Shown: positions 1 through 64,000 of the stretch, piece after piece
Numbering within the stretch: position 1 is the stretch's first letter
How the letters are laid out: every line of letters starts with the position of its first letter
NCBI RefSeq assembly: GCF_000017545.1
Contig: NC_009718.1
Coordinates: forward strand, 1,364,001-1,428,000
Reading direction: 5' to 3'
Origin: Fervidobacterium nodosum Rt17-B1
Lineage (GTDB): Bacteria > Thermotogota > Thermotogae > Thermotogales > Fervidobacteriaceae
Length of the DNA stretch: 64,000 nt
The notes under the pieces: model-generated
The model's input: the letters and a program-made list of their open reading frames with translations, nothing else
What the model was told of the DNA's origin: nothing
Database searches by the model: none
Translations under genes and position numbers: made by a program

Positions 1-441
1 GATTTTAAATTCTCCAAATGCATATTGCAACAATGGTAACTGTACCTCTATGGAATGTTCGTACAAATGTGCCATTTCATCTGAAAAGATAACAGTATTA
101 TCGATTAGTTTGTCCGCTATCTCACTATTCACCTCTATATTTCCTAGAGGAGTCTGCCAGATACCTTCACTCCAAACTGAAACAAGTTCACCGTAACCTG
201 TATGATTCGGGCCAAATATTATAATATTTTTTGGTCGACCATATTCAGTTGCTTTTTTAATTCCCATACCTGCTGTTTTACCACTGTAAACATAACCAGC
301 GTGCGGTAATATTAATCCAACAGGTTGGCTGAAAAAATCCTTATTAGTCGCCCTCTCACCAACAAATGCCTCACAAGTTTTCTCAAGTTGAATAGGTGTA
401 CCTGGATAAAATTTGCCAGAAACAACAGGTTTCCTATACAT
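1..441 (-). CDS. MEMO family protein (AmmeMemoRadiSam system protein B), 3' part outside window
   Basis: The reading frame is open from an ATG at 441 to the left edge, giving 147 residues of a protein of about 260-280, so the C-terminus is missing. Seen: the N-terminus MYRKPVVSGKFYPG, then LPHAGYVYSGKTAG, GPNHTGYG and a histidine-rich DEMAHLYEHSIEVQLP stretch. These are MEMO-family signatures; His47 and His80 fall where the family's metal-binding histidines are expected. Bacterial MEMO proteins often sit with AMMECR1 and radical SAM genes, but their reaction is not established. A GGAGG site lies just before the ATG. The gene follows the secretin gene by 29 nt on the same strand, so it is probably the distal gene of the pilus operon. 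The family assignment is firm; the function is unknown. Confidence 0.85.
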   Translation of the reverse strand, partial: MYRKPVVSGKFYPGTPIQLEKTCEAFVGERATNKDFFSQPVGLILPHAGYVYSGKTAGMGIKKATEYGRPKNIIIFGPNHTGYGELVSVWSEGIWQTPLGNIEVNSEIADKLIDNTVIFSDEMAHLYEHSIEVQLPLLQYAFGEFKI

Positions 442-470
442 TCATTACGCCTCCGAAAATATAAAATCAC

Positions 471-3400
471 TTATTCTTTCATAATATCAACTATTTTTGC
501 TGTTAAGAATATCGTTATGCTTCTTTGTTCTGAAGCTTCTTTCGTTCCTCTGAAAAGGTACCCAAGAATTGGTATGTCTCCAAGGATTGGTACTTTCCAT
601 TCCGACTTGCTCTTTTCTTCCCTTGAAAGGCCGCCAATAACAAGTGTCTGACCATCTTTAATTGTTATTTTTGTGCTAGCATCTCGTTTGTTAATTTTTG
701 GAAGTCCGTTTACTAAAACAGAGTAATCAAAATTACTTACAGAAGTTGTAATTACAAGATCGATAGTGTTATCTGCGTTTACATATGGAACTATCTTTAG
801 TTCTATTCCTCCTTCAAGGCTTATTACTTGTTCATTGGTTTGTCCTCCAGAAGTACTTACAATTTTCAAAGGTATCGAATCACCAATAAATATTCGTGCT
901 TCTTCGCCACTTTTTGTCATTATATTTGGATTTGCCAAAAGTTTTCCAATACCACTGGTTGCTCTGAAAGGAGTACCTTGTTCCGCCCCGCGAAGATCAA
1001 GTGAAATTCCAGCTTCGTTTAATATCTTATCAATTATCGAACCATCTAAAATATCAAGTAAGCTTACATTAAGAGTTAAACCATTTGAACCAAATGTTAG
1101 ATAATTTCCAGCTTTTAGTAATGTAACAATTTCTTCTGAAAGTGAACCATTTCTTGATTCGTCTATTATTCGCGCATCGATAGAAACTATCTTTGGAGTT
1201 GTAAACTTTTCAATTAATTTGTTAATATCATCTACGTTCTTAGGATCAAGGTCATAAGCAACAATTATACCTGCAGAAGGACTTACCATTGTCTTTCCAC
1301 CATAAAATTTTATAAGTTCTTCAACTTTATCAGTGTTTCTTGGAACATTAAATGTGTAAGTTGTTTGTACTTTAGTTGCATCTGGTGTTGTATCTACAAT
1401 GTAGACATTCCCAGATTTTTTGATTGATATCCCATAATTCAGCATTATTGAATTAAATGTTTCAAAGTCAATCCCAGAAACTGACATTGTTGCTGTTCTA
1501 TCTATTGGTTTTGCAAAGACCACTTGATATCCAAGTTCATCAAAAATAGTTTGAATAACTTGTGAAATAGGTTCGTTATCTATCTTTAAATTTATCAATC
1601 CATCCTTAACAAACGCCTTTTTTGAGTCTGTCTTATTATTAATAACGCCCTTAGGTGTAATGTAAGTTATGCTTCCTACTTCTGTAAAGTTAACCCAGGT
1701 TGAAAATGTTTCTTTGAAAGTTTCATAATTAATATCTTTTAGATACATGGAACTTATACTAGCACCTATTTTCTCTAATTTATAAGACTTGTTAAGTTTA
1801 ACCATAACTTGGGTGATGATATCATCAACAGGCATATTAGAAACATTTATAGTTATAAGCCCATCTTTAACAACAACAGGTTCTGTTTTAATTTCTTCTT
1901 TTACAACCTGGTTTGCAGTTGTTGTACTTTGCTGTGTTTTCATGATTGAAATATAATAAGTATCATTTTTCAATTCATAAGTTATATTATAAGATGATAA
2001 CTTATCTAAAAATTCTTGGAAATTTGAAACTACCGTTCTCATAGAACATGTAGATTTTATATCATCAACCAAAACGAACTGTTGTTTAAATAACCTGCCA
2101 ACGGTTATTATAACATCTTTTATATTTTTATTGCTAACATCTATTAAGAGTTTATCGTCAACAAGACTGTATTCTTTGCCTTGCTCTAAAGATATTTCGC
2201 CTATAAATTTGCTAACTTTACCAATTTCCTCTTTTGACCCAACGACAATAAATCCCTGAGAAACTTTATAAGTTTTAACGTTAAAATATTCTTTTATCAA
2301 GCTATCAAGTTCTTCCGGATAATTTAACAATGTGTAGGATTTATCTAAAACAGAGTTCTCAGATACGAATTTTTTTACATTTTCAAGTTGCTCATTTGTT
2401 CCAAACACAACATAGCCTTGCGATGTTTTGTAAGTTTCAACGTTGTATAAAGTCTTTATAACACTATCAAAACTATCTGGATAATCTATAAATAAATATT
2501 TCCTTTCAGGGGTTATAGACAATTTTTCAATCTCTTGCTTAATTTTCTCTACATCTTTTATTTCTCCATTTATGTAAATTATATTCCCTACTTGTTCTAT
2601 CTCAACACTTGGTGCAATTAACTTGGAAAGCTTATCAATTTCTTCTTTCTTCAAATTTTGCGGTAATACCATCGATAATAATGAATCTGAAGGATTTAGC
2701 GAGTTTAGATAACTTACGGCTTCTGCCACGTTTTCTTTTAATCCTGTGACAACCATTTTATTTATATCAGGGAAATAATCAATCTCAACGTTATATACTT
2801 TCTTTAGGTAATCTATATGATTTTGTCCTACTTTAAACGATAAATCAACGCTTACACTTTCAATCAATTTAGCATATTCTTTTGCTCTAGATACATTTGA
2901 AGGTGTACCTACTATATACGAAACATCACCAGCTTGGTATAATTTAACATTAAACAATTCTCCTAGCATTTTAGATGAATTTGGTTCTATTTTTCCTAGT
3001 ATTTCAACTATATTTTCAGATTCTTGAACAAAGTTTTCCAAAAATTTCTTTGCGTCATTTACAAGAGAACCTTGTAAAACTATACTTTCTCCAATTTGAT
3101 ATACCTTAACATTGTATATATCTTCAACGGCTTTTTTAGCCTCTGATTTGTATTTGTCAGGCAATATAATCATTGTGTTACCATAATCTTTTCTAACTTT
3201 CTCAATAGTAGTCTTCGCAGTTTCAATTTCAGATTTACTAACAGTTACTATAAAATATTTATCTTTATCCTCAACAACATAGCCTGTTAATTTGGATATA
3301 ACCTCTGCTGGAGGATCTGTAGGAATCTTCTGAATTGCAAAATTTGTAATCTCCTCAGAAATGGATTTTTTAAGTCTTTCAATCTCATTAATCCTTCCTT

Positions 3401-5030
3401 GAACTAACTTTGTACCATCTGAAAAGTTTTGCAAAATAGTAACTTTAAATTTCTTTAAGAAATTTTCATCAGCTTTTACAATGTAGGTTGACTCACCTAA
3501 AACATCTACATATTTCAAAAATTTCTTGTAAGTATCTTCGCTAGAAAAAAGATTTACGATAACTTTATTTTCTATTGTTTTCATATCGAAATCATTTTCC
3601 AAGACGCCGATATATTTGAGTATTGAAATTACAACATTTTCTGGAACGTCATCAATTACAATTTTCCAAGGATTTCCAATGTATGATTCTTTTGAAAGTG
3701 ACAAGGCAATTTTTTCATAACCAGAAACAACATACAACTTGCCCGAAACCACTTTGGGGTTAGAATTTGGATAAATTTCTTTTAAAACTGCCTGAACTCT
3801 TTCAGGATAATTCACATCAACAGGTATATATGTTACTGTTGTTGATAGTTGAGTGACTTTAGACTCGGCGCTTTTAATTATTTTTTCAACTTGAGAAACT
3901 ATAGAAGCATCATCAACCAATATGGCTAGCTTCTTATCTGATTGAAGAATCGCAAAATCTTTTATATCGTATATCTTTTGCAAAGAAGTAATTAGAGAGC
4001 TAAGCTCATCTTCGCTAATGTTATATTGAATATAGTACCACTTGCGTTGCTGAATTCTTGCCATAATTTGTTTTAGTAAATTCTCTACTTCTAAAGGTTT
4101 TGATGTTTTAACAGCTATTTTTTTCTGTTCTTTTAAAATCACATAATCATCTGTTGTAAACCCATATATTTTTGAAATTTGAGAAAGCGCTTCCTCAATA
4201 TCTTTGTCTGAAACATTGTATGAAATATAGTACCAATCTTGAACTTTCATAGGCACCAGAGCTTCAGCTATCATTTTATATTCATTAACTCCACCATAGA
4301 TGAAAACTTTTGATTTATCTCTGGTTAAACCCAAATAAGATCCAGCACTTAAAACTTCTCTCAATTTTTCAACATTCACTTGCGCATCGTAAACTTGCCA
4401 GAAAACAGCAAAATTCTTTTGAATTTCCTCCTTGCTTCCAATATACATAACTTGGTCAGAAGCGTAAGCGTAAGAAAGATTGGCAGCAGTTAAAATTGTT
4501 CTGATTACATCTTCAATAGAAGAGTTATCTAGCTTAATGCTTACGGACTTATCCTTGGCTCCGTCGTAAAGAACCACCTTAATTCCAAAAAACTCGGCAA
4601 CATCTTTTATTAAAATATCACTCTTTATATTTGCAAAACTTGCGGTTAACCTTTTTGAAGACATACTATATGGCAATCTTATATACAATTTAGTACCTGT
4701 GGTATTGTACTTAACACTTCCTGGAGTTAAAGTATAAACAAAAGCATTGACTTTTCCGTCTATTGGAACTATTTGAACGCCCTCAGTACTACCTATTGAA
4801 ATAGGTAAGTAAATTGATCCTTTTGCAAAATCATCAATAAGGAAATAATGAACAGTTCTACTCTCGTTTTTACCATAATATAAAACATTAGGCGCTTTCG
4901 AAAAAGAAAGTACAATTACAATCTCATTAGTCGACGTTACATAACTTACGTCTAAGAGTTCTGAATACAATAATGTATTGAAAAAAACAAGTACCAAGAA
5001 AACTATAAAGTATTTAATTAACCTATTCAT
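471..5030 (-). CDS. pilQ: Giant secretin of the type IV pilus / type II secretion family (PilQ-like), 1,519 aa
   Basis: Outer-membrane secretin expected to form the ring pore for type IV pili or secretion. A signal peptide (residues 1-23) is followed by an STN-like domain near 135-200. Residues about 265-945 hold repeated alpha/beta units of roughly 60-75 residues, with recurring phrases such as WYYIQYNISEDE, LFIDYPDSFDSVIKTLYNVETY and TLLNYPEELDSLIKEYFNVKTY. Three further STN-like units lie at about 960-1215. The C-terminal secretin core (about 1280-1515) carries the hallmark VPILGDIPILGYLF. Known PilQ/GspD proteins are usually 500-800 residues, so the periplasmic part is greatly expanded. 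The start is the ATG at 5030, behind a GGGGGGA site; a TTG 15 nt upstream has no such site. It follows PilP-like and PilO/N/M-like genes, the standard pilMNOPQ order. Confidence 0.9.
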   Translation of the reverse strand: MNRLIKYFIVFLVLVFFNTLLYSELLDVSYVTSTNEIVIVLSFSKAPNVLYYGKNESRTVHYFLIDDFAKGSIYLPISIGSTEGVQIVPIDGKVNAFVYTLTPGSVKYNTTGTKLYIRLPYSMSSKRLTASFANIKSDILIKDVAEFFGIKVVLYDGAKDKSVSIKLDNSSIEDVIRTILTAANLSYAYASDQVMYIGSKEEIQKNFAVFWQVYDAQVNVEKLREVLSAGSYLGLTRDKSKVFIYGGVNEYKMIAEALVPMKVQDWYYISYNVSDKDIEEALSQISKIYGFTTDDYVILKEQKKIAVKTSKPLEVENLLKQIMARIQQRKWYYIQYNISEDELSSLITSLQKIYDIKDFAILQSDKKLAILVDDASIVSQVEKIIKSAESKVTQLSTTVTYIPVDVNYPERVQAVLKEIYPNSNPKVVSGKLYVVSGYEKIALSLSKESYIGNPWKIVIDDVPENVVISILKYIGVLENDFDMKTIENKVIVNLFSSEDTYKKFLKYVDVLGESTYIVKADENFLKKFKVTILQNFSDGTKLVQGRINEIERLKKSISEEITNFAIQKIPTDPPAEVISKLTGYVVEDKDKYFIVTVSKSEIETAKTTIEKVRKDYGNTMIILPDKYKSEAKKAVEDIYNVKVYQIGESIVLQGSLVNDAKKFLENFVQESENIVEILGKIEPNSSKMLGELFNVKLYQAGDVSYIVGTPSNVSRAKEYAKLIESVSVDLSFKVGQNHIDYLKKVYNVEIDYFPDINKMVVTGLKENVAEAVSYLNSLNPSDSLLSMVLPQNLKKEEIDKLSKLIAPSVEIEQVGNIIYINGEIKDVEKIKQEIEKLSITPERKYLFIDYPDSFDSVIKTLYNVETYKTSQGYVVFGTNEQLENVKKFVSENSVLDKSYTLLNYPEELDSLIKEYFNVKTYKVSQGFIVVGSKEEIGKVSKFIGEISLEQGKEYSLVDDKLLIDVSNKNIKDVIITVGRLFKQQFVLVDDIKSTCSMRTVVSNFQEFLDKLSSYNITYELKNDTYYISIMKTQQSTTTANQVVKEEIKTEPVVVKDGLITINVSNMPVDDIITQVMVKLNKSYKLEKIGASISSMYLKDINYETFKETFSTWVNFTEVGSITYITPKGVINNKTDSKKAFVKDGLINLKIDNEPISQVIQTIFDELGYQVVFAKPIDRTATMSVSGIDFETFNSIMLNYGISIKKSGNVYIVDTTPDATKVQTTYTFNVPRNTDKVEELIKFYGGKTMVSPSAGIIVAYDLDPKNVDDINKLIEKFTTPKIVSIDARIIDESRNGSLSEEIVTLLKAGNYLTFGSNGLTLNVSLLDILDGSIIDKILNEAGISLDLRGAEQGTPFRATSGIGKLLANPNIMTKSGEEARIFIGDSIPLKIVSTSGGQTNEQVISLEGGIELKIVPYVNADNTIDLVITTSVSNFDYSVLVNGLPKINKRDASTKITIKDGQTLVIGGLSREEKSKSEWKVPILGDIPILGYLFRGTKEASEQRSITIFLTAKIVDIMKE

Positions 5031-5049
5031 TAATAATCCCCCCAAAATA

Positions 5050-5673
5050 TTATTGTTTTGCCAGTAAATTAGAAAGTTTTTTTATTTTCCCATCGTAAGT
5101 ATCAAGTAAAATAATTTCAAATTCACGAACATCTATAATTTTGTATCTATTATCAATTATTTCCGTATCGTAAAAAGATTTTGTATCCGTTCCTTGCCTA
5201 ATATATACTTTTCTTCTTTGCTTACCACCCTCGGAAATGGATAAATAACCAACATATTCGAACTCTGCAGTTGATATATCTTCAATTTCTCCAAAAGCTG
5301 AATTAGTACTTTTAAGCCTCGAAGAAAGAAACTTACTATCGCCAGTTGATACTTTGTCAAATTTAATTTCAAGTAAGTAAGGCTTGAACATATCAGTAAA
5401 TGTAGAATCTGGTATCATGTTTTGTATTTCAACAATAGAAAGATTTTGAGCAATAACTTGTGAACTATTTTCTGTTTGATTCAAACTCGGATTTTGCCAT
5501 TGATTTTGAACACCTTGAGTAGGAGTACTAACTGATTGTTGAGCCGTCTGTAGTACCGGTTGAGGATTTGGTGAATTCATACGTATAAGAACAAAAATAG
5601 CAACAACCCATATAATTACTGCAATCAGTAATAGAATAAGTGTTTTTTTATTGACTTTTCCCCCAAGAGTCAC
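5050..5673 (-). CDS. Membrane-anchored pilus assembly protein, PilP-like by position (207 aa)
   Basis: A short cytoplasmic N-terminus, one TM helix (about residues 9-30), a Pro/Gln/Ser-rich linker (about 33-75) and a C-terminal domain that is probably beta-rich (about 80-205). There is no lipobox. This is the layout of an inner-membrane connector reaching a secretin, and the place between PilO-like and PilQ genes is that of pilP. Sequence identity to PilP is not obvious by eye, so the name rests on context. The GTG start directly abuts the previous stop (TAG then GTG) and has a GGGAGG site 7 nt upstream inside the previous gene, suggesting translational coupling. Confidence 0.6.
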   Translation of the reverse strand: MTLGGKVNKKTLILLLIAVIIWVVAIFVLIRMNSPNPQPVLQTAQQSVSTPTQGVQNQWQNPSLNQTENSSQVIAQNLSIVEIQNMIPDSTFTDMFKPYLLEIKFDKVSTGDSKFLSSRLKSTNSAFGEIEDISTAEFEYVGYLSISEGGKQRRKVYIRQGTDTKSFYDTEIIDNRYKIIDVREFEIILLDTYDGKIKKLSNLLAKQ

Positions 5674-6075
5674 CTAATCGCCTCCCACTTTCAAATTCAC
5701 AGTGTAGTAAACGGGTGTTGCTTCAAATAAAATTGGATAATAAACATTGGCATTCATGTAAAAGTATTTTATTTCTGCAACTTTTTTGGAAAGTATCTTA
5801 GATAGTAATTTTTCAACATCATCAGATATTAACTCAGAATTAACTTCCATCTCTAACATATTTCCAAAATCTTCTTGTAACTTTGCAAGAATTTCAGATT
5901 CTTGCTCTAATTGTTTTAATTTGTTGTATACTTGAGTTACTTCTGACAATTTGCTTTCTAAATTTTTCATATACTGATAGTAAGAATTGTAAAAATATAT
6001 ACCTGCCATTAAAAAAAGGACAATCATAATAAAAAATGCAATTAATACCGCTATTTTTCGCTGAATAACAATCAC
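5674..6075 (-). CDS. PilO-like pilus assembly protein (133 aa)
   Basis: One N-terminal TM helix (about residues 8-30) followed by a coiled coil (about 33-75, rich in Lys, Glu and Leu) and a short alpha/beta tail. This is the PilO/GspM topology, though it is shorter than proteobacterial PilO (about 200 residues). In those systems PilN and PilO form an inner-membrane heterodimer that links the cytoplasmic PilM ring to PilP and PilQ. The start overlaps the stop of the PilN-like gene by 4 nt and its stop abuts the PilP-like start. The assignment comes from topology and gene order. Confidence 0.6.
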   Translation of the reverse strand: MIVIQRKIAVLIAFFIMIVLFLMAGIYFYNSYYQYMKNLESKLSEVTQVYNKLKQLEQESEILAKLQEDFGNMLEMEVNSELISDDVEKLLSKILSKKVAEIKYFYMNANVYYPILFEATPVYYTVNLKVGGD

Positions 6076-6632
6076 TTTTCTCCCTCCATGTTGTACCTAA
6101 AGTATCTCATATTTCCAAAAAAATTTTTTTCATCAATTTTATTTATAAGAACATTTTTATAAAGCTTTGAGAGATCACTGTATACAGTTTGTGTAGATAC
6201 CTTAGTTTCAATACCATATTCGTAAAAATCAATAAAAAATTTGACTCCATCATATCTTATTTCTTTCAGAAAAATTCTATTTGGTATTCTTGAAGCGAAG
6301 TATGAAAAATATTTCAAAAAATAGATATCTTTGTATGAATTTAGAATACTATTTTTCACAACTATATTTGCGTTTCTAATTTCTTCAACCCTTTTTTCAA
6401 AAGTATACTTCAAGTTATCAATTTGTTGATCAAGATTTTTCATATCTAAACTTGATAAATTATTGAAAACAACAGGATAGTTCCTTAAAAGTTTACCTGT
6501 TTCTAAAATCTTCATCTGATATGAAAGATAGATAAGAGAAAGCGCTGGAAGCGTGACAAATAATAAAATTATAATGAAAGTCTTTAACTTTATTACCCTC
6601 TTTTTACCATTTGATAGATTTAACCTTTCCAA
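6072..6632 (-). CDS. PilN-like pilus assembly protein (186 aa)
   Basis: A basic cytoplasmic N-terminus, one TM helix (about residues 18-38), a coiled-coil segment and a C-terminal domain with the phrase IPNRIFLKEIRYDGVKFFIDF, which resembles the PilN/fimbrial-assembly pattern (ping-pong fold: P-x-x-(I/V)-x-L-x-x-(I/L)). The preferred start is the TTG at 6632, 8 nt behind a GAGGGGG site; an ATG at 6662 would overlap the upstream gene by 59 nt and has no clear site. The gene overlaps the PilM-like gene by 29 nt. It probably pairs with the PilO-like protein in the inner membrane. Confidence 0.62.
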   Translation of the reverse strand: MERLNLSNGKKRVIKLKTFIIILLFVTLPALSLIYLSYQMKILETGKLLRNYPVVFNNLSSLDMKNLDQQIDNLKYTFEKRVEEIRNANIVVKNSILNSYKDIYFLKYFSYFASRIPNRIFLKEIRYDGVKFFIDFYEYGIETKVSTQTVYSDLSKLYKNVLINKIDEKNFFGNMRYFRYNMEGEK

Positions 6633-7530
6633 TTTCGATACCCCCTCTATAAATAAGACCAAGATCAGCTAAACCTATTTTATTCTTATCCTTAGTTGGA
6701 AAAAGTAATACAGGTTCAGAAAATTTTCCTCTAAAATTACCTTCGAAACCCAATATAATATCTCTCATAATTTTAAAGTCACATACAACTACTATTCCAG
6801 AAATCATTTGAATATCGATTTTCTCGATCTCAGTAGTGTTAGTAGCTATTATCAATTCCCTCTCTATTTGCGAGAGTACGTCTATAGAAATAGAATCCAC
6901 TATTCTTTTTGCTGCTTTTGTGAGTTCCTCATTTTCACTTCTTTCTATCTCAAATAGTTCAAAACCAGTTTCCTCTTTTACAATCTTACTTATATCTTCC
7001 ATAGAGAAATCTAAAATTCTTACATTTATTATCGAATTGTTGTTCATAACAACTATACCTGATGACATTCTCCCCAAAACGAGATACATCCAATACCCTG
7101 GAAATTTTTTCGTAACTAACAATTCCGATAATATATTCGGATAAGCAACGTCTGGCTCGAAAGAGATGTTTCTTGACATTTTATATCGATCATAATCAGA
7201 TTTTCTTACGAACAAAACCAGAGTTTTACCATATACTGTGGGGATACAAGAAAGATTTATTTCTTCGTTTAAATCCATAAGCCTTCTTATCTCAAGCTCC
7301 GCAATTTTTTTCATCTCTGAATAATTTTTAACTGGTGGAAGTTCAATATAAGTTGTTTGTATGATATCCCAAGGAATATTTATAACAACCATGCTCTCCG
7401 GATCAGGAGAAATTGGTTGCTGATAAAAACCTTTTATTTTTATATTACCGGAAAAATAATTAGCAGATAGTGTCCCATACTCACTTTGTTCTGAGTTATA
7501 TACTAGTATCTCGTGTACAAAAATTCCCAC
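6604..7530 (-). CDS. PilM-like actin-fold pilus assembly protein (308 aa)
   Basis: Soluble protein with no TM helix. It has the general run of a PilM/GspL-cytoplasmic protein: an N-terminal strand region, VVINIPWDIIQTTYIELPPVKNYSEMKKIAELEIRR (the part where PilM proteins read ...LP..K....A...E...), and a late IGLADLGLIYRG resembling the C-terminal strand and loop of the actin-like fold. It is divergent, so function rests partly on its place at the head of an M-N-O-P-Q series. PilM would form a cytoplasmic ring that contacts PilN. The GTG start at 7530 has a GGGGAGAT site. Confidence 0.6.
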   Translation of the reverse strand: MGIFVHEILVYNSEQSEYGTLSANYFSGNIKIKGFYQQPISPDPESMVVINIPWDIIQTTYIELPPVKNYSEMKKIAELEIRRLMDLNEEINLSCIPTVYGKTLVLFVRKSDYDRYKMSRNISFEPDVAYPNILSELLVTKKFPGYWMYLVLGRMSSGIVVMNNNSIINVRILDFSMEDISKIVKEETGFELFEIERSENEELTKAAKRIVDSISIDVLSQIERELIIATNTTEIEKIDIQMISGIVVVCDFKIMRDIILGFEGNFRGKFSEPVLLFPTKDKNKIGLADLGLIYRGGIEIGKVKSIKW

Positions 7531-7542
7531 TTTATCTCCCCT

Positions 7543-7920
7543 CTACTTTCCATTTGAAACTTCAAACATTATTGGTTCAATAGTTATCCCATTGAAAAAA
7601 GTACCACTCTCAGTCCAACCAAATGGAATTATAAATAATCCTTTTAAAGATTCTTCTGACATTCTATAGAATTCCACCTTGTTATCCTTTCGAGATATTC
7701 TACATGAGTTTGAATTATATTCTTTTACAACATTAGCTTTCCAAAGACCAGAATAAACCGCTGTTTGGATGTATTCATAAGATATATCTAAATTAAGCAA
7801 TTTCGAAAAGTTGAGTATCATTGAAGTTAAGATAAATGTAATTACAAGAATTGAAATAACGATTTCCAAAAATGTCAAGAAAATCACCCGAACCTTGAAT
7901 TTGTCAAACTCACCTACCAA
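7543..7920 (-). CDS. Prepilin-like small membrane protein (125 aa)
   Basis: A short charged N-terminus, then FLTFLEIVISILVITFIL, which resembles the class III prepilin signature (G-F-T-L-x-E followed by about 18 hydrophobic residues), with Glu in the +5-like position. The residue expected to be Gly at -1 is Phe here, so PilD-type cleavage is doubtful. The C-terminal 80 residues contain one Cys and no recognised domain. The TTG start at 7920 overlaps the end of pilC by 11 nt and has an AAGGA site inside pilC; an internal GTG just before the hydrophobic stretch is an alternative. It may be a minor pseudopilin or a structural membrane subunit of the machine. Confidence 0.5.
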   Translation of the reverse strand: MVGEFDKFKVRVIFLTFLEIVISILVITFILTSMILNFSKLLNLDISYEYIQTAVYSGLWKANVVKEYNSNSCRISRKDNKVEFYRMSEESLKGLFIIPFGWTESGTFFNGITIEPIMFEVSNGK

Positions 7921-9121
7921 ACTGTCCTTGCATTTGGAAGATCGTTGAGTACATAGTAAAGGCGATGAATGCTATAAACAAACCAACAAAAGCAATTAGT
8001 GCCGGTTCAATTAAACTAACAAGTTTTTTTGTATCACTAAGAATTTCTTCCTCATAAAAATCTGCAACTTTCTCCATAACAACATCTAGTTTACCTGTTT
8101 CTTCGCCTGTTCCAACCATTTCGTAAACTATTTGAGGAAAAATTCCAGCACGTTTTAAAGCTCCTTTCAAATTACTACCAGCCTTTACTTCTTCTATGAC
8201 CTTTGAAATTATTGATATAAATCTTGGATTATTAGATGCTTTCGCTGCCATATCCAAAGCATTTACCATAGGAACACCACTACCTATAAGAACACCTAGC
8301 GTACGCGTAAATCTCTCATTCGACATTTTTTGTCTTAACTTTCTTATCGGCGGAATAAGGTTACCGATAAAATCTTTTACATAAGCACCGTAAACAGTAT
8401 CAAGAAAAACCTTCAAACCATAACCAACCGCGATAACAACTGGTGCCAAAATGTACCATTTTTTTGTGAATATATAATTCATCTTCATTAGCATCCCAAG
8501 GACACCACTTTGAGGAACCGTTCCAAAGACAGATATTAATCTTGGAAGAATAAAGACAGAAATAACTATAACAACCACCACAGCAAAGCCCAATATAAAC
8601 ATAGGATATGCCATAGAAGATTTTACCTGTTCCCTTAATCTATTTACACTCTCATAATAGTTTGCTACTTTTTTCATTGTTACATCTAATATACCGCCTT
8701 CTTCACCTGCTTTTACCATGTTTATAAATATAGAATCAAAAATACCTTGACGTTCAAGTGCATCTGAAAAAGAAACACCAGCTTTCATATCAGAAGCAAC
8801 TTCTTTCAATGCTATTCTAAACTTTTTTGAAAAAACTTCTTGTTCTGAAAGAGTTATAACGGCATCGGCAAGCCTAATGCCTGCAGAAATCATCGTTTCT
8901 AATTGCCTTGCAAACAAAACTATATCCTTTAATTTTGCTTGAAAGACTGCTTTTTTCTTTCCCGTTGAACTGCTTCTAGTTTTTTCACCTTTCTGAACAA
9001 GATCTGTTATAATTATTCCTTGCTCTCTTAATCTATCAAGTGCTTCTTTAACGCTTTCAGCTTGAATTATACCTTTTAATTTTCTTCCAGACCTATCTAC
9101 ACCTTTGTATTCAAATACCAG
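7910..9121 (-). CDS. pilC: Type IV pilus / type II secretion inner-membrane platform protein PilC/GspF (403 aa), probable CTG start
   Basis: Polytopic platform protein of the pilus machine. It has two GspF domains: the first around residues 70-195 (ARQLETMISAGIRLADA, EGGILDVTMKKVANYYE), the second at about 270-395 (FTRTLGVLIGSGVPMVNALD, GTGEETGKLDVVMEKVADFYEEE), with TM helices between and after. The frame runs upstream of the first usual start codon (TTG at 8917) and encodes the family's N-terminal motif VFEYKGVDRSGRKLKGIIQA, so the TTG would cut off 68 conserved residues. An in-frame TGA lies at 9128-9130. The only sensible start between is CTG at 9119-9121, with GAGGTGAT exactly spaced upstream. 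The full length of 403 matches the family. Confidence 0.9.
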   Translation of the reverse strand: MVFEYKGVDRSGRKLKGIIQAESVKEALDRLREQGIIITDLVQKGEKTRSSSTGKKKAVFQAKLKDIVLFARQLETMISAGIRLADAVITLSEQEVFSKKFRIALKEVASDMKAGVSFSDALERQGIFDSIFINMVKAGEEGGILDVTMKKVANYYESVNRLREQVKSSMAYPMFILGFAVVVVIVISVFILPRLISVFGTVPQSGVLGMLMKMNYIFTKKWYILAPVVIAVGYGLKVFLDTVYGAYVKDFIGNLIPPIRKLRQKMSNERFTRTLGVLIGSGVPMVNALDMAAKASNNPRFISIISKVIEEVKAGSNLKGALKRAGIFPQIVYEMVGTGEETGKLDVVMEKVADFYEEEILSDTKKLVSLIEPALIAFVGLFIAFIAFTMYSTIFQMQGQFGR

Positions 9122-9135
9122 ATAATATCACCTCT

Positions 9136-9810
9136 TTATTTCTTTATCACTTCGTCGGAAACCATCTTGCCATCTTCAAGTGTAATAACTCTTTCACACA
9201 AATCCATAAAAAGCTCTGGTTCGTGCGTAGCTATAATATAACCCTTATTCTGATTTCGAAAACTCTCCAAAATTTTTCTAATTGATAAATAACCTTTCAA
9301 ATCTAACCCTGCTGTTGGTTCATCAAAAATCAAAAATTTTGGATTATGAAGTAAGATAGAAGCAATCGCTATCTTGCGCTGTTCACCACCAGAAAGCTTA
9401 AAAGGTGATTTGTAAAGTATTTCTTCATTTAATCCCACACTAATAAGCAGTTTTTTTAAATCTTCCTTTGTGTAAGAAACTCCAAAGTTTTTTGCGGCAT
9501 ATGTTATTTCTTGTTCAACAGTTTCGTTAAAAAATTGTCTTTCTGGTATTTGAAAAGCAACCCCAAATTCTTTTCTAAAATTGTATGCTTTTTCAAATGG
9601 GTTTGTACCATCGTAAAATATTTTCCCTGATGAAGGTTTTATAAGCAAGTCTAAAAGATAAATCAGCGTTGTTTTTCCTGATCCAGTGTTTCCAACAAGT
9701 AATATTCTTTCATCAGTTGTAAATGATAAATTTATGTTACTCAGTGCTACTTTTTCAACATCCGTATTTTTTTCGAAAATAACGGAAATATCTATCAATT
9801 CAACTTTCAA
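9136..9810 (-). CDS. Energy-coupling factor (ECF) type ABC transporter ATP-binding protein (224 aa)
   Basis: ATPase with Walker A GNTGSGKTT (about residues 39-47), a Q-loop reading QIPERQFF, as in EcfA-type ATPases, signature LSGGEQRK, Walker B FLIFDEPTAGLD and switch histidine in ATHEPE. ECF ATPases energise uptake of vitamins or metals with an EcfT and a substrate-binding S component, none of which is in this window, so the substrate cannot be named. It ends 14 nt before the CTG of pilC and starts 27 nt after the methyltransferase gene, all on one strand. Why it lies inside the pilus operon is not clear from the sequence. Confidence 0.8.
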   Translation of the reverse strand: MKVELIDISVIFEKNTDVEKVALSNINLSFTTDERILLVGNTGSGKTTLIYLLDLLIKPSSGKIFYDGTNPFEKAYNFRKEFGVAFQIPERQFFNETVEQEITYAAKNFGVSYTKEDLKKLLISVGLNEEILYKSPFKLSGGEQRKIAIASILLHNPKFLIFDEPTAGLDLKGYLSIRKILESFRNQNKGYIIATHEPELFMDLCERVITLEDGKMVSDEVIKK

Positions 9811-9837
9811 AATTCATCACCTACTAAATCTCTTTTT

Positions 9838-10458
9838 TTATCCATTTATTTTTTTCGAAATATAAATCCTTATTCCTCCTTCTTTCCATACATCTTCAGC
9901 GTTACCAAATATCTCTTTCATGTAATTTTTAATCCTCTCTCCACCTTTGTTGTGATAAGCTACTAGCTGAAGTGTACCACCATCCTTGAGATGTTGAAAA
10001 GCACCTTCTATAAGCTTCATCCATACTTCTTTTCCAGCAACAATTGGAGGATTAGATATAATATGGTCAAAAAGATAACCTTCCCAAGGTTCGTAAAGGT
10101 TTCCTTGCCTAATATCAGCTTGTATATTGTTATCTTTTGCGTTTATCTTTGCAAATTCGACAGCACGTTTATTAACATCGGACATGAAAAGTTCTATAGA
10201 TGGATTTTCCTTCTTTAATGTAATTCCGATAACTCCGTACCCACAACCTATATCTAACACTTTTCCACTGATATTTTCACAGTGATTTATAAGTATTTCT
10301 GTTGCTTTATCTACCTTTCCAAAAGAATACACACCTGATGGACTTTTAAATTTGTAAACATGGCCATTCTTAAGCTTTAGTTCAACATCCCTAACTCTTA
10401 AGACTGATTGTGGTTCTTCAGAATAATAATGTTCAAAACTATTTTTATCTTCACTCAA
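9838..10458 (-). CDS. Class I SAM-dependent methyltransferase, RsmC/MJ0882-like (206 aa)
   Basis: Probable rRNA or other nucleic-acid N-methyltransferase. It has the N-terminal HYYSEEP...LRVRDVELK and PSGVYSFGKVDKAT segments typical of the short RsmC-like (MJ0882) group, SAM motif I VLDIGCGYGVIG (about residues 69-80), acidic motif II SDVNKRAVE, and catalytic NPPIVAG, the NPPY-like motif used for amino-group methylation. It lacks the extra N-terminal domain of E. coli RsmC. It lies 27 nt after the GGDEF gene in the same unit. The family is clear; the exact methylated base is not. Confidence 0.82.
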   Translation of the reverse strand: MSEDKNSFEHYYSEEPQSVLRVRDVELKLKNGHVYKFKSPSGVYSFGKVDKATEILINHCENISGKVLDIGCGYGVIGITLKKENPSIELFMSDVNKRAVEFAKINAKDNNIQADIRQGNLYEPWEGYLFDHIISNPPIVAGKEVWMKLIEGAFQHLKDGGTLQLVAYHNKGGERIKNYMKEIFGNAEDVWKEGGIRIYISKKING

Positions 10459-10484
10459 TTCTGAGCACCTCCAAAATTCATTCT

Positions 10485-11546
10485 TTATACTTTTACAGAT
10501 TTTGATTCTTTTACTGGTTTTGATTTTTCTTCAGCTGAATTGATTAGAGAATCCACATCCTTTCCATCTACGCCATATTCACTTATACCAATAGTGCATG
10601 TCAAATCTAGATTTTGGGAATTTATAAACTTCACTATACTATCATTCAATCTATCAAAAATGTTGTAAGGAAATGATTTTGATATAGCCAAAACGGCAAA
10701 ACTTTCTCTATTCAACGAAACTAAAATATCACTTCTCCTAATATTCTTTTCAATTATTTTTGCGAATTTTTGTAAAATATTATTTCCGTAATCAAAACCA
10801 TGTTTTCTATCTACTTCGTCAATGTTTTCAAATTTAATTTTTATAAGATAAAGATTACTGGAATCTCTCTTAGCCAAAGAAACGTATTTATCAAAATAAT
10901 TTCCAAGTACCTTGTAATTTGGAAGATGAGTAACGGGATCAAACATAACAACTTTGTTTATCTTTTCGTTGAGTTCTTTCACTGACTTTATAAGTTCAAA
11001 ACGCTCTACAGATAAAGAAAGTAAATCGCTTATCATTTCTGCGAAAGGTAAAAAATTGTTTTTCTCAAAAGTATATTCATCTTCCCATGTATCGAGGTTG
11101 AAGAAGCCTACAATTTTTCTCTGAACCCTTATTGGAATAGAAACAAAGGCCTTAATATTTTCAATACTTTTGACCGATTCTTTAAGAGTATCATCAATAT
11201 TTCCTACTTTCTGTGATAATTCTTTTATAAAATCAATACTTTTTCTTTTAATGATATAAACATGTTTAAACCTTCTCATAAACATTTCTTCCTTTTTAAA
11301 CCTTATCTTTTCCAGCAATTTGTAATCGTGGTTATAAGCCGCAATGTAATAAAAAGAGCCATCAACATCTTGAAGTAGCACACTTCCACTGTGGATAAAT
11401 GGTATATTATCAACTAATACCTTCAACAATGCTTCAAAATCTTTTCTTTTCAAGGAAGTTTCTCTCTCCGTTGAAAATTCAAGAATAAGTTCGCTGAAGC
11501 TTATAAAAGCATTTTTCACTTCTTCAGAAAAATTATTTTGCTTCAT
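10485..11546 (-). CDS. GAF and degenerate GGDEF domain protein (353 aa)
   Basis: An N-terminal GAF-like sensor domain (about residues 20-185) is followed by a GGDEF-fold domain beginning at MFDPVTHLPNYKVLGNYF (about 200). The active-site loop that should read GG(D/E)EF reads NRESF (in SLNRESFAVLA), and the metal- and substrate-binding residues upstream are only partly kept. It is therefore probably not a working diguanylate cyclase; it may bind nucleotide or act as a regulator. The start is the ATG at 11546 behind CAAGGAG; an upstream ATG at 11567 has no site. Its start overlaps the end of the small OadG-like gene by 14 nt. Confidence 0.78.
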   Translation of the reverse strand: MKQNNFSEEVKNAFISFSELILEFSTERETSLKRKDFEALLKVLVDNIPFIHSGSVLLQDVDGSFYYIAAYNHDYKLLEKIRFKKEEMFMRRFKHVYIIKRKSIDFIKELSQKVGNIDDTLKESVKSIENIKAFVSIPIRVQRKIVGFFNLDTWEDEYTFEKNNFLPFAEMISDLLSLSVERFELIKSVKELNEKINKVVMFDPVTHLPNYKVLGNYFDKYVSLAKRDSSNLYLIKIKFENIDEVDRKHGFDYGNNILQKFAKIIEKNIRRSDILVSLNRESFAVLAISKSFPYNIFDRLNDSIVKFINSQNLDLTCTIGISEYGVDGKDVDSLINSAEEKSKPVKESKSVKV

Positions 11547-11691
11547 TTGAATTACTCCTTGAATCATATTTGGAGAACATTTTGACGAAAAATTTTATCG
11601 ATAAAAAGAATAAAGTAAGAACCAAAATCAAAAACAAATAACCAACAATACCTACCCTTAAAGCTTTGAAAAACTCTGAAAAGTTTATCAT
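11533..11691 (-). CDS. Small OadG-like membrane subunit (52 aa)
   Basis: A short gene between the OadB gene and the GGDEF gene. ATG at 11691 has an AAGGAG site 8 nt upstream. The peptide has one strong TM helix (about residues 14-36, GIVGYLFLILVLTLFFL) after a short amphipathic N-terminus (MINFSEFFKALRV) and a charged tail. This is the N-terminal topology of the gamma subunit (OadG/MmdD) of sodium-pumping decarboxylases, and the gene begins 28 nt after an OadB gene ends. It lacks the long linker and C-terminal part of full OadG. The assignment is by topology and neighbourhood. Confidence 0.65.
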   Translation of the reverse strand: MINFSEFFKALRVGIVGYLFLILVLTLFFLSIKFFVKMFSKYDSRSNSNEAK

Positions 11692-11718
11692 AATTAAACA
11701 CTCCTTGAGAAAAAATTT

Positions 11719-12849
11719 TCATATTCCACTGACAAGTGCAATTAATATTCCGCCAGCTAAAACAGAACCTATCTGCCCTGCAACGTTTGCTCCCACTGCG
11801 TACATAAGCAAATAATTTGTAGGATCTTCTTTCCTTCCAAGTTGATGAATTACCCTTGCGGACATAGGAAAAGCGGAAATTCCAGCTGCTCCAAGCATAG
11901 GATTTATCTTACGCTTTAAAAATAAATTCAAAAACTTAGCAAATAAAACCCCTCCAGCTGTATCGAAAATAAAAGCAACAAGCCCAAGAAGCAATATAAA
12001 AAGTGTTTGCGGTCTAAGGAACTTATCTGCAGTCATCGTCGATCCTATTGATAAGCCAAGGAATATAGTAACTATATGCGCAAGTTCATTTTGAGCAGTC
12101 TTCGATATACTATTCAAAACACCGCATTCTCTTAAAAGGTTGCCAAACATCAAAAAGCCAATTAATGCAGCAGAACTTGGAGCTAGTAAACTTGCAACCA
12201 GAGTTACCAATATTGGGAAAATTATTCTAATTTTTTTATTTATCTTGACTCCTTTAGGTTCCATTTTTATCTTTCTTTCTTCTTTTGTCGTAAGTAACTT
12301 TATTACAGGTGGTTGAATTATAGGGACAAGGGACATATAAGAATAAGCCGCAACAGAAATAGGTCCTAAAAGTTCTTTTGCAAATCTACCAGCAACATAA
12401 ATAGAAGTTGGTCCATCGGCTGCACCTATTATTCCTATCGATGCTGCTTGTTTTATATCAAAACCTAACAAAGTCGCGACAACCATCGTTGCAAAAATTC
12501 CAAATTGAGCAGCGGCACCAAATAAAAACATTATCGGATTTTCAAGTAATGGTCCAAAATCAATCATAGAACCTACAGCAATAAATATCAAAAGTGGAAA
12601 AATTTCTGTTATAATACCAATATCGAAGAATATATTCAAGACACCTTTGTGAAGTACACCATCTATAACCTGATCAACTGCTGAACTCAGAGGAATGTTA
12701 ACTAAAATGGTTGAAAATCCAATTGGAATTAGTAATGCTGGTTCGTATTCTTTTGATATAGCTAAATAGATTAAAAAGATTCCAATAAAAATCATAACCA
12801 AATTCCCTATGCTTAAGTTTAAAACACCTAAAAACAAATTCAAAGCCAT
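11719..12849 (-). CDS. Sodium ion-translocating decarboxylase beta subunit (OadB/MmdB/GcdB family), copy 1 (376 aa)
   Basis: Membrane protein that exports Na+ using energy from decarboxylation of a carboxybiotin carrier. It has about nine or more TM segments. Family signatures are present: IGAADGPTSIYVAGRF (the re-entrant Asp motif), LTTKEERKIKM, GFLMFGNLLRECGV, and FPMSARVIHQLGRKEDPTNYLLMYAVGANVAGQIGS. The ATG at 12849 has GGGGTGAT just upstream. No alpha (carboxyltransferase) or biotin subunit is nearby; the only adjoining partner is the 52-residue OadG-like gene. A second OadB (52674-53825) is in the window, so which alpha subunit each serves cannot be told from sequence. Confidence 0.92.
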   Translation of the reverse strand: MALNLFLGVLNLSIGNLVMIFIGIFLIYLAISKEYEPALLIPIGFSTILVNIPLSSAVDQVIDGVLHKGVLNIFFDIGIITEIFPLLIFIAVGSMIDFGPLLENPIMFLFGAAAQFGIFATMVVATLLGFDIKQAASIGIIGAADGPTSIYVAGRFAKELLGPISVAAYSYMSLVPIIQPPVIKLLTTKEERKIKMEPKGVKINKKIRIIFPILVTLVASLLAPSSAALIGFLMFGNLLRECGVLNSISKTAQNELAHIVTIFLGLSIGSTMTADKFLRPQTLFILLLGLVAFIFDTAGGVLFAKFLNLFLKRKINPMLGAAGISAFPMSARVIHQLGRKEDPTNYLLMYAVGANVAGQIGSVLAGGILIALVSGI

Positions 12850-12876
12850 TACCCATCACCCCATTTGTTAGTTTTT

Positions 12877-12906
12877 ATTATAATTTTATCAAAGTGAGTA
12901 TATCAA
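12877..12906 (-). promoter_or_regulatory. Predicted sigma-70 type promoter of the oadB-pilus operon
   Basis: On the minus strand TTGATA (12906-12901) and TATAAT (12882-12877) are separated by 18 bp, ending 27 nt before the OadB start codon. It is the only good match upstream of the long minus-strand unit running to the left edge. Confidence 0.6.
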
Positions 12907-13070
12907 ATTACACACACGTTAATAACTAACACTTTTATTTTAGCATAAAGTTTAGTAAAAAATATTTGATCTATTTTTTGTTACTTAAATTTAAATAACT
13001 CTTAAATAAAACTATTTTAAGTTTACTTTACATGAAATATATTAATATTATTTAAACTAGAGGTGATAGT

Positions 13071-13556
13071 ATGATATTCTATGTACCGATTTTTATTATA
13101 TTTTTGTTTCTGTACAATTCTATAATTGCGCTTCAAACAATAACAGTATTCGCAAGATACAAGGTGAAGGAGCTTTCTTATGCAGGAATTTTCGTTTCGG
13201 CTGTAATAATGTTGTACTCGTTTGGATACGCTATGGAATTGATCTTTATAACTTCCAGTGATATAAGCTCTGCTTTTCTGTGGTACAAAATACAGTATTT
13301 CGCAATAGCATTTATCTCTTTTAGTTTTTTTGTATTTGTAAACGCGTTTGTTGGAAGAAAAATTAAGAAAAATATAGTCATTCCACTAATGATTATTCCA
13401 TTAATCACTCTTATTTTACTTTGGACAAATCAATTTCATCATCTTTACTTGAAAGGATACCTTGAAAACGGAAAATATACCATACCAGGTCCTTGGTATT
13501 ATATAAAATTGGTATTATATAAAACTTATTTACGAATACATACTCATTGGCTTTAG
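13071..13556 (+). pseudogene. N-terminal fragment of a seven-TM sensor histidine kinase, frameshifted
   Basis: This reading frame encodes four TM helices (about residues 2-24, 38-60, 70-92 and 100-118) and the phrase TNQFHHLYLKG...GPWYYIK, typical of the 7TM sensor domain of histidine kinases. It then runs into noise and a TAG. The break is explained by a perfect 16-bp tandem duplication at 13493-13524. With one copy removed the frame continues KLIYEYILIGFSYYIML, a fifth TM helix; with one A removed from the A9 run at 13584-13592 it joins the frame of the following kinase and supplies helices six and seven. ATG at 13071 has GAGGTGAT upstream. Either a real inactivating mutation or a strain or assembly feature. 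Confidence 0.8.
13493..13524 (+). repeat. Perfect 16-bp tandem duplication breaking the kinase reading frame
   Basis: The unit TTGGTATTATATAAAA occurs twice back to back (13493-13508 and 13509-13524). Sixteen is not a multiple of three, so the second copy shifts the frame. Deleting one copy restores a hydrophobic helix in the expected place of the 7TM domain. Confidence 0.95.
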
Positions 13557-13639
13557 TTATTACATTATGTTATCAGAGATAAGAAAAAAAAAGATTCTTA
13601 TTTAGTAGAAACACAATTATTCATCTAATTTTTGCGGTT

Positions 13640-16549
13640 ATGATTCCTCTCTCATTAAATATTATATACATAATTTTAAAGATGAACATAGACTTGACTG
13701 CTTTTGGACTGATGGCAAGTATAATTATTCTTTTTTACGAATCTCAAAAAAAGTACGGATTAGATTTTAGAGAAGTAGCAAAGGAGATAACATTTGATTC
13801 TACTAATGATATGATAGTTCTTATTGATAAAGAAGAACACATTCTTAGTTACAATAAATCTTTTTCTTCAATGGTAAAAGAGTTTCTTGGTATAGAAGAA
13901 TTAGCTTACAAAAACATATCAGAGATTTTGTCACAAGAATGTATTTCCGTAATAAGAAATGGTTATGGCATTGTCGAAAAATTTGGTAGATATTTTCAAA
14001 TAAGTGTTGTTGATATTAAAGAAAAAGTTAAAAACTCAAAATTTGAAGGAAAAGCTGTCTTTTTCCATGAAATAACGGATATTAAAAAATTAGAAGAAGA
14101 AGTTATCGCTGAAAGTAAGAAATATCAAACACTCTTTGAATTTTCCCCTCTTGGAATTCTTGTAGAAGATTCTAATGGTAACATTTTAGATGTCAATCCA
14201 GAATTTTGTAAGATAAATTGTTTAAGAAAAGAAGAACTAATCGGTCAACATGTATCTATTCTCGCACCAAAGGAAGATTACGAACAGGTTATAAAAAATA
14301 TCAAAGAAATTATCTCTGGAAAAACCCTTATCCACACAGTTAGAAACCTGTCTCGTAGTGGAGAAGTAAAGTACCTTGAACTATACGAAAGAAAAATAAC
14401 ACTTCCTGATGGTAAAGATGGTATATTGTCTATCCAAAAAGATATAACAAAAATTGTTATGGCACAGAAGGTTATAAAATCGCTTGCAAAATACCAACAG
14501 ATAATTCTTCAACTTGCTCTAAACATTATAAACACACCTGTTGAAAAGATTGATAAAGAAATTAAAAGAGCAATTGAACTCATTGCAAAAGAATTAAACA
14601 CAAATAGAATTAGAGTCTATAAATTTTCAGCAGATGGCAGTTTTAATTCGATAAGTAACTGGTTTTATTCTAATAATCCTATTGAAAACACCTTCGTATC
14701 GTTTAACATTAAAGATATAAGTGGAAAAGAATTAGATGAACTAATGGCAGGTAAACAATTTTCAATAGCAAAACAAAATGTTTCAAATGAATTTATCAAA
14801 AAAATGTTTGGAGAAAATTCTATCTCACTCATTACTCCGATAAAAATAAACGAAAATGTTATAGGTTTCATAAGTGCAGCCTTTAAGGAAGATAGAGCGT
14901 TAACTGTTGCCGAAAAGAGGATTTTCTTGTTACTCGCGACGCTACTTGCAAACTCGGAAATCAGAAAAAAATACGAAGAAGAATTAATAAAAGCAAAACA
15001 AGAAGCTGAAAAGGCCAATCAAGCTAAAAGCATTTTCCTTGCTAATATGAGCCATGAGATAAGAACTCCTCTTAACGGAATAATAGGATTTACAAATTTA
15101 CTTAAAGAAACAAAACTTGATGAAAAACAAGAAAAGTACGTTTCGATAATTCTAAAGTCAAGTGAATTATTACTAGAAATAATCAATGATATCTTAGATC
15201 TGGCAAAAATTGAAAGTGGTAAATACCAACTTGAACCATTAGAAACAAATTTAAAGATGGAACTCCAAAGCTCACTATTACTATATGAAGCAAAGGCAAA
15301 AGAAAAAAATGTTGAATATGAAATAAGAATAGATAAAGAAATAAGCGATTGCTTAATACTTGATAGTGTAAGGTTGCAACAAGTTATGTTTAATCTCATA
15401 AACAACGCGATAAAATTTACTCCAGCCGGTGGCTCTGTAAAAGTTTTTGTAAAAAAGATTTCTGAAGATGAAGAGCATGAAAATATAAGATTTTCAGTAA
15501 TTGATACAGGAATAGGTATTCCAAAAGAAAAACTCGAAAAAATATTTGAACCTTTCGAACAGGCAAGTGTGTCCGTAACGAAAAAGTATGGTGGAACGGG
15601 GTTAGGTTTGGCTATAAGCAATTTAATAGTTAGTATGATGGGGTCAAAGATAATTGTAGAGAGCGAAGAAGAAAAAGGAAGTCATTTTTATTTTGATTTA
15701 AAATTAAAAAAGTGTTCTAAGAAAGAAATTACACAAGACATGAAAACAATAAAATCAAAAAAGTACAATGCAAAAGTATTAGTTGCTGAAGACTACGAAA
15801 TAAATAGGATACTTATAGAAGAAATACTAAACAAATACGATATAAAACCAGATTTTGCAGTAAATGGTAAAGAAGCCGTTGAGATGGCATTAAATAAAGA
15901 TTACGACATTATCTTTATGGATGTATTAATGCCAGAAATGGATGGTATAGAAGCAACAAAGAAAATAAAAGCGATAAAACCTAACCTTCCAATTATAGCA
16001 CTTACCGCACACGCATTAAAAAGTGTAAAAGAAGAAGTATTATCCGTTGGTATGAATGATTACATAACAAAACCTATAAAAATTGCTGATTTAGAAAGAG
16101 TTTTAAATAAATTCTGTAGTCATTTAGAATCGTCTGAAAAAAGTGAAAAAGAAGCGCGAATTTTTAATGCAAATATTGTTGGAGAAAAAAGAGAAATAAA
16201 CGAAATCGAAAAAGATATAGAAATAACTAAGCAAGAACAAGGTTTTGACGAAGAGTTTATGAAAGAATTAATCAAAATGTTTATAAATTCCACCAAAGAA
16301 AGCATTTTAAACATACGGAATGCTTTACCAAAAGTCGATTTTAAGACTATTCAAAGGGAAGCACATAGTATAAAAGGTGCAGCTAGGTCTCTTAACTTCA
16401 ATAGTATTGGAGAACTTGCTTATCAATTAGAAATAAAAGCAAAAGAAAAAGATGATTCGTTTGATTATGAAACTCATTTAACTCAGATAGAAGAAAAACT
16501 AAGAAACGTTATTAATTTTTTCAGAATAAAATACGAAAAGAATAATTAA
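13640..16549 (+). CDS. Hybrid sensor histidine kinase with PAS, GAF, receiver and HPt domains (C-terminal part of the broken 7TM kinase)
   Basis: Residues 1-45 are the last two TM helices of the 7TM sensor. Two PAS-like domains follow (about 50-155 and 160-278), then a GAF domain (about 290-450), HisKA with SHEIRTPLNG and phosphoacceptor His472, HATPase with N-box NLINNAIKF, DTGIGIP and GGTGLGLAIS (about 545-680), a receiver domain with Asp761 in FMDVLMPEMDG, and an HPt domain with His909 in EAHSIKGAA. This is a full multistep phosphorelay in one chain; no response regulator is adjacent. The ATG at 13640 is internal to the original gene and lacks a clear ribosome site, so expression of this piece alone is doubtful. 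The upstream part lies in 13071-13640 in other frames. The stop directly abuts the convergent cyuA stop. Confidence 0.85.
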   Translation: MIPLSLNIIYIILKMNIDLTAFGLMASIIILFYESQKKYGLDFREVAKEITFDSTNDMIVLIDKEEHILSYNKSFSSMVKEFLGIEELAYKNISEILSQECISVIRNGYGIVEKFGRYFQISVVDIKEKVKNSKFEGKAVFFHEITDIKKLEEEVIAESKKYQTLFEFSPLGILVEDSNGNILDVNPEFCKINCLRKEELIGQHVSILAPKEDYEQVIKNIKEIISGKTLIHTVRNLSRSGEVKYLELYERKITLPDGKDGILSIQKDITKIVMAQKVIKSLAKYQQIILQLALNIINTPVEKIDKEIKRAIELIAKELNTNRIRVYKFSADGSFNSISNWFYSNNPIENTFVSFNIKDISGKELDELMAGKQFSIAKQNVSNEFIKKMFGENSISLITPIKINENVIGFISAAFKEDRALTVAEKRIFLLLATLLANSEIRKKYEEELIKAKQEAEKANQAKSIFLANMSHEIRTPLNGIIGFTNLLKETKLDEKQEKYVSIILKSSELLLEIINDILDLAKIESGKYQLEPLETNLKMELQSSLLLYEAKAKEKNVEYEIRIDKEISDCLILDSVRLQQVMFNLINNAIKFTPAGGSVKVFVKKISEDEEHENIRFSVIDTGIGIPKEKLEKIFEPFEQASVSVTKKYGGTGLGLAISNLIVSMMGSKIIVESEEEKGSHFYFDLKLKKCSKKEITQDMKTIKSKKYNAKVLVAEDYEINRILIEEILNKYDIKPDFAVNGKEAVEMALNKDYDIIFMDVLMPEMDGIEATKKIKAIKPNLPIIALTAHALKSVKEEVLSVGMNDYITKPIKIADLERVLNKFCSHLESSEKSEKEARIFNANIVGEKREINEIEKDIEITKQEQGFDEEFMKELIKMFINSTKESILNIRNALPKVDFKTIQREAHSIKGAARSLNFNSIGELAYQLEIKAKEKDDSFDYETHLTQIEEKLRNVINFFRIKYEKNN

Positions 16550-17785
16550 CTAACAATGACCAATAAAATCAATGACATCTTGGTCAAATTGCCTTAGAGA
16601 TTTTGTTAATAGTTCAATTCTTCTAATAGTTTCTTCAACATCTTTTGCAGCAAAGCCATTTCCACATGGTATATTTGTGTCTTTAAGCGCCAATTTTGAA
16701 GCGTTCAGTGCCATTTGTGTACCTATACTTGCTTTCAGTGCACAGCCTCGTTTAGCTCCGTCGCAAGTCATACCAAAAAGCGTCGCTAAAACGTTATTTA
16801 TAGCATTTTTTATTTGCTCAGCGTTACCACCTGCAAGGTAAGTTATTGCAGCACTACTGCCAGCTGATGCTATGGATCCTGCACCGCACACAGGTGTTAA
16901 AACACCTGTGAACGCTTTTATGTAAGTTGTTACAAGAATACTTAACAAAACTGCCTTTTCTATTTTTTCTTCTGGCATTTCATTTTCCCTACCGTACAAT
17001 GTTGGGGGAACTATCGATGCTATACCCTGATTACCACTACCAGCTACAGTCATTATTGGTATCAATTCGCCATTCATTCTCTCATCAACACCAGCAGCAA
17101 CATATGCGGGTATTCCTTCTTCCAGTGCATATCCAAAATTCCCTTCTTTTTTTATTCCTTCCCTTGCAGCGTTAACATTGTATTTTATGCCTTCTTTTAC
17201 AACATTTACAACATCTAAATCAGGATTTTCAATGTATTCAAAGATATCGTTCAAAGAAATTGATTTAACCAAATCTTTCTTAAAATTAACACTCGTTTGA
17301 GTGTTTCTTATTTCATTCCCATCAACAACTATTTTGCTAATATTATCATGTGAATCAGTTATTTCAATCAACACTTCGTTATCTGCTTCAAGCTTTGTTT
17401 TGATATGGAGATTATACGAATTCTCATAGCTAACTCTTATTTTATCTTTCAATTCATAAGCTTTTGAAAGTACATGTGAATTCACATCTTTGAAAACTTG
17501 CAAGCCATATTCTGGTTTTCCTACAAGATACGCAAGAGCTATTGCGAGGTCAAATCCATGTAAGTGAGTACCAGGTATACCTACTTCTAAACCATTTTTA
17601 TATGTATTTCTGTCCATTATCACATCTATGCTTTTCAATACACCCCTCAAATACCCTTTCCCAACGGCAACCGACAAACCTACAGCAACAGGTTCCGTGC
17701 AGCCATACGATAATTTTACATTATCGAAAAATATCTCCCTGATTATACTTCTTTTTGAATTCTCTCCTTCTAAAAACTCAGACAT
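16550..17785 (-). CDS. cyuA: L-cysteine desulfidase family protein (UPF0597/CyuA), 411 aa
   Basis: Predicted Fe-S enzyme that splits L-cysteine to pyruvate, ammonia and sulfide (family: M. jannaschii cysteine desulfidase; E. coli CyuA/YhaM). Seen: LSYGCTEPVAVGL near the N-terminus, GSGNQGIA, TPVCGAGSIASAGSSAA and MTCDGAKRGCALK; the last three cysteines fit the ligands of the 4Fe-4S cluster. ATG at 17785 has GAAGGAGG 8 nt upstream and overlaps the end of metF by 8 nt, so it is part of the methionine operon. In this setting it could supply sulfide for homocysteine formation. A serine/other deaminase activity cannot be excluded. Confidence 0.85.
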   Translation of the reverse strand: MSEFLEGENSKRSIIREIFFDNVKLSYGCTEPVAVGLSVAVGKGYLRGVLKSIDVIMDRNTYKNGLEVGIPGTHLHGFDLAIALAYLVGKPEYGLQVFKDVNSHVLSKAYELKDKIRVSYENSYNLHIKTKLEADNEVLIEITDSHDNISKIVVDGNEIRNTQTSVNFKKDLVKSISLNDIFEYIENPDLDVVNVVKEGIKYNVNAAREGIKKEGNFGYALEEGIPAYVAAGVDERMNGELIPIMTVAGSGNQGIASIVPPTLYGRENEMPEEKIEKAVLLSILVTTYIKAFTGVLTPVCGAGSIASAGSSAAITYLAGGNAEQIKNAINNVLATLFGMTCDGAKRGCALKASIGTQMALNASKLALKDTNIPCGNGFAAKDVEETIRRIELLTKSLRQFDQDVIDFIGHC

Positions 17786-18719
17786 TTAAAATTCCTCCTT
17801 CTCTTAGTAACTTCAAAACCTTGCAAACTTCTTCCCCTCGTCCCATCGTAAAAATATGAACCCCCGGAGCATCTTTTTCAAGAAGATTTTTGATTAGTTC
17901 AACAGTAAAACGGACACCTATTTCAAATTCTTCACTTTCAGATTTAGCTTCTTCCATTTTTTCAACAAATTTTTGTGGAATATTCACGAAAAACTTCTTT
18001 GGAATAGAATAAATTGACTTCTTACTTACCACAGGTTTTACACCCGGTATAATCGGTATATTTATCCCCATACTTCGAGATTTTTCAACAAATTTTTCAT
18101 AAATTGCTGCATCAAAAACCATTTGAGTTATTATAAAATCAGCGCCATTATCAACTTTCTGTTTTAAAAACCTTAAATCAACGTCTAGATTCGGAGCTTC
18201 AAAATGCTTTTCTGGATATCCCGCAACTCCTATACAAAAATTTGTTGGTTTGGCTTCTGTGTAAAGGTATCTCCCATTGTTCATATCAGATATTTGCTTA
18301 ACCAAATCTGAAGCATATTTATAGTCACTCTTCGCTACAGATTTAACTTCTTCCCCACGCACTACAAAGACATTTTCAACACCCATTATAGACAAGTCTA
18401 TTAAAATATCCTCCATCTCAAATTTGTTCATACCTTTGCAAACCAAATGAGGAACAACATCGATATTGTACCTTTTCATCAAAGCGGCAGTCAAACCTAT
18501 TGTTCCTGGTCTTTTTATCTTTTGAACCTTAATTATTCCATTTTCCGTTTCTAAATAATCTATTTCAGACGGATGGCGCGTTATATTTATGAAAGATATG
18601 TTATAATCCATCAACTTATCTAAAGTGGCAAATATTTTTTCAACATCTTCTCCTCTCTTAGGAGGGATTATCTCTATCGAAACTATCTTTTCATTTCTTA
18701 ATTTTTCAACGATTTTCAA
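17778..18719 (-). CDS. metF: Methylenetetrahydrofolate reductase (313 aa)
   Basis: Reduces 5,10-methylene-THF to 5-methyl-THF, the methyl donor for methionine. TIM-barrel family signatures: SIEIIPPKRGEDVEKIF at the N-terminus, NITRHPSE, DVVPHLVCKG, ENVFVVRGE, FCIGVAGYPEKHFEAPN, GADFIITQMVFDA and IPIIPGVKPV. The chosen start is the TTG at 18719, 7 nt behind AGGGGGAG; a TTG at 18743 would include that site in the coding region. It lies 30 nt after the UPF0280 gene and overlaps cyuA. The C-terminus (residues about 285-313) is close to the usual length. Part of the attenuated methionine operon. Confidence 0.93.
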   Translation of the reverse strand: MKIVEKLRNEKIVSIEIIPPKRGEDVEKIFATLDKLMDYNISFINITRHPSEIDYLETENGIIKVQKIKRPGTIGLTAALMKRYNIDVVPHLVCKGMNKFEMEDILIDLSIMGVENVFVVRGEEVKSVAKSDYKYASDLVKQISDMNNGRYLYTEAKPTNFCIGVAGYPEKHFEAPNLDVDLRFLKQKVDNGADFIITQMVFDAAIYEKFVEKSRSMGINIPIIPGVKPVVSKKSIYSIPKKFFVNIPQKFVEKMEEAKSESEEFEIGVRFTVELIKNLLEKDAPGVHIFTMGRGEEVCKVLKLLREGGILNV

Positions 18720-18749
18720 CGTTTTGCTCCCCCTTCTTGCCAATATAAT

Positions 18750-19499
18750 CTATATTTCGAACCTCACATTCCCTATAACTCCCATTTTTCCATTAATTAT
18801 AATTACTACCCCATATATTACATCTTCCAAAAAACTTTTTGTGTATTCCAAGACATCTGTAATATCTCCGCTTATTTTTACCATATTTGAAAGTTTAGTT
18901 GCAAATCCATCTGCTATTAGTGAGTTTTTGGCTATAACTGTAACGATATCCGCATTACCAAAATTAAGAGAATGACCTATCTTTCCAGATGAACTACACA
19001 CACCAAATTCTCCAGAACTGAGAACTATAGACAATCGGTTAAATTCACTATCAAAGTTGGAGAATATTCCTATTCTTGTTTCATCGAACGAATTGATGTA
19101 TATATCACCGCCATTCTCAACGATAACTTTTTTACTTTTGTACTTCTCAATCAAATTTTTACCAACCAACTGAGAAAAGGCACCAGCTACACATGCCATC
19201 GGACCTACACCGGCAGTATTTGAAGCTTCTATCATTTTTTTAGCAATTTCTGGGGCATTGCCATCATATCCAATAGGTACCAAAGAAGTTTTAAATTCCT
19301 TATTTTTCCTTATATAGTCTTCCAACTCATTGTAAAGTCTTTTCACAGTTTCATACGTAAAATCGAGCATTTCAAGGTCAAAATTGTCAACTCCTACCCA
19401 GATATCCGTGTACTTGTACTTAACAAAAAAGCCTGTGATATCTTTTGAATAACTTTCCCTGTAAAACCTTTTAACAATAGGAATTTTACTTGATTTCAT
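18750..19499 (-). CDS. UPF0280 (COG2122, ApbE-like) protein of the reductive homocysteine pathway (249 aa)
   Basis: Family signatures: TAGVGPMACVAGAFSQLVG, VENGGDIYI, GVCSSSGKIGHSLNFGNADIVTV and LIADGFATKLSN. COG2122 proteins were linked genetically to sulfide-dependent homocysteine synthesis in Methanosarcina together with COG1900 (DUF39) and a ferredoxin-type protein; here it lies 21 nt after a DUF39-ferredoxin fusion, the same partnership. The biochemical role is not settled. The fold is related to ApbE flavin transferases, so a flavin or redox role is possible. ATG at 19499 has a GAGGGAT site. Confidence 0.85.
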   Translation of the reverse strand: MKSSKIPIVKRFYRESYSKDITGFFVKYKYTDIWVGVDNFDLEMLDFTYETVKRLYNELEDYIRKNKEFKTSLVPIGYDGNAPEIAKKMIEASNTAGVGPMACVAGAFSQLVGKNLIEKYKSKKVIVENGGDIYINSFDETRIGIFSNFDSEFNRLSIVLSSGEFGVCSSSGKIGHSLNFGNADIVTVIAKNSLIADGFATKLSNMVKISGDITDVLEYTKSFLEDVIYGVVIIINGKMGVIGNVRFEI

Positions 19500-19520
19500 T
19501 TAAAATCCCTCAATAATTTT

Positions 19521-20888
19521 TTAATTTTCTGATTTCTCGTAAGGTAATCTTATACCTTGAGGACAAGAATCCGAACACAATAGACAATAAGTACACTTTG
19601 AAGCATCGTATCTAACTTCTCTATTTTCATCAAAATAAAGTGCATTGGTACTACACAAACTAACACACGCGCCGCAATTCACACAAGTTTTCTCGATTTT
19701 ACTCTTCAAAGTTATATAGTTTTCTCTCATAGGTTCATCTACAATTTTTTTATCTGAAAGGCTTTTTAATTTTCTTTCCTCGTGGAGTTTTTCAACTGGA
19801 TTAGTCAAAAAGAACATACCTTCCTTTATCCAGTTTTTCAATATTTTAGAAATATCTCTAGCTTTATTCAAACTTGATAATGAACTTGTTTTAACTTTTT
19901 TACCATTTATTTCAACATATCCGCTTTGCAGTTCTTCATAATTAACTACTTTTATTGTTGGTTTATCAATTTTCGAATAGTCTTTAATTTCTGTTTGTAT
20001 GTCTCTGTTTGATAAACTAACATAATAAGCTATTTCTTCGTTTAATATGGGGATTGGAATCCCAACACCAACAAATAAAGTAACTCCATAATTTTTAAAG
20101 TACGCGCCTTTAATAAACTCCGTACTCATTTTTTTAGCATCCCCAACAAGTGCCAAGGTTCTTGAAGGTACAATTGGAATACCTTTGTCATTTATTTTAA
20201 CAACGTTTCTAAACTGAGTACCATACCATGAAACGTATCCTATACCACCACCTAAGAATATCCTTGTACCTACACCAATTGTAAGCATCTTCGGATCTTT
20301 TAGAAGAGGACTAAGCTCTCCAGAAGTTGAATAAGTTACATTTCCATAGTTTGGTAATAACTTACCCATGTAAGTGTAAATTGTTTCATCTGAGCTATTT
20401 GTTGCTGCAGCGTAATTTTGATAAGCATTTCTTGGGTTAAACAAGAAAAAATCATTTATCGTTTCTTTATTAATGTATGTTTTAAAATATTTTCCCGGAT
20501 AACAATCTGTACCTTTTCCCCAAGCTTCAAGTAATATATCTTCTCCCTTTATTAAAAGCTCAATTATATGTCCACCACCAAATGACTTATCATATTCAGA
20601 TTCTTGAGTGGCCCCAATATATCCGTCTACAGCAGCAATTCCTCCGTAAACTCCAACACCTCCTAAGTTTATCTTTTCCATCCTCATAGGTGGTAAAGTA
20701 TGCCCAAAGTTAATAAACGCACCGCTTGAACACATCGGAGCAAAAGTTCCTGTTGTAACGACGTCGACTTTCTTCGCAACCTCTTTTATGCCTTCTTCCT
20801 TAGCCATTTTAACAACTTCTTCAGCTGTTAAAACCACAATTTCACCTTTTGCTATTTTATTATTTATTTCTTCGATTGTTTTTGCCAT
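19521..20888 (-). CDS. DUF39 (COG1900) homocysteine biosynthesis protein fused to a 2[4Fe-4S] ferredoxin domain (455 aa)
   Basis: Predicted to make homocysteine from aspartate semialdehyde and a sulfide or persulfide sulfur, using ferredoxin-type electrons. The DUF39 part covers about residues 1-370, with Cys53 (in APMCSSGAF) and Cys129 (in GTDCYPGKYF) where the family's reactive cysteines are expected from memory of work on methanogens. The C-terminus (about 400-450) holds two clusters CVNCGACVSLC and CTYCLLCSDSC, i.e. a fused ferredoxin replacing the separate NIL-ferredoxin protein of methanogens. The gene starts 4 nt after aspartokinase, which begins the route to aspartate semialdehyde. 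ATG at 20888 with AAGGAGG 12 nt upstream. Confidence 0.88.
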   Translation of the reverse strand: MAKTIEEINNKIAKGEIVVLTAEEVVKMAKEEGIKEVAKKVDVVTTGTFAPMCSSGAFINFGHTLPPMRMEKINLGGVGVYGGIAAVDGYIGATQESEYDKSFGGGHIIELLIKGEDILLEAWGKGTDCYPGKYFKTYINKETINDFFLFNPRNAYQNYAAATNSSDETIYTYMGKLLPNYGNVTYSTSGELSPLLKDPKMLTIGVGTRIFLGGGIGYVSWYGTQFRNVVKINDKGIPIVPSRTLALVGDAKKMSTEFIKGAYFKNYGVTLFVGVGIPIPILNEEIAYYVSLSNRDIQTEIKDYSKIDKPTIKVVNYEELQSGYVEINGKKVKTSSLSSLNKARDISKILKNWIKEGMFFLTNPVEKLHEERKLKSLSDKKIVDEPMRENYITLKSKIEKTCVNCGACVSLCSTNALYFDENREVRYDASKCTYCLLCSDSCPQGIRLPYEKSEN

Positions 20889-20892
20889 AGTA

Positions 20893-22362
20893 TTAATTTA
20901 CCTCCTTAATTTGACTATCTTCATCTTCAAAAAATTCTTTGTGTACCAACTTAAATGCTTTTTCTCCATCTTTGGAATCTGTAATAAAGTAAATTGAAAC
21001 ATCTGAAGCTCCTGCTGATATCATCTCAACATTAATGCCTCCACGACTAACTGCTCCAAAAATTTTAGAAGCTATACCGTGGGCATCAAGCAACCCTTCA
21101 CCAACAACTGCTATTAATACCTTATCTTTTTTAAATTTTATTTCTTCTATCTCTTTTAATTTCAGACTTTCAGATAACTTCAAAACCTTATCTAAATCAC
21201 TCATGGATATGATTAAATTTATCGAAGTTTGAGAAGTAATCACAAACTTTATGTTCACACCACTTAAAGCCACACGTGAAGCTATTTCTCCAAGTATTCC
21301 AGGAACTCTTCCAAAATTGTGTCCTTTGAATTGAACAATTGCGATGTCGTTTGTCATAGAAACACTTTTTATGCAATTAGCCGTGTAATCTCTAATATGC
21401 TCTAATTCATTTCCTTCACTATAATCTTTTATTACTGTAAAATTGATACGATTGTCTAATAACAATTCATAACTTTCCAACTTTTTTAAATCTTCGATAC
21501 TACAAATATACAATGGAATGGATTTTAACCTTAAAGGTTCTACTGCGCTATGATGAAGTACTTTCGAACCAAAATAAGATAATTCATCAGCTTCTTCGTA
21601 ATTTAGCATTCTTACAATCTTAGCGTTTGGCGTTATTTTTGGGTCTCCGGTAAGGAAACCTAGAACATCTTTAACGAGAATCACAGAATCCGCATCTAAA
21701 CAATATCCTAAACTAGTTGCAGTATAGTCACTTCCACCACGTCCAAGTATTGTAATATCACCATTGGTAACTGACTTACCGTAAAAACCAGGTACTATAA
21801 AATCACCACTTTGCCATTCACTAATGCTTTCAGCTAGAGCAGATTTACTCTTTTCTAATAATACACTTGAATTACCATATCGACCATCTGTGATTAGAAA
21901 ATTTTCTGGATATGCGATCTTAAATTTCATTCCATATTCTAGAAGTAACTTTTCCATTATAACAGCGCTCCATCTTTCTCCGGAACTAACCACCTTGTCA
22001 TATACAAAATCTGGAACTCTGCCTATCATTTTTGAAGCGTAAAGCAAATTTTTTAGGGAATAAATCTCTTCTTTAATCAGATACATATCTTCTTCGGTAA
22101 AATTTGCAAATTTCAAGTGATAATTGTGAATGTCATTTAAAAAAGAATCGATATTTAAATTTGTTATATTTTTTAAAGCCTCTATAAGTTTATTTGTTAT
22201 CCCCTTTAGTGCACTTACAACGATAACAAGTTGATGATCTTTAAAAATTTTATTTTTCAAACTAACTATAATCTTTGAAATATCAACTAGGCTTTCTGGA
22301 GAGTCTAAAATAGATCCCCCAATTTTGATAATTTGAAATCTCCTTTTCCATGTTTGATTCAC
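20893..22362 (-). CDS. Aspartokinase with two C-terminal ACT domains (489 aa)
   Basis: Phosphorylates aspartate, the first step toward aspartate semialdehyde. Kinase motifs: IIKIGGSIL near the N-terminus, VVSSGERWSAVIM, ITDGRYGNSS, VPGFYGKSVTNGDITILGRGGSDYTAT and KVLHHSAVEPL. ACT domains at about residues 330-395 and 405-470 point to feedback control by an amino acid. GTG start at 22362, 9 nt behind AAAAGGAGG. It is the first structural gene after the terminator of the Met-rich leader at 22422-22586. No aspartate semialdehyde dehydrogenase is in the window. Confidence 0.93.
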   Translation of the reverse strand: MNQTWKRRFQIIKIGGSILDSPESLVDISKIIVSLKNKIFKDHQLVIVVSALKGITNKLIEALKNITNLNIDSFLNDIHNYHLKFANFTEEDMYLIKEEIYSLKNLLYASKMIGRVPDFVYDKVVSSGERWSAVIMEKLLLEYGMKFKIAYPENFLITDGRYGNSSVLLEKSKSALAESISEWQSGDFIVPGFYGKSVTNGDITILGRGGSDYTATSLGYCLDADSVILVKDVLGFLTGDPKITPNAKIVRMLNYEEADELSYFGSKVLHHSAVEPLRLKSIPLYICSIEDLKKLESYELLLDNRINFTVIKDYSEGNELEHIRDYTANCIKSVSMTNDIAIVQFKGHNFGRVPGILGEIASRVALSGVNIKFVITSQTSINLIISMSDLDKVLKLSESLKLKEIEEIKFKKDKVLIAVVGEGLLDAHGIASKIFGAVSRGGINVEMISAGASDVSIYFITDSKDGEKAFKLVHKEFFEDEDSQIKEVN

Positions 22363-22421
22363 AGAATCGCACCTCCTTTTTGTTTAAAATTTTGCTTGAA
22401 TTTTGTTAGAATGTGTGGTAT

Positions 22422-22456
22422 AAAAAAAGCGGTCGGGTTTCTTCAACCCGACCGCT
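22422..22456 (-). terminator. Attenuator terminator upstream of aspartokinase
   Basis: On the minus strand AGCGGTCGGGTT (22456-22445) and AACCCGACCGCT (22439-22428) form a perfect 12-bp G+C-rich stem with a 5-nt loop, followed by seven Ts (22428-22422). It lies 60 nt before the aspartokinase start and 29 nt after the leader stop codon, so transcription of the operon has to pass it. Confidence 0.92.
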
Positions 22457-22510
22457 GGTTTTTTGTAACAGCAAAATGGTGTACCTATAATTTCCAGCGG
22501 TCGGTACACC
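22447..22510 (-). promoter_or_regulatory. Antiterminator and pause hairpin of the methionine attenuator
   Basis: Alternative pairings on the minus-strand RNA. Pause hairpin: GGTGTACC (22510-22503) with GGTACACC (22485-22478), 8 perfect bp. Antiterminator: CCGACCGCTGG (22504-22494) with CCAGCGGTCGG (22458-22448), 11 perfect bp, using the 5' arm of the terminator. The leader peptide ends at 22485, so a ribosome finishing translation would cover the antiterminator's 5' arm, while one waiting at the Met codons (22529-22512) would block the pause hairpin. This is the arrangement of trp- and his-type attenuators. Confidence 0.85.
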
Positions 22511-22586
22511 ACATCATCATAGCCATCATATTAACATTTATCGTAACGATATTCATAAGAGAATATTTTTCTTTTAGCTTAGACAC
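22485..22586 (-). CDS. Methionine-rich leader peptide of the aspartokinase-homocysteine-metF operon (33 aa)
   Basis: A short reading frame starting with GTG at 22586 behind GAGGTGAT and ending with TAG at 22487-22485. The central part reads NMMAMMMWCT: five Met codons in six, at residues 20-21 and 23-25, plus Met11. The Met run lies just before the competing hairpins of the attenuator and the stop codon lies inside them. The downstream genes make methionine, so the peptide most likely works as a sensor of charged Met-tRNA through ribosome stalling rather than as a product. An internal ATG at 22556 would give a 23-residue version with the same Met codons. Confidence 0.85.
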   Translation of the reverse strand: MSKLKEKYSLMNIVTINVNMMAMMMWCTDRWKL

Positions 22587-22621
22587 ACAATCACCTCAAG
22601 CCAAAAATTTCTTTGAAATAG

Positions 22622-22649
22622 ATTATATAACAATTACTCGAAAAATCAA
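22622..22649 (-). promoter_or_regulatory. Promoter of the methionine leader transcript
   Basis: Minus-strand TTGATT (22649-22644) and TATAAT (22627-22622) with a 16-bp spacer. Transcription would start near 22615, about 20 nt before the leader ribosome site, giving a leader RNA of about 190 nt up to the terminator. Confidence 0.75.
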
Positions 22650-22701
22650 GAGCTTTATTTGTATGCAGTAACAAATAATAAAAAATTTGGAGGTGTCCTC
22701 C

Positions 22702-22977
22702 ATGTTAGAAGTTTGGAAAAAATGGAATGTAAGAGGTGTTGTTCAAGGTGTTGGTTTTCGCCATTTTGTCAAAAACGTTGCAAGAGCAATAGGTGTCAGA
22801 GGTTATGTGAAAAATGAAGACGATGGAAGTGTTACAATAGTTGCTGGAGGTAACGATGAGCAAATAAAAGAGCTCTTTAGAAGAATCATGGAAGGAAATG
22901 GTTGGAGTTACATTTCCGATTACGACGAAATTGATTTACCAAAACAAGAATACAAAGACTTTCATGTAGAATTTTAG
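22702..22977 (+). CDS. acyP: Acylphosphatase (91 aa)
   Basis: Small enzyme hydrolysing carboxyl-phosphate bonds. The signature GVVQGVGFRHFVKNVARAIGV holds the phosphate-binding Arg, and GYVKNEDDGSV holds the catalytic Asn. Length is normal for the family. ATG at 22702 is preferred to a TTG at 22687, which precedes the ribosome site. The GGAGG site at 22689-22693 is followed 3 nt later by its exact complement CCTCC, so it could be hidden in a small hairpin. It precedes purA by 15 nt. Confidence 0.93.
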   Translation: MLEVWKKWNVRGVVQGVGFRHFVKNVARAIGVRGYVKNEDDGSVTIVAGGNDEQIKELFRRIMEGNGWSYISDYDEIDLPKQEYKDFHVEF

Positions 22978-22992
22978 AGAGGAGATGGTTTG

Positions 22993-24201
22993 ATGAATAT
23001 AGTCTGCTATGGATTACAGTGGGGGGACGAAGGAAAAGGAAAAGTTACGACATATCTTTCAAGAGAGTTTGACTACGTTGTACGGTACAGTGGTGGAAGC
23101 AACGCAGGTCATACTGTTAACTACGGTGAATTTAAACTTGTCCATCACCTCGTACCATCTTTTGATATAAGAGGAAATACCAAAGCTTACATAGCAAATG
23201 GTGTTGTCGTTGATCTTGATGTTCTTATTAAAGAAATCGAAGAAATTAAAAAAATTGGTTTTGATGTATACGATAGGATAAATATTTCATCACTTACTCA
23301 CATTGTTTTACCGGTTCATAAGATGTTAGATGAAAAATTAGAAATTGCGAAAGGCGAAAAAGCTGTAGGGACAACAAAACGTGGTATAGGCCCTGCTTAC
23401 GCCGATAAAGTGCATAGGATTGGTCTAAGATTGGTTGATTTATTTGATAAAGAAACAGCTTTAGAAAAATTAAAATTCATTTCCAAGATGTATAAAAATC
23501 TTTACGGTATAGAATGGGACGATTATGAGATACTCTTTGAAAATTTTGAGAAATTATCAAGAATTATAGTTCCTCCTCTTGAGATGAAGGAAGAATTAAA
23601 AAATGCTAATGTTCTTTTTGAGGGAACTCAGGGTGTTTTACTTGATATAGATATGGGAAGCTATCCATATGTAACAGGTTCTTATTGTAATACAACAGGC
23701 GTGGAAAGTGGACTGGGCTTTCCAATAAAAATTGACAAACGAATAGGTGTGTTTAAAGCATATGTAACGCGTGTTGGTAAAGGTCCATTTCCAACAGAAC
23801 TATTTGGTGAAGAAGCCGAAAAGATTAGAATAGCTGGTAGAGAATTTGGTGCTACTACAGGTAGACCAAGGAGATGCGGATGGCTTGATTTGCCAATATT
23901 GAGGTACGCAATTGAAACTTCTGGTTGCGATGAAATGATAATGACAAAAGCAGATATATTATCTGGATTGGAAAAAGTTAAAGTTGGAATTAGATATCTA
24001 TCGAATGGGAGAAAGTTTGAAATCCCTAATGATATATCTATGATAGATAAAGTCACTGTTGAATACATCGAGTTTAACGGTTGGAAAAATCTTGAAGATG
24101 ACAATTTTGCTAAATTTGTAGATTTTATTGAAAGAGAAACGGGTTTAAAAATTGCCTATATATCTACTGGTGAAAAAATTGATGATATCAGAAAGGTCTG
24201 A
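22993..24201 (+). CDS. purA: Adenylosuccinate synthetase (402 aa)
   Basis: First committed step of AMP synthesis from IMP: GTP and aspartate are used to form adenylosuccinate. Motifs: [13 protein letters not shown] at the N-terminus (Asp13-type catalytic residue and phosphate loop), [43 protein letters not shown] and [14 protein letters not shown]. At 402 residues it is a little shorter than the E. coli enzyme (about 430). ATG at 22993 with GGAGATGG upstream; a TTG one codon earlier is less likely. Its stop overlaps the next start (TGATG). Confidence 0.96.
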
Positions 24202-24935
24202 TGCGTTTGAAGGTATCCATAAGAATATTTGGATCTTTGTCTGATTTAACTAAGGGAGTTTACTATTTTGAGATTAATCCTGGAGTAGGTCAAACAATAA
24301 AAGATTGTATTGAACGCCTCGGTATTCCACATACCGAGGTTTATTTTATTACTTTAAACGGTAATTTTGTAGATTTTTCTAAGATTGTCGAAGATGGTGA
24401 TTTTTACTGTGTTTATCCTCATTGCAATCTAGAAATCGATGAGAACTATTCTTTAACTCCTAGATTCAAAGGAGAACCAAGATTTGTTTTGGATATACAT
24501 TTAGGAAAGCTTTCGAAATTGCTCCGAATGTTTGGTATATACGCTGAGTATGGTTTAGTTGACGATTTTCAAATAGTTGATAGAGCAAAGAAAATTGGTG
24601 GAATAATACTTACAAGAGACAGAAAACTTCTTATGCGAAGAGATATCGTTTATGGTTATATAATTCGAAGCGATTTTCCAGAAGAGCAGTTAAAAGAAGT
24701 TTTTGAAATGTACGAGCTTATGAATTGGGTGAAGCCTTTCTCACGTTGCTTGGAATGCAATGGGGAGTTAGTCGTTGTTGATAAGGAATCTGTTTCTGGT
24801 AGAGTTCCTCCACGTGTTTTTGAGATGCATGATGAATTTGCTATGTGCGGTAATTGTGGAAAAATCTATTGGAGAGGAACGCATTACGAGCATATGGCAG
24901 CTTTAATAAATGAATTTATAAAACAAATTCAATGA
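24201..24935 (+). CDS. Ubiquitin-like plus Mut7-C RNase-domain protein (244 aa)
   Basis: The N-terminal about 80 residues resemble a MoaD/ubiquitin-like beta-grasp domain (Mut7-C ubiquitin family). The C-terminal Mut7-C domain (about 85-240) has FVLDIHLGKLSKLLRMFGIYAEY, GGIILTRDRKLLMRRD and a zinc ribbon with CLECNGEL and CGNCGKIYW, a PIN-like RNase fold. The biological role is unknown; RNA cleavage or a toxin-like function is inferred from fold. It is translationally coupled to purA by a 1-nt overlap and is followed by a 750-bp non-coding stretch. Confidence 0.85.
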   Translation: MRLKVSIRIFGSLSDLTKGVYYFEINPGVGQTIKDCIERLGIPHTEVYFITLNGNFVDFSKIVEDGDFYCVYPHCNLEIDENYSLTPRFKGEPRFVLDIHLGKLSKLLRMFGIYAEYGLVDDFQIVDRAKKIGGIILTRDRKLLMRRDIVYGYIIRSDFPEEQLKEVFEMYELMNWVKPFSRCLECNGELVVVDKESVSGRVPPRVFEMHDEFAMCGNCGKIYWRGTHYEHMAALINEFIKQIQ

Positions 24936-25686
24936 AATTCTTGAATTTATCAATACATGTTGCAAACTAAATTGTTTTTGTTTTCCTTGTCCAACTATAG
25001 TCATAGAACTATATATTATATATTACTTATTATATATACTATATAGGGTGGTAAATTGGTAAGTTTACACGGTGGTAACACAAAAAGGTACAATTCAAAG
25101 GGCTTTATGAATTTTTTTGAACGTACCATCTTATTCATAAAAACTTACCGCAAATGGTAAATTTCTCCAAAAATTGTTTATTCATAAGTATTTGTGTTTG
25201 GTAAATTTTTATAAAGCATATGAATAAAAAATTTTTCGAATGTTTTTTCTCAAAATTCATGGTAAAAAAATTTTCAATTGGTAATTTTGGTAAGTTACTT
25301 GTTGAGACTTTTTCTCAATTAACTATATATAGTCGACTAACTTTTATAAATACTATATATTGTATTAAAATAATTACCACTAAGGGTAAAAACTTACCAA
25401 AAATATACCATAAATATACCAACACTATATATTGTGTTTAATTTACCAATTTATGTCAATATATAGTATACTAATGAACTTAAATAATATGGTTTAAAAG
25501 TTTTATAGAATTAAAAAAATTAGTTTTAGATTTTGAAGTATTCGTAAGCATCTAAGATATTTGTAAAGTTAAAACGTTTCGTGTTCATTTTTTTATTTTT
25601 TGGTGTATAATTATTTGGGTAAAGTGTATAATAAGTATAATAAAATGTACTTTTGGTTTTAGAGAATTGAAAAAATAATTTTGTAG
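24936..25686. other. Candidate chromosomal replication origin: A+T-rich, iteron-bearing intergenic region
   Basis: No convincing gene lies here. Between 25050 and 25447 there are nine GGTAA and four TTACC pentamers; the GGTAA copies dominate the left part and the TTACC copies the right. Several are extended, such as GGTGGTAA at 25047-25054 and 25071-25078 and AAACTTACC at 25141-25149. These resemble, with mismatches, the AAACCTACCACC DnaA box reported for Thermotoga maritima (from memory). A 45-bp nearly pure A+T tract (about 25003-25045) could be an unwinding element. Palindromes around TATATA lie at 25322-25333, 25349-25366 and 25421-25438. Genes are mostly minus to the left of 22.4 kb and plus to the right. 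Confidence 0.45.
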
Positions 25687-25695
25687 GTGGTTTTA

Positions 25696-25986
25696 GTGTC
25701 TGAAAAATCTATAAGGGTTTTGTTTTATGTTATGGCACTCGTAAGTGTTGTGCTATTTTTGTTTTTACTCATATATGTTAAAAAGATTAAAAATGAGCCT
25801 TTAGCTATTATTGAAGGAATTTACGGTAGTGTTTTTTTGGATGGTAGACGTTATGAAGGGACCGTAATTCTTGAGCCGAATAAGACATATGAGGTTATAG
25901 GTTCTGCAACGATAAGTCAGTTTGGAGGCAAGAAGAAAATTGTTAATTTGCAACACTTTGAGGTGAAGGTTGTATGGGAGAAATAA
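25696..25986 (+). CDS. Small membrane-anchored protein of unknown function (96 aa)
   Basis: One TM helix (about residues 9-29) and then about 65 residues, probably beta-rich, exposed outside the cytoplasm (IIEGIYGSVFLDGRRYEGTVILEPNKTYEVI). No family was recognised. GTG at 25696 is chosen because GTAGGTGG lies 5 nt upstream; a GTG at 25687 is part of that site. Its end overlaps the following DUF4416 gene by 13 nt, so it belongs to the housekeeping operon that follows. Confidence 0.7.
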   Translation: MSEKSIRVLFYVMALVSVVLFLFLLIYVKKIKNEPLAIIEGIYGSVFLDGRRYEGTVILEPNKTYEVIGSATISQFGGKKKIVNLQHFEVKVVWEK

Positions 25987-26549
25987 GAATTGTTGAACCG
26001 GTTAATTTGGTAATTTTTATGTTTTCATCTCACCTAGACTATTGGTTTGATGAGATTAAACCCGAACTAATCAAACATTTTGGACCAATTGACTATATTA
26101 GTAAGCCATTAGATTTCGAAAAGTATACTTTGTATTACAACGAGGAAATGGGTTCAGGAATATTCGGTAGGCTTATAAGTTTCGAAAGATTAATACATCC
26201 TTCGATGCTTTCGATAATCAAAGTAAAGACTAACGAGATTGAGCAAAGATACGCGGTTGATGGTAATAGAAGGTTTAATTTGGATCCGGGGTATATGCAC
26301 CATATGCAGTTTGTTCTCGCAACAACGAAAATGTGGCCACACAGAATTTACATAGGTCACGGTATATATGCAGAGCCGACGCTCATGTATATAAACGGCA
26401 GATGGAAAGATTACGATTTTACATATCCAAACTACAAAGAGCAGGTTTATAAAGATGAGCTGACGAATATAAGAGAGCTTTATTTGGAAAAGAGAAAGAA
26501 CTTTTTGAATAATCTATCAAGAAGTAAAAAGCAGAGAGTCAGAGAGTGA
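25974..26549 (+). CDS. DUF4416 family protein (191 aa)
   Basis: Family signatures: VNLVIFMFSSHLDYWFDEIKPELIKHFGPIDY, FTLYYNEEMGSGIFGRL-like strand, RRFNLDPGYM and RIYIGHGIYAEPTLMY. Such proteins are sometimes labelled GTP-binding in databases without experimental support; no P-loop is visible here. The function is unknown. The ATG at 25974 overlaps the previous gene, and the gene is followed 46 nt later by rimO. Confidence 0.8.
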   Translation: MGEIRIVEPVNLVIFMFSSHLDYWFDEIKPELIKHFGPIDYISKPLDFEKYTLYYNEEMGSGIFGRLISFERLIHPSMLSIIKVKTNEIEQRYAVDGNRRFNLDPGYMHHMQFVLATTKMWPHRIYIGHGIYAEPTLMYINGRWKDYDFTYPNYKEQVYKDELTNIRELYLEKRKNFLNNLSRSKKQRVRE

Positions 26550-26595
26550 ACTAGAAAGATAAATTGTAAAGGGAAAGAAAAGGAAGGTGGCTTTT

Positions 26596-27882
26596 TTGAA
26601 ATTATATGTAATTGTTCTTGGTTGTGCCAAAAACGAGGCGGATTTTTCACTTTTTAAGTACCATTTGAAACAGTTAGGTCATGAAGTAGTTGATGATGTT
26701 GAAGATGCAGATGGTGTTGTTATAGATACTTGTGGTTTTATAGTGGATGCCAAGCAAGAGTCTATCGATACAATATTAGAGTTTGCAAGTATTAAAAAAC
26801 AAAAGCCCGATTTCAAAGTATATGTAACTGGCTGTTTAGTTCAAAGATACCCCAAAGATTTGCCATTGGAAATACCGGAGGTTGATGGCTGGTTTGGAGT
26901 TATTCCTCCAAAGAATTTGGCTGAAAGTATTAACAAAACAAAAAAATATATAACAGATCCTGTGGCAGTTTATGAGTTTGAGGGAAGAGTTGATAGTGAT
27001 TTACCTTATGCGTATGTGAAGATAGCAGATGGATGTGATAGAGCGTGTACTTTTTGTACAATACCAAAGTTCAAGGGGGGTTTTGTAAGCAGAAAACTGG
27101 AAGATATAGAAAAGGAAGTAAGATATTTAATTGAAAATGGTAAGAAAGAGATAGTCCTTGTGGCACAAGATACGACAGGTTACGGTGTAGATTTATATGG
27201 TAAGCAAATGCTTCCAGAGCTTCTTAAAAGAATTAACGATATTGATGGAAACTTTTGGATTCGTGTTATGTACATGCACCCTGACCACGTAACTGATGAA
27301 ATTCTAAAAGGTTTTTCATACGAAAAAGTTGTTAAATATTTTGATATACCAATCCAACACAGTAGTGATAATATACTTAAACTAATGGGAAGAACGAAAA
27401 GTACGAAAGAACTTGAGGAATTATTCGATAAAATAAGAAGTTTATATCCTCAAGCGGTTTTGAGAACCAGTATAATTGTTGGTTTTCCTGGTGAAACAAA
27501 AGATGATTTTGAGCAACTGATAGATTTTATAAGAACTATTGAATTTGATAGGCTTGGTGGATTTGTGTATTCCGACGAAGAAGACGCCGCATCGTATAAT
27601 TTACCTAATAAAGTTTCTTTGAAAACAGCTCAAAAAAGGTTAGACACTTTGATGGAAGTTCAGGCTGAAATTTCGTTTTTAAGGAATCAAAGATTGGTTG
27701 GAAAAGTTATCGATGTTTTGTTTGAAGAAGAAGTTAACGGAGTAATCATCGGAAGAAGTTACATGGATGCTCCTGAAGTTGATGGGAATGTTTTTGTAAA
27801 AGGTCACGGAATTAACAGGTTTGGTAAGGTAAAGATTACAGAAGCAGATACTTACGATTTGGAGGGGGAATTGGTTGAATAA
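26596..27882 (+). CDS. rimO: Ribosomal protein S12 methylthiotransferase RimO (428 aa)
   Basis: Radical SAM enzyme that adds a methylthio group to an Asp of ribosomal protein S12. UPF0004 domain with LGCAKNEADF, DTCGFI and TGCLVQRYP (cysteines for the auxiliary cluster); radical SAM motif CDRACTFCTIP (about residue 150); a C-terminal TRAM domain (about 365-428). The TTG at 26596 gives the family's usual short N-terminus and lies 5 nt behind AAGGTGG; the GTG at 26587 lies inside that site. It overlaps pgsA by 8 nt. Confidence 0.95.
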   Translation: MKLYVIVLGCAKNEADFSLFKYHLKQLGHEVVDDVEDADGVVIDTCGFIVDAKQESIDTILEFASIKKQKPDFKVYVTGCLVQRYPKDLPLEIPEVDGWFGVIPPKNLAESINKTKKYITDPVAVYEFEGRVDSDLPYAYVKIADGCDRACTFCTIPKFKGGFVSRKLEDIEKEVRYLIENGKKEIVLVAQDTTGYGVDLYGKQMLPELLKRINDIDGNFWIRVMYMHPDHVTDEILKGFSYEKVVKYFDIPIQHSSDNILKLMGRTKSTKELEELFDKIRSLYPQAVLRTSIIVGFPGETKDDFEQLIDFIRTIEFDRLGGFVYSDEEDAASYNLPNKVSLKTAQKRLDTLMEVQAEISFLRNQRLVGKVIDVLFEEEVNGVIIGRSYMDAPEVDGNVFVKGHGINRFGKVKITEADTYDLEGELVE

Positions 27883-28435
27883 GGAGAATTCGACGACTTC
27901 AAGGAAATCTGTTTTTAACATTCCGAACACAATAAGTTGGTTAAGGATAGCTCTCACTGTTGTGATAGTTTTGCTAATGTATTTTGGAAAAAACTTACTC
28001 GCGTTTGTGTTTTTCTTAATTGCGTCTATCAGCGATTATTTCGATGGTTACTTAGCCAGAAGGCTAAAACAAGTTACAAGTCTTGGTAAAGTACTCGATC
28101 AAATGAGTGATAAAATATTAATCACATCGATTCTTGTTGTTTTTGTAGAACTCCATATTGTACCAAGTTGGCTGGTTGTTATAATTATTTTAAGAGACAC
28201 ACTCGTTAGTGTTGTTAGAATGTTAGCGTCAGAATCTGGAAGAATCGTTGCGGCAAATATCTTTGGAAAATTGAAAACAGTGTCTCAGATGATACTTACG
28301 ATAGGACTGTATATCCAGCTCTTGGGTTTTCGGATAGAAGTGTTCACCACAGTATTAATTTACTTTGTGGCTGTTGTAACGGTACTTTCTGGAGTTATTT
28401 ATCTTTACCAAAATCGAGAATTTCTCAATAAGTAA
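27875..28435 (+). CDS. pgsA: CDP-diacylglycerol-glycerol-3-phosphate 3-phosphatidyltransferase (186 aa)
   Basis: Makes phosphatidylglycerol phosphate in the membrane. The CDP-alcohol phosphatidyltransferase signature is complete: D-G-x2-A-R-x8-G-x3-D-x3-D in DYFDGYLARRLKQVTSLGKVLDQMSDK read in two parts (about residues 53-79). Five or six TM helices surround it. TTG start at 27875 overlapping the rimO end, with a GGAGGGGGAA site. Confidence 0.93.
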   Translation: MNKENSTTSRKSVFNIPNTISWLRIALTVVIVLLMYFGKNLLAFVFFLIASISDYFDGYLARRLKQVTSLGKVLDQMSDKILITSILVVFVELHIVPSWLVVIIILRDTLVSVVRMLASESGRIVAANIFGKLKTVSQMILTIGLYIQLLGFRIEVFTTVLIYFVAVVTVLSGVIYLYQNREFLNK

Positions 28436-28453
28436 TATTTTGGGGGTGTTGTG

Positions 28454-29026
28454 GTGAGAACATTTGTGGCTATTGATATAAACGAAGAAATTAGAGAGAT
28501 AGCCAAAGAGGTAATAGATAAACTTCAGAATATAGGGTTTAAAGCCAATTGGTCTAAGCCTGAGAATCTTCACTTAACGTTATTTTTCATGGGAGAGATG
28601 GATGAAAAAAGCGTAGATTTTATGTCGCAAACTTTGAACAAAAGGATGTACGGTTTTCCATCTTTCAGCACATCTTTGAATGGGTTTGGCTATTTTAAAT
28701 TTAAGAACTCTCCAAGAGTTTTGTTTTTAAAACTTGAATCAACTAAATCTCTTCAAAAGATGTATTTGGAGATGAAGTCTGAATTGAACAAACACAAGAT
28801 AAAGTATGATGATCAAGGGAATTTTGTCCCTCATATAACTCTTGGAAGAGTAAAAGAGTATCCAGACAAGTGGGAAGAACTTGTTTCTCAAATAGAAATT
28901 CCTAAATTAACGTTGGTCATTGATGGATTTACTGTTTACAGTTCCACTTTGACACCGCAAGGACCTATCTACAAGTGGATCTACAAATCAAAGTTTGAAG
29001 GAGGTTTGATTAAAAATGTCAGATGA
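28454..29026 (+). CDS. thpR: RNA 2',3'-cyclic phosphodiesterase (2H phosphoesterase), 190 aa
   Basis: Member of the LigT/ThpR group that opens 2',3'-cyclic phosphates. Two catalytic H-x-T-L tetrapeptides are present, HLTL at residue 40 and HITL at residue 127, with the family opening [11 protein letters not shown] at 28454 or the GTG one codon earlier could be the start; both follow TGGGGGTG. It overlaps recA by 11 nt. Confidence 0.9.
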
Positions 29027-30089
29027 AATGAAAAAAGATGTTTTAAAAAAAGCTATAAGCAAAATTGAGAAGACTTATGGTAAAGGTTCTATAATGGTTC
29101 TTGGTGAAGGCAACCTTGTTCAGGAAATAGATGTAATACCAAGTGGCTCGTTGGCAATTGATATAGCGTCAGGTGTTGGTGGATACCCAAGAGGCAGGAT
29201 TATAGAAATATATGGCCCTGAATCAAGTGGTAAGACTACCATCGCTCTTCATGCCATCGCATCGGTTCAGAAACTCGGAGGAATAGCAGCTTTTGTTGAC
29301 GCAGAACATGCTCTTGATTTAAACTATGCAAAGAACCTAGGTATAGACCTTTCGGAATTACTTGTTTCTCAACCAGATTACGGTGAACAAGCGCTGGACA
29401 TTGTTGATGAACTTGTAAGGAGTAACGCTGTTGATTTGATAGTTGTCGATTCTGTAGCTGCTTTAGTGCCAAGGGCGGAAATTGAAGGTGCAATGGGTGA
29501 TGCACAAATAGGTTTGCAAGCAAGACTTATGTCTCAGGCTTTGAGAAAATTGGCAGGAAATGTCAATAAATCAAAAGTTGTGGTTATTTTTATCAACCAA
29601 ACGCGTATGAAAATAGGTGTCATGTACGGTAACCCTGAAACAACAACAGGTGGAGTTGCCCTGAAATTTTACGCAACAATGAGAATAGAAGTAAGATCTG
29701 CCGGGAAAATTGTGGAAGGTAACGAACATATAGGTAATGAAGTGAATATTAAATTCGTGAAAAACAAGGTTGCACCACCATTTAGAACAGCAAGTGTTGA
29801 TATAATATACGGAAAGGGTATAGTCCGAGAAAACGAACTGTTTAATATAGCAGTCAATGAAGGTTTGATAGATAGGAGAGGAAGTTGGTTTACTTACGAA
29901 GATCTTAGTGGCAAGGAACACTCTCTTGGACAAGGTAAATCTAATGCTGTTAATTATCTTGTTGAACATTCAGAAGTTGCCGATGAAATTGAAAAGAGAA
30001 TTAGAGAAAAGTATTTAGCAAAACCAGATCAAGTATCTCAAGAGAAAGATGGAGAAAATGAAAAATTACAAAAACAAGCAACAAAGTGA
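29016..30089 (+). CDS. recA: Recombinase RecA (357 aa)
   Basis: Homologous recombination and SOS strand-exchange protein. Walker [10 protein letters not shown] (about residues 67-75), [27 protein letters not shown], Walker [19 protein letters not shown], loop L2 region QALRKLAG...[26 protein letters not shown]. Full length. ATG at 29016, overlapping thpR; its last 41 nt overlap recX, so the two are coupled. Confidence 0.97.
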
Positions 30090-30510
30090 ACGTTCCAGTG
30101 AAATTCAGTCACGACAACAAAAAAAAGATCCATTCAATATCGCTTTAAGATTCATAAAATTTAGGGCAAGGTCTGAGTGGGAAGTTGCGAATAAGCTCAG
30201 ACAGTATGGTTTTTCGGAGGAAGTTATATTAGAGGCTTTAAAGAAGTTAAAAGAAAGAGGTTTCATCGACGATGAGAAATTCGCTTACTTATACGCATAC
30301 GATAGTCTTGTAGTTCGTTATAAAGGTCCTTATAGGATTCGCTATGAGCTAAAACAGCTCCACGTTGATGAATATATTATAGAAGATGCTATAAATAAAG
30401 TCTTAAATGAGGTAAATGTAGATGAGATAATCGAAAAACTTACTCAAGGTCTTGACGAGCATAAAAAAAGAGAAAAACTTTACAGACAAGGATTTGGAGG
30501 TGAATGGTAA
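30049..30510 (+). CDS. recX: Regulatory protein RecX (153 aa)
   Basis: Modulator of RecA activity. Three-helix repeat organisation: [67 protein letters not shown]. The reading frame begins inside recA (ATG at 30049 or 30058; neither has a strong site), an overlap of 32-41 nt that suggests reinitiation or coupled translation. The stop overlaps the rny start (TAATG). Confidence 0.9.
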
Positions 30511-32063
30511 TGGAATGGTTGATATATATAGTTATATTATTTGTTGGAATAGCGGCAGGTGCGTTTTTTGGCATTTCGGTTGGAAGAAAAAGAGCGGAAG
30601 AAGCTTTGGAGAAAAAGCTCAAAGCAGCTAAAGAAGATGCTGAAAGCATAATTAAAAGTGCAGAAAAAGAAGCAAGTGAAATAAAGAAAAAGGCTATAAT
30701 CGAAGCGCGTGAGGAAGCTCATCAAATTCGCGAAGAAATAGAAAAAGAAAGAAAAAAGCGAGAAGAAGAGATAAAGCAACTCGAAGAAAGATTGCTTAAA
30801 CGTGAAGAAATGCTGAGTAAACGCGAAGAGCTTATCGATAAAAGGGAAAATTATGTGGAAAATTTAAAAATAGAGCTCGAATCTAAAGCCAAAGAGATAG
30901 AAGAAAAGGCAAAGGAAATCGAGAGGAGATTTATAGAGCTCGCTGGTATTACACATGAACAAGCAAGAGAAATAGTACTTCAAGAGGCGAGAGAAAAGTA
31001 CGAACATGAAATTGCTAAATTCTTTGTCCAGATAAAGACAAGATACGAGGATGAAGCCGATAAGTACGCTAAAAAAATCATTGCTGATGCTATTCAAAGA
31101 TATGCACCAGAATACATAGGTGAAGTAACGATTAGCACTGTTGCTTTGCCAAATGACGACATGAAAGGTAGATTGATAGGTAGGGAAGGTAGAAACATAA
31201 GGACATTTGAAAAGATAACAGGTGTGGACCTTATAATAGATGACACACCAGAAATGGTTACTTTAAGCTCGTTTAATCCATTAAGAAGAGAAGTTGCGAG
31301 AAGAACTATCGAAAAACTAGTTCAAGATGGTAGAATACACCCAGCAAGGATAGAAGAGATGTACGAAAAAGCTAAGGCAGAAGTTGAAAGAGAAATAAAA
31401 GAAGCAGGACAAGACGCGGTTATAACAGTTGGTGTTGGAGGTTTACATCCAGAGATTATCAAATTGCTTGGTAGATTGAAATTCAGAACAAGCTACGGTC
31501 AAAATGTGCTAGCACATTCGGTGGAAGTTGCACAAATCGCAGGTTTGCTTGCAGCCGAATTAGGTTTGAATGTAGACAAAGCCAAAAGAGGAGGCTTACT
31601 CCACGATATAGGTAAGGCGATAGATCACGAAGTCGAAGGTTCACACACCGATATAGGTGCTGAAATGTTGAAAAGATATGGTGAGTCTGATGAGATAATT
31701 AATATGGTTATGGCACACCATGGTCAAGAAGAACCAATAACACCAGAAGCGGCTATAGTAGCTGCTGCGGATGCAATTTCAGCAGCGAGACCTGGGGCAA
31801 GGCGTGAAGACGTCGAAAATTACATCAAACGTTTGATGAAACTTGAAGAAATTGCAAAGAGTTACAAATATGTTGAAAATGCGTACGCAATACAAGCTGG
31901 TAGGGAAATAAGAGTTATAGTCCAACCAGATAAAACGGACGATGCGACAATAGAGAAACTTGCGCACGATATAGCAACAAGAATAGAAAACGAACTACAA
32001 TATCCCGGTGTATTGAAAGTTGTAGTTATAAGAGAAAAAAGATCGGTTTCTTACGCTAAGTGA
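30510..32063 (+). CDS. rny: Ribonuclease Y (517 aa)
   Basis: Membrane-bound endoribonuclease starting mRNA decay. N-terminal TM helix (about residues 3-23), long charged coiled coil (about 25-180), KH domain with [13 protein letters not shown], and HD domain with [12 protein letters not shown] and AHHGQEE. ATG at 30510 is used, 6 nt behind GGAGGTGA; an ATG at 30504 directly touches that site. Forms one operon with recA and recX. Confidence 0.96.
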
Positions 32064-32116
32064 TAATATTTAAAAAATAACAAAAAGTCGAAGATACATT
32101 TTGGAGGAAAATATAA

Positions 32117-33547
32117 ATGAGCATTCTTGCAAGTAGTTTAGCATTTGCAATAGCTACATTTCTATCAAGAATACTTGGCCTTGTCAGGGATATGTTAATG
32201 GCTTCGAAATTTGGAACATCCTGGCAGGCGGATGCTTATTTCGTAGCGATACTATTTCCTTTTTTTCTTAGAAGAGTCTTTGGTGAAGGTGCTATGACTT
32301 CAGCTTTTGTACCACTCTATTCGGAATCAAAAGAAAAAGACGAATTTCTTTCTTCTGTACTAACGTTATTTACGCTTATTCTTTTGATAATAGTTATAAT
32401 AGTGATGATATTTCCAGATATAGTAATTTACCTTTTCAGTTCTGGTGCGGCTCCTGAAACGAAACAACTTATAAGGAAACTAACACGAGTAACAGCTCCT
32501 TCAATATTGTTCATTTTTTGGTGGGCTATTACTTATTCTATAGAAAACACCAGGGGAAAATTCTTTTATCCGGCGCTAACACCGATTATTCCAAATATCG
32601 TAATCATTATTTCTTTGCTTCTACCAAAAGTTGGTATTTACGGCCCAACTTGGGGTTTTCTCATAGGTGAAATTGCAGCGTTTGCAGCATTAGCCTATCC
32701 ACTGAAAAGGCATAAGCTTAAATTTACTTTCAAGTACGCTCGAGAATTTCTTCAGTATTTTTGGCCAAGTTTTCTCGCGATGTCAATCTCTCAAATAAAC
32801 AGTATAGTTGATACGAACGTTGTCTCTTATTACAGTCAAGGTAAAGGTGGTGGAGTTTCGTATCTCCAATACGCATCAAGATTTTACATGTTACCTTACG
32901 GATTATTTGGAGTAGCGGTGGCAACTGTTATACTTTCAACGATAAGCAACGACAGAGAAAACTATACGAAGCATTTAAGAAAAGGGATAACATCGACGAT
33001 GTTTTTTACAGTACCCGCAGCGGTAGGGCTAATCGCACTTTCTAAGCCTATATTAAGACTGTTCTATGAGTACGGTCAATTCACAGCGCAAGACACAAAA
33101 ATGACAGCTTACGTTCTTAATGCTTATGTTTTGGGGTTACCATTTTACGGTATATACTCAACAATGGCTCGTGCCAGACATGCGGTAAAGGATATGAAAA
33201 CACCTCTCAAGGCAACTTCTATCGTTGCTATCACAAATGTTATAATGGACTTGCTCGTCGGTCTTAAGTATGGCCCTATAGGTGTTGCTTTAGCCACGAG
33301 TGTGGCAGGTATCATTGGATTTGTTTACTTACTGCTTAAAGAAAAGAACAAAAAACTTTTCGAAAAAGATGATTTGTTCATTTTAATCTCATCTATAATA
33401 ATGGGTATAGCCACTTACTATTTTTCACTTATTTCTTCAAGAAGATACTGGGCGATAATCTCGACGATTTTTGGAGCGGCTGTATATTTACTTGTTTCGT
33501 CGATCTTTTTTAAAGATAGAATAAAAGAATTCTTAAAAAGAAGATAG
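32117..33547 (+). CDS. murJ: Lipid II flippase MurJ (476 aa)
   Basis: Polytopic membrane protein moving the peptidoglycan precursor lipid II outward. Family features: ATFLSRILGLVRDMLMASKFGTSWQADAYFVA at the N-terminus, FFLRRVFGEGAMTSAFVPLYSE, GLPFYGIYSTMARARHA, and about 13-14 TM helices. ATG at 32117 with GGAGG. Part of the same operon, 53 nt after rny. Confidence 0.95.
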   Translation: MSILASSLAFAIATFLSRILGLVRDMLMASKFGTSWQADAYFVAILFPFFLRRVFGEGAMTSAFVPLYSESKEKDEFLSSVLTLFTLILLIIVIIVMIFPDIVIYLFSSGAAPETKQLIRKLTRVTAPSILFIFWWAITYSIENTRGKFFYPALTPIIPNIVIIISLLLPKVGIYGPTWGFLIGEIAAFAALAYPLKRHKLKFTFKYAREFLQYFWPSFLAMSISQINSIVDTNVVSYYSQGKGGGVSYLQYASRFYMLPYGLFGVAVATVILSTISNDRENYTKHLRKGITSTMFFTVPAAVGLIALSKPILRLFYEYGQFTAQDTKMTAYVLNAYVLGLPFYGIYSTMARARHAVKDMKTPLKATSIVAITNVIMDLLVGLKYGPIGVALATSVAGIIGFVYLLLKEKNKKLFEKDDLFILISSIIMGIATYYFSLISSRRYWAIISTIFGAAVYLLVSSIFFKDRIKEFLKRR

Positions 33548-33568
33548 AAGATATTGTGAGGTGCTACA

Positions 33569-34282
33569 ATGATTGGTGAAGAAATAGAGGTGCTTTACGA
33601 AGTTGATAGTACAAATGAATTTTTGAAGAAAAATTACAAATCTTTTCATGACGGGGCAGTAGTTGTAGCAATTAAACAAACGGCTGGCAAGGGCAGAATG
33701 GGGAGAAGTTGGATTTCACCGGAAGGTGGGTTGTGGTATTCCGTACTTTTTAAGCCGAAAATACACTTAACCCCCCATATATACACCAAAATATTCTCAA
33801 TAGCGATAATTGAAGTGTTGAAAAAAATAAAAGTAAAAGCATATATAAAATGGCCAAATGACATTTATTACAACGGAAAGAAGCTTTGTGGTATCTTGCC
33901 AGAAGCTGTATCTATTAACGATCGACCAGTTGCGATAGTTGTTGGGATAGGTATTAATGTAAATAACGACATACCAGATGAAATAAAAGATATCGCGATA
34001 TCGTTAAAGGATATAGTGAAAAAGAAACTGAAAATAACATATTTACTTGACGAAATAAACAAACACGCTTGGAATCTGCTTGTAAGTTATAGAAATGAGA
34101 CTGAGAATATTACAAAACTTTGGAAAAAGTACCTTGTTCCTAAAGAAGGAGATAAACTTAAGATAAAACACGAAGGAGAAATATTCGAAGGAACGATATT
34201 AAAGATAACTGACGAAGTTTTGTATGTGGACATTGGAGGGAAAGTTGTTGGAGTTCAGAGCATTCACCAAATTGTTGAATAA
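33569..34282 (+). CDS. birA: Biotin-[acetyl-CoA carboxylase] ligase, catalytic type without DNA-binding domain (237 aa)
   Basis: Attaches biotin to carrier proteins; the carrier at 61576-62019 is a likely substrate. Motifs: STNEFLKK, TAGKGRMGRSWISPEGGLWYS (GRGRxGR-type biotinyl-AMP loop), IKWPNDIYYNGKKLCGILPE and VVGIGINVNN. The N-terminal winged helix of E. coli BirA is absent, so it is not a repressor. ATG at 33569. Its end overlaps the dacB start region by about 35 nt. Confidence 0.94.
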   Translation: MIGEEIEVLYEVDSTNEFLKKNYKSFHDGAVVVAIKQTAGKGRMGRSWISPEGGLWYSVLFKPKIHLTPHIYTKIFSIAIIEVLKKIKVKAYIKWPNDIYYNGKKLCGILPEAVSINDRPVAIVVGIGINVNNDIPDEIKDIAISLKDIVKKKLKITYLLDEINKHAWNLLVSYRNETENITKLWKKYLVPKEGDKLKIKHEGEIFEGTILKITDEVLYVDIGGKVVGVQSIHQIVE

Positions 34283-35459
34283 GTTGATAATACTGATTAT
34301 TTTATCACTTTTTTCTGTTTCTTATTTTGCTCAAAATTATCAAAGTGTTTATCAATTGATTAGTTCCAAAGCACCTTTGTCAAGTTACGTAGGAGTTTAT
34401 TTTCAAGATATAGAAAATGGGAATGTACTTGTGCAATACAATGAACATAACCTTTATGTGCCTGCTTCGATTACAAAAATATTTTCAACACTCGTTGCAT
34501 GGGAAGTGCTAGGGCCGGATTTTCGATATACGACAACAGTCTATGTACCAAGAGGAAATATATCACCAACAATTAATGGGAGCATAATTATAAAGGGCAA
34601 TGGCGATCCTTCTATGAGTGTTGAAATTTTAAGGGAAAATTTGAAGAAATTTGTATACGAAGGAGTAAAAGAAATAAAAGGTGACATAATAATAGACAAT
34701 TCCTTTTTTTCAAACGAACGTTGGGGAATAGGCTGGGAGTGGGATTACAAAAATCCAAGTATAGATGCCCTTATACTTAAAGAGAACACAAATACATTTA
34801 ATCCATACGATGAAAACGCTGTGGCTCTTAATTTTGGATACAATGTGGTAAATATACTTAAAGAGTATGGAATTAAAGTTTATGGAAATGTCAAGGTTGG
34901 AAAATTAAACCAAAGCTACCGTGAGTTTATAGTTATAAAATCTGTCCCACTTTCTAATTTGATAAGTGTGGCAAACAAATACAGTAGTAACTCTTACGCT
35001 GAGCAAATTCTTAGAACTGTTGGTTTAAGAGTTTATGGATATGGAAATATATACAATTCTTTAAAAGTTATGAACGATTTTTACAGGAAACTTTTCGGGG
35101 AATACTATCCATTTAGATTAAACGATGCATGCGGCTTATCAACAAAAAATGTTGTAACCCCGTATATGGTTGTCAATGTTCTAAGTTATGCATATAAGAA
35201 CGAAGGGGGTTTAAGTGGATTTATATCCACATTAGCGGTTTCAGGAAAAGAAGGTACGATGAAAAACCGATTAGGTGATATAATAGCGTATGCTAAAACG
35301 GGTACACTCCAAAATGTTTCAAACATAGCAGGAATAATGATAACGAGAACAGGAAGAAAAGTTGCATTTTGTATAATGGTCAATAATTTTACAATACCAA
35401 CATATGTGGTAACTAATTACCACGATGAAATAATAAGATACGTATGGAATAATTATTAA
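34248..35459 (+). CDS. dacB: D-alanyl-D-alanine carboxypeptidase/endopeptidase, PBP4 family (about 403 aa)
   Basis: Exported penicillin-binding protein of the S13 type trimming peptidoglycan. Signal peptide at the N-terminus (KLLNKLIILIILSLFSVSYFA). Catalytic motifs: SxxK in PASITKIF, SxN in YSSNSYAEQ, and KTG in AYAKTGTL. TTG at 34248 (or 34245) follows GGAGGG at 34235-34240; an ATG at 34224 lies upstream of that site and would add residues before the signal peptide. Last gene of the operon; it converges with the next minus-strand gene after 9 nt without an obvious terminator. Confidence 0.9.
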   Translation: MEFRAFTKLLNKLIILIILSLFSVSYFAQNYQSVYQLISSKAPLSSYVGVYFQDIENGNVLVQYNEHNLYVPASITKIFSTLVAWEVLGPDFRYTTTVYVPRGNISPTINGSIIIKGNGDPSMSVEILRENLKKFVYEGVKEIKGDIIIDNSFFSNERWGIGWEWDYKNPSIDALILKENTNTFNPYDENAVALNFGYNVVNILKEYGIKVYGNVKVGKLNQSYREFIVIKSVPLSNLISVANKYSSNSYAEQILRTVGLRVYGYGNIYNSLKVMNDFYRKLFGEYYPFRLNDACGLSTKNVVTPYMVVNVLSYAYKNEGGLSGFISTLAVSGKEGTMKNRLGDIIAYAKTGTLQNVSNIAGIMITRTGRKVAFCIMVNNFTIPTYVVTNYHDEIIRYVWNNY

Positions 35460-35468
35460 TCAAATTAA

Positions 35469-36392
35469 TCAAATGTTTTCAAGATCTTTTGGGTAAGGCT
35501 CAAGGAAAGTTTGATTAAGAATGTAATTTATATTATAATGTATAGCCCAAGATTTTAGCAAAACCATTATTGATTGCAAACTTATAAGATTGTTTTTATA
35601 ATCCTCCACTAAATCCATGAAGTATGCTTTCTCTTTCTCATTTAATTTGTCTTTGAAGAATCCATACATGTGAAGTAGTGTGTTTATAACTTTTGAATTT
35701 TTAATGGGAGTTTTAAGGGCTTTTATTAAAAATTCACGATATTCTTTCAGAACGTTCTCGTTAAATTCCTTTTGTGCAACTATTCTTCCAAGCTCTCTCA
35801 TAATCTTTTCATTTTTTGTAAGTAAAAGGAACTTATTGATTGAATGAAAATCGATAAGTTCCTTTTTTGTTTTCACGTCTCTAAAGCGTGCAAGTGTAAA
35901 AATGAAAGTCAAGAATTCAAATCTGATTTTATCGTTTGTAAGTCTCATCTCACTTTCAATCATTAACTCTGTAAATTTCTCAATCATCACCTTTGCAAAA
36001 ATTCCCGGCGTTTTTGATATGACTCTACCATTTGGGCCATACAATTTCGCATCGTTTATCGCGCACGAAGGCGATTTGGCTTTTAAAATCATTCCATCGA
36101 TTTCTAAGGTAGAAACATTTTGAGCAAATTTATTTGCAAAGCTCAGCATCTTTTCTGTTAAATCGATATTATGAGATTTATTCATAAGTTTGTAATCATT
36201 GTTGATTAAAAACACATCTATTGGTTCTCTTGGTATAGGTAAACCGATTTCGACTTCTGGGCAGATGGTTACAAAATTGCAGTAATTTTCAAGCTTTTTT
36301 ACAATATCACTCGAAATAATTCCACCATCGTAACGTGTGTGTTCAAAAAAACACCTGCTCACAATTAAATTTGGTTTGTTATGGAAAGGCAT
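35469..36392 (-). CDS. DUF523 (TudS-type) and DUF1722 fusion protein (307 aa)
   Basis: The N-terminal DUF523 domain (about residues 1-150) carries three cysteines in family positions: VSRCFFEHTRYDGG, TICPEVEIGLPIPRE and KSPSCAI, able to hold a 4Fe-4S cluster. A DUF523 member (TudS) was shown to remove sulfur from thiouracil, so sulfur removal from thiolated bases is a reasonable inference. The C-terminal DUF1722 domain (about 165-300; YbgA type) is of unknown function. ATG at 36392 with AAGGAGG. Stands alone on the minus strand. Confidence 0.88.
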   Translation of the reverse strand: MPFHNKPNLIVSRCFFEHTRYDGGIISSDIVKKLENYCNFVTICPEVEIGLPIPREPIDVFLINNDYKLMNKSHNIDLTEKMLSFANKFAQNVSTLEIDGMILKAKSPSCAINDAKLYGPNGRVISKTPGIFAKVMIEKFTELMIESEMRLTNDKIRFEFLTFIFTLARFRDVKTKKELIDFHSINKFLLLTKNEKIMRELGRIVAQKEFNENVLKEYREFLIKALKTPIKNSKVINTLLHMYGFFKDKLNEKEKAYFMDLVEDYKNNLISLQSIMVLLKSWAIHYNINYILNQTFLEPYPKDLENI

Positions 36393-36511
36393 AAAAATTC
36401 CTCCTTATGTTTAAATTTTTTGCAGTTTTTGCACAAAGTATGTTAAAATATATTATACCAGAAAATATCACAGTTCTACATAAACTCTACTTTTGATGGG
36501 GAGGAGATTGT

Positions 36512-36691
36512 ATGGAGAAAAAAGAAATTGTTTTGAAAGTGCTTCTTGAAAATGATAAGCCGATGAGACCTGGCGATATTGCTGAAAAATCAGGTTTACC
36601 AAAAGAAGAAGTGGATAAAGCTATCAAACAATTAAAAGAAGAAGGAAAGATAGAATCACCAAAAAGGTGCTACTATCAAGCTAAGAAATAA
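36512..36691 (+). CDS. Small winged-helix-like protein (59 aa)
   Basis: ATG at 36512 lies behind GGGGAGGAG. The peptide reads as a compact helix-turn-helix with wing: KEIVLKVLLENDKPMRPGDIA, then EKSGLPKEEVDKAIKQLKEEGKIE and a short basic end with one Cys. Such single-domain proteins could bind DNA or RNA; the partner is unknown. A weak promoter may lie in 36428-36460. It is separated from the next gene by 76 nt. Confidence 0.8.
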   Translation: MEKKEIVLKVLLENDKPMRPGDIAEKSGLPKEEVDKAIKQLKEEGKIESPKRCYYQAKK

Positions 36692-36767
36692 TAATTGTCA
36701 GCGATAAGATCGTATAGTTTGTAAATTACATTTCTAAAAAAGAAAATCAGAAACGTAGGTGGTTTAA

Positions 36768-38588
36768 TTGAAGGGATTGGTTAAGCCAATTCTAATTGTT
36801 TTATTTGTTTTTTATATTGCTCTTTCTTTACTATCTTTTGGCAAAGAAAATTATGTTGCTGTGATTTCAGATTTGCACCATCCATACTTTAAAAACACGA
36901 TTAATAGCGTTATTGAAAAGCTTGTTCAATTAAAGCCATTGTATGTATTTATGCTTGGCGATCTTACGGAAATGGGGAAAGAAGAGGAATTTGACGACCT
37001 TTCAAAGATTTTAAGTGTTTTTAGTAATAACGGAATTAATTACAATATACTTCTTGGAAACCACGATACTCGCTGGTCAGACAAAGTTAGAAAAACTAAG
37101 AATATAGATAATGCCTTGTATGAAAATTTCAGAGTAGATATAGGAGAAATATCTTTCATAGGCATAGACACCTCTATGTACTTTCAACACCTTGGCCACA
37201 TCGGTGAAAAACAATTAGAATGGATAAAGACTCAATTGGAAGATTGTAAAAAGCAAGGTAAACTAGCAATATTACTATCTCATCACCCATTCGGTGGACC
37301 AATTAATTATACAGACGATGGCTGGAAGCTGATGGATATCATAAAAAATTACAATGTTCCTATAATTCTTTACGGTCACACGCATAAATACGATTACTTT
37401 GGGATGTACAATGGGGCATATATCCAAACAGTTGGTGCAACAAGAGAAGGTTGGATAACATTAATTAGCTGGGATAATGATAATCTATATTTATCGAAAA
37501 CAAATCCAAAGCAGTGTGGAAAAGAAGAAATTGTAAAGATAATACCGAAAAAGAAAGAATTTCGAGAAAAATCTAAAAACGTCCAAACTAAAGAGTTAAA
37601 AAGCGTAAATTCAAAATATTTTGAAGAAATAGTATCGATTAGGTTTGAAAATAGTATTTTTTCTCAAGTGTTAGCAAACGATGGCGTATTTTACGCCATA
37701 GATTATTCTGGTAATATTAAAGCGATAAACAGCAATGGACAGATTTTATGGAAAAACGCAATCCAAAATCCAGTTGTAGCGAATATAGAGTATTATGATG
37801 GAATAATTTTCATTGGTGATTTGTATGGGAACTTATATTTAATCAATTCAAAAAATGGAAGAGTTCAAAGGATATTAAACTTCGACGGACCTATATTTTC
37901 CATAAAGGTAGGAAAAGTTTCAATCGCGATTGGAGTTGGGAAAACCATACATATTTTAGATTTGAAAGAATTTAAAAGGTTAGCAACTTACAATTTAAAT
38001 GGTGTGATACAAAGAGAGGCAAGATATTACCAAGGAAAGTTCTTTCAAACTTCTTGGGGAAATGGGTTGTTTATTATAGACGAAGATGGGAAACTCTTTG
38101 CGAAGATTCCAACAGGTTCGGGTTATTACACCCCTGGAGGCATAGTGCCTTTGGTTTTCGAAAATTTGTTGATTGTCACAACTCCTTCTGGAGTAGTTCA
38201 GGCATATGATTGGAAAAATAAAACAATATTATGGACAACAAGTGGTTTAAAAACAGGTTATTCAGATGTTGTGAAATCTGATCCAAATTTTGTAACGACA
38301 AGCATAGATGGTCTTGTTTACTCATTAGATATAAATTCCGGAAAAGTGATTTGGAAAACTTCCGTAGGTTCACCCATTTACAATATATCACCATTGATTT
38401 TATCGGATGGGAAAATAATTGTTGGCACAAACAACGGGGAAATTGTATTGATTTCAAAAGATGGGAAAATATTGGAGAAAGTTTTTGTCCACAACTCGTA
38501 CCTTATCAACAAAATTTTATATTCGAACGGTAAAATACTTTTATCGTTCACAGATGGTTTGGTTAAAATACTTAAAATTAAGGAATAA
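36768..38588 (+). CDS. Exported metallophosphoesterase with a PQQ-like beta-propeller (606 aa)
   Basis: Signal peptide (about residues 1-24), then a calcineurin-like phosphoesterase domain (about 27-245) with all metal motifs: ISDLHHPY, GDLTEMG, GNHDTR, SHHPFGG and GHTHKYD. From about 285 to the end, repeated strands of the PQQ/quinoprotein type (GVFYAIDYSGNIKAINSNGQILWK, GLVYSLDINSGKVIWKTSVGS) form a propeller. It probably acts in the periplasm or at the cell surface on a phosphoester, with the propeller binding substrate or a partner. TTG start at 36768 with GTAGGTGG. Ends at a shared terminator. Confidence 0.85.
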   Translation: MKGLVKPILIVLFVFYIALSLLSFGKENYVAVISDLHHPYFKNTINSVIEKLVQLKPLYVFMLGDLTEMGKEEEFDDLSKILSVFSNNGINYNILLGNHDTRWSDKVRKTKNIDNALYENFRVDIGEISFIGIDTSMYFQHLGHIGEKQLEWIKTQLEDCKKQGKLAILLSHHPFGGPINYTDDGWKLMDIIKNYNVPIILYGHTHKYDYFGMYNGAYIQTVGATREGWITLISWDNDNLYLSKTNPKQCGKEEIVKIIPKKKEFREKSKNVQTKELKSVNSKYFEEIVSIRFENSIFSQVLANDGVFYAIDYSGNIKAINSNGQILWKNAIQNPVVANIEYYDGIIFIGDLYGNLYLINSKNGRVQRILNFDGPIFSIKVGKVSIAIGVGKTIHILDLKEFKRLATYNLNGVIQREARYYQGKFFQTSWGNGLFIIDEDGKLFAKIPTGSGYYTPGGIVPLVFENLLIVTTPSGVVQAYDWKNKTILWTTSGLKTGYSDVVKSDPNFVTTSIDGLVYSLDINSGKVIWKTSVGSPIYNISPLILSDGKIIVGTNNGEIVLISKDGKILEKVFVHNSYLINKILYSNGKILLSFTDGLVKILKIKE

Positions 38589-38605
38589 ATCATACATTAA
38601 AAAAC

Positions 38606-38627
38606 GCCTGCCAATTGATTGGCAGGC
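38606..38627. terminator. Bidirectional terminator between two converging genes
   Basis: GCCTGCCAAT (38606-38615) and ATTGGCAGGC (38618-38627) form a 10-bp stem. A-rich sequence lies on the left and T-rich sequence on the right, so it can end transcription from both the phosphoesterase gene and the chemoreceptor gene. Confidence 0.85.
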
Positions 38628-38646
38628 TTCTGTATTTTTAGAACTT

Positions 38647-40383
38647 TCAGGAAATTTTGAATTTTCCCAACTCTGTTTTCAGCTGTTCAAAAGCCAAGCT
38701 TGTATCTTTTAGCTTATTTGAAAGGACTTCAAGTTGTTTTTCTATTTCCTGCATTGTTGATGTGATTCCTTCACCTTGGACGGATATTTTTGAAACATTT
38801 TCGGCTATTTCATTCGCTCCACTTCTCATTTCTTCAACAGACGCATTTTGTTCTTCGCTATGTGCTGCAAGTGTATCTATAGCCGAAGAAATATCTTTCA
38901 CAGCTCTTTCTAAGTAACCGAAGGTATCAAACAATCTATCGTATCCACTTTCCGTTGATTTTATTCCTTCTCGTAATCTTTGTATTTGCTCATTAAGAAC
39001 TTTGGAATATGTTCTTATAGTTTCTATCGTTGATGTAATAGTATCAGTAGACCTTTTTGTTTCTTCGGCTAATTTTCTAATTTCATCGGCAACGACCGCA
39101 AAGCCCCTTCCTGCTTCTCCTGCCCTTGCGGCTTCTATAGCAGCATTTAATGCAAGTAAATTGGTCTGCTCGGCTATATTTCTAACACTTTGTATTATGT
39201 CACCTATATTTTTTGTTGCCTCTGTTAGTTGATTTATACCATCTTCGAGATTTTCATATTCTTTTACAAATCCAGAAGTTGTTTCTTTTACTTTCTTGAG
39301 TTCATCTGTACTTGTTTTTGCCTTTTCATCCAATGTGTCTGCAAGTTTTTGAACACTCATTGCTAAATCTGCAAGCGATTGAGCTTGTATTGAAAGTTGT
39401 TCTATATTTGCAGTTATCTCCTCTATTGAACTTGTAATACGCTCAATACCTTGTTGCTGTATTTCTACGGCTGATATGGTATTATCAGCAATGTTTTTGA
39501 ATGTATAAAACTTATTTTCAAGGTCTTTCAATACATAGATTGAAGAATCAGATATATTAACCGTGCCTTTTATCACATTGTTTATACTTTTGGTTGCTTC
39601 ATTTAACTTGTTTGATATATATCTAAACTCATCAACAGATTCAACAAAAACAGCTTCTGTTAAATTGCCATTATATATATCATTAAGCGATGTAATTATT
39701 TTTGGAACATATCTCAATATACGCTTTGATAAAAACATTATTGAAAAACCAAGTATTATGTTGAGTCCTATGCTTGTGATAACAAAATTTCTTTGCATTT
39801 CATTTGAAAGCTCAGTTTTTAATGTTAGATACTTTAATAGTATAGGTGCGATCCAAAGAGAGATTGCTAATACGCCTGTTGTTAACTTCATGGAAATCGG
39901 TATCATGATATTTTTATATCTTTCCCCAGTATATTCTTTTAGTAATCTTAAATTAGAATAAAAGACCAAAAACAAAACAATTATAACCATATTTATAGCA
40001 AGAGCTCCGGATAACCTGAGCATTAAAGTTTCTTCTGGAAGTGGTTTAATCTGTTTGGCAAAAATGCCAACAAAAGTTGCTGCAATAAAATTCATAATGA
40101 ACAAAAGTATTGACAAAACTGTCGGAAGGTTGAATTTGCCATCTAACAGTGATTTCCCCGCTAACTTACGAGATATGAATATCGTTAATAGACCAAATGT
40201 TGCAAACATGATGAAATACCCGGCAAGTATAATCCAAATAGGATAATCTCTTAGTCCAGCAAAGATATAATAAGAAAACAATAGTGCTGGTGGATCGATG
40301 AGAAGGAGTGTAAGCAAAACAACTTTAGTTACGTATTTTTTTAATCCTATAACATGTTTTTCACTTATATCGTTAGGAAACAT
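38647..40383 (-). CDS. Methyl-accepting chemotaxis protein with a polytopic membrane sensor region (578 aa)
   Basis: The N-terminal about 230 residues hold six or seven TM helices with no large external domain, so it senses something in or near the membrane rather than with a periplasmic Cache domain. A HAMP-like linker follows (about 235-280). The signalling domain has the conserved hairpin tip [37 protein letters not shown], read in parts (about residues 405-445), to the C-terminus. ATG at 40383 with GGAGGG; an upstream in-frame ATG would include that site. No che genes are nearby. Confidence 0.9.
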
Positions 40384-40508
40384 GACAATCCCTCCTAAAG
40401 CATTTTCTAAAAAATTATAAAATGAATTTTCCAATGGATTTTTCAAAAGAAAAAGAGATATAATTTAAAATATAAGGTAAAAATGAAATTTTGTGGAGGT
40501 GATTGAAA

Positions 40509-41228
40509 TTGTTTGTCTGTTTTGGAGATAGCATAACAGAGGGGAAACCAGGGGTTTCGTATGTGAGGTATCTTGGGGAAGGTTTCATCAACAAAGGTTT
40601 AGGTGGAGACACAGTTATTGGTTTGAAGAAAAGAGTTGAAGACTTTTTAAATGCTGAAAATACCGTTGACAAACTTGAAGGGGCTATAATCGAAATTGGA
40701 ACAAATGACATACTTTTACCATTTCTTAAATCATACTCATCAGGTTGGGCCAAAGTTGTTGATAAAATAATCGAGTCTGGGAGAATACCATCTAAAAATA
40801 TCGATGAATTTGAAAAGTATTACAGAGAAATTGTCTCTTTAGTAAGTGATAAATTGTTATGCGCTATAAGCATTCCATGTATAGGCGAAGACATTGAAGG
40901 TGAAATGAATAGGAAAGTAGAAAAATACAACGAAGTTATTAAAAGCATTTGCCATGAAAAGAAAATAACGTATGTCGATTTCAATTTATGGCAAAAGAAT
41001 ATGATAAAGAAAGAAATTAATAATTTTAATCGAGGAAAAAGTTACTTTGTTTCGAAAGAACCATTTGTAATGGTTATGGATTCAATATTTGTTGTTTCAC
41101 CTTTGATGACTACTTTTGTTAGCAAGTTGAGAAGGTTAATAACAACAATAGATGGGGTGCATTTGAATTCATTTGCCGCAAAAGAGCTTGCAAAAATGGT
41201 TAAAGAAAGCATTATTAAGAATTCGTAA
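40509..41228 (+). CDS. SGNH/GDSL-family hydrolase (239 aa)
   Basis: Esterase or acyl hydrolase with FVCFGDSITEG (block I Ser), GLGGDT (block II Gly), IGTNDIL (block III Asn) and DGVHLN (block V Asp and His). The substrate is unknown. It has no signal peptide, so it is cytoplasmic. TTG at 40509 is 6 nt behind GGAGGTGA; a TTG at 40503 directly abuts that site. Ends at a strong terminator. Confidence 0.88.
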   Translation: MFVCFGDSITEGKPGVSYVRYLGEGFINKGLGGDTVIGLKKRVEDFLNAENTVDKLEGAIIEIGTNDILLPFLKSYSSGWAKVVDKIIESGRIPSKNIDEFEKYYREIVSLVSDKLLCAISIPCIGEDIEGEMNRKVEKYNEVIKSICHEKKITYVDFNLWQKNMIKKEINNFNRGKSYFVSKEPFVMVMDSIFVVSPLMTTFVSKLRRLITTIDGVHLNSFAAKELAKMVKESIIKNS

Positions 41229-41230
41229 TA

Positions 41231-41264
41231 AAACCAGGCAGGTTTTTGAACCTGCCTGGTTTTT
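41231..41264. terminator. Strong bidirectional terminator between the SGNH hydrolase gene and hcp
   Basis: AAACCAGGCAGGTT (41231-41244) pairs perfectly over 14 bp with AACCTGCCTGGTTT (41249-41262), loop TTTG, with T-rich sequence on the right and A-rich sequence on the left. Confidence 0.9.
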
Positions 41265-41301
41265 AAGTATTTAGTAAGTATTTAGTATGTAATAGATTTA
41301 A

Positions 41302-42603
41302 TCAAACATGGAGTATTTGCTTTATATCTTCTTCAGGTGTACTAATGAGTTTTAAGTCGTAATTTTTCACAAGAACCTCAAGTATGTCTTTGTTTACCCA
41401 AGCTGGTAGGACTGGTCCTATGTAAATGCCTTTCAATCCAAGTGCAAGTAATGTCCAAAGTATCGCAACTGCCTTTTGTTCCATCCACGTGAGAACAAGT
41501 GTCAACGGAAGTTCTGTGACTTTTACACCAAATACATCGGCAAGAGCCATAGCTATCTCAAGCGCAACTATTGTATCGTTACATTGACCCACATCGATAA
41601 GTCTTGGAATTCCTTCGATATCACCTAATTGTAAATCGTTAATTCTGAATTTTCCACAAGCAAGTGTTATAACTACCGTATCTTTTGGAAGTTTTTGTAC
41701 GAATTCTCTGTAATATGCACCGCGTTTTGTCGGAGTATCACAGCCACCAACTACCAAGAAGTGTCTAATTTTTCCTGCTTCTACAAGTTCTTTTATTTTT
41801 CCTGCGAGTGATTTTACAACACTAGCTGAATACCCAGTCGTTAATTTGTAAGATCCTGGTTGATTTGGAAGTTTTGGCAGGGATTTTGCCTTTGCGATAA
41901 CTTCTGAATAGTCATATCCTTCAATGTGTTTCACGCCGGGTAATTTTGCTATAGATGTTGTGAACATTCTATCTCTGTAAGACTCTTTCGGAATGAGAAC
42001 ACAGTTACTTGTTCCAAGTATAGCCGCAGGATACTTATCGAAAAGTTCTCTTTGATCATACCAAGCAGCTCCTAAATTGCCAGCTAAGTTTTTGTATTTT
42101 CTAAGTCCAGGATATCCATGTGCTGGGAGCATCTCTGAGTGAGTGTAAACGTAAACGTCCGTACCTTCAACTTGTTTCAATAGTTCTTCAAGGGCTTTTA
42201 AATTGTGACCTGTAACTATTATCGCGTGCCCTTCTTTTGTACCTGTTTCAACTTCTGTAGGTATTGGCTCACCGTAAGTTTCAATGTGCGCTTTTTTAAG
42301 GAGTTGCATAACTTTGAAATTCATCATACCTGCTTCAAGAGCCTTTTTAACAAAGTCTTCTCCGTCAAAGTTGACGTTTGTAAGTGTGGAGTACAATCCC
42401 TCACCTAAATATGCTGCTATTTCTTCATCGTGATATCCTAATTCTCTGGCATGGTAATAGTAAGCGGATATACCTTTTAGGATATAAACTAGATTGTCTT
42501 GGAGTCTTGCCACTGTCGGTTCTTTACCGCAAACACCGGTTACTGTACAACCTTCGCCGTTCATCGCTTGTGAACATTGATAACAAAACATGTTAAGAGC
42601 CAT
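41302..42603 (-). CDS. hcp: Hydroxylamine reductase / hybrid-cluster protein (433 aa)
   Basis: Hybrid Fe-S cluster enzyme active in nitrosative stress. The N-terminal cluster motif is [23 protein letters not shown] (Cys spacing 2, 8 and 5, read in parts). Downstream cluster ligands appear in [49 protein letters not shown] and [11 protein letters not shown]. The length matches the short class found in thermophiles, with a deletion relative to the about 550-residue form. ATG at 42603 with AAGGAGGTG. A Crp/Fnr regulator gene lies close by in the opposite direction. Confidence 0.93.
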
Positions 42604-42667
42604 ACTAACACCTCCTTAATGAGCATTGGTTTTCTAAGAAATCCACTATAATCTTAAAACAAATAAA

Positions 42668-42696
42668 CAAAAAAATCCGTAACCTATGTTACGGAT
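42668..42696 (-). terminator. Terminator after the 31-codon gene, upstream of hcp
   Basis: ATCCGTAAC (42675-42683) and GTTACGGAT (42688-42696) give a 9-bp stem with loop CTAT; in the minus direction it is followed by a run of seven Ts (42674-42668). It lies between the small ORF and hcp. Confidence 0.85.
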
Positions 42697-42709
42697 GAAA
42701 TAGAATTTT

Positions 42710-42805
42710 TCATTGTATTTTTCCCAACTCATTTTGAGCAATTTTGACAGATTCTTCGTATGATTTAACAAAAAGTGGATAGGGTTTAGATTCTATGTCT
42801 TTCAT
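42710..42805 (-). CDS. Small ORF upstream of hcp (31 aa)
   Basis: ATG at 42805 has GGAGGCG 6 nt upstream. The peptide begins MKDIESKPYPLF and ends QNELGKIQ; it is charged, mostly helical by eye and has no TM helix or Cys. It is followed within 20 nt by a terminator, so it has the structure of a complete mini-gene. It could be a small regulatory or accessory peptide of hcp or a leader controlling read-through into hcp. It has no run of a single amino acid of the kind expected of a starvation-sensing leader. No homology could be recognised. Confidence 0.6.
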   Translation of the reverse strand: MKDIESKPYPLFVKSYEESVKIAQNELGKIQ

Positions 42806-42834
42806 TTTGTCGCCTCCAAATACTTAAATTATTG

Positions 42835-42863
42835 TTGATAAAATTGTACCACATGTATATAAT
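42835..42863 (+). promoter_or_regulatory. Promoter of the Crp/Fnr-type regulator gene
   Basis: TTGATA (42835-42840), 17-bp spacer, TATAAT (42858-42863). A TGTGACA half site just downstream (42870-42876) resembles half of a Crp-type operator and could be autoregulatory, but no second half was seen. Confidence 0.7.
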
Positions 42864-42904
42864 TTAAGTGTGACAATATTTATATACAATTTTTGGGAGG
42901 AAAT

Positions 42905-43594
42905 ATGAAAAAAAATTTAGAGGAAATATTGCAAAATTTGGAAAATTGTGAAATTTTTAAAGGTATAAGCAAGGATTTTATAATGGAAATTTTAAAGGAA
43001 GCTAAAATCGAGAATTATAAATCAAAAGAAATAGTCCGCTATCGTGGGGATGATTGTGATGAGATTTTAATCCTTGTGGAAGGAGAAGCCTATGGCTTGT
43101 TTACAAATACAGAAGGAAGAGTTTTGCAGATTGACCATATGTTGGCTCCAAAACTTTTAGCCTCAGCGGTTATATTTTCGACAGATGCCAAATACCCTGT
43201 CGATGTGGAAACAGTAAGACCATCAGTATTCGTAACTATTGGAAAAGATACTTTTGTGAAATACCTTATGAAGAATGAGACTTTGCTCCGTAACTACCTT
43301 AGGTATGTAAGTGATGCGTTTATATTCATCACAGACAAATTTTACGAAGTTGCAATGAAAAACCTCGTTCAAAAGGTTTGTTCTTATCTATTAAAGCTTT
43401 CAGAAGAACAAAATTCTTTGAAAGTTACTATGGATATGTCAAAAGAAGAATTGGCTCGAGAGTTCGGTGTTACCCGTCCAGCTTTATCGAGGGTTTTTAT
43501 TGAGCTTGAGAAACAAGGGATAATAAACGTAAATAATAGGATTGTTGAAATAATCGATGAAGATTATATTAGAAATTTTGCGGAGTTTGGATAA
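42905..43594 (+). CDS. Crp/Fnr family transcription regulator, possible hcp regulator (229 aa)
   Basis: An N-terminal cyclic-nucleotide-binding fold (about residues 10-130), a dimer helix and a C-terminal HTH with SKEELAREFGVTRPALSRVFIELEKQGII (about 180-208, read in parts). There is no Fnr-type N-terminal cysteine set. ATG at 42905 with GGGAGG; an upstream in-frame start would include that site. Because the gene is divergent from hcp, it may be an HcpR-like sensor of nitric oxide, as Crp/Fnr regulators next to hcp often are; that is inference from position. Confidence 0.85.
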   Translation: MKKNLEEILQNLENCEIFKGISKDFIMEILKEAKIENYKSKEIVRYRGDDCDEILILVEGEAYGLFTNTEGRVLQIDHMLAPKLLASAVIFSTDAKYPVDVETVRPSVFVTIGKDTFVKYLMKNETLLRNYLRYVSDAFIFITDKFYEVAMKNLVQKVCSYLLKLSEEQNSLKVTMDMSKEELAREFGVTRPALSRVFIELEKQGIINVNNRIVEIIDEDYIRNFAEFG

Positions 43595-43628
43595 ATTAAA
43601 GCAAAGGTTCTTAATACGAAATAATGTA

Positions 43629-43657
43629 TTGACATTTATTTTCCAAAGTTGTACAAT
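43629..43657 (+). promoter_or_regulatory. Promoter of the ABC exporter leader transcript
   Basis: TTGACA (43629-43634), exact 17-bp spacer, TACAAT (43652-43657). Transcription should begin near 43664, giving a leader of about 275 nt before the terminator at 43907-43940. Confidence 0.85.
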
Positions 43658-43705
43658 TAAACATAATAAAAACGATAAAATTTTTCAATAAAAAATCCGG
43701 AGGGA

Positions 43706-43940
43706 GGGTTGTCCGATGAGAATTAGTAGTCTGAGTTTTGTGAAGAGTAGTTCTTCATATTTCTTTTTTATTGGACAACCCGAGTCATGGAGTCAGAGCC
43801 CTTCGGAACGTTTTCTTGAATTGCTAATTAGTTAATGGTGTATAGCTCAATTCCTCTTTTTTAATTAATGAATACACTAATTAACTAATAAAATAAAAAA
43901 TAGGCTAAAACTCCACGGGTTGTCCCCGTGGAGTTTTTTT
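43706..43940 (+). promoter_or_regulatory. Transcription attenuator controlling the heterodimeric ABC exporter
   Basis: Three copies of one 9-nt segment define it. A (43706-43714) and C (43917-43925) read GGGTTGTCC; B (43773-43781) reads GGACAACCC. A:B can extend over the leader start codon to about 17 bp with G-U pairs. C forms part of the terminator: CTCCACGGG (43911-43919) with CCCGTGGAG (43925-43933), then seven Ts (43934-43940). B:C pairing would destroy the terminator. Another hairpin (43827-43843 with 43872-43889) holds the leader stop codon and brings B and C together. A ribosome held on the leader ORF would free B, so translation arrest should switch the exporter on. Confidence 0.8.
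43716..43835 (+). CDS. Leader peptide of the ABC exporter operon (39 aa)
   Basis: ATG at 43716, 7 nt behind GGAGGGAGGG, and stop TAA at 43833-43835. The sequence is Ser- and Phe-rich in its first half (SSLSFVKSSSSYFFFIG) and ends SERFLELLIS. The ribosome site and start codon lie in arm A of the attenuator and codons 20-22 in arm B, so translation and RNA folding are interlocked. By comparison with BmrB of Bacillus subtilis, which controls the bmrCD exporter, it probably senses ribosome-targeting drugs or slowed translation. No similarity to BmrB sequence is claimed. Confidence 0.65.
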   Translation: MRISSLSFVKSSSSYFFFIGQPESWSQSPSERFLELLIS

Positions 43941-43973
43941 ATTCAATGTTTTAGTGTTAAGGAGGGAAAGGGT

Positions 43974-45782
43974 ATGAAAGAAGCAAAAAGCACTGGAGAT
44001 TTAAGAACGATACTACATTACATGAAAGGTTACACATTTTATTACGTGGTCGCAGTTTTATCCACAGCACTTTCTATATTATTTTCCAGGCTTATCCCTT
44101 TAGTTGTGAAATTTACAATTGACAACATTATTTCTAATAAGAATATAGAATCAAAATTTCTCAGTAGTATTTATTATGAATTCGGCGGTCGAGAGTTTTT
44201 TCTTCGAAATTTGTGGCTCGTTGGTTTAATTGTTGTCGTATTTGCATTTTTTAACAGCTTTTTTTCTTTCTTAAGAGAAAAAATGGCGGGATATACGTCT
44301 GAAAATTTTGCCAAAAAATTAAGGGACGACTTATATAACGTTATTCTAAAAGCGGAATATGGATTTTATTCAAGGTTTCAATCGGGTGATGTTATACAAA
44401 GATGTACATCAGATGTTGAGACGATACGAAGATTTATTGCAGCAGATGCGATAAGTATCTGGAGGATTATTTTTACAATATTTCTTGCTTTGTTTGTTAT
44501 GCTAAAGCTCAATGTGAAAATGACATTAGCTTCATCTGCGATGATTCCTGCATTATTTGGAAGTTCTTTATATTTTTTCGTCAAAGTGAAGAGATATTTC
44601 GAGAAAGTTGATGAGGCGGAAGCGGCAGTTACAACGGTCGTTCAGGAAAATATTACGGGAGTTAGGGTAGTCAAGGCTTTTACGAGAGAAGAATATGAGG
44701 TGAAAAAGTTTTTGGAGAAAAACACTGAGTACAGGAAACTTGATTTAAAATTGCTCAAGTTGTTTGCCAATTTTTGGTCAATTTCTGACTTTTTAGCGTT
44801 TTCACAATTTGTTTTTACTATTATATTTGGAACTTACTTTACTGTAAAAGGAGAAATAACTGTCGGGACTTTGATAGTGTTTACAACATATGTTGGAATG
44901 TTGATGTGGCCTGTTAGAGAGCTTGGGATATTATTATCTAACTTTGGGAAAGTGAAAGTTTCATTAAAGAGAGTCAATGAAATTCTTTCAGAGAAATTGG
45001 AGAATTTAGAGGACGGCAGAGAAATTAAGTTAAATGGTGATATAGAGTTTAGGGACGTTTGGTTTGGGTACAATCCGGAACATCCAGTACTCAAAGGCGT
45101 TTCTTTCAAAATTAGCAAAGGTGAGAAAGTTGCGTTTTTTGGTGGGACTGGATCGGGTAAGTCGACAGTAATTTCGTTGCTTATGAGGTTATATGATTTA
45201 GATAGCGGAAAAATATTAATCGACGGTATAGATATTAGAGAAATACCGAAAAGCGCCCTTAGGAAGAACATAGGCCAGGTTCCACAAGAGGCTTTCGTTT
45301 TTTCAAAAACAGTGAGGGAAAATATAGCTATTACAAAGCCTGATAGCGATATTGAAGAAATCATCCTTTCAGCCAAGCTTGCATCTGTTCATGACGATAT
45401 TGTGAAATTTGAGAGAGGATACGATACCTTGGTAGGTGAAAAAGGGATAACGCTTTCAGGTGGACAGAGGCAGAGGTTAACAATCGCGAGAACTTTGGTA
45501 AATGACTACCCGATTTTAATATTTGATGATTCCATGAGCGCTGTTGATACTGAAACGGAAAGAAAGATACTTGAGGCGATAAGAAAAAGAAGTGAAAACA
45601 CAACAACGATAATCGTGTCACATAGGATTTCAAGTATAAAAGATGCTGATAAGATTATAGTTTTCGAAAATGGTGTGGTAACTGCGATAGGTAATCACGA
45701 AGAATTAGTGAACCATCCAGGGCTTTACCAAAGAGTTTGGAGAATTGAGAATGTACTTAAACTCACGGAAACAGGAGAGTGA
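43974..45782 (+). CDS. Heterodimeric ABC exporter, subunit with degenerate nucleotide site (602 aa)
   Basis: Half transporter: six TM helices (about residues 15-320) and a nucleotide-binding domain (about 345-600). Walker A GGTGSGKST, Q-loop IGQVPQEAFVFS, signature LSGGQRQR, Walker B ILIFDDSMSAVD, switch His in IIVSHRISSI. The catalytic Glu after Walker B is Asp, as in the non-hydrolysing site of TM287-type exporters. It pairs with the next gene (start 6 nt after its stop). ATG at 43974 with GGAGGGAAAGGGT; a start at 43920 would begin inside the terminator. Likely exports drugs, lipids or peptides. Confidence 0.93.
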   Translation: MKEAKSTGDLRTILHYMKGYTFYYVVAVLSTALSILFSRLIPLVVKFTIDNIISNKNIESKFLSSIYYEFGGREFFLRNLWLVGLIVVVFAFFNSFFSFLREKMAGYTSENFAKKLRDDLYNVILKAEYGFYSRFQSGDVIQRCTSDVETIRRFIAADAISIWRIIFTIFLALFVMLKLNVKMTLASSAMIPALFGSSLYFFVKVKRYFEKVDEAEAAVTTVVQENITGVRVVKAFTREEYEVKKFLEKNTEYRKLDLKLLKLFANFWSISDFLAFSQFVFTIIFGTYFTVKGEITVGTLIVFTTYVGMLMWPVRELGILLSNFGKVKVSLKRVNEILSEKLENLEDGREIKLNGDIEFRDVWFGYNPEHPVLKGVSFKISKGEKVAFFGGTGSGKSTVISLLMRLYDLDSGKILIDGIDIREIPKSALRKNIGQVPQEAFVFSKTVRENIAITKPDSDIEEIILSAKLASVHDDIVKFERGYDTLVGEKGITLSGGQRQRLTIARTLVNDYPILIFDDSMSAVDTETERKILEAIRKRSENTTTIIVSHRISSIKDADKIIVFENGVVTAIGNHEELVNHPGLYQRVWRIENVLKLTETGE

Positions 45783-45787
45783 ATAGT

Positions 45788-47584
45788 ATGGAAGAAATTA
45801 TTCAAGAAAGGCAAACCAAGTTTAATCCTAAATTGTGGGCTAAATTTTGGATTTTCTTAAAGGAGTACAAATTTCACTTCATTTTTTTAATAATAATTAT
45901 GATTCTTGTTGGGCTTATCGATGCAACTTATCCATATTTGACTAAATATGCTATAGACAATTTTATTGCCAGAAAAAATTTGAATGGTTTTAGCAAATAC
46001 TTTATTTTGCTCTTAGCAATAGGCTCTTTACAAGCATGTGGAACGTATTTTTTGATAACACTTGCTGGAAAAATAGAAAATGGTTTTGCCTATAATGTTA
46101 GAAATGCGTCATTTAAAAAGCTTCAATCTTTATCGTTATCATTTTTCGATAATACACAAACGGGTTTTCTCATTTCGCGCGTGATGTCTGATGTTCAAAA
46201 AGTCAGTTCAGTTATGTCATGGCAGATAGTTGATGGAGTTTGGGCTATTTCTTCTATGACGTTTATTTTAATTTACTCTTTCTTACTTAGTTGGCAACTT
46301 ACACTTTTCATACTTTTTGCAATTCCATTGATTGCTTTTGTCGGTTGGTATTTCCAAAGAAAAATACTTAAACAATACAGAATTGTCAGAAAGCTTGTTT
46401 CAGAAGTGACGGGTATATACAATGAAGGACTGATGGGTGCAAAAACAGTAAAGGTATTGTCTGTTGAAGATTTGGTATCGAAAGATTTTAAAAAACATAC
46501 AGATGAGCTGAAAAATGCTTCGATAAAAGCTACCATTCTTTCAGGAATGTACACTCCGATAGTTATTTTCATCGGTAATATAGTCACAGCTCTTATTCTT
46601 GTGTACGGAGGAAAGAGAACGTACATAAATGTTTTAAGTATCGGTACTTTGAGTGCAGCTATTTCTTATTCCATCCAATTTTTCGAGCCAATATATCAAC
46701 TTGCAAGAGTATTAGCTGACCTTATATCAGCTCAAGCAGCTGCCGAAAGAGTTCTCGAACTCATCGAAACTGAACCTGAGATATTGGATACCCCTGATGC
46801 CATTGACGTAGACATTCAAGGGGAATTGGTTTTTGATAATGTATCGTTCAAATATTCAAAAGGTGACTGGGTTATTAAATCGTTTAACTTAAAAGTTCGT
46901 AAAGGGGAAACAATCGCTCTTGTAGGTGATACCGGTGCTGGAAAAACAACGATAGTAAATTTAATAGGCAGGTTTTACGAACCAACTCAAGGTACGATAT
47001 ACATAGATGGCGTAGATTACAGAAAAATCAAAATAAAAAAACTGAGAGAAAGCATAGGCTATGTACTTCAAACACCGCATTTATTTAATGGGACTATCGC
47101 TGAGAACATAAGATACGGTAGGCTAGATGCAACAATGGAAGAAATAATAGAAGCGGCAAAATTAGTAAATGCCCATGATTTTATAATGAAATTGGAGAAT
47201 GGGTATGAAACAAACGTTGGTGAAAGCGGTGCGAATTTATCACTCGGTCAAAGACAACTTATTTCACTTGCGAGGGTTGTGATTGCTAATCCGAAGATTT
47301 TAGTATTAGATGAAGCAACAAGCTCTATAGACACATATACGGAACATTTAATACAAGACGCTATTCACAAACTGCTAAAAGGAAGGACAAGCTTTGTCAT
47401 AGCCCACAGATTATCCACTATAAGGAACGCCGATAAGATATTGGTTATTGAAAATGGGGAAATAATAGAAGAAGGTACACATGAACAATTGATGAGGAAA
47501 AAAGGAAAGTATTACAGATTGTATATGAACCAATTTGTACAAGAGAAAGAAAAAGAGATATTGGGAGAGAAAGAGCAGGTTTAG
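45788..47584 (+). CDS. Heterodimeric ABC exporter, catalytically complete subunit (598 aa)
   Basis: Half transporter with six TM helices (about residues 20-325) and a nucleotide-binding domain. Walker A GDTGAGKTT, Q-loop IGYVLQTPHLFN, Walker B ILVLDEATSSID with the catalytic Glu, and switch His in VIAHRLSTI. The signature reads LSLGQRQ instead of LSGGQ, which would weaken the composite site formed with the degenerate partner. This is the asymmetric pattern of the TM287/TM288 type. ATG at 45788 with AGGAG upstream. Confidence 0.93.
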   Translation: MEEIIQERQTKFNPKLWAKFWIFLKEYKFHFIFLIIIMILVGLIDATYPYLTKYAIDNFIARKNLNGFSKYFILLLAIGSLQACGTYFLITLAGKIENGFAYNVRNASFKKLQSLSLSFFDNTQTGFLISRVMSDVQKVSSVMSWQIVDGVWAISSMTFILIYSFLLSWQLTLFILFAIPLIAFVGWYFQRKILKQYRIVRKLVSEVTGIYNEGLMGAKTVKVLSVEDLVSKDFKKHTDELKNASIKATILSGMYTPIVIFIGNIVTALILVYGGKRTYINVLSIGTLSAAISYSIQFFEPIYQLARVLADLISAQAAAERVLELIETEPEILDTPDAIDVDIQGELVFDNVSFKYSKGDWVIKSFNLKVRKGETIALVGDTGAGKTTIVNLIGRFYEPTQGTIYIDGVDYRKIKIKKLRESIGYVLQTPHLFNGTIAENIRYGRLDATMEEIIEAAKLVNAHDFIMKLENGYETNVGESGANLSLGQRQLISLARVVIANPKILVLDEATSSIDTYTEHLIQDAIHKLLKGRTSFVIAHRLSTIRNADKILVIENGEIIEEGTHEQLMRKKGKYYRLYMNQFVQEKEKEILGEKEQV

Positions 47585-47777
47585 AGTTGACAATTATAAT
47601 ACAAAATTTGATATCTTAGCTTATTATAAGTTATAATTTATTGATTTCTTCGTTATGCTAATTTATGTTCGTTTGTATTGATATTTAAGTACCATAAAAT
47701 AGATAGTATAATTAAATGTGGATAAAATCCTATTTTGCGGTATCAAACTTAAATCTAACAATAGGGAGGCGGTTGCC

Positions 47778-48839
47778 TTGGGGACAAATACGATGAATAC
47801 TATGAAAGCTATTATGAAAGAAAAAGCCGGTCCAGGATTGGTGTTAAAAGAAGTTAAAAGGCCAGATGTAAACGATCTTGGTCCACGCGATGTTTTGGTT
47901 AAAGTTCGAAGAGCTTCAATTTGTGGTACGGATGTACACATATATAAATGGGATGAGTGGTCACAATCAAGAATTATTCCTCCACTAATAACAGGGCATG
48001 AAATGGCAGGAGAAGTTGTCGCTGTTGGTAGTGCTGTTACAAGAGTAAATATTGGAGATTTAGTCGCAGCGGAAACTCACATACCTTGCGAAAGTTGTTA
48101 TCAATGCAAAACTGGTAGAATGCATGTTTGTAAAAATTTGAAAATATTAGGTGTTGATACAAATGGTATATTTGCAGAATATGCAATTATTCCCGAAAGT
48201 GTTTTGTGGAGATTTTCTTCCGAGATTCCTCTTGACTTCGCATCTGTTATGGAACCATTCGGAAATGCTATTCATACCGCATCTGTAACTAATTTACTTG
48301 GGAAGAACGTCCTTATAACCGGTGCAGGTCCGATAGGTCTTATGGCAATTCAAGTGGCTAAAGTTGCCGGCGCAAGCACAGTAATTGTGTCCGAAGTCGA
48401 TCCAATGAGAATTAAAATGGCTCAGGAAAATGGGGCGGATGTAATTATAAATCCCGCGGAAAAAGATTTAGTGAAGGAAGTTTACAAAATTCTTGATGAT
48501 GGTGTTGACGTGCTTCTTGAAATGAGCGGTAACAGAAAAGCATTTGAAGATGGATTAAAATGTGTTACGATGGGTGGCGAAGTTTCCGTTCTTGGTATAT
48601 TTGGTGGAAAAATAGATATAAACTTAGACTCTCTTATCACAATGAGGGGATTAACTGTATATGGTATCACAGGAAGAAGAATGTTTGAAACTTGGAGAAT
48701 TGCGGATGAATTACTTAGGACGAAGAAGGTTGACCTTTCAAAGGTTGTTACCCACGTTATCCCGTTTGAGCAATGGGAAAAGGGATTTGAATTGATGTTG
48801 AATAAACAATGTGGAAAGGTTGTTCTAAATCTTGATTAA
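47778..48839 (+). CDS. tdh: L-threonine 3-dehydrogenase (353 aa)
   Basis: Zinc alcohol dehydrogenase-type enzyme oxidising threonine to 2-amino-3-ketobutyrate with NAD. Catalytic zinc ligands in SICGTDVHIYKWDEWSQ and TGHEMAGEV, structural zinc cysteines in CESCYQCKTGRMHVC, NAD loop ITGAGPIGLMAIQVAK, and MEPFGNAIHTA. TTG at 47778 is preferred because GGGAGGCGG lies 5 nt upstream; ATG codons at 47793 and 47802 are alternatives. Followed 36 nt later by kbl, which handles its product. Confidence 0.94.
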   Translation: MGTNTMNTMKAIMKEKAGPGLVLKEVKRPDVNDLGPRDVLVKVRRASICGTDVHIYKWDEWSQSRIIPPLITGHEMAGEVVAVGSAVTRVNIGDLVAAETHIPCESCYQCKTGRMHVCKNLKILGVDTNGIFAEYAIIPESVLWRFSSEIPLDFASVMEPFGNAIHTASVTNLLGKNVLITGAGPIGLMAIQVAKVAGASTVIVSEVDPMRIKMAQENGADVIINPAEKDLVKEVYKILDDGVDVLLEMSGNRKAFEDGLKCVTMGGEVSVLGIFGGKIDINLDSLITMRGLTVYGITGRRMFETWRIADELLRTKKVDLSKVVTHVIPFEQWEKGFELMLNKQCGKVVLNLD

Positions 48840-48875
48840 ACTTGATTAAATTTATCAGTTGGGAGGTGAACAAAG

Positions 48876-50063
48876 ATGTTTAATTATAAAATTTTAGAAG
48901 ATGAAATGGAAAATTTGAAAAATGAAGGTCTGTATATTAACATTAGGACACTTGAATCACCACAGGGAGCATGGATAGTTGTTAATGGTAAAAGGGTACT
49001 TAACTTGTGTTCAAATAATTATCTTGGTTTTGCAAGCGATGAAAGATTAAAACAAGCTGCAAAAAAAGCTATTGATGAATGGGGCGTCGGTCCAGGAGCA
49101 GTTAGAACAATTGCAGGTACAATGAAAATCCACGAAGAACTTGAAAAAGCGCTAGCGGAATTTAAAGGAGCAGATGCGACGATATTCCTACAATCCGGTT
49201 TTATAGCGAACCAAGCAGCTATACCAACGGTGTTTGGCGATGAGAACGATGCAATTATTTCAGATGAACTGAACCACGCAAGTATAATTGATGGTGTTAG
49301 GCTCTCAAAAGCCAAAAGGTACGTTTATAAGCACAACGATATGAATGAACTTGAGGCAAGGTTGAAAGAGGCAAGAGATGTTCAAAAGGCAAGAAGAATA
49401 TTGATAATAACTGATGGTGTTTTCAGTATGGATGGTGATATTGCCCCGCTTCCAGAAATCGTTGAACTTGCCGAAAAATACGAAGCGGCAGTTATGGTTG
49501 ACGACGCGCATGGCGAAGGGGTATTAGGTAGAGGAGGAAGAGGTATAGTCGATCATTTCGGATTACATGGAAGGGTGGACATGGAAATTGGTACGCTTTC
49601 AAAAGCGTTTGGTGTGCTTGGTGGATATATTGCAGGTAAAGAAACACTCATAAGGTACTTAAAACAGAAAGCGAGACCATTTTTGTTCAGTACAGGATTG
49701 ACACCAGCGGATGTTGCGGCATGTCTCGAGGCAGTAAAGATACTCCAAGAAAGTGATGAGAGAGTTAAAAGATTGTGGGATAATGCAAATTACTTTAAGA
49801 GTGAGATGAAAAAACTTGGGTTTGACCTAGGCGTAAGTCAGACACCTATTACTCCCGTTATGTTGTACGATGCCAAAGTTGCGAGTCAATTTAGTAGAGA
49901 ACTATTCGAAGAGGGAATATTCGCACAATCGATAGGTTATCCAACAGTACCGAAAGGTAAAGCAAGGATAAGAGTAATGATAAGCGCGGTACATACAAAG
50001 GAAGATTTGGACTTCGCTCTCGATAAATTTGAAAAAGTTGGAAAGAAATTTGCGATTATTTAA
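48876..50063 (+). CDS. kbl: Glycine C-acetyltransferase / 2-amino-3-ketobutyrate CoA ligase (395 aa)
   Basis: PLP enzyme splitting 2-amino-3-ketobutyrate with CoA into glycine and acetyl-CoA, completing threonine breakdown with tdh. Alpha-oxoamine synthase features: [58 protein letters not shown] and the PLP lysine in [16 protein letters not shown] at 48876 with GGGAGGTG. Ends at a strong terminator. Confidence 0.93.
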
Positions 50064-50070
50064 AACCTCA

Positions 50071-50108
50071 AATCAGCAGTTGGTTCCTTACCAACTGCTG
50101 ATTTTTTT
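50071..50108 (+). terminator. Terminator of the tdh-kbl operon
   Basis: AATCAGCAGTTGGT (50071-50084) pairs over 14 bp with ACCAACTGCTGATT (50090-50103), loop TCCTT, followed by a T run. Confidence 0.92.
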
Positions 50109-50129
50109 GATTTTTAGGGAGTGAAAAAA

Positions 50130-51347
50130 ATGGATATTGTCACATACCCCAAAGGAAGTGTTCTGTATGATTACGATGAAATACCTCGAAAATTTTACTA
50201 TCTTCTAGAAGGAGAGGTTTCTGTTAAAGTTCACAAAAAAGAAGTAAACCTAAACAGTGGAACGTTTGGCGAATGGTCTTGGTTTTCTATGCTTTCAGAA
50301 GAAAAAATTACAGTATCTTCTCCCGAAGCGATGTTTTATGTTTTTGAACCGCAAGAGGTATTTCAATCAAAAGAATACTTAAAAATTCTAAAAAGCGCGA
50401 TATCATCAATCTCAAAGAGATTATTGATAGCCGATTCGGAACTTGCTGAATGTCAGAAATTGCCAGAATATGTTGGACCTGACAGACTTAGATATTTTAA
50501 AAGAGTACATCCAAATTCATATAAATTGGACGATAAAGTATTTCAAGATGTTTTAAGTGCAAAAAGATTTTACGCAGGCGGATACTATAAAGAAGCATTT
50601 GATGTACTTGTTAAAATTCTTCCAGAAGTTGTTTCGGAAGATTTGAAAAAAGAAATCATGGTTTTGTACACATTACTTAGCGTGATATTAGATCCCGAGC
50701 ATGCTGAACTTCATTTCAGAAGATTAAATCCCAAAGATTACGCTGAACATCTTTCGTACTTTTATTTACACACATTTTTAAGAGGTGGGCAAAATCAGGA
50801 TATACTAGAAATGTTTATGAAAGCTGGTTTGTATATACCTCCGTACACTATAGTTACACTTGAGGGAGATGTAGCACAAGAGGGGTATTTGGTCGTAAAA
50901 GGCTACTTAAAAGCTGTGAAACTTTACGAGAACAAAGAAGTTCTTTTATCAATTGTTCAACCTGGAGAATTTGTTGGAGAAGGCGCGCTTTTAGATACAA
51001 AAACACGTATGGTAACGCTTTACTCGATATCCCCAGCTTCGATTATACCTATAAACTGTGAAAGTATAGAAAAGTCACTTCAAACGAATCCTAATTTCAT
51101 ACTCAGAATATGCAAATCTCAACTGAAAAGAATAAAACAGGTGAAGAGCTTAATCAAAATTAAAAACATACCTAATCCTATTAAACGCATAGATTGGGCA
51201 ATAAGTTATTTTCAGGAATTATTTTCCAAGGTAAAAATAACCGCAAAAGACATATCGAATTTAATCGATGTTAACGTTGAGCATGTTATCGAAGAGCTAA
51301 AGAGGAAAGGTTTTAGAATAACATTGGATGGAAGTATTGAAAAATGA
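50130..51347 (+). CDS. Protein with two cyclic-nucleotide-binding-type domains and a C-terminal HTH-like end (405 aa)
   Basis: A first cNMP-fold domain (about residues 1-95; YYLLEGEVSVKVHKKEV), a helical middle (about 120-240; AKRFYAGGYYKEAFDVLVKIL looks TPR-like), a second cNMP fold (about 245-335; GYLVVKGYLKAVK, IVQPGEFVGEGALLDTKTRMVT) and a short Crp-like HTH (about 360-405; ITAKDISNLIDVNVEHVIEELKRKGF). It lacks the Arg of true cAMP-binding PRAAL motifs in the first domain. Probably a regulator or signal integrator; the ligand is unknown. ATG at 50130 with AGGGAG. Confidence 0.75.
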   Translation: MDIVTYPKGSVLYDYDEIPRKFYYLLEGEVSVKVHKKEVNLNSGTFGEWSWFSMLSEEKITVSSPEAMFYVFEPQEVFQSKEYLKILKSAISSISKRLLIADSELAECQKLPEYVGPDRLRYFKRVHPNSYKLDDKVFQDVLSAKRFYAGGYYKEAFDVLVKILPEVVSEDLKKEIMVLYTLLSVILDPEHAELHFRRLNPKDYAEHLSYFYLHTFLRGGQNQDILEMFMKAGLYIPPYTIVTLEGDVAQEGYLVVKGYLKAVKLYENKEVLLSIVQPGEFVGEGALLDTKTRMVTLYSISPASIIPINCESIEKSLQTNPNFILRICKSQLKRIKQVKSLIKIKNIPNPIKRIDWAISYFQELFSKVKITAKDISNLIDVNVEHVIEELKRKGFRITLDGSIEK

Positions 51348-51378
51348 AAAAGATGAGCAAGTGAGGTGTGAGGTAACT

Positions 51379-52536
51379 GTGGAAAAATTCTTTAAACTCA
51401 TAAAGAATGCTTGTATATACGCGCCGGAATATATCGGAAAACGTGATATATTGATTGCTGGGAAAACGATAATTACAATTGAAGAAAATATAAATTTTCC
51501 ATTGTTTGATTTAGAAATTTATGATGCCACAGGTTTAATAGCAATTCCCGGATTGATAGATCCGCATGTGCATATAACAGGTGGAGGGGGGGAAGGTGGT
51601 TTTTCAACAAGAACGCCTGAACTTAGGATTTCGGATTGTATAAAGAATGGTGTTACGACGGCTATTGGATGCCTTGGCACAGATGGAATAACAAGGAGTT
51701 TGGAAAATTTATACGCAAAGGCAAAAGCTATGGAAGAAATTGGTATAAGCACCTACATATACACAGGATCTTACAGCGTTCCACCAGTTACGTTCACTGG
51801 AAGCATTCAAAAAGACATAATTTTGATAGATAAAGTTATAGGTGTTGGAGAGATAGCCATCTCAGATCATAGGTCCTCGCAACCGACTTTTGAAGAAATA
51901 GTAAAGATCGTTGCTGATGCAAGAGTTGGTGGAATGATTGCTAAAAAACCAGGAATTGTCAATTTCCATGTTGGTAATGGTGAAAGAGGTATTGAGATTT
52001 TATTTGAGATAGTTAAAAGAACGGAAATTCCAATAAAACACATTTACCCAACGCATATCTCAAGGGGTAAGAAATTGTTCGAGCAAGGTCTAGAATTTGC
52101 TAAATTGGGAGGAGTGATTGATTTAACAGCACTACAACCTGAAGAAAATAGCGAATTTGGTTTCAACACAGTAGATGCTATTATTCAATCTTTTGATAAT
52201 AACTTAATCGAAAATGTAACTATCTCTTCGGATGGACAAGGTAGTTTACCAAAGTTTGATAAAAATGGCAATTTTGTGGGTTTAGGAGTGGGAAGTGTCG
52301 GAGCTTTGTTGTACACAATCAAAAAAGTTGTTGAAAGAGGTATAAAACTTGACGAAACATTAAAAATTGCAACGGTGAATACTGCCAAAGTTTTCAATTT
52401 TAGCAAAAAAGGTAGAATAGCAAAAGATTTCGATGCTGATATAGTTTTTCTCAGAGATTGGGAAGTTGTTTCCGTTATATCTCGGGGTGAATTTCTTATG
52501 AAAGATGGTATTTTAAAGCCTATCAATTTTGAATAA
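51379..52536 (+). CDS. iadA: Beta-aspartyl (isoaspartyl) dipeptidase (385 aa)
   Basis: Amidohydrolase removing isoaspartyl residues from dipeptides, useful in a thermophile where Asn and Asp isomerise. Metal motif LIDPHVHITGGGGEGG, GVTTAIGCLGTDG, TGSYSVPPVTFTGS, GEIAISDHRSS, NFHVGNGERG, IYPTHISR and ISSDGQGSLP. The preferred start is the GTG at 51379, 5 nt behind GAGGT, which gives the usual length; a start at 51328 would overlap the previous gene. No signal peptide. Confidence 0.92.
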   Translation: MEKFFKLIKNACIYAPEYIGKRDILIAGKTIITIEENINFPLFDLEIYDATGLIAIPGLIDPHVHITGGGGEGGFSTRTPELRISDCIKNGVTTAIGCLGTDGITRSLENLYAKAKAMEEIGISTYIYTGSYSVPPVTFTGSIQKDIILIDKVIGVGEIAISDHRSSQPTFEEIVKIVADARVGGMIAKKPGIVNFHVGNGERGIEILFEIVKRTEIPIKHIYPTHISRGKKLFEQGLEFAKLGGVIDLTALQPEENSEFGFNTVDAIIQSFDNNLIENVTISSDGQGSLPKFDKNGNFVGLGVGSVGALLYTIKKVVERGIKLDETLKIATVNTAKVFNFSKKGRIAKDFDADIVFLRDWEVVSVISRGEFLMKDGILKPINFE

Positions 52537-52592
52537 ATATAAATGACAATTTATAGCTATATTATCCTTTACTTTATTCTGCTATTTATCAG

Positions 52593-52620
52593 TTGAAAAA
52601 GTTTTAGGTAAGAGTATACT
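52593..52620 (+). promoter_or_regulatory. Promoter of the second oadB operon
   Basis: TTGAAA (52593-52598), 16-bp spacer, TATACT (52615-52620), 53 nt before the TTG start of the OadB gene. Confidence 0.6.
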
Positions 52621-52673
52621 ATAAAATTGAAAGACAAGTTAAAAGTTAAATAATAGAATATGGAGGGATTGGT

Positions 52674-53825
52674 TTGCTAGAACAATTCTTATTGTTTTTT
52701 CAGAAAATGGCATTCTCTCAGATGACTTTTGGTAATATCTTTATGCTTCTTATAGCTGGTGTTTTGATTTATGTGGCTGTCAAAAAAGATGCTGAACCGC
52801 TTTTGCTTATACCAATCGCATTTGGAATAGTTCTTTCGAACATCCCACCACTTGCGACGGGCATATTAAATCCTCCGCAAACTTTCCCAGATGGGAGATT
52901 TATACCTGGTGGATTTATGTATTACATAAAAAAAGGACTAGATTGGGGTGTTTACCCACCTCTTATATTTTTAGGAATAGGCGCTCTTACTGACTTTTCT
53001 TTCATGATATCCTATCCGATAACCATATTTCTTGGTGGTGCTGCTCAAATCGGTATATTTGTGACATTCATACTCGCAAGAGCATTTGGATTTACTTTTA
53101 AACAGGCTGCATCCATTGGTATAATCGGAGGAGCGGATGGTCCTACATCGATATATGTTGCAACAAAGTTTGCGCCAGAATTACTTTCTATAATAGCTAT
53201 CGCCGCGTATTCTTATATAGCTTTAATTCCTATTTTACAACCACCGGTGTCTAAGTTGCTTACAACGAAAAAAGAAAGGTTGATTCGCATGAAACCACCA
53301 AGAAAGGTTTCTAAAACGGAAAAGATATTGTTTTCACTTATAACAACCCTTGTAACAGCATTACTCGTTCCTCAATCTTTAACACTTGTTGGGCCTCTTA
53401 TGTTTGGTAATCTTCTTAGAGAAGTTGGTAATGTCAAAAGACTTGTTGAAGCGGCAAGCAAGTATATATTAGACACAACGACAATACTTCTTTGTTTGTC
53501 AGTGGGTGCATCTGCAAGAGCTGATATATTCTTAAAACCTCAATCTCTTCTGGTCTTTGGAATGGGAGCTTTTGCGTTTGTTTCCGCTCTTGCTTCAGGG
53601 ATACTGTTTGCAAAATTAATGAATTTATTTATGAAAGATAAAATAAACCCATTAATTGGCGCTGCTGGAGTTTCAGCTGTTCCCGATAGTGCAAGAGTTG
53701 CTCAGAAAATTGCTCAAGAAGAAGATCCAACAAACTTCATACTTATGCATGCGATGTCTCCAAACGTAGCCGGAGTTATTGGATCAGCAGTTGCTGCAGG
53801 CGTCTTTTTAGCAATATTTGGATAG
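52674..53825 (+). CDS. Sodium ion-translocating decarboxylase beta subunit, copy 2 (383 aa)
   Basis: Second OadB/MmdB-type Na+ pump subunit. Signatures: IGIIGGADGPTSIYVATKF, LTTKKERLIRMKPP, GPLMFGNLLREVG, VPDSARVAQKIAQEEDPTNFILMHAMSPNVAGVIGSAVAAGV. It keeps the SARV...N-V-A-G-V-I-G-S pattern more closely than copy 1. TTG start with GGAGGGATTGGT upstream. It precedes ferredoxin-type genes, not the methylmalonyl-CoA decarboxylase genes (59606-62019), although it is the nearest candidate to serve them. Confidence 0.93.
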   Translation: MLEQFLLFFQKMAFSQMTFGNIFMLLIAGVLIYVAVKKDAEPLLLIPIAFGIVLSNIPPLATGILNPPQTFPDGRFIPGGFMYYIKKGLDWGVYPPLIFLGIGALTDFSFMISYPITIFLGGAAQIGIFVTFILARAFGFTFKQAASIGIIGGADGPTSIYVATKFAPELLSIIAIAAYSYIALIPILQPPVSKLLTTKKERLIRMKPPRKVSKTEKILFSLITTLVTALLVPQSLTLVGPLMFGNLLREVGNVKRLVEAASKYILDTTTILLCLSVGASARADIFLKPQSLLVFGMGAFAFVSALASGILFAKLMNLFMKDKINPLIGAAGVSAVPDSARVAQKIAQEEDPTNFILMHAMSPNVAGVIGSAVAAGVFLAIFG

Positions 53826-53852
53826 TAAAAATTATTTAAAGGAGGTTGAACC

Positions 53853-54101
53853 ATGGCAAAAAAGCAATTTAGAGTGGAAATTAAATACGAGTGGTGTAAA
53901 GCATGTGGAATATGCTATAATGTATGCCCGACAAAGACAATTGTAAGAGGAGATTTAAATAAACCAGCTGTACCAGATCACAGCACATGTATAGGTTGTT
54001 TAATGTGTGAAAATCTATGTCCAGATTTTGTTATAAATATAGTTGAAGTAACTCCTATGGAAGAAGTAAAGAACGAAAAGGCTGGTGTTGAAAATGCCTA
54101 A
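53853..54101 (+). CDS. 2-oxoacid:ferredoxin oxidoreductase delta (ferredoxin) subunit (82 aa)
   Basis: Two 4Fe-4S motifs, CKACGICYNVCPTKTI and CIGCLMCENLCPDFVI, in a small protein with an extended C-terminus. This matches the delta subunit of 2-oxoglutarate-type ferredoxin oxidoreductases (KorD). ATG at 53853 with AAAGGAGG. Overlaps the alpha subunit gene by 8 nt. Beta and gamma subunits are not adjacent. Confidence 0.85.
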   Translation: MAKKQFRVEIKYEWCKACGICYNVCPTKTIVRGDLNKPAVPDHSTCIGCLMCENLCPDFVINIVEVTPMEEVKNEKAGVENA

Positions 54102-55263
54102 GAATCCAAGAATGGTCTTTTGGCAAGGCAATGAAGCTTGTGCTTATGGAGCAATAAAAGCAGGTTGCAGATTTTACGCAGGTTACCCAATTACACCTTC
54201 TTCGGAAATTGCGGAAACGATGGCACGTGAACTTCCAAAAGTTGGAGGAGTTTTTATCCAAATGGAAGATGAGATTGCAAGTGCCGCTGCAATTATTGGC
54301 GCCTCGCTTGCAGGTGTGAAGTCTATGACGGCGACAAGCGGTCCGGGATTTAGTTTGATGCAAGAAGCGATAGGTTACGCAATTATGACAGAAACCCCGA
54401 CGGTTTTTGTTAATGTTATGCGTGGTGGACCATCAACAGGTATGCCTACGAAACCGTCCCAAGGAGATATAATGCAAGCAAGATGGGGAACACACGGTGA
54501 CCATGCGATAATCGCACTCTATCCTTCGACTGTTGAAGAAGTTTACAAATATACAATCAAGGCGTTCAATTTGGCTGAAGAATACAGAACTCCTGTAATA
54601 TTGTTGATGGACGAAGTATTAGGGCATATGTACGAGAATTTTATTCTACCACCAGACAGCGAAATCGAAATTTTTGAACGTATCTCATCGAAAGAATTGG
54701 AAGAAGAAGAAATATTCGTTCCTTTCTCTGAAACTGAATATGCGGAAAGTTTGCCACCGTCTTTGGTTGAGATGGGAAAGGCGAAGTTCCATGTCTCTGG
54801 GTTGGTACACGACGAGTCAGGATTTCCAATGGCAACTATGGAAACAGCTGAAAAATTAATAAGAAGGCTTGTTAATAAAATTAAACTACACATAGATAAG
54901 ATAGCAGAATGCGAAGAATTCATGATGGACGATGCGGAAACTGTTATAATAGCGTATGGTTCAGTTGCAAGGTCAGCTAAGGAAGCGGTATTAATGGCAA
55001 GAAATGATGGTATAAAAGTTGGTTTGCTTAGGCCAATTACTATTTGGCCCATACCAATTGAGAAAATAAGGAAAAAATTATCGAATGTGCAAAATGTGCT
55101 TGTCGCAGAGATGAACCTCGGGCAGTATGCAAGCGAAGTTTCAAAACTTGTAAAGCCTGGAACAAAAATTAGATTACTGAGTAAAGTTGGAGGGGAACTT
55201 ATTGCTCCTCATGAAATATTGAATGAGTTAAATAGTATGCTCCTCGAAGGCATAGATTTCTGA
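54094..55263 (+). CDS. 2-oxoacid:ferredoxin oxidoreductase alpha subunit (389 aa)
   Basis: KorA/VorB-type alpha subunit: GNEACAYGAIKAGCRFYAGYPITPSSEIAE, MEDEIASAAAIIGASLAG, TATSGPGFSLMQEAIGYA, RGGPSTGMPTKPSQGDIMQA, and the second domain from about 270 (VIIAYGSVARSAKEAV). It binds part of the thiamine cofactor site, but the TPP-binding beta subunit is missing from this operon, so it must pair with a subunit encoded elsewhere or be a remnant. The substrate (2-oxoglutarate or branched-chain 2-oxoacid) is undecided. ATG at 54094; GTG at 54085 is possible. Confidence 0.85.
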   Translation: MPKNPRMVFWQGNEACAYGAIKAGCRFYAGYPITPSSEIAETMARELPKVGGVFIQMEDEIASAAAIIGASLAGVKSMTATSGPGFSLMQEAIGYAIMTETPTVFVNVMRGGPSTGMPTKPSQGDIMQARWGTHGDHAIIALYPSTVEEVYKYTIKAFNLAEEYRTPVILLMDEVLGHMYENFILPPDSEIEIFERISSKELEEEEIFVPFSETEYAESLPPSLVEMGKAKFHVSGLVHDESGFPMATMETAEKLIRRLVNKIKLHIDKIAECEEFMMDDAETVIIAYGSVARSAKEAVLMARNDGIKVGLLRPITIWPIPIEKIRKKLSNVQNVLVAEMNLGQYASEVSKLVKPGTKIRLLSKVGGELIAPHEILNELNSMLLEGIDF

Positions 55264-55280
55264 TATAAAGCTAGTGCTTC

Positions 55281-55308
55281 GGTCATCCTTGACGGGTGAC
55301 CTTTTTTC
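55281..55308 (+). terminator. Terminator after the oxidoreductase subunit genes
   Basis: GGTCATCC (55281-55288) pairs with GGGTGACC (55294-55301), with one G-U pair, followed by six Ts. Confidence 0.8.
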
Positions 55309-55407
55309 TTTTTTATGATACAATATAATTGCGACTTGTAAGGTTTGGCAAGTCATTTGTTTGTAATTAAATTAATTAAAAATTGAAAACTTGGGAGTGA
55401 TTGATAA

Positions 55408-58002
55408 GTGCTTGGAAACTTAAAGAAAATATTTGATAAAAACGAGATAGAAATAAGGAAAGCGAGGAAAATCGTTGAAAGAATAAATCAATTAGATGAA
55501 AAGGCAAGAAAAACAAGTTTTGAAGAAATGAAGAGTTATATTTTACAGTACAAAGGCAAACTGGAAAATATTGAAGAATTAGATGAACATTTGGAACAAG
55601 TATTTGCTTATGTGCGCGAAACCGCAAGAAGAACAGTTGGAATGAGGCATTTCGATGTTCAACTTATCGGCGGTATTGTTTTGCATAAAGGAAAAATAGC
55701 TGAAATGAAGACTGGAGAAGGAAAAACTTTGGTCGCGACCGCCCCAATAGTTTTAAATTCACTTATGAACAGGAATATCCACGTTGTTACGGTGAACGAC
55801 TATCTTGCTAAAAGAGATGCTATGTGGATGGGTCCTATTTATCTTGCCCTTGGTTTAAGGGTGGGGATAATAAATACAACTGGAAAAGCTTACGAAGTTG
55901 TATGGAAAAATCCTGAATTAGCTGAAAAAGGGTTAAAAGAAAATTACTGTGTCTGGCCTGACGATTACGATGGAGAATTTTTATCAGACGAGATGAAAGT
56001 TAAAAAAGCAGTCGAAGCTTTTGAGGTTGATATAATTGAGGTAAGTAAAAAGGAAGCTTACAGATGTGATGTTACATATGGAACAAATTCGGAATTTGGA
56101 TTTGATTACCTTAGAGATAACCTTGTTGTCTCACTTGATGATAAAGTTCAGATGGGGCATTTTTACGCAATTGTTGATGAAGTGGACAGCATCTTAATAG
56201 ACGAAGCAAGGACCCCATTGATTATAAGCGGCCCATCAAAAAACAATGCATCTGTCTACAAACATTTTTACCAAATAGCAAAAAGATTAGAAAAAGACAA
56301 ACACTTCAAGGTTGATGAAGAGCATCGAACAGTATTACTTACAGACGAAGGCATTGAATATTTGGAAAAGCTCCTTGGCGTTGATAACCTATATGACCCA
56401 GCGAATGTGAATAGTATATATCATATAACAAACTCATTGAAAGCGATTCATCTTTTCAAAAAGGACGTCGATTATATAGTTCACAACGGACAAGTTTTAA
56501 TCGTCGATGAATTCACAGGGCGTGTTCTTCCTGGAAGGCGTTACAGTGGAGGTTTACATCAGGCTATAGAAGCAAAAGAAGGAGTTCCAATTAAGGAAGA
56601 GAGTATTACGTATGCTACGATAACGTATCAAAATTATTTTAGAATGTATGAAAAACTTGCTGGTATGACCGGTACGGCAAAGACTGAAGAACAAGAATTC
56701 AAAGCAATTTACGGTATGGATGTTGTGGTAATACCGACTCACAAGCCAATGATAAGAATTGACCATGACGATTTGATTTACAGATCAGTTGAAGAGAAAT
56801 ACAAAGCGATAGTTGAAGAGATAAAGAAAAGGCATGAAAAGGGTCAACCTGTCTTGGTAGGTACAACTTCCATAGAAAAGAGTGAAAAACTCAGCGAAAT
56901 GCTTAAAAAGGAAGGTATACCCCATCAAGTTCTAAACGCGAAATACCACGAAAAAGAAGCGCAGATTGTTGCGCAAGCTGGCCAGAAAGGTATGGTAACG
57001 ATAGCGACAAACATGGCGGGACGTGGTACGGATATTAAATTAGGACCTGGTGTAAAAGAGTTAGGTGGACTTTTGATAATAGGTACTGAACGCCATGAAA
57101 GTAGAAGAATCGATAACCAACTTAGAGGTAGGTCTGGAAGACAAGGGGATCCTGGCGAGTCAATATTCTTCCTTTCGGTTGAAGACGATTTAATGAGAAT
57201 ATTTGGTGGCGACAGAATACAAAAAGTAATGGATATGGTCAAGATAGAACCAGGCCAACCGATATATCATCCACTATTAACGAAACTCATTGAACAAGTA
57301 CAGAAAAAAGTTGAAGGTATAAACTTCTCCGTAAGAAAGTACCTTCTTGAACTTGATAGCGTTCTTGATACTCAAAGAAGAGCTATATATGGTTACAGAG
57401 ACAATATACTTGAACGCGATGTCGATGACTTTATAAGTGAAGCTATCGATAATTTTGTTGAAGCAAGAATTGAAGAGTTTTGTTCTGGCGTGGAATGGGA
57501 TTGGGAAGGTTTGAAAAACTCATTTGCAGTTATAAAAGATTTTGTAAAAATAGATACTAAAATAGATGATAAAGAAAAGCTGAAGCAGGATATAATTGAA
57601 CAAATCACAAAGGCTTACAGATTGAAAAAAGAAGAATTTGGTGAGGATTTTGAGCATGTTGCCAAATTTATAGTACTTAGGATAATAGATGAAAATTGGA
57701 GGCAGTATTTAGAAGAAGTTGAGCATGTAAAAGAATCTATTAGACTTAGAAGTTACGGTCAAAAAGATCCTGTTCTCGAGTTTAAGAAAGAAACATACGA
57801 TATGTTTAATGACATGATGATGCGGACATACGAACTTTCAGTTTCGTACTTACTCAACTTGAGACGTGTTGACAACAAAGCTGAAGAAGAAAGTAAGAAA
57901 GAACTTGCAAAGGTCAGCACTGTGCATGACGAGTTCAGATTAATTGCCGAAGAAAGCAAAGATAGCGATAAGAAAAAGCCCAAGTTGAAAATAAAGAGAT
58001 GA
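55408..58002 (+). CDS. secA: Preprotein translocase ATPase SecA (864 aa)
   Basis: Motor of the Sec export pathway. Walker [68 protein letters not shown], and [13 protein letters not shown] stretch of about 50 residues (about 160-210, [19 protein letters not shown]) is inserted between GIINTTGK and [15 protein letters not shown] compared with the E. coli protein, as known for Thermotoga SecA. The C-terminus lacks the CxCxSG zinc-binding end. GTG start at 55408 with GGGAGTGAT. Confidence 0.96.
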
Positions 58003-58030
58003 TGGGTTAGCAAATTGGGAGGAGTATCTG

Positions 58031-58762
58031 GTGAAAATAGAAGGTGTGATACTCAAAAGCGGAGAAATTCCGAAAAAGCTTTTTAAGGTAATTTCTGGGA
58101 CCGTACGTGAAACAAGGCAAAATACGTACCACGATCTTGTTAGTGGAGATTATATAGCATTAATGGAATATTTACTTTCGATTCCATTAGAGGAAGATAT
58201 AGTTGCAATCGAAGAAAGTGAAATTGTAGAAATAGACTTTGAAAGTGAATATTTAAATATAGTAAAAAAGATTGTCGAACTTAGGAAACTAATAGATGAA
58301 ACATCCATCGATATTGACAACATGGTTTTAAGCGATTTTAATTTTGAAAATATTGAATTGGATGATTACCTTAATCAAATTGAGCAATTACTCACACTTG
58401 CGGCAGGCGAACTTCCGGATGATGTTCAAGAAGCCCTAAAACAAATAGAACAGCTTGAAGATGATAAGATAATAACGAAAGTTAACTTAGTCCGCAGATT
58501 TATTGAGAAATTTCCAGATGACGAGAGCGGGCCAAGACTTTTAATAGAAACAGCTTCAAAAGTTTATCTTTTACTAAATGATAGATACCTCACAAAAGCT
58601 TTGTTAAAGAAAGTTTTAATAAATTACTCTCAAAAACTTGATTATTGTTATGAAGCGACCAAAATATTGAAAACTGTATACGAAGATGAAGGTAATATAC
58701 TATGGCGAAGGTATGAAAAAATTGCAAAAGTTATTGAGGTGATTTTGCGTGGAAACGCTTGA
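58031..58762 (+). CDS. Protein with an N-terminal cNMP-like fold and helical domain (243 aa), unknown function
   Basis: Residues about 1-75 look like a degenerate cyclic-nucleotide-binding fold (VILKSGEIPKKLFKVISGTVRE, SGDYIALMEYLLS). The rest is helical (about 85-243), with acidic segments and a TPR-like run RPLLIETASKVYLLLNDRYLTKALL. It resembles the first two parts of the 50130-51347 protein, with the third part encoded by the next gene. GTG start with GGGAGGAG; begins 28 nt after secA; overlaps the next gene by 14 nt. Confidence 0.65.
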   Translation: MKIEGVILKSGEIPKKLFKVISGTVRETRQNTYHDLVSGDYIALMEYLLSIPLEEDIVAIEESEIVEIDFESEYLNIVKKIVELRKLIDETSIDIDNMVLSDFNFENIELDDYLNQIEQLLTLAAGELPDDVQEALKQIEQLEDDKIITKVNLVRRFIEKFPDDESGPRLLIETASKVYLLLNDRYLTKALLKKVLINYSQKLDYCYEATKILKTVYEDEGNILWRRYEKIAKVIEVILRGNA

Positions 58763-59072
58763 ATTCAAAGATAATCAAATGATTATACAAAAAGGTGAAA
58801 AAGGTGAATATGTTTATGTTTTAAAATCTGGAAAAGTGAAAATAAAAGTTAGTAGTTATGAAGTAATGATGTTCGATGAAGATATATGTGTGTTTGGCTT
58901 AGAAGCATTGATTGACGAACCTTACACGGAAACGTGTGTGACGGTAGGAAATGTTAAGGCTATAAAGTATCAACCATCGGAATTTATGGAAATATATGCA
59001 AAAACGGAAGTTGGAAAGAAAGCACTTGAAAGTTTCATGAGAAGGACCGCAAAAGTTCTTGGATGGATTTGA
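58749..59072 (+). CDS. Single cNMP-binding-fold protein (107 aa)
   Basis: A complete small beta-roll: MIIQKGEKGEYVYVLKSGKVKIKVSS, DEDICVFGLEALIDEPYTETCVTVGNVKAIKY, followed by a C-terminal helix. There is no HTH. GTG start with GAGGTGAT inside the previous gene, so it is coupled to it. With the 58031 protein it forms what looks like a split version of the two-cNMP-domain protein at 50130. Confidence 0.7.
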   Translation: METLEFKDNQMIIQKGEKGEYVYVLKSGKVKIKVSSYEVMMFDEDICVFGLEALIDEPYTETCVTVGNVKAIKYQPSEFMEIYAKTEVGKKALESFMRRTAKVLGWI

Positions 59073-59151
59073 TTAAGTTTCAAAAAAGAATTAGAATATC
59101 AATATAGAGACTTATAAAGAAAATTATATTGCTTGCTTTGGGGGTGGATTT

Positions 59152-59559
59152 ATGCACACTAATAGGATCGACCACATAGGTATAGCTGTAAGAGACGCTA
59201 AGGAAAAATTAAAATTATATCAGGATTTTCTTGGTTTGGAGGTTACCGAAATTGAAGAACTTCCAGAAAGAGGCTTAAGGGTGTATTTCATAAAGGTTGG
59301 AGACACTAGGATTGAATTGCTTGAACCGATGAACGAAAATTCTGAAGTGTCAGGATTTTTGGAAAAGAAAGGCGAAGGAATTCACCATTTAGCTTTCAAT
59401 GTTCATGGGATAGAAGAGGCAGTCAGACTTGCAAAAGAAAACGGATTACAGCCACTTTCTGAAGAACCTAAAAAAGGTGCTGGAGGTACAAAAGTTTTAT
59501 TCCTTCACCCAAAGACAACAGGCGGAGTACTTATTGAATTGGTAGAAGGTGAACATTAA
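59152..59559 (+). CDS. mce: Methylmalonyl-CoA epimerase (135 aa)
   Basis: Interconverts (S)- and (R)-methylmalonyl-CoA. Vicinal oxygen chelate fold with the metal ligands in RIDHIGIAVRD, RIELLEPM, GIHHLAFNV and VLIELVEG. Length is standard. ATG at 59152 with GGGGGTGG. It precedes the decarboxylase alpha gene by 46 nt and supplies the stereoisomer that enzyme needs. Confidence 0.94.
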   Translation: MHTNRIDHIGIAVRDAKEKLKLYQDFLGLEVTEIEELPERGLRVYFIKVGDTRIELLEPMNENSEVSGFLEKKGEGIHHLAFNVHGIEEAVRLAKENGLQPLSEEPKKGAGGTKVLFLHPKTTGGVLIELVEGEH

Positions 59560-59605
59560 TTGTATTCACATAAATAAAATATCTTCGAGGGGAGTGAATC
59601 CGTAA

Positions 59606-61144
59606 ATGGACGAACTTATACAGAAATTGAAAGATTTAGAAAAGGAAGTTGAAATTGGCGGCGGACAGGACAAAATAGACAAGCAACACGCGGAAGGAAA
59701 ACTTACAGCAAGAGAAAGATTAGAATTATTATTCGATCCAGGTACATTTGAAGAGATAGATAAATTCGTGAAGCATAGAAACACACAATTTGGGCTGGAC
59801 AAAATGAAATTGCCTGCCGATGGTGTTATAACAGGAATTGGTAAAGTAAATGGCAGGCCTGTTGCCGCATTTTCACAAGATTTTACGGTCATGGGTGGCT
59901 CGCTTGGTGAAATGCACGCGAAAAAGATTGTGAAAATAATGGATATGGCGATGAAACTTGGGATTCCACTCGTTGGTATAAATGACTCGGGTGGTGCAAG
60001 AATACAAGAGGGCGTTGACTCACTTTACGGGTACGGTGAGATTTTCTATAGAAACACACTTGCATCAGGTGTCATCCCTCAGATAACAGTTATCGCGGGG
60101 CCATGTGCAGGTGGAGCAGTTTATTCTCCGGCTATCACGGACTTCGTCGTGATGGTTGATAAAACTGCTCAGATGTTTATCACAGGACCAAACGTTATAA
60201 AGGCAGTGACCGGCGAAGACATCTCAAAAGAAGATTTGGGGGGTTCATTTGTACACAACTCTAAGAGTGGAAACGCTCACTTCTTGGCGTCAGATGACAA
60301 ACAAGCAATAGAAATGGTTAGAAAGCTCTTATCCTATATACCACAGAATAATATGGAAGAACCATTGCCCGAGGATAATTTCAGTATTCCAGATATATCT
60401 GATATACATACATTAGTACCTGTTGATTCCAAGAAGGGGTTCGACGTTCGAGATGTTATAAAAAAGATAGTTGATGAAGGTACATTCTTTGAAGTTCACG
60501 AACATTTTGCGAAAAGTATTGTAGTTGGTTTTGCAAGAATCGGCGGAAGATCTGTAGGTATTGTTGCGAACCAACCAAATTATCTAGCTGGAGTATTGGA
60601 CATTGACTCTTCTGATAAAGCGGCAAGGTTCATAAGATTCTTGGATGCCTTTAATATACCAATAGTCACATTTGTTGATACACCTGGTTACCTTCCTGGG
60701 GTAAAACAAGAGCATGGTGGAATAATAAGACACGGTGCCAAGTTACTTTACGCATACAGTGAAGCAACCGTTCCAAAGATTACAATCATTCTAAGAAAGG
60801 CGTACGGAGGAGCATATATAGCTATGGGAAGTAAACACCTTGGAGCAGATTTTGTTGCTGCGTGGCCAACAGCTGAAATTGCTGTTATGGGGCCGGATGG
60901 TGCTGCAAACATAATCTTCAAAAAAGACATAGATGCATCAGAAAATCCAGAGGAAACAAGAAAACAAAAAATAGAAGAGTATAGACAACTGTTTGCCAAT
61001 CCATATGTAGCTGCATCAAGGGGATACATAGATGCGGTAATTGATCCACGTGAAACAAGAACATGGATAGAAAAGGCTCTTGAATATGGTTCAACGAAAG
61101 TAGAACCAAGACCCAACAAAAAACATGGAAATATACCTTTGTAA
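59606..61144 (+). CDS. mmdA: Methylmalonyl-CoA decarboxylase alpha / carboxyltransferase subunit (512 aa)
   Basis: Transfers the carboxyl group from (S)-methylmalonyl-CoA to the biotin carrier, giving propionyl-CoA. Carboxyltransferase signatures: GKLTARERLELLFDPGTFEE, GINDSGGARIQEGVDSLYGYGEIF, GPCAGGAVYSPAITDF, FVDTPGYLPGVKQEHGGIIRHGAKLLYAY and RKAYGGAYIAMGSK. Propionyl-CoA carboxylase beta subunits share this family; the neighbours (epimerase, OadG, biotin carrier, MeaB) favour the Na+-pumping decarboxylase. ATG at 59606. Confidence 0.93.
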   Translation: MDELIQKLKDLEKEVEIGGGQDKIDKQHAEGKLTARERLELLFDPGTFEEIDKFVKHRNTQFGLDKMKLPADGVITGIGKVNGRPVAAFSQDFTVMGGSLGEMHAKKIVKIMDMAMKLGIPLVGINDSGGARIQEGVDSLYGYGEIFYRNTLASGVIPQITVIAGPCAGGAVYSPAITDFVVMVDKTAQMFITGPNVIKAVTGEDISKEDLGGSFVHNSKSGNAHFLASDDKQAIEMVRKLLSYIPQNNMEEPLPEDNFSIPDISDIHTLVPVDSKKGFDVRDVIKKIVDEGTFFEVHEHFAKSIVVGFARIGGRSVGIVANQPNYLAGVLDIDSSDKAARFIRFLDAFNIPIVTFVDTPGYLPGVKQEHGGIIRHGAKLLYAYSEATVPKITIILRKAYGGAYIAMGSKHLGADFVAAWPTAEIAVMGPDGAANIIFKKDIDASENPEETRKQKIEEYRQLFANPYVAASRGYIDAVIDPRETRTWIEKALEYGSTKVEPRPNKKHGNIPL

Positions 61145-61180
61145 TTTGTAAGTAGTAATTAATTCAAAAGAGGTGGTTGT

Positions 61181-61582
61181 GTGAATAATCCAATTGAATT
61201 AACAATAACTATTGTTGGTGTAGTCACTGTCTTTGCAGTTTTCGTTATCTTGTATGGAGTTTTTAAATTAATGGAAATTATAGGCATTAGTCAAAACAAA
61301 AAAGTTAAAATGCCGAAAGAAAATCAACAGTCTTCCAAACCTAATGTTGAAAATGCGGTTATCGTGGAAAATTCTACAGCGAGTATCTCAGTTACAAATA
61401 TGACGCAAGGGATTGAAAACGAGGAAGAAATAGCGGCGGTTTTTGCTGCGATATATTCTCTTTTTGGAGAAAATGTTGTTGTTAAATCCATAAAACCAGT
61501 GCAACGTATAGTTGAGAAAAAAGGAAAAAGAGGATGGAATGAATGGAGAACATATGGTTGGAGAGGTGGAAATAAATGGTGA
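61181..61582 (+). CDS. Decarboxylase gamma/delta subunit, OadG family (133 aa)
   Basis: Membrane anchor that joins the carboxyltransferase to the beta subunit. One TM helix at about residues 8-32, a polar linker, and a C-terminal helix EEEIAAVFAAIYSLFGENVV followed by WRTYGWRGGNKW. These are common ends of MmdD-type subunits. GTG start with AGAGGTGG. Its end overlaps the biotin carrier gene by 7 nt. Confidence 0.88.
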   Translation: MNNPIELTITIVGVVTVFAVFVILYGVFKLMEIIGISQNKKVKMPKENQQSSKPNVENAVIVENSTASISVTNMTQGIENEEEIAAVFAAIYSLFGENVVVKSIKPVQRIVEKKGKRGWNEWRTYGWRGGNKW

Positions 61583-62019
61583 GAAAATTTGTTGTTCGAG
61601 TTAATGGTAAGGAGTATGTTGTGGAAGTTGAAGAATTAGGAATGCAAACTCAGGCATCTGTTCAAAGCGTTACTCAGCAAGCGCAAGCTTCTCAACCTGT
61701 CCAAACAGTGCAAACACAACAATCAACACAACCAGTCCAAGCGGTTAAAACAGTTCAACCGGTTCAAGAGGAAAGTAAACAAACACAAGTGTCATCTACA
61801 TCGTCTGGAGTAAAAATTGTAGCTCCAATGTCTGGTGTCATTTTGAAAGTGCTTGTTAGCGAAGGTCAAAAAGTTGAGTACGGTCAGAAAGTTGTCATCC
61901 TTGAAGCGATGAAGATGGAAAATGAGATAGTTGCAGATAAACCTGGGGTTGTGAGGAAAATACTTGTTAAAGAAGGAGACAACGTAGATACTGGCCAAGC
62001 GCTTGTTGAGTTAGGATAA
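61576..62019 (+). CDS. Biotin carboxyl carrier subunit (147 aa)
   Basis: Carries CO2 on biotin between the carboxyltransferase and the Na+ pump. A beta strand opening (KFVVRVNGKEYVVEVEE), a long Gln/Val/Thr linker (about residues 22-75) and a biotinyl domain with the attachment lysine in EAMKMENE. BirA at 33569 would biotinylate it. ATG at 61576 with GGAGAGG. Ends before a strong terminator. Confidence 0.94.
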   Translation: MVRKFVVRVNGKEYVVEVEELGMQTQASVQSVTQQAQASQPVQTVQTQQSTQPVQAVKTVQPVQEESKQTQVSSTSSGVKIVAPMSGVILKVLVSEGQKVEYGQKVVILEAMKMENEIVADKPGVVRKILVKEGDNVDTGQALVELG

Positions 62020-62040
62020 TAAATAAAAAATTAATTTGAT

Positions 62041-62077
62041 AAAAAGCGGACAAACCTAAAAAGTTTGTCCGCTTTTT
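62041..62077 (+). terminator. Terminator of the methylmalonyl-CoA decarboxylase operon
   Basis: AAAAAGCGGACAAAC (62041-62055) pairs over 15 bp with GTTTGTCCGCTTTTT (62063-62077). The A- and T-rich flanks make it usable from both sides. Confidence 0.92.
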
Positions 62078-62199
62078 ATCGTATAATTAGTAAAGAGGAA
62101 TCTATTTTCTATAAAGTAATTATGAGTTTGTTTGCGAATTACAATATTTTGAAAGGTGAAGTTACATCTTCTATAAATCACAGTAGTTCGCATAAAACA

Positions 62200-62225
62200 A
62201 AAAAGTGCCATTATTGGCACTTTTT
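62200..62225 (-). terminator. Terminator of the meaB-DUF2520 operon
   Basis: AAAAAGTGCCA (62200-62210) and TGGCACTTTTT (62215-62225) form an 11-bp stem with a TTAT loop, just beyond the stop of the minus-strand gene. Confidence 0.85.
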
Positions 62226-62246
62226 CATATAGAATACTCAAAGGGT

Positions 62247-63053
62247 TTAAAGTACAATTTTTCGAAGAATTTTTACAAATTGTTGGTATAAATCCTCGTT
62301 TATCCCGTACTTTTCTTTGAAAAACTCTTTAAAAACCTTTCCTTCTTCTTCTACCACTTTCCAATCTTTTCTCTTAACAGGTCCAGTTAAAGCATCTTTT
62401 AAATCATACTTTGATATATTTTTACTGACCGATTCCATCAGTGTTGATATTATTTTTCTAGCGTTTTCATTATCTATTCCTATATCTTCGTATATTTTTA
62501 AGGACAAATACGCAAGTGCCATAGGAAAGTTGCTCGATATAACCGCCGCAAGATGATATAAAGCTTTGTCATGTGTTGAAATTGTTACATACTTTCCTCC
62601 GACTAATTTTACAATTTTCTTCGCTATTTCTAAGCCTTTTTCGGAACCTTCTATCCCAAATAAAACGTCTTTAAAAGAGTAATATTCATCTGCAACTGAG
62701 CAATTAGGATGCATAGAAACAGGGGACCATTCTTCAGGAAATATTGCGGATGAATGAAACCCACTGAAATGTACCGCTATTATATTATTGACTTTTCTCT
62801 CCAATTTTTGTTGTATATAAGGTAATACTGAATCATTTACTCCAAAAAGTACGATACCATCCAATAGAAAATCATCATCGTAAGTAACTGGTATACCGTC
62901 TAACTCTTTAGCAAGTTGTTCGGCTTTTGCTCTATCTCTTGAAAGAATATGCCCAAATTTTGTTTTTCCCTTTAATTGTCTTGCTATAGAGCTGGAAACT
63001 TTTCCAATGCCAACTATATTTATAAATAATTTTGATGGGCTTTTCGTGCTCAT
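62247..63053 (-). CDS. Rossmann-like and DUF2520 domain protein (268 aa)
   Basis: An N-terminal NAD(P)-binding Rossmann-like domain (INIVGIGKVSSSIARQLKG, residues about 10-30) and a C-terminal helical DUF2520 domain (HDKALYHLAAVISSNFPMALAYLS, LTGPVKRKDW). The architecture resembles ketopantoate or 6-phosphogluconate-type dehydrogenases, but no substrate is known. ATG at 63053; the ribosome site GAGGAA is rather far (about 12 nt). It follows meaB by 9 nt. Confidence 0.85.
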   Translation of the reverse strand: MSTKSPSKLFINIVGIGKVSSSIARQLKGKTKFGHILSRDRAKAEQLAKELDGIPVTYDDDFLLDGIVLFGVNDSVLPYIQQKLERKVNNIIAVHFSGFHSSAIFPEEWSPVSMHPNCSVADEYYSFKDVLFGIEGSEKGLEIAKKIVKLVGGKYVTISTHDKALYHLAAVISSNFPMALAYLSLKIYEDIGIDNENARKIISTLMESVSKNISKYDLKDALTGPVKRKDWKVVEEEGKVFKEFFKEKYGINEDLYQQFVKILRKIVL

Positions 63054-63062
63054 AATCTTGGT

Positions 63063-64000
63063 TCATTCCTCTTTATCACATATTTTTCCAATTACAAAAT
63101 CAACTAATTCTAAGACATTCTTTCCATCAACGCTGTACTTATCAAGCAACTTGGATATTTTTTTATTCAATATAGTTTCCACATGCTTCTTGATTCTTCT
63201 TTGAGCTCTTAAAGAAATTTCACCACTCTGATATAAAAATTCACGGTGATTTTGAATTTCATTGTAAAGTTCATCAATTCCTTTTCCTGAAGTTGCTACG
63301 CACATAACTATAGGCTTTTTGCTATCTGAATAAGATAATATTGTTTCTAGGTTTATTTTTAGTATTTCTGCGCCTTCAAGATCGGCTTTGTTTATGACAA
63401 ATATATCGCCTATTTCCATTATTCCAGCTTTCATAAGTTGAATTTCATCACCGCTTCCGGGCGAAAGAACTAGTACAACAGTGTCTGCTACATAAGCAAT
63501 ATCTATTTCGCTCTGACCAGCACCGACAGTTTCAATTATTATATAATCGAATCCAAATAACTTATAGAGTGTAATCACACCAAAAATTGAGTCGTTTAGA
63601 CCTCCAACATTACCTCGACTCCCCATGCTTCTTATAAATACGTCATTATCTGTAAAATGCCTTTTCATCCTTATCCTATCACCCAACAGTGCACCACCAG
63701 TAAATGGGCTTGAAGGGTCAATTGCTATTATACCTACGCTCTTTCCATCTTTTCTTATCCTTGTAACATAAGAATCTGTCAATGTACTTTTTCCAGCTCC
63801 TGGACTACCGGTTATTCCAATGATATGTGTTATTCCATTCTTCTCTAAAAGAATATCTTTAAAATTTTTTTCAATTTCAAAGACTAACTCCGGATTATTC
63901 TCAACCATAGTTATAGCCCTTGAAAGGGCAAATTGATCCTTTTCGATGATTTTATCGGTGAGCTTTAATAAGATTTCCGACTCTTTGGAAAATTTTTTCA
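63063..64000 (-). CDS. meaB: Methylmalonyl-CoA mutase-associated GTPase MeaB (ArgK family), start at or beyond the window edge
   Basis: G-protein chaperone protecting and loading B12-dependent methylmalonyl-CoA mutase. Walker A GITGSPGAGKST, IDPSSPFTGGALLGDRIRM, switch region FIRSMGSRGNVGGL, IIETVGAGQSEIDIA, and NKAD in VINKADLEG. The frame stays open upstream of the ATG at 63908 and encodes the family's usual N-terminus (KIIEKDQFALSRAITMVEN), so the real start is upstream; the frame reaches the right edge, where xTG AAA AAA TTT could be the start codon. The mutase gene is probably just outside. About 312 residues are visible. Confidence 0.92.
   Translation of the reverse strand, partial: KKFSKESEILLKLTDKIIEKDQFALSRAITMVENNPELVFEIEKNFKDILLEKNGITHIIGITGSPGAGKSTLTDSYVTRIRKDGKSVGIIAIDPSSPFTGGALLGDRIRMKRHFTDNDVFIRSMGSRGNVGGLNDSIFGVITLYKLFGFDYIIIETVGAGQSEIDIAYVADTVVLVLSPGSGDEIQLMKAGIMEIGDIFVINKADLEGAEILKINLETILSYSDSKKPIVMCVATSGKGIDELYNEIQNHREFLYQSGEISLRAQRRIKKHVETILNKKISKLLDKYSVDGKNVLELVDFVIGKICDKEE

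Follow-up and report, generated by a model that had tools for sequence, protein, structure and literature searches.

How does a bacterium in which no homoserine branch can be recognized make homocysteine, and how might it adjust this synthesis to the supply of methionine? The question is raised by a locus of Fervidobacterium nodosum Rt17-B1 (a thermophilic anaerobe of the order Thermotogales; genome of 1.95 Mb on a single contig), where an aspartokinase (AK), a DUF39–ferredoxin fusion, a COG2122/UPF0280 protein, MetF, and an L-cysteine desulfidase are encoded in tandem. We consider it very probable that this is the organism's methionine operon, in which a single-step reductive synthesis of homocysteine from aspartate semialdehyde and sulfide is combined with attenuation at Met codons. 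All coordinates refer to the window, the whole stretch of 64,000 nucleotides that was analyzed.

Operon Layout and Conservation

The five genes occupy positions 22362-16550 of the reverse strand (table 1), spaced in order by 4 nt, 21 nt, and 6 nt and ending with an 8-nt overlap. The original prediction, made from the sequence alone, had named the same five families, with which the Pfam and PDB matches agree. Its description of tightly packed genes holds for the reading frames, the strand, the first two gaps, and the overlap, whereas its third gap of 30 nt requires a later MetF start codon; counted from the first TTG, the gap between COG2122 and MetF is 6 nt.

Table 1. Features of the probable methionine locus and their supporting evidence
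Feature	Position	Strand	Description and evidence
Candidate sigma-70-type promoter (TTGATT-16-TATAAT)	22622..22649	(-)	10/12 consensus matches; consensus scan alone
Shine-Dalgarno-like GAGGTGA	22597-22591	(-)	Ahead of leader ORF
Leader peptide ORF	22485..22586	(-)	GTG start, 33 aa ending NVNMMAMMMWCTDRWKL; homologous Met-rich leaders in relatives
Control codons ATG ATG GCT ATG ATG ATG	22512..22529	(-)	Dinucleotide-shuffle test
Hairpin GGTGTACC/GGTACACC	22478..22510	(-)	Folding; would hide antiterminator arm in loop
Antiterminator 5' arm	22494..22504	(-)	Within leader ORF, after Met codons; pairs with 22458-22448
Antiterminator 3' arm = terminator 5' arm (switching segment)	22448..22458	(-)	Covariation
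Intrinsic terminator	22428..22456	(-)	12-bp stem, 5-nt loop, T run
Aspartokinase	22362-20893	(-)	489 aa; AA_kinase and ACT domains; genome's second isozyme
DUF39/HcyBio (COG1900)-2[4Fe-4S] ferredoxin fusion	20888-19521	(-)	Putative L-aspartate semialdehyde sulfurtransferase; PF01837
COG2122/UPF0280 protein	19499-18750	(-)	Putative sulfur (persulfide) donor partner; PDB 2o34 and sub-cutoff PRK04334 matches
MetF, methylenetetrahydrofolate reductase	18743-17778	(-)	MTHFR family match
L-cysteine desulfidase (UPF0597/CyuA type)	17785-16550	(-)	9he0/9fsl matches

The arrangement is not due to chance, since its neighbors are kept across the 24 relatives that encode DUF39: UPF0280 follows DUF39 in all 24, and AK precedes DUF39 and MetF comes after it in all except L041, whose copy is diverged (in L057 a contig end truncates the locus, and AK is not countable there). 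In other Thermotogales, MetH and a 186-aa companion are encoded in the same operon as AK, the fusion, UPF0280, and MetF.

Pathway Genes in the Genome and a Probable Route to Homocysteine

Searches of the genome found no MetA, homoserine dehydrogenase, or threonine synthase. MetX was not found in the genome either, with a single partial match of 20 bits against a 500-bit cutoff, and MetB/C/Y (PF01053) yielded only partial matches of 19-37 bits, compared with more than 370 bits for true members in relatives. The MetX candidate (TIGR01392), a match to 52 of 351 positions within a 569-aa frame, was rejected, as were the PF01053 matches as MetB or MetY; of these seven, the four that were checked are other PLP enzymes (aminotransferases, a glycine dehydrogenase subunit). 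The genome does encode asd, MetH, and CysK; MetH is unlinked to the operon, and the only asd is grouped with the other aspartokinase isozyme in a lysine operon (L073). DUF39-dependent reductive sulfuration is therefore the only recognizable route to homocysteine in this genome, and homoserine would not be an intermediate, since no homoserine dehydrogenase was found. The original prediction had expected metA, metX, metB, and metY to be absent or redundant, had proposed a search for asd and for metE or metH, of which asd and metH are present, and had named a complete classical homoserine-ester pathway as part of its counterevidence; no such pathway was found in the genome. The absence of homoserine dehydrogenase and threonine synthase from the search results goes further than that prediction.

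Among 37 relatives, DUF39 and PF01053 enzymes are only weakly anticorrelated (6 with both, 5 with neither; Fisher P 0.038, a value for which kinship inflates independence). Since five relatives have neither homocysteine route, many members of the order probably take up methionine.

The desulfidase is matched end to end by the solved L-cysteine desulfidases 9he0 and 9fsl at E about 1e-37 (9he0_A: E 1.7e-37, residues 9-407), and the four cysteines that it has in common with 9he0 are kept. What sets it apart from these enzymes is the position of its gene next to a homocysteine operon, found only within the genus (g1), in F. nodosum itself and in five of six DUF39-positive congeners. It is thus a genus-level addition, lying 38-141 nt away from the operon in relatives, so that the link from cysteine to homocysteine, with the enzyme as sulfide donor, stays inferential; within the genus it probably adds a supply of sulfide from cysteine. 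Both this loose attachment and the relatives without either route would suit a reading in which the pathway is correct but methionine is mainly imported, the operon being minor or used for salvage and the desulfidase serving cysteine catabolism or detoxification (e.g., on cysteine-rich protein). We regard this as rather unlikely, as the conservation of a nearly full set of genes from aspartate to methionine, together with a Met switch, argues that the operon is used when methionine is short.

A Met-Codon Leader Upstream of the Operon

The original prediction had also invoked a Met-responsive leader, which is supported by conserved leaders, shuffling, and covariation and is located at 22586-22428, outside the interval then described. 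The leader peptide ends MMAMMMWCTDRWKL, and its reading frame overlaps a covarying antiterminator, which is followed by a terminator. The antiterminator comprises 11 pairs, with 96.6% of cells paired and four pairs changed on both sides, and its covariation score was reached by none of 500 shuffles. Homologous Met-rich leaders were found in L043, L044, L046, L049, L052, L053, L055, L056, L058, L059, and L060. At least four Met in seven codons was reached by 10 of 11 real leaders (all except L060), whereas among 1000 dinucleotide shuffles of each leader only 0-2 did so. With a model of the leader, eight genomes each yielded a single match exceeding 99 bits, and every one of these lay at this operon; those of the additional matches, below 33 bits, that were inspected proved to be ordinary terminators at gene ends. 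One sub-33-bit match in G020 sits on that genome's own operon leader, with a score no better than that of the terminators.

In a second family (f2), a shorter M-I-M leader stands at the operon head (L038, L045, L047, L050); no Met leader was found directly upstream of the f2 aspartokinase, because the operon begins there with the MetH genes. No Met leader was found in the four operon-carrying genomes of the f2 genus g10, nor in L037 and L054.

For a SAM riboswitch or T-box, no Rfam match exceeded the gathering score in the window or in ten related loci, and a search of the leader at E 10 returned nothing related to methionine; weak matches to L20_leader and sRNA families reflect only the terminator hairpin. 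In masked folding, the antiterminator formed when Met 4 occupied the A site and the terminator when Met 1, Met 2, or the stop codon did; at equilibrium, the terminator also wins for Met 3 and Met 5, a result that counts against the switch. Operon expression is apparently set by a ribosome-mediated attenuator that reads Met codons.

It could be argued that the leader does not work as a translated attenuator at all, the terminator ending another transcript or acting constitutively and the Met run being coincidental: chance Met runs do occur (the pattern ATGATGNNNATGATG is found once in the genome, and so is a reversed control), and the terminator hairpin is a candidate on the other strand as well. 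This is very unlikely, however, given that the Met run, its frame, and the alternative hairpins hold the same position in 12 genomes from four genera, that M-I-M leaders recur in the second family despite a different gene order, and that such an open reading frame almost never arises in shuffles, in addition to the covariation of the antiterminator.

The DUF39–Ferredoxin Fusion and the COG2122 Protein

PF01837 (HcyBio) matches residues 18-361 of the fusion protein with 478 bits (curated cutoff 26.2), and residues 398-446 form a C-terminal 2[4Fe-4S] ferredoxin domain with eight conserved cysteines. All 52 diverse homologues compared, archaeal ones included, have both Cys53 and Cys129. The L-ASST MA1821 likewise has two nearly universal cysteines, the essential Cys54 and Cys131 (PMC12068725), to which Cys53 and Cys129 appear to correspond, as mapped by position. 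A domain search detected no NIL or CBS domain in the protein, and no NIL domain anywhere in the genome, with controls of the same search detected in eight genomes. The predicted structure has a pLDDT of 93.9 (95.9 for the DUF39 domain). A sequence search found no solved DUF39 structure, and one search of the domain model against the PDB gave no fold match at a meaningful score, by which a new fold is not proven. We designate the fusion a putative DUF39/COG1900a L-ASST, which would form homocysteine from aspartate semialdehyde. That it makes another thiol instead, by a coenzyme M-like aldehyde sulfuration as for COG1900d MMP16, with methionine coming from elsewhere, is hardly credible: the only COG1900-type match in NCBIfam is indeed methan_mark_16 (106 bits against a cutoff of 364) and MMP16 likewise joins COG1900 and ferredoxin domains (PMC12068725), but its ferredoxin interrupts the COG1900 domain and its cysteine placement is different (PMC12068725), whereas the Fervidobacterium ferredoxin is C-terminal, Cys53 and Cys129 fit the L-ASST pattern, the strong match is to PF01837, used for COG1900a in the same study, and the operon holds MetF, a Met-codon leader, and, in relatives, MetH.

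The COG2122/UPF0280 protein has no Pfam match and reaches at most 232 bits against PRK04334, below the 271-bit cutoff; it matches PDB 2o34, annotated "hypothetical protein," at E 3e-28. We take 2o34 and PRK04334 to be members of the COG2122 family. Cys168 of the Fervidobacterium protein is present in 84 of 91 homologues.

Proposed Pathway and Comparison with Known Systems

Computation supports the gene content, including which pathway genes are encoded and which were not found; the conserved operon, MetH included; the conservation of the leader; and the covariation of the alternative hairpins. Catalysis, the routes of sulfur and electrons, and regulation in vivo we infer as follows. Aspartokinase and the single Asd of the lysine operon would supply aspartate semialdehyde. 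Cys53 of the DUF39 domain would be charged with sulfur, with help from the COG2122 protein, and pass it to the aldehyde; the fused ferredoxin would then provide electrons to reduce the intermediate to homocysteine. MetF would supply methyl-THF, and the unlinked B12-dependent MetH would methylate homocysteine. When charged Met-tRNA is short, the ribosome would stall at the Met codons late in the leader, leaving 22504-22494 free to form the antiterminator; when methionine is plentiful, it would translate through to the stop codon, allowing the terminator (22456-22428) to form.

The pathway is known from other anaerobes, and it is the fused enzyme and the methionine-codon switch that look new. 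L-ASST of Methanosarcina acetivorans (MA1821/MA1822 with the COG2122 protein MA1715) shares the COG1900a/DUF39 domain with two conserved cysteines and its ferredoxin and COG2122 partners. In Fervidobacterium, however, DUF39 and ferredoxin form one chain, the archaeal NIL (Met feedback) and CBS (SAM feedback) domains are missing, and the genes share an operon with AK and MetF. In Desulfovibrio, methionine rescues mutants affected in DUF39, NIL/ferredoxin, or COG2122, and homoserine dehydrogenase is dispensable for methionine (PMC5764234). That pathway is likewise bacterial and reductive, without homoserine as an intermediate, so that the pathway assigned in the original prediction stands while its bacterial occurrence, genetically established there, is not novel. 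It differs in that separate genes with distant locus tags encode DUF39 and NIL/ferredoxin and that homoserine dehydrogenase has been retained for threonine (PMC5764234), compared with the fused protein, single operon, Met attenuator, and lack of a detectable homoserine dehydrogenase in Fervidobacterium. Homology fixes neither the sulfur donor nor the electron number, which the study of L-ASST also leaves open (PMC12068725); for the sulfur form and electron number of the family, the single-chain thermophile DUF39–ferredoxin is a practical target in vitro.

The classical leader-peptide attenuators (trp, his, leu, thr, phe, ilv, cys) likewise consist of a short leader with control codons, in which the ribosome's position selects antiterminator or terminator; here the control codon is Met and the setting is the Thermotogales. 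An actinobacterial survey described no RNA element for Met operons, with S-box riboswitches as the solution elsewhere (PMC1262725), and no report of a Met-specific leader-peptide attenuator was found in the literature searched (open-licence papers). We lean toward the view that the Thermotogales evolved a Met-codon leader attenuator for a nearly complete aspartate-to-methionine operon, shifting feedback from protein (NIL/CBS) to leader translation, and that it is the first ribosome-mediated transcription attenuator specific for Met. If so, methionine would join the amino acids that are sensed through leader translation, and the switch can be tested with reporters.

Gene Content and Assignment of the Operon

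The source genome (G000) consists of one contig of 1.95 Mb with a completeness of 99.67%, of which the window covers bases 1364001-1428000, and the relatives with which it was compared all belong to one order, the Thermotogales. ORF calling recovered the five minus-strand genes as they had been described in the original prediction. All functional assignments made here draw on homology, on which genes are present or missing, and on RNA comparisons among relatives.

Features of the operon, its surroundings and related loci of the same genome and a relative
Feature	Location	Strand	Basis or remark
Five-gene operon	22362-16550	minus	ORF calling
Aspartokinase with ACT domains	within 22362-16550	minus	family assignment
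HcyBio (PF01837) and 2[4Fe-4S] ferredoxin, single chain (DUF39-ferredoxin)	within 22362-16550	minus	family assignment
DUF39 domain	19803-20888	minus	predicted structure
COG2122/UPF0280 protein	within 22362-16550	minus	related to PDB 2o34
MetF	within 22362-16550	minus	family assignment
L-cysteine desulfidase	within 22362-16550	minus	family assignment
Putative Met attenuator	22586-22428	minus	upstream of aspartokinase
Hybrid histidine kinase	13640-16549	plus
MetH, 780 aa	G000, 846 kb
186-aa protein near MetH	L061:4258-4818		no Pfam match
Lysine operon asd-dapF-dapA-dapB-dapD-aspartokinase-aminotransferase	G000:C1 about 77.4-83.8 kb (L073:3380-9812)		names assigned by reading sequences
IS110-like-looking transposase ORF	L049:3190-4407 (G007)		between attenuator and aspartokinase gene

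The DUF39 homocysteine pathway is known from methanogens and has been genetically proven in Desulfovibrio (PMC5764234). In an alignment of 52 DUF39 sequences, Cys53 and Cys129 are invariant; for the L-aspartate semialdehyde sulfurtransferase of Methanosarcina acetivorans, Cys54 (essential) and Cys131 have been named (PMC12068725). All eight cysteines of the ferredoxin domain are conserved within the Thermotogales, and Cys168 of the COG2122 protein is kept in 84 of 91 homologues. The structure predicted for the DUF39 domain is very confident (pLDDT 95.9), and one search with this model against solved structures gave no meaningful match. At the 3' end of the operon, the cysteine desulfidase gene converges with that of a hybrid histidine kinase, their ends abutting with zero gap; the neighborhood of this gene pair is kept across the genus.

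Operon Structure across Relatives and Phyla

Among 24 DUF39-positive relatives, the order aspartokinase, DUF39-ferredoxin, UPF0280, MetF is nearly invariant, and the cysteine desulfidase adjoins the operon only in the genus of the source organism. Two related genera carry a gene for a 186-aa protein and MetH after these four genes, and the second family of the order carries both at the front: nearly the whole route from aspartate to methionine, minus asd, is thus a single operon in two families, which strongly supports the assignment of the operon to homocysteine and methionine synthesis. In G000 itself, MetH has homocysteine, pterin and B12 domains and lies apart from the operon. Because this MetH has no reactivation domain, we consider the 186-aa protein, which accompanies MetH across the Thermotogales, a candidate B12 reactivation partner.

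In other phyla, a separate ferredoxin ORF usually lies 3' of DUF39, as does UPF0280 (67 of 80 loci), and the separate ORF was a NIL-ferredoxin in all three cases tested. Fused DUF39-ferredoxin proteins that lack NIL were found in the Thermotogales and on one Mesoaciditogaceae contig; a few further phyla have longer DUF39 frames.

Homocysteine, Threonine and Lysine Genes in the Source Genome

Genome searches of G000 found no MetA, no strong enzyme of the MetB/C/Y family (PF01053), no homoserine dehydrogenase and no NIL domain, each of these searches being positive in control genomes. MetX was likewise not found in G000, with no control above the strict cutoff and nine controls with matches. The PALP-family matches of G000 are CysK, OrtB and one TrpB-like enzyme, and threonine synthase is therefore not among them; with homoserine dehydrogenase not found either, the organism is predicted to be a threonine auxotroph or to use an unusual threonine route. 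The sole asd of the genome lies in the lysine operon together with a second aspartokinase (400 aa). As far as the recognized genes go, aspartate semialdehyde would therefore lead only to lysine and, via DUF39, to homocysteine.

Among the relatives, DUF39 and the PF01053 enzymes show a weak anticorrelation (P 0.038). Five genomes (G014, G016, G018, G019 and G039) encode neither DUF39 nor a strong PF01053 enzyme; these organisms are predicted to be methionine auxotrophs or users of another homocysteine route.

A Met-Codon Leader Precedes the Operon

Upstream of the aspartokinase gene lie a promoter-like site, a leader ORF and a terminator. The leader ORF has a GTG start, a good Shine-Dalgarno sequence and the C-terminal end NVNMMAMMMWCTDRWKL; endings of the MMAMMMWRTDR-, MMAMMMRCTDR- or MMPMMMWCTDR-type, together with the same hairpins, were found in seven more genomes. 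Leaders of the MMIM-type occur in four genomes of the two related genera, and M-I-M leaders with a terminator stand at the head of the operon in four genomes of the second family. A search with the leader model gave one match above 99 bits in each of eight genomes, every one at the operon. The antiterminator shows compensatory changes at 4 of 11 pairs, with pairing at 96.6%, and the covariation is lost when the pairing register is slid; masked equilibrium folding agrees with the leader switch in part only. That the enzyme lacks the NIL and CBS feedback domains while the operon has a putative Met-sensing leader suggests that control may have moved from the enzyme to transcription.

For the methionine operons of the Actinobacteria, no conserved RNA structure was reported (PMC1262725), and leader peptides for amino acids other than methionine are described in the available text of PMC2965389. 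A Met leader peptide is not mentioned in these two attenuation surveys (PMC1262725, PMC2965389), as far as their available text goes.

In G007, a transposase ORF follows the intact putative Met attenuator and precedes the gene for aspartokinase; an insertion thus separates the switch from its operon. In G001, a member of the same genus, the operon copy (L054) resembles that of the second family, with MetH attached and neither leader nor cysteine desulfidase, possibly through horizontal displacement.

Follow-up and report, generated by a model that had tools for sequence, protein, structure and literature searches.

A candidate methionine attenuator with a Met-codon leader peptide upstream of homocysteine-synthesis genes in Thermotogota

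The homocysteine operon of Fervidobacterium nodosum and its leader

We analysed a 64,000-nt stretch of the Fervidobacterium nodosum Rt17-B1 genome (hereafter the window, whose numbering is used throughout). Its minus strand carries an operon headed by an aspartokinase gene, which is followed by a gene for HcyBio (Table 1). Between HcyBio and metF lies a gene for a PRK04334-type protein, which we take to be the COG2122/UPF0280 homocysteine-pathway protein. COG2122/UPF0280 has been tied to homocysteine synthesis (PMC5764234), and HcyBio-type operons lead to homocysteine and methionine (PMC5764234, PMC12068725). The SDH_alpha-type gene at the operon end occurs there in genus g1 only, the genus of the window; its cysteine desulfidase-like product may be a sulfide source for homocysteine synthesis. 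The Cys/Met PLP enzyme family had no strong match in the genome (best 1e-9), which leaves the operon as the only homocysteine route recognised there. Regulation by methionine is therefore expected. The genome has three tRNA genes with a CAT anticodon, the minimum set of initiator, elongator Met and Ile2 tRNAs.

Table 1. Genes of the operon and parts of its leader, in window positions
Feature	Positions	Strand	Remarks
Promoter-like site, TTGATT-16-TATAAT	22622..22649	-	10/12 matches; called by consensus match alone
Leader ORF	22485..22586	-	GTG start at 22586; 33 codons plus TAG (22487-22485); homologues in relatives
Shine-Dalgarno sequence of leader ORF, GAGGTGA	22597-22591	-	
Regulatory codons 20-25, ATG ATG GCT ATG ATG ATG	22512..22529	-	MMAMMM
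Strand 1, 5' arm of 8-bp pause hairpin	22503..22510	-	GGTGTACC/GGTACACC; pairs with 22485-22478
Pause hairpin 3' arm	22478..22485	-	first base is the final base of the leader stop codon
Strand 2, 5' strand of 11-bp antiterminator	22494..22504	-	CCGACCGCTGG/CCAGCGGTCGG; within codons 28-31
Strand 3, antiterminator 3' strand	22448..22458	-	pairs with 22504-22494
Intrinsic terminator	22421..22456	-	12-bp stem (22456-22428) and seven T (22427-22421)
Aspartokinase with ACT domains	20893..22362	-	GTG start
HcyBio (DUF39/COG1900)	19521..20888	-	L-aspartate semialdehyde sulfurtransferase type; fused to 4Fe-4S dicluster domain, without NIL domain
PRK04334-type protein	18750..19499	-	taken as COG2122/UPF0280
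Methylenetetrahydrofolate reductase (metF)	17778..18743	-	
SDH_alpha / L-cysteine desulfidase-like protein	16550..17785	-	last in operon

The leader is located between a divergent acylphosphatase/purA operon and the aspartokinase gene, the first structural gene, which its intrinsic terminator precedes. The first-pass annotation of this DNA had described a promoter, a GTG-started ORF with a Shine-Dalgarno sequence, and five ATGs among codons 20 to 25, and we located each of these where it had been placed. The 8-bp pause hairpin, the 11-bp antiterminator and the 12-bp terminator with its seven T were likewise recovered. Antiterminator and terminator have exactly nine bases in common (22456-22448) and are mutually exclusive. 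The predicted leader peptide is (V/M)SKLKEKYSLMNIVTINVNMMAMMMWCTDRWKL.

The Met run is exceptional in the genome. According to a six-frame scan of the complete 1,948,941-base sequence, five Met in six codons occur once, at the leader, as does ATGATGNNNATGATG. Among short ORFs with a Shine-Dalgarno sequence that precede 256 candidate terminators with a downstream gene, the runner-up had 2 Met in 7 codons. The fold of the leader RNA surpassed those of all 200 dinucleotide shuffles (z -4.4), and the 460-base leader region contained four terminator-like sites where 0.2 were expected. Two Leu-rich leader candidates found elsewhere in the genome resembled, on inspection, the ends of other genes rather than leaders.

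Distribution of Met-run leaders and of other sensors

HcyBio orthologues were identified at E < 1e-100 in 35 of 103 Thermotogota genomes, and the gene order of the operon is maintained in most of these. Met-run leaders with a Shine-Dalgarno sequence and a terminator were found at 22 of the 35 loci; two further loci, at metY genes, bring the total to 24 genomes in 11 genera and 6 families. The antisense strands of the same HcyBio loci yielded no Met-run leader. Elsewhere in the phylum, exact matches to the Met-run patterns fell mostly within ordinary proteins. The runs themselves are diverse: MMAMMM in six genomes of g1, MMPMMM in genus g2, NMMIMxGMW in g3, NMMIMCGEF in g5, MIM in four genomes of g9, MMM in family f8, MMNTMMMRMM in f11, MNMWM in f10 and YMMMR in f7. 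The leaders of g9 have just 2-3 Met codons. In that genus (L038, L040, L044 and L045) the leader heads a longer operon, in which a methionine synthase activation-like gene and metH precede aspartokinase; the sister genus g8 has this longer operon and no leader.

The homocysteine synthase MetY is non-homologous to HcyBio. Genus g38 of family f11 has no HcyBio, and in two of its genomes a leader with the same C-terminus (RRRPFDRRC) and a terminator stand directly upstream of a metY-type gene. Because it occurs both at HcyBio and at metY, the leader tracks homocysteine synthesis and not a single gene. The metY genes of the Thermotoga-like genus g13 have no leader.

No leader was detected at 13 HcyBio loci: five in g8, those of g7, G071, G088, G002 and G005, two where SAM-I takes its place, and one truncated by a contig end. 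At L032 (G069, ~4160-5640), ~1.4 kb of extra sequence separates the Met-leader terminator from aspartokinase. A genome of the same genus, G071 (L042), has a different HcyBio operon with an f2-like arrangement and no Met leader, possibly the result of replacement by transfer. Outside Thermotogota, no convincing Met leader was seen at HcyBio loci among the best 80 of >588 candidates; the sole convincing one in that set was on a Mesoaciditogaceae contig, itself Thermotogota.

The HcyBio proteins of Thermotogota carry the ferredoxin-domain fusion without NIL, as in the window and at L062 (7443-7868) and L069 (7158-7568). G002 and other phyla have NIL on a separate subunit; the domain is absent in all genomes listed for the window's family. 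We considered whether the leader substitutes for the Met-binding NIL domain. The leader-bearing genomes examined have no NIL at HcyBio, and G002 has NIL and no leader, but we set the idea aside as mere correlation: the f10 genomes with SAM-I also lack NIL beside HcyBio.

Turning to other sensors, no Rfam family matched the window, the Trp, His, Leu and Thr leader models included. SAM-I (RF00162) was absent from the window, from the F. nodosum genome and from its family, and T-box (RF00230) had no match in the 103 Thermotogota genomes at the search threshold. SAM-I was found in 12 genomes of family f10 and stands upstream of the HcyBio operon in three. In G053 (L058, ~9300-9782, minus strand) the two elements are in tandem: SAM-I with its own terminator comes first, and the Met leader with a second terminator follows. 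Such an operon would read SAM and Met-tRNA charging in series. The proposal that the cell uses the leader instead of a T-box agrees with the lack of T-box matches in the genome. As to its use instead of a SAM riboswitch, the proposal is true of the window's family and not of the phylum, since f10 employs SAM-I, once in tandem. A separate arrangement was noted at L061 (G046, 4682-5025), where SAM-I is followed by a short ORF (MSDMYNMKINNSIKSNKHKKVLIIGIT), a hairpin and then aspartokinase; close to the stem this ORF has Ile/Leu codons and not Met ones.

Conserved geometry and predicted folding

The first-pass annotation had proposed an alignment of the region with its relatives, and its reading would have been refuted if these had no Met run or no competing stems. 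Instead, Met run, competing stems and spacing recur in the 24 Thermotogota genomes, across six families, and the stem sequences are unrelated between families. Despite these differing stems, the spacing is constant in 21 of the 22 HcyBio leaders: counted from the last Met codon's first base, the antiterminator strand starts after 7-10 nt. All 22 also show an overlap of 8-15 nt between strand 3 and the 5' arm of the terminator. The helix of strands 2 and 3 was matched by two or fewer of 200 shuffles in 19 of the 22 leaders; in G011, G085 and G015 it was less distinct (13, 18 and 6 of 200, respectively).

In the closest eight leaders, the antiterminator displays compensatory changes in four pairs (12 cells), and its covariation score was reached by none of 500 shuffles and was lost when the partner strand was slid. 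The terminator stem has one pair with changes on both sides. All eight g1/g2 leaders retain the pairing of the pause hairpin, in which one T-A pair has become C-G by a double change and one G-C pair has become G-U; these were counted by hand, as the 3' arms were misaligned in the MAFFT alignment. Sequence and comparison together show which parts the element has, how these are arranged, that they are conserved and which codons are involved.

A short ORF might also lie by chance before a terminator that is constitutive or bidirectional and separates divergent genes, and the stem can indeed be read as a plus-strand terminator too. Against this stand the genome-unique Met density, the recurrence in 24 genomes, the compensatory changes and the constant spacing. 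Moreover, no upstream gene on the minus strand needs this terminator: the adjacent operon begins at ~22687 and runs away from the leader on the plus strand. Coincidence can practically be dismissed.

We propose that the element is very probably a classical ribosome-mediated transcription attenuator that senses Met-tRNA charging. RNA polymerase would transcribe the leader and a ribosome would begin the 33-codon peptide. If Met-tRNA(Met) were scarce, the ribosome would stall at codons 20-25, where it would cover strand 1 of the pause hairpin and leave strand 2 mostly free. Strand 2 would then pair with strand 3, the terminator would consequently be blocked, and the aspartokinase-HcyBio-UPF0280-metF operon would be transcribed. 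If Met-tRNA were plentiful, the ribosome would reach the stop codon and cover strand 2; the 3' arm of the terminator would then capture strand 3, and the polymerase would stop at the T run. We infer that the promoter is used, that the ORF is translated, that ribosomes stall on it, and that the operon responds to methionine.

To model these states, we moved a 31-nt footprint along the ORF and folded the transcript at the stage when the 3' arm of the terminator has yet to be synthesised, using an equilibrium model with a generic footprint and no pseudoknots. At 65 °C, mean sequestration of the terminator arm was 0.69 when the ribosome occupied the Met run and 0.40 when it had moved on by two to seven codons. 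Sequestration stayed high until the last Met codon and then fell immediately. The drop was in the expected direction in 21 of 22 leaders at 65 °C (Wilcoxon, 1.4e-6) and in 20 of 22 at 37 °C, although statistical tests of this kind do not amount to 22 independent trials, because many of the leaders are related by descent. The model therefore predicts that a ribosome at the regulatory codons frees strand 2 and that a ribosome beyond them blocks it. In the ribosome-free, pre-terminator transcript the arm was sequestered at 0.79-0.81, the equilibrium fold favouring the antiterminator, while the minimum-energy fold of the full-length RNA comprises the pause hairpin and the terminator. The equilibrium fold alone thus does not give termination of an untranslated leader; that outcome depends on the pause hairpin forming first.

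The leader peptides help to identify what is sensed. At the stall position and the two preceding codons, Met is more frequent than any other residue: 8 of 10 genera have it at position 0, 7 of 10 at -1 and 6 of 10 at -2. Conservation peaks on it, and the N-termini and first half of the peptides vary freely. Met at the stall position together with a free N-terminus favours codon sensing over arrest by the nascent peptide. Under the latter explanation, which we consider improbable, the Met-rich peptide would itself stall the ribosome, perhaps with SAM or methionine as ligand. Small-molecule-sensing arrest peptides such as TnaC exist (PMC8429421), and the blocks MMAMMMW and MMPMMMW are conserved inside the window's family. 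Across genera, however, it is the codon position that is common and not the peptide (MMAMMM, MIM, MMM, MMRM, NMNMWM), and the tunnel-side N-termini are unconserved. With this geometry, moreover, arrest by excess product would turn the operon on at high methionine, which is the wrong sign for a biosynthetic operon.

Several genera have Trp, Arg or Cys after the Met run, and it is conceivable, if very unlikely, that the leader senses one of these residues or general translation stress. Trp, Cys and Arg differ by genus at each position, whereas Met does not; stalls past the last Met favoured the antiterminator less in the masking folds; and the products of the genes downstream, HcyBio or MetY, are enzymes of methionine synthesis.

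Finally, the short ORF might be incidental to an aptamer-type element that binds SAM, methionine or, T-box-like, a tRNA. SAM-I serves the same operon in the three f10 relatives, and direct reading of uncharged tRNA(Met/fMet) is known both from T-boxes and from a SAM-I expression platform in Xanthomonas (PMC7270179). The window, by contrast, matches no Rfam family, its genome contains neither SAM-I nor T-box, and what is conserved across families is the ORF, the Met codons and the stem spacing rather than a ligand-binding sequence or fold. We judge this explanation very unlikely. Overall, Met-tRNA attenuation, as first suggested for the window, is supported by the Met run and stems in six families, by the compensatory changes in the antiterminator, by the absence of SAM-I and T-box from the genome and by the standing of the operon as the sole recognised homocysteine route. 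The small number of Met codons in g9, the 13 HcyBio loci at which no leader was detected and the three less distinct antiterminators weigh against it.

Relation to known attenuators and significance

Textbook cases of leader-peptide attenuation, most of them proteobacterial, concern Trp, His, Leu, Thr, Phe and Ile/Val. The first-pass annotation had likened the locus to the trp, his and leu attenuators. As in the proteobacterial trp, his, leu, thr, phe and ilv attenuators (RF00512, RF00513, RF00514 and RF00506 for four of them), a leader ORF contains a run of codons for the operon's own product, and a pause hairpin, mutually exclusive antiterminator and terminator stems and a stop codon near strand 2 are present. 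Unlike them, the present leaders have Met codons and a Thermotogota host, and the lack of an Rfam match indicates no sequence relation.

Other systems share one feature or another. Sulfur amino acid codons also occur in leader ORFs of Mycobacterium cys operons (PMC1262725) and in the Rhodobacterales uORFC-8-2 upstream of cysS (PMC8632094), but there they specify cysteine, not methionine, and the mycobacterial leaders have no obvious intrinsic terminator. SAM-I (the S-box) likewise controls methionine operons through transcription termination, including the same HcyBio operon in the three f10 genomes, but does so by an aptamer that binds SAM. Charging of Met-tRNA controls methionine synthesis through the Met-specific T-box and, with uncharged tRNA(fMet), the Xanthomonas SAM-I platform (PMC7270179); these bind the tRNA directly and without a ribosome.

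A survey of attenuators in Rfam listed only His, Leu, Thr and Trp, with mention of Ile/Val and Phe (PMC3766115), and a survey of actinobacterial leaders included none for methionine (PMC1262725). We found no leader-peptide attenuator for methionine in the open-access literature searched, in keeping with what had been said of the phylum at first; a methionine attenuator is thus likely to be novel. The class of mechanism is old, and the amino acid, the phylum and the tandem with SAM-I appear to be new. Taken together, the data make it probable that the element is a Met-specific ribosome attenuator, apparently the first for methionine, which is old in Thermotogota, tracks homocysteine synthesis (mostly HcyBio, with metY in g38) and is stacked behind SAM-I in G053.

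Methionine is a special case among the amino acids sensed in this way, as its tRNAs serve both initiation and elongation. The shortage that induces the operon would therefore also limit the initiation that the sensor needs. If the proposal is correct, a phylum-wide Met attenuator would mean that the mechanism is workable for methionine and in a phylum of thermophiles only distantly related to Proteobacteria. The leaders would supply natural variants with 2 to 7 Met codons and different stems, and the natural tandem with SAM-I would allow the sensing of SAM and of Met-tRNA to be compared on one operon. The element would also lend independent support to a role of the HcyBio pathway in methionine synthesis in Thermotogota.

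Follow-up and report, generated by a model that had tools for sequence, protein, structure and literature searches.

A candidate ribosome-mediated attenuator ahead of a heterodimeric ABC exporter in Fervidobacterium nodosum and related Thermotogota

The window, meaning the whole 64,000-nucleotide stretch of the Fervidobacterium nodosum Rt17-B1 genome (1.95 Mb, single contig) that was analysed, contains a gap between a Crp/Fnr-like gene, which ends at position 43594, and a pair of ABC half-transporter genes, which begins at 43974. A short open reading frame (ORF) and an intrinsic terminator lie in this gap. The locus raises the question of whether a ribosome on the ORF decides if transcription continues into the exporter genes and, if it does, whether the peptide or the pace of its synthesis is sensed. 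Based on the sequence and on folding models, the leader would act as a ribosome-mediated attenuator of transcription into the genes for a heterodimeric exporter of the TM287/288 type, a reading to which a probability of roughly 0.8 is given.

Anatomy of the leader and the exporter operon

The anatomy of the leader (Table 1) agrees with the sequence-only reading, which had described a near-ideal promoter, a 39-codon ORF with a very strong ribosome site, and a 9-nt segment present at the ORF start (A) and again inside the terminator (C), with its complement (B) between the two. The antiterminator proved more extensive than that reading had it: B together with TGGAGT (segment D) occupies the entire GC-rich 5' arm of the terminator, beyond its apex. 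Classical antiterminators likewise take up the whole 5' arm.

Table 1. Features of the leader and the exporter genes (positions in the window)
Feature	Positions	Strand	Remarks
Sigma-70-type promoter, TTGACA-17-TACAAT	43629..43657	+	11/12 consensus match
Shine-Dalgarno sequence of leader ORF, GGAGGG	43703..43708	+	7 nt 5' of ATG; overlaps segment A
Segment A, GGGTTGTCC, anti-antiterminator	43706..43714	+	directly 5' of ATG; A:B pairing includes the start-codon AT
Leader ORF, 39 codons, MRISSLSFVKSSSSYFFFIGQPESWSQSPSERFLELLIS	43716..43835	+	stop codon 43833-43835
Segment B, GGACAACCC	43773..43781	+	exact complement of A and C; starts at codon 20
Segment D, TGGAGT	43788..43793	+	pairs with ACTCCA 43910-43915; B + D form the antiterminator strand
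Long AT-rich hairpin in B-C spacer	43827..43889	+	seen in the F. nodosum Rt17-B1 genome; shortens B-to-C distance
Intrinsic terminator, 13 bp, 5-nt loop, then U-tract	43907..43937	+	
Segment C, GGGTTGTCC	43917..43925	+	terminator apex; repeat of A
ABC exporter half-transporter, degenerate Walker B FDDSMSAVD	43974..45782	+	
ABC exporter half-transporter, canonical Walker B LDEATSSID	45779..47584	+	atypical signature LSLGQ

Segments A, B and C make up 3 of the 8 copies of the 9-nt word in the whole genome, and the leader as a whole folds 6.3 sd better than its dinucleotide shuffles. The A/complement/A triple is registered as two overlapping 8-mer matches in the window; shuffled sequences contain 0-2 8-mer triples per 64 kb, and no 9-mer triple occurred in 20 shuffled 64-kb sequences. 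Two other 8-mer triples in the window were inspected, and neither is a leader of the A/B/C kind.

The exporter genes overlap, and the adjacency of one half-transporter with a degenerate and one with a canonical Walker B motif is the mark of a heterodimeric exporter. Matches among solved structures are P-glycoprotein-like exporters and, among those built from separate half-transporters, TM287/288 and YheI (BmrC). By sequence, the exporter belongs with the heterodimers TM287/288 and BmrCD; a heterodimeric ABC exporter had been described in the sequence-only reading. No NCBIfam family or equivalog matched the exporter proteins above cutoff, and no relatives were found in viral contigs. Homologues that are 39-43% identical do occur on two gut-derived scaffolds labelled phage (L154 and L156), where inspection by eye found, immediately 5' of the exporter gene, a promoter-like box, a ribosome site, an ORF of 20-26 codons and a strong terminator (about 1090-1345 and 990-1170, respectively). 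The ORFs are MTMMILTLVSRANGLTATALSAQMRP and MTKSKLTSKGIIVCAAGSAR; these leaders are apparently of the same kind as that of the window, with unrelated sequence. These two homologues suggest that this class of exporter has repeatedly been put under leaders of this kind.

Elsewhere in the window, two other features were noted. An AT-rich intergenic gap of 1 kb (24936-25973), with GC content down to 0.22, is rich in GGTAA/TTACC words, which run in either orientation, and also contains TATATAGT repeats; it may be left over from mobile DNA, or it may resemble an origin or a partition site. The second feature, at 22428-22505, is a hairpin of perfect terminator-like form, AGCGGTCGGGTT / AACCCGACCGCT, with TTTTTT after it and another copy of AGCGGTCGG about 35 nt further on.

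Conservation of the leader among Thermotogota

Eight further genomes of the family contain orthologues of the first exporter subunit, 51-68% identical. One genome was left out because its contig ends inside the gene, which leaves 7 with complete upstream DNA. In all seven, which are spread over three genera, as in the window, a Shine-Dalgarno sequence, A and ATG are followed by B and by a terminator whose apex is formed by C, giving eight leaders. Each of the eight combines a short ORF and its ribosome site with a promoter upstream, an intrinsic terminator downstream and the exporter next; the promoters of the other leaders, judged by eye, consist of a TTGAC(A/T) box and an AT-rich -10 element at similar spacing. 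Near the presumed transcript start of L034 (about 1168-1185), L032 and L033 there is a short hairpin that reads GTTTGCAAAGCAAAC or nearly so, and near copies are also found 3' of the -10 box in L126-L128. As a genome-wide family this hairpin was rejected, its frequency being no higher than that of the reversed control.

Conservation within the leaders is selective. Identity across the eight is 84% in the block of A, Shine-Dalgarno sequence and ATG, 76% in B (90% in its core) and 78% in the terminator, and falls to 37% in the interval between A and B, where the ORF is effectively unalignable; the exporters themselves differ at a third to half of their residues. The spacing from ATG to B is nearly fixed (44-57 nt, cv 0.08), that from B to C variable (41-139 nt, cv 0.44). 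The former may represent the distance that a ribosome has to span, while the latter would only set the time allowed.

The pairing letters have changed together in one genus. In genomes G009 and G013, C is GGGTTGCCC and B is GGGCAACC; as segment A, G013 has GGGTTGCCC and G009 has GGTTGCTC. This amounts to a correlated change from T/A/T to C/G/C at A/B/C, and leaders L029 and L030 show G-U intermediates. With eight sequences, formal measures of covariation are weak, at p about 0.06 for A:B and about 0.05 for B:C cognate pairing; the case is made by selective conservation and by correlated change in three places, not by the covariation statistic. The sequence-only reading had staked its claim on conservation of A, B and C in relatives, and the layout in 8 of 8 leaders, together with the correlated T-to-C change, upholds it.

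A covariance model of the A-to-B element matched exactly these eight genomes, the window's included, among the 103 Thermotogota genomes searched, and no match was found in the rest. Furthermore, none of 29 genes for paralogous exporters in eight genomes is preceded by a leader of the A/B/C type. The leader and the orthologous exporter therefore appear to travel together. In a pattern scan across genomes of 84,980 species, 77 matches were obtained. For one in Thermosipho (L090) the check confirmed a terminator containing C, and one in Fervidobacterium (L088) is the G001 locus, where C lies further on and was hence missed by that filter; the remaining matches are taken as chance. Conserved terminators ahead of exporters in G004, G007 and G008 were considered as leaders and rejected, as by eye they directly follow a glutamate dehydrogenase-like gene.

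Exclusive pairings and the sensor

With the A arm removed and the 3' arm of the terminator not yet made, B paired with C at probabilities of 0.76-1.0 in all eight leaders, at both 37 and 65 C. A second antiterminator helix, formed by the segment after B and the lower 5' arm of the terminator, was found in the window leader, L028, L029, L030 and partly L034; the post-B segment reads TGGAG in L028, L029 and L034 and GGGGTT in L030, with CTCCA or AACTCC as partners. Without a ribosome, A:B prevails and the terminator is favoured in 6 of the 8 leaders; A:B is weak in L031 and L033, for which a ribosome-free off state is not predicted. A model was also computed in which the ribosome was set at successive codons and only the RNA ahead of it was folded. 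Here B:C pairing was possible with the ribosome in about codons 1-13 and was lost once B was covered, leader L029 folding otherwise at some early positions. These computations support A:B and B:C (with D) as mutually exclusive states, in keeping with the earlier proposal that the first pairing permits the terminator and the second prevents it. Once the transcript is complete, the terminator prevails in 7 of 8 leaders even with A removed, so that antitermination, as modelled, must be a kinetic, cotranscriptional choice. A choice during transcription is expected of attenuators.

Three-segment exclusive pairing is also used by riboswitch expression platforms and RNA-binding antiterminators, and conserved leaders of ABC transporters with unknown sensing have been listed previously (PMC2965389). 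A switch that senses a ligand or a protein, with the ORF incidental, is nonetheless highly improbable. No aptamer-like element is conserved, the interval between A and B keeping only an open frame and its spacing; the leader matches no Rfam 15 family at the gathering score; and in the alignment the Shine-Dalgarno sequence and ATG of the ORF are kept in all eight leaders.

The proposed attenuator would operate as follows. Transcription would begin at the promoter, and a ribosome would load onto the leader ORF, whose translation is predicted. A ribosome moving at normal speed would either cover B or pass it, with A:B re-pairing, before the polymerase makes C; with no ribosome present, A would pair directly with B. 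C would then fold into the terminator and transcription would stop. A ribosome that is slow or stalled in about codons 1-13 would instead keep A off B and leave B free, and B with TGGAGT would capture the emerging 5' arm of the terminator, allowing the polymerase to enter both exporter genes. Because A contains part of the ribosome site, A:B pairing would also shut off translation of the leader, closing the switch.

What such a switch would sense depends on whether the peptide or the frame is under selection. In 6 of the 8 leaders the frame stays open as far as B, and in the other two (G009 and G013) it ends 4 nt short of B. An open frame in all eight has a chance expectation of about 1e-5, which shows selection for keeping it open. 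In G009 and G013 a terminating ribosome would cover B, as the ORF stops 4 nt 5' of it. The peptides, in contrast, share nothing beyond GQP, which is B read in one frame, and leader L028 reads B in another. The closest pair gives dN 0.26 and dS 0.33 for the leader (dN/dS near 0.8, over only 16 codons), compared to dN 0.067 and dS 0.85 (dN/dS 0.08) for the exporter. A search for the leader peptide in plasmids, phages and 61 relatives returned nothing above chance-level scores.

These observations bear on the specific translation-arrest peptide that the sequence-only reading had postulated. In a sensor of the ErmCL, MsrDL or RLR type, a given nascent peptide and a given drug would together stall the ribosome and open the switch. 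The ORF and a possible stall position fit such a sensor, and an RLR motif is used by rli80-hflXr (PMC6310831). Codons 2-13 show a slight excess of basic residues (25/96 versus a shuffled mean of 18.2, p = 0.03), which leaves room for macrolide-type stalls in some species; the +X+ motif, present in 4 of 8 leaders, is no more frequent than chance (p = 0.16). Set against the unconserved peptide, the other frame of L028 and the dN/dS near 0.8 over those 16 codons, an arrest peptide is unlikely, and that claim is not borne out. The same observations favour, on sequence grounds, a general sensor of slow early elongation. Amino-acid attenuation of the trp type, in which the ribosome stalls for want of a single amino acid, would use the same RNA logic, and the window leader has a serine run (SSSS). 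No residue run is common to the eight leader peptides, and the switch controls an exporter, not an operon for biosynthesis or uptake; this explanation is scarcely credible.

Since the peptide sequence hardly matters, the attenuator probably reads a general slowing of early elongation, as would be caused by ribosome-targeting drugs, and a putative efflux pump is probably induced in response. A tentative extension, given somewhat short of even odds, is a peptide-independent timer. On this reading, selection keeps nothing but the start site, the pairing letters and an open frame whose length is fixed, and the open frame from A to B is about one ribosome footprint long plus slack. Such a timer would measure whether the leading ribosome has left about 15 codons behind before the polymerase synthesises the terminator, and would close itself via its own ribosome site.

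Known systems and the meaning of the leader

One close precedent is the bmrB leader of Bacillus subtilis, for which ribosome-mediated attenuation of the heterodimeric exporter BmrCD is established and which is induced by drugs that target the 50S subunit (PMC4191407). Both systems have a leader ORF (translated in bmrB, predicted to be so here), a terminator, an antiterminator and an anti-antiterminator, and a heterodimeric ABC exporter downstream (PMC4191407). The likeness described here is one of layout. The 53-codon ORF of bmrB contains the terminator, whereas in the Fervidobacterium leader the terminator follows the stop codon at a distance of 71 nt; A overlaps the leader ribosome site only in the latter, whose promoter, unlike that of bmrB, has no known link to AbrB. 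The proposal of a Thermotogota version of bmrB-type attenuation is supported as regards the A/B/C layout and exclusive folding, and is not supported as regards a specific arrest peptide.

The same three-part logic governs rli80-hflXr in Listeria monocytogenes, where loss of the start codon locks the switch off and loss of the anti-antiterminator locks it on (PMC6310831). Its short ORF also spans the anti-antiterminator, with a separate antiterminator and terminator; lock-off and lock-on are predicted for the Fervidobacterium leader. In contrast to the latter, rli80 controls a ribosome-splitting factor and encodes a peptide of 14 aa that carries the stall motif RLR; the Fervidobacterium-type leaders share no peptide motif. 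Nor do the eight leaders have the conserved arrest peptide or motif of the drug-specific erm/msrD type. In Escherichia coli, the toiL uORF of topAI-yjhQ responds to several classes of ribosome-targeting antibiotics, which stall ribosomes at different positions (PMC12121999). One uORF can thus answer many drug classes, as may the Fervidobacterium leader, although toiL acts on translation initiation and Rho-dependent termination rather than on an intrinsic terminator.

Within the phylum, TM287/288 of Thermotoga maritima shares the architecture of the exporter, one of the ATP sites being degenerate (PMC4997860). The genomes searched on the Thermotogaceae side hold only paralogues of about 34% identity, none of those searched with an A/B/C-type leader. 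A bulk listing of candidate attenuators upstream of ABC transporters names no Thermotogota in its main text (PMC2965389), and no paper on this leader was found in the open library searched. The leader is newly recognised; the principle of the switch is already known from bmrB-bmrCD and rli80-hflXr.

Leader-ORF attenuation of drug-type exporters would thereby be extended from Gram-positive bacteria, where the close cases were found, to a distant phylum of thermophiles, with eight natural variants in which the sensor appears separable from the peptide. If the timer holds, any elongation stress in thermophiles, including temperature shifts, would trigger the switch, not only drugs. More generally, the leader offers a hint at the role of the Thermotogota heterodimeric exporter, a pump probably made when ribosomes are in trouble.
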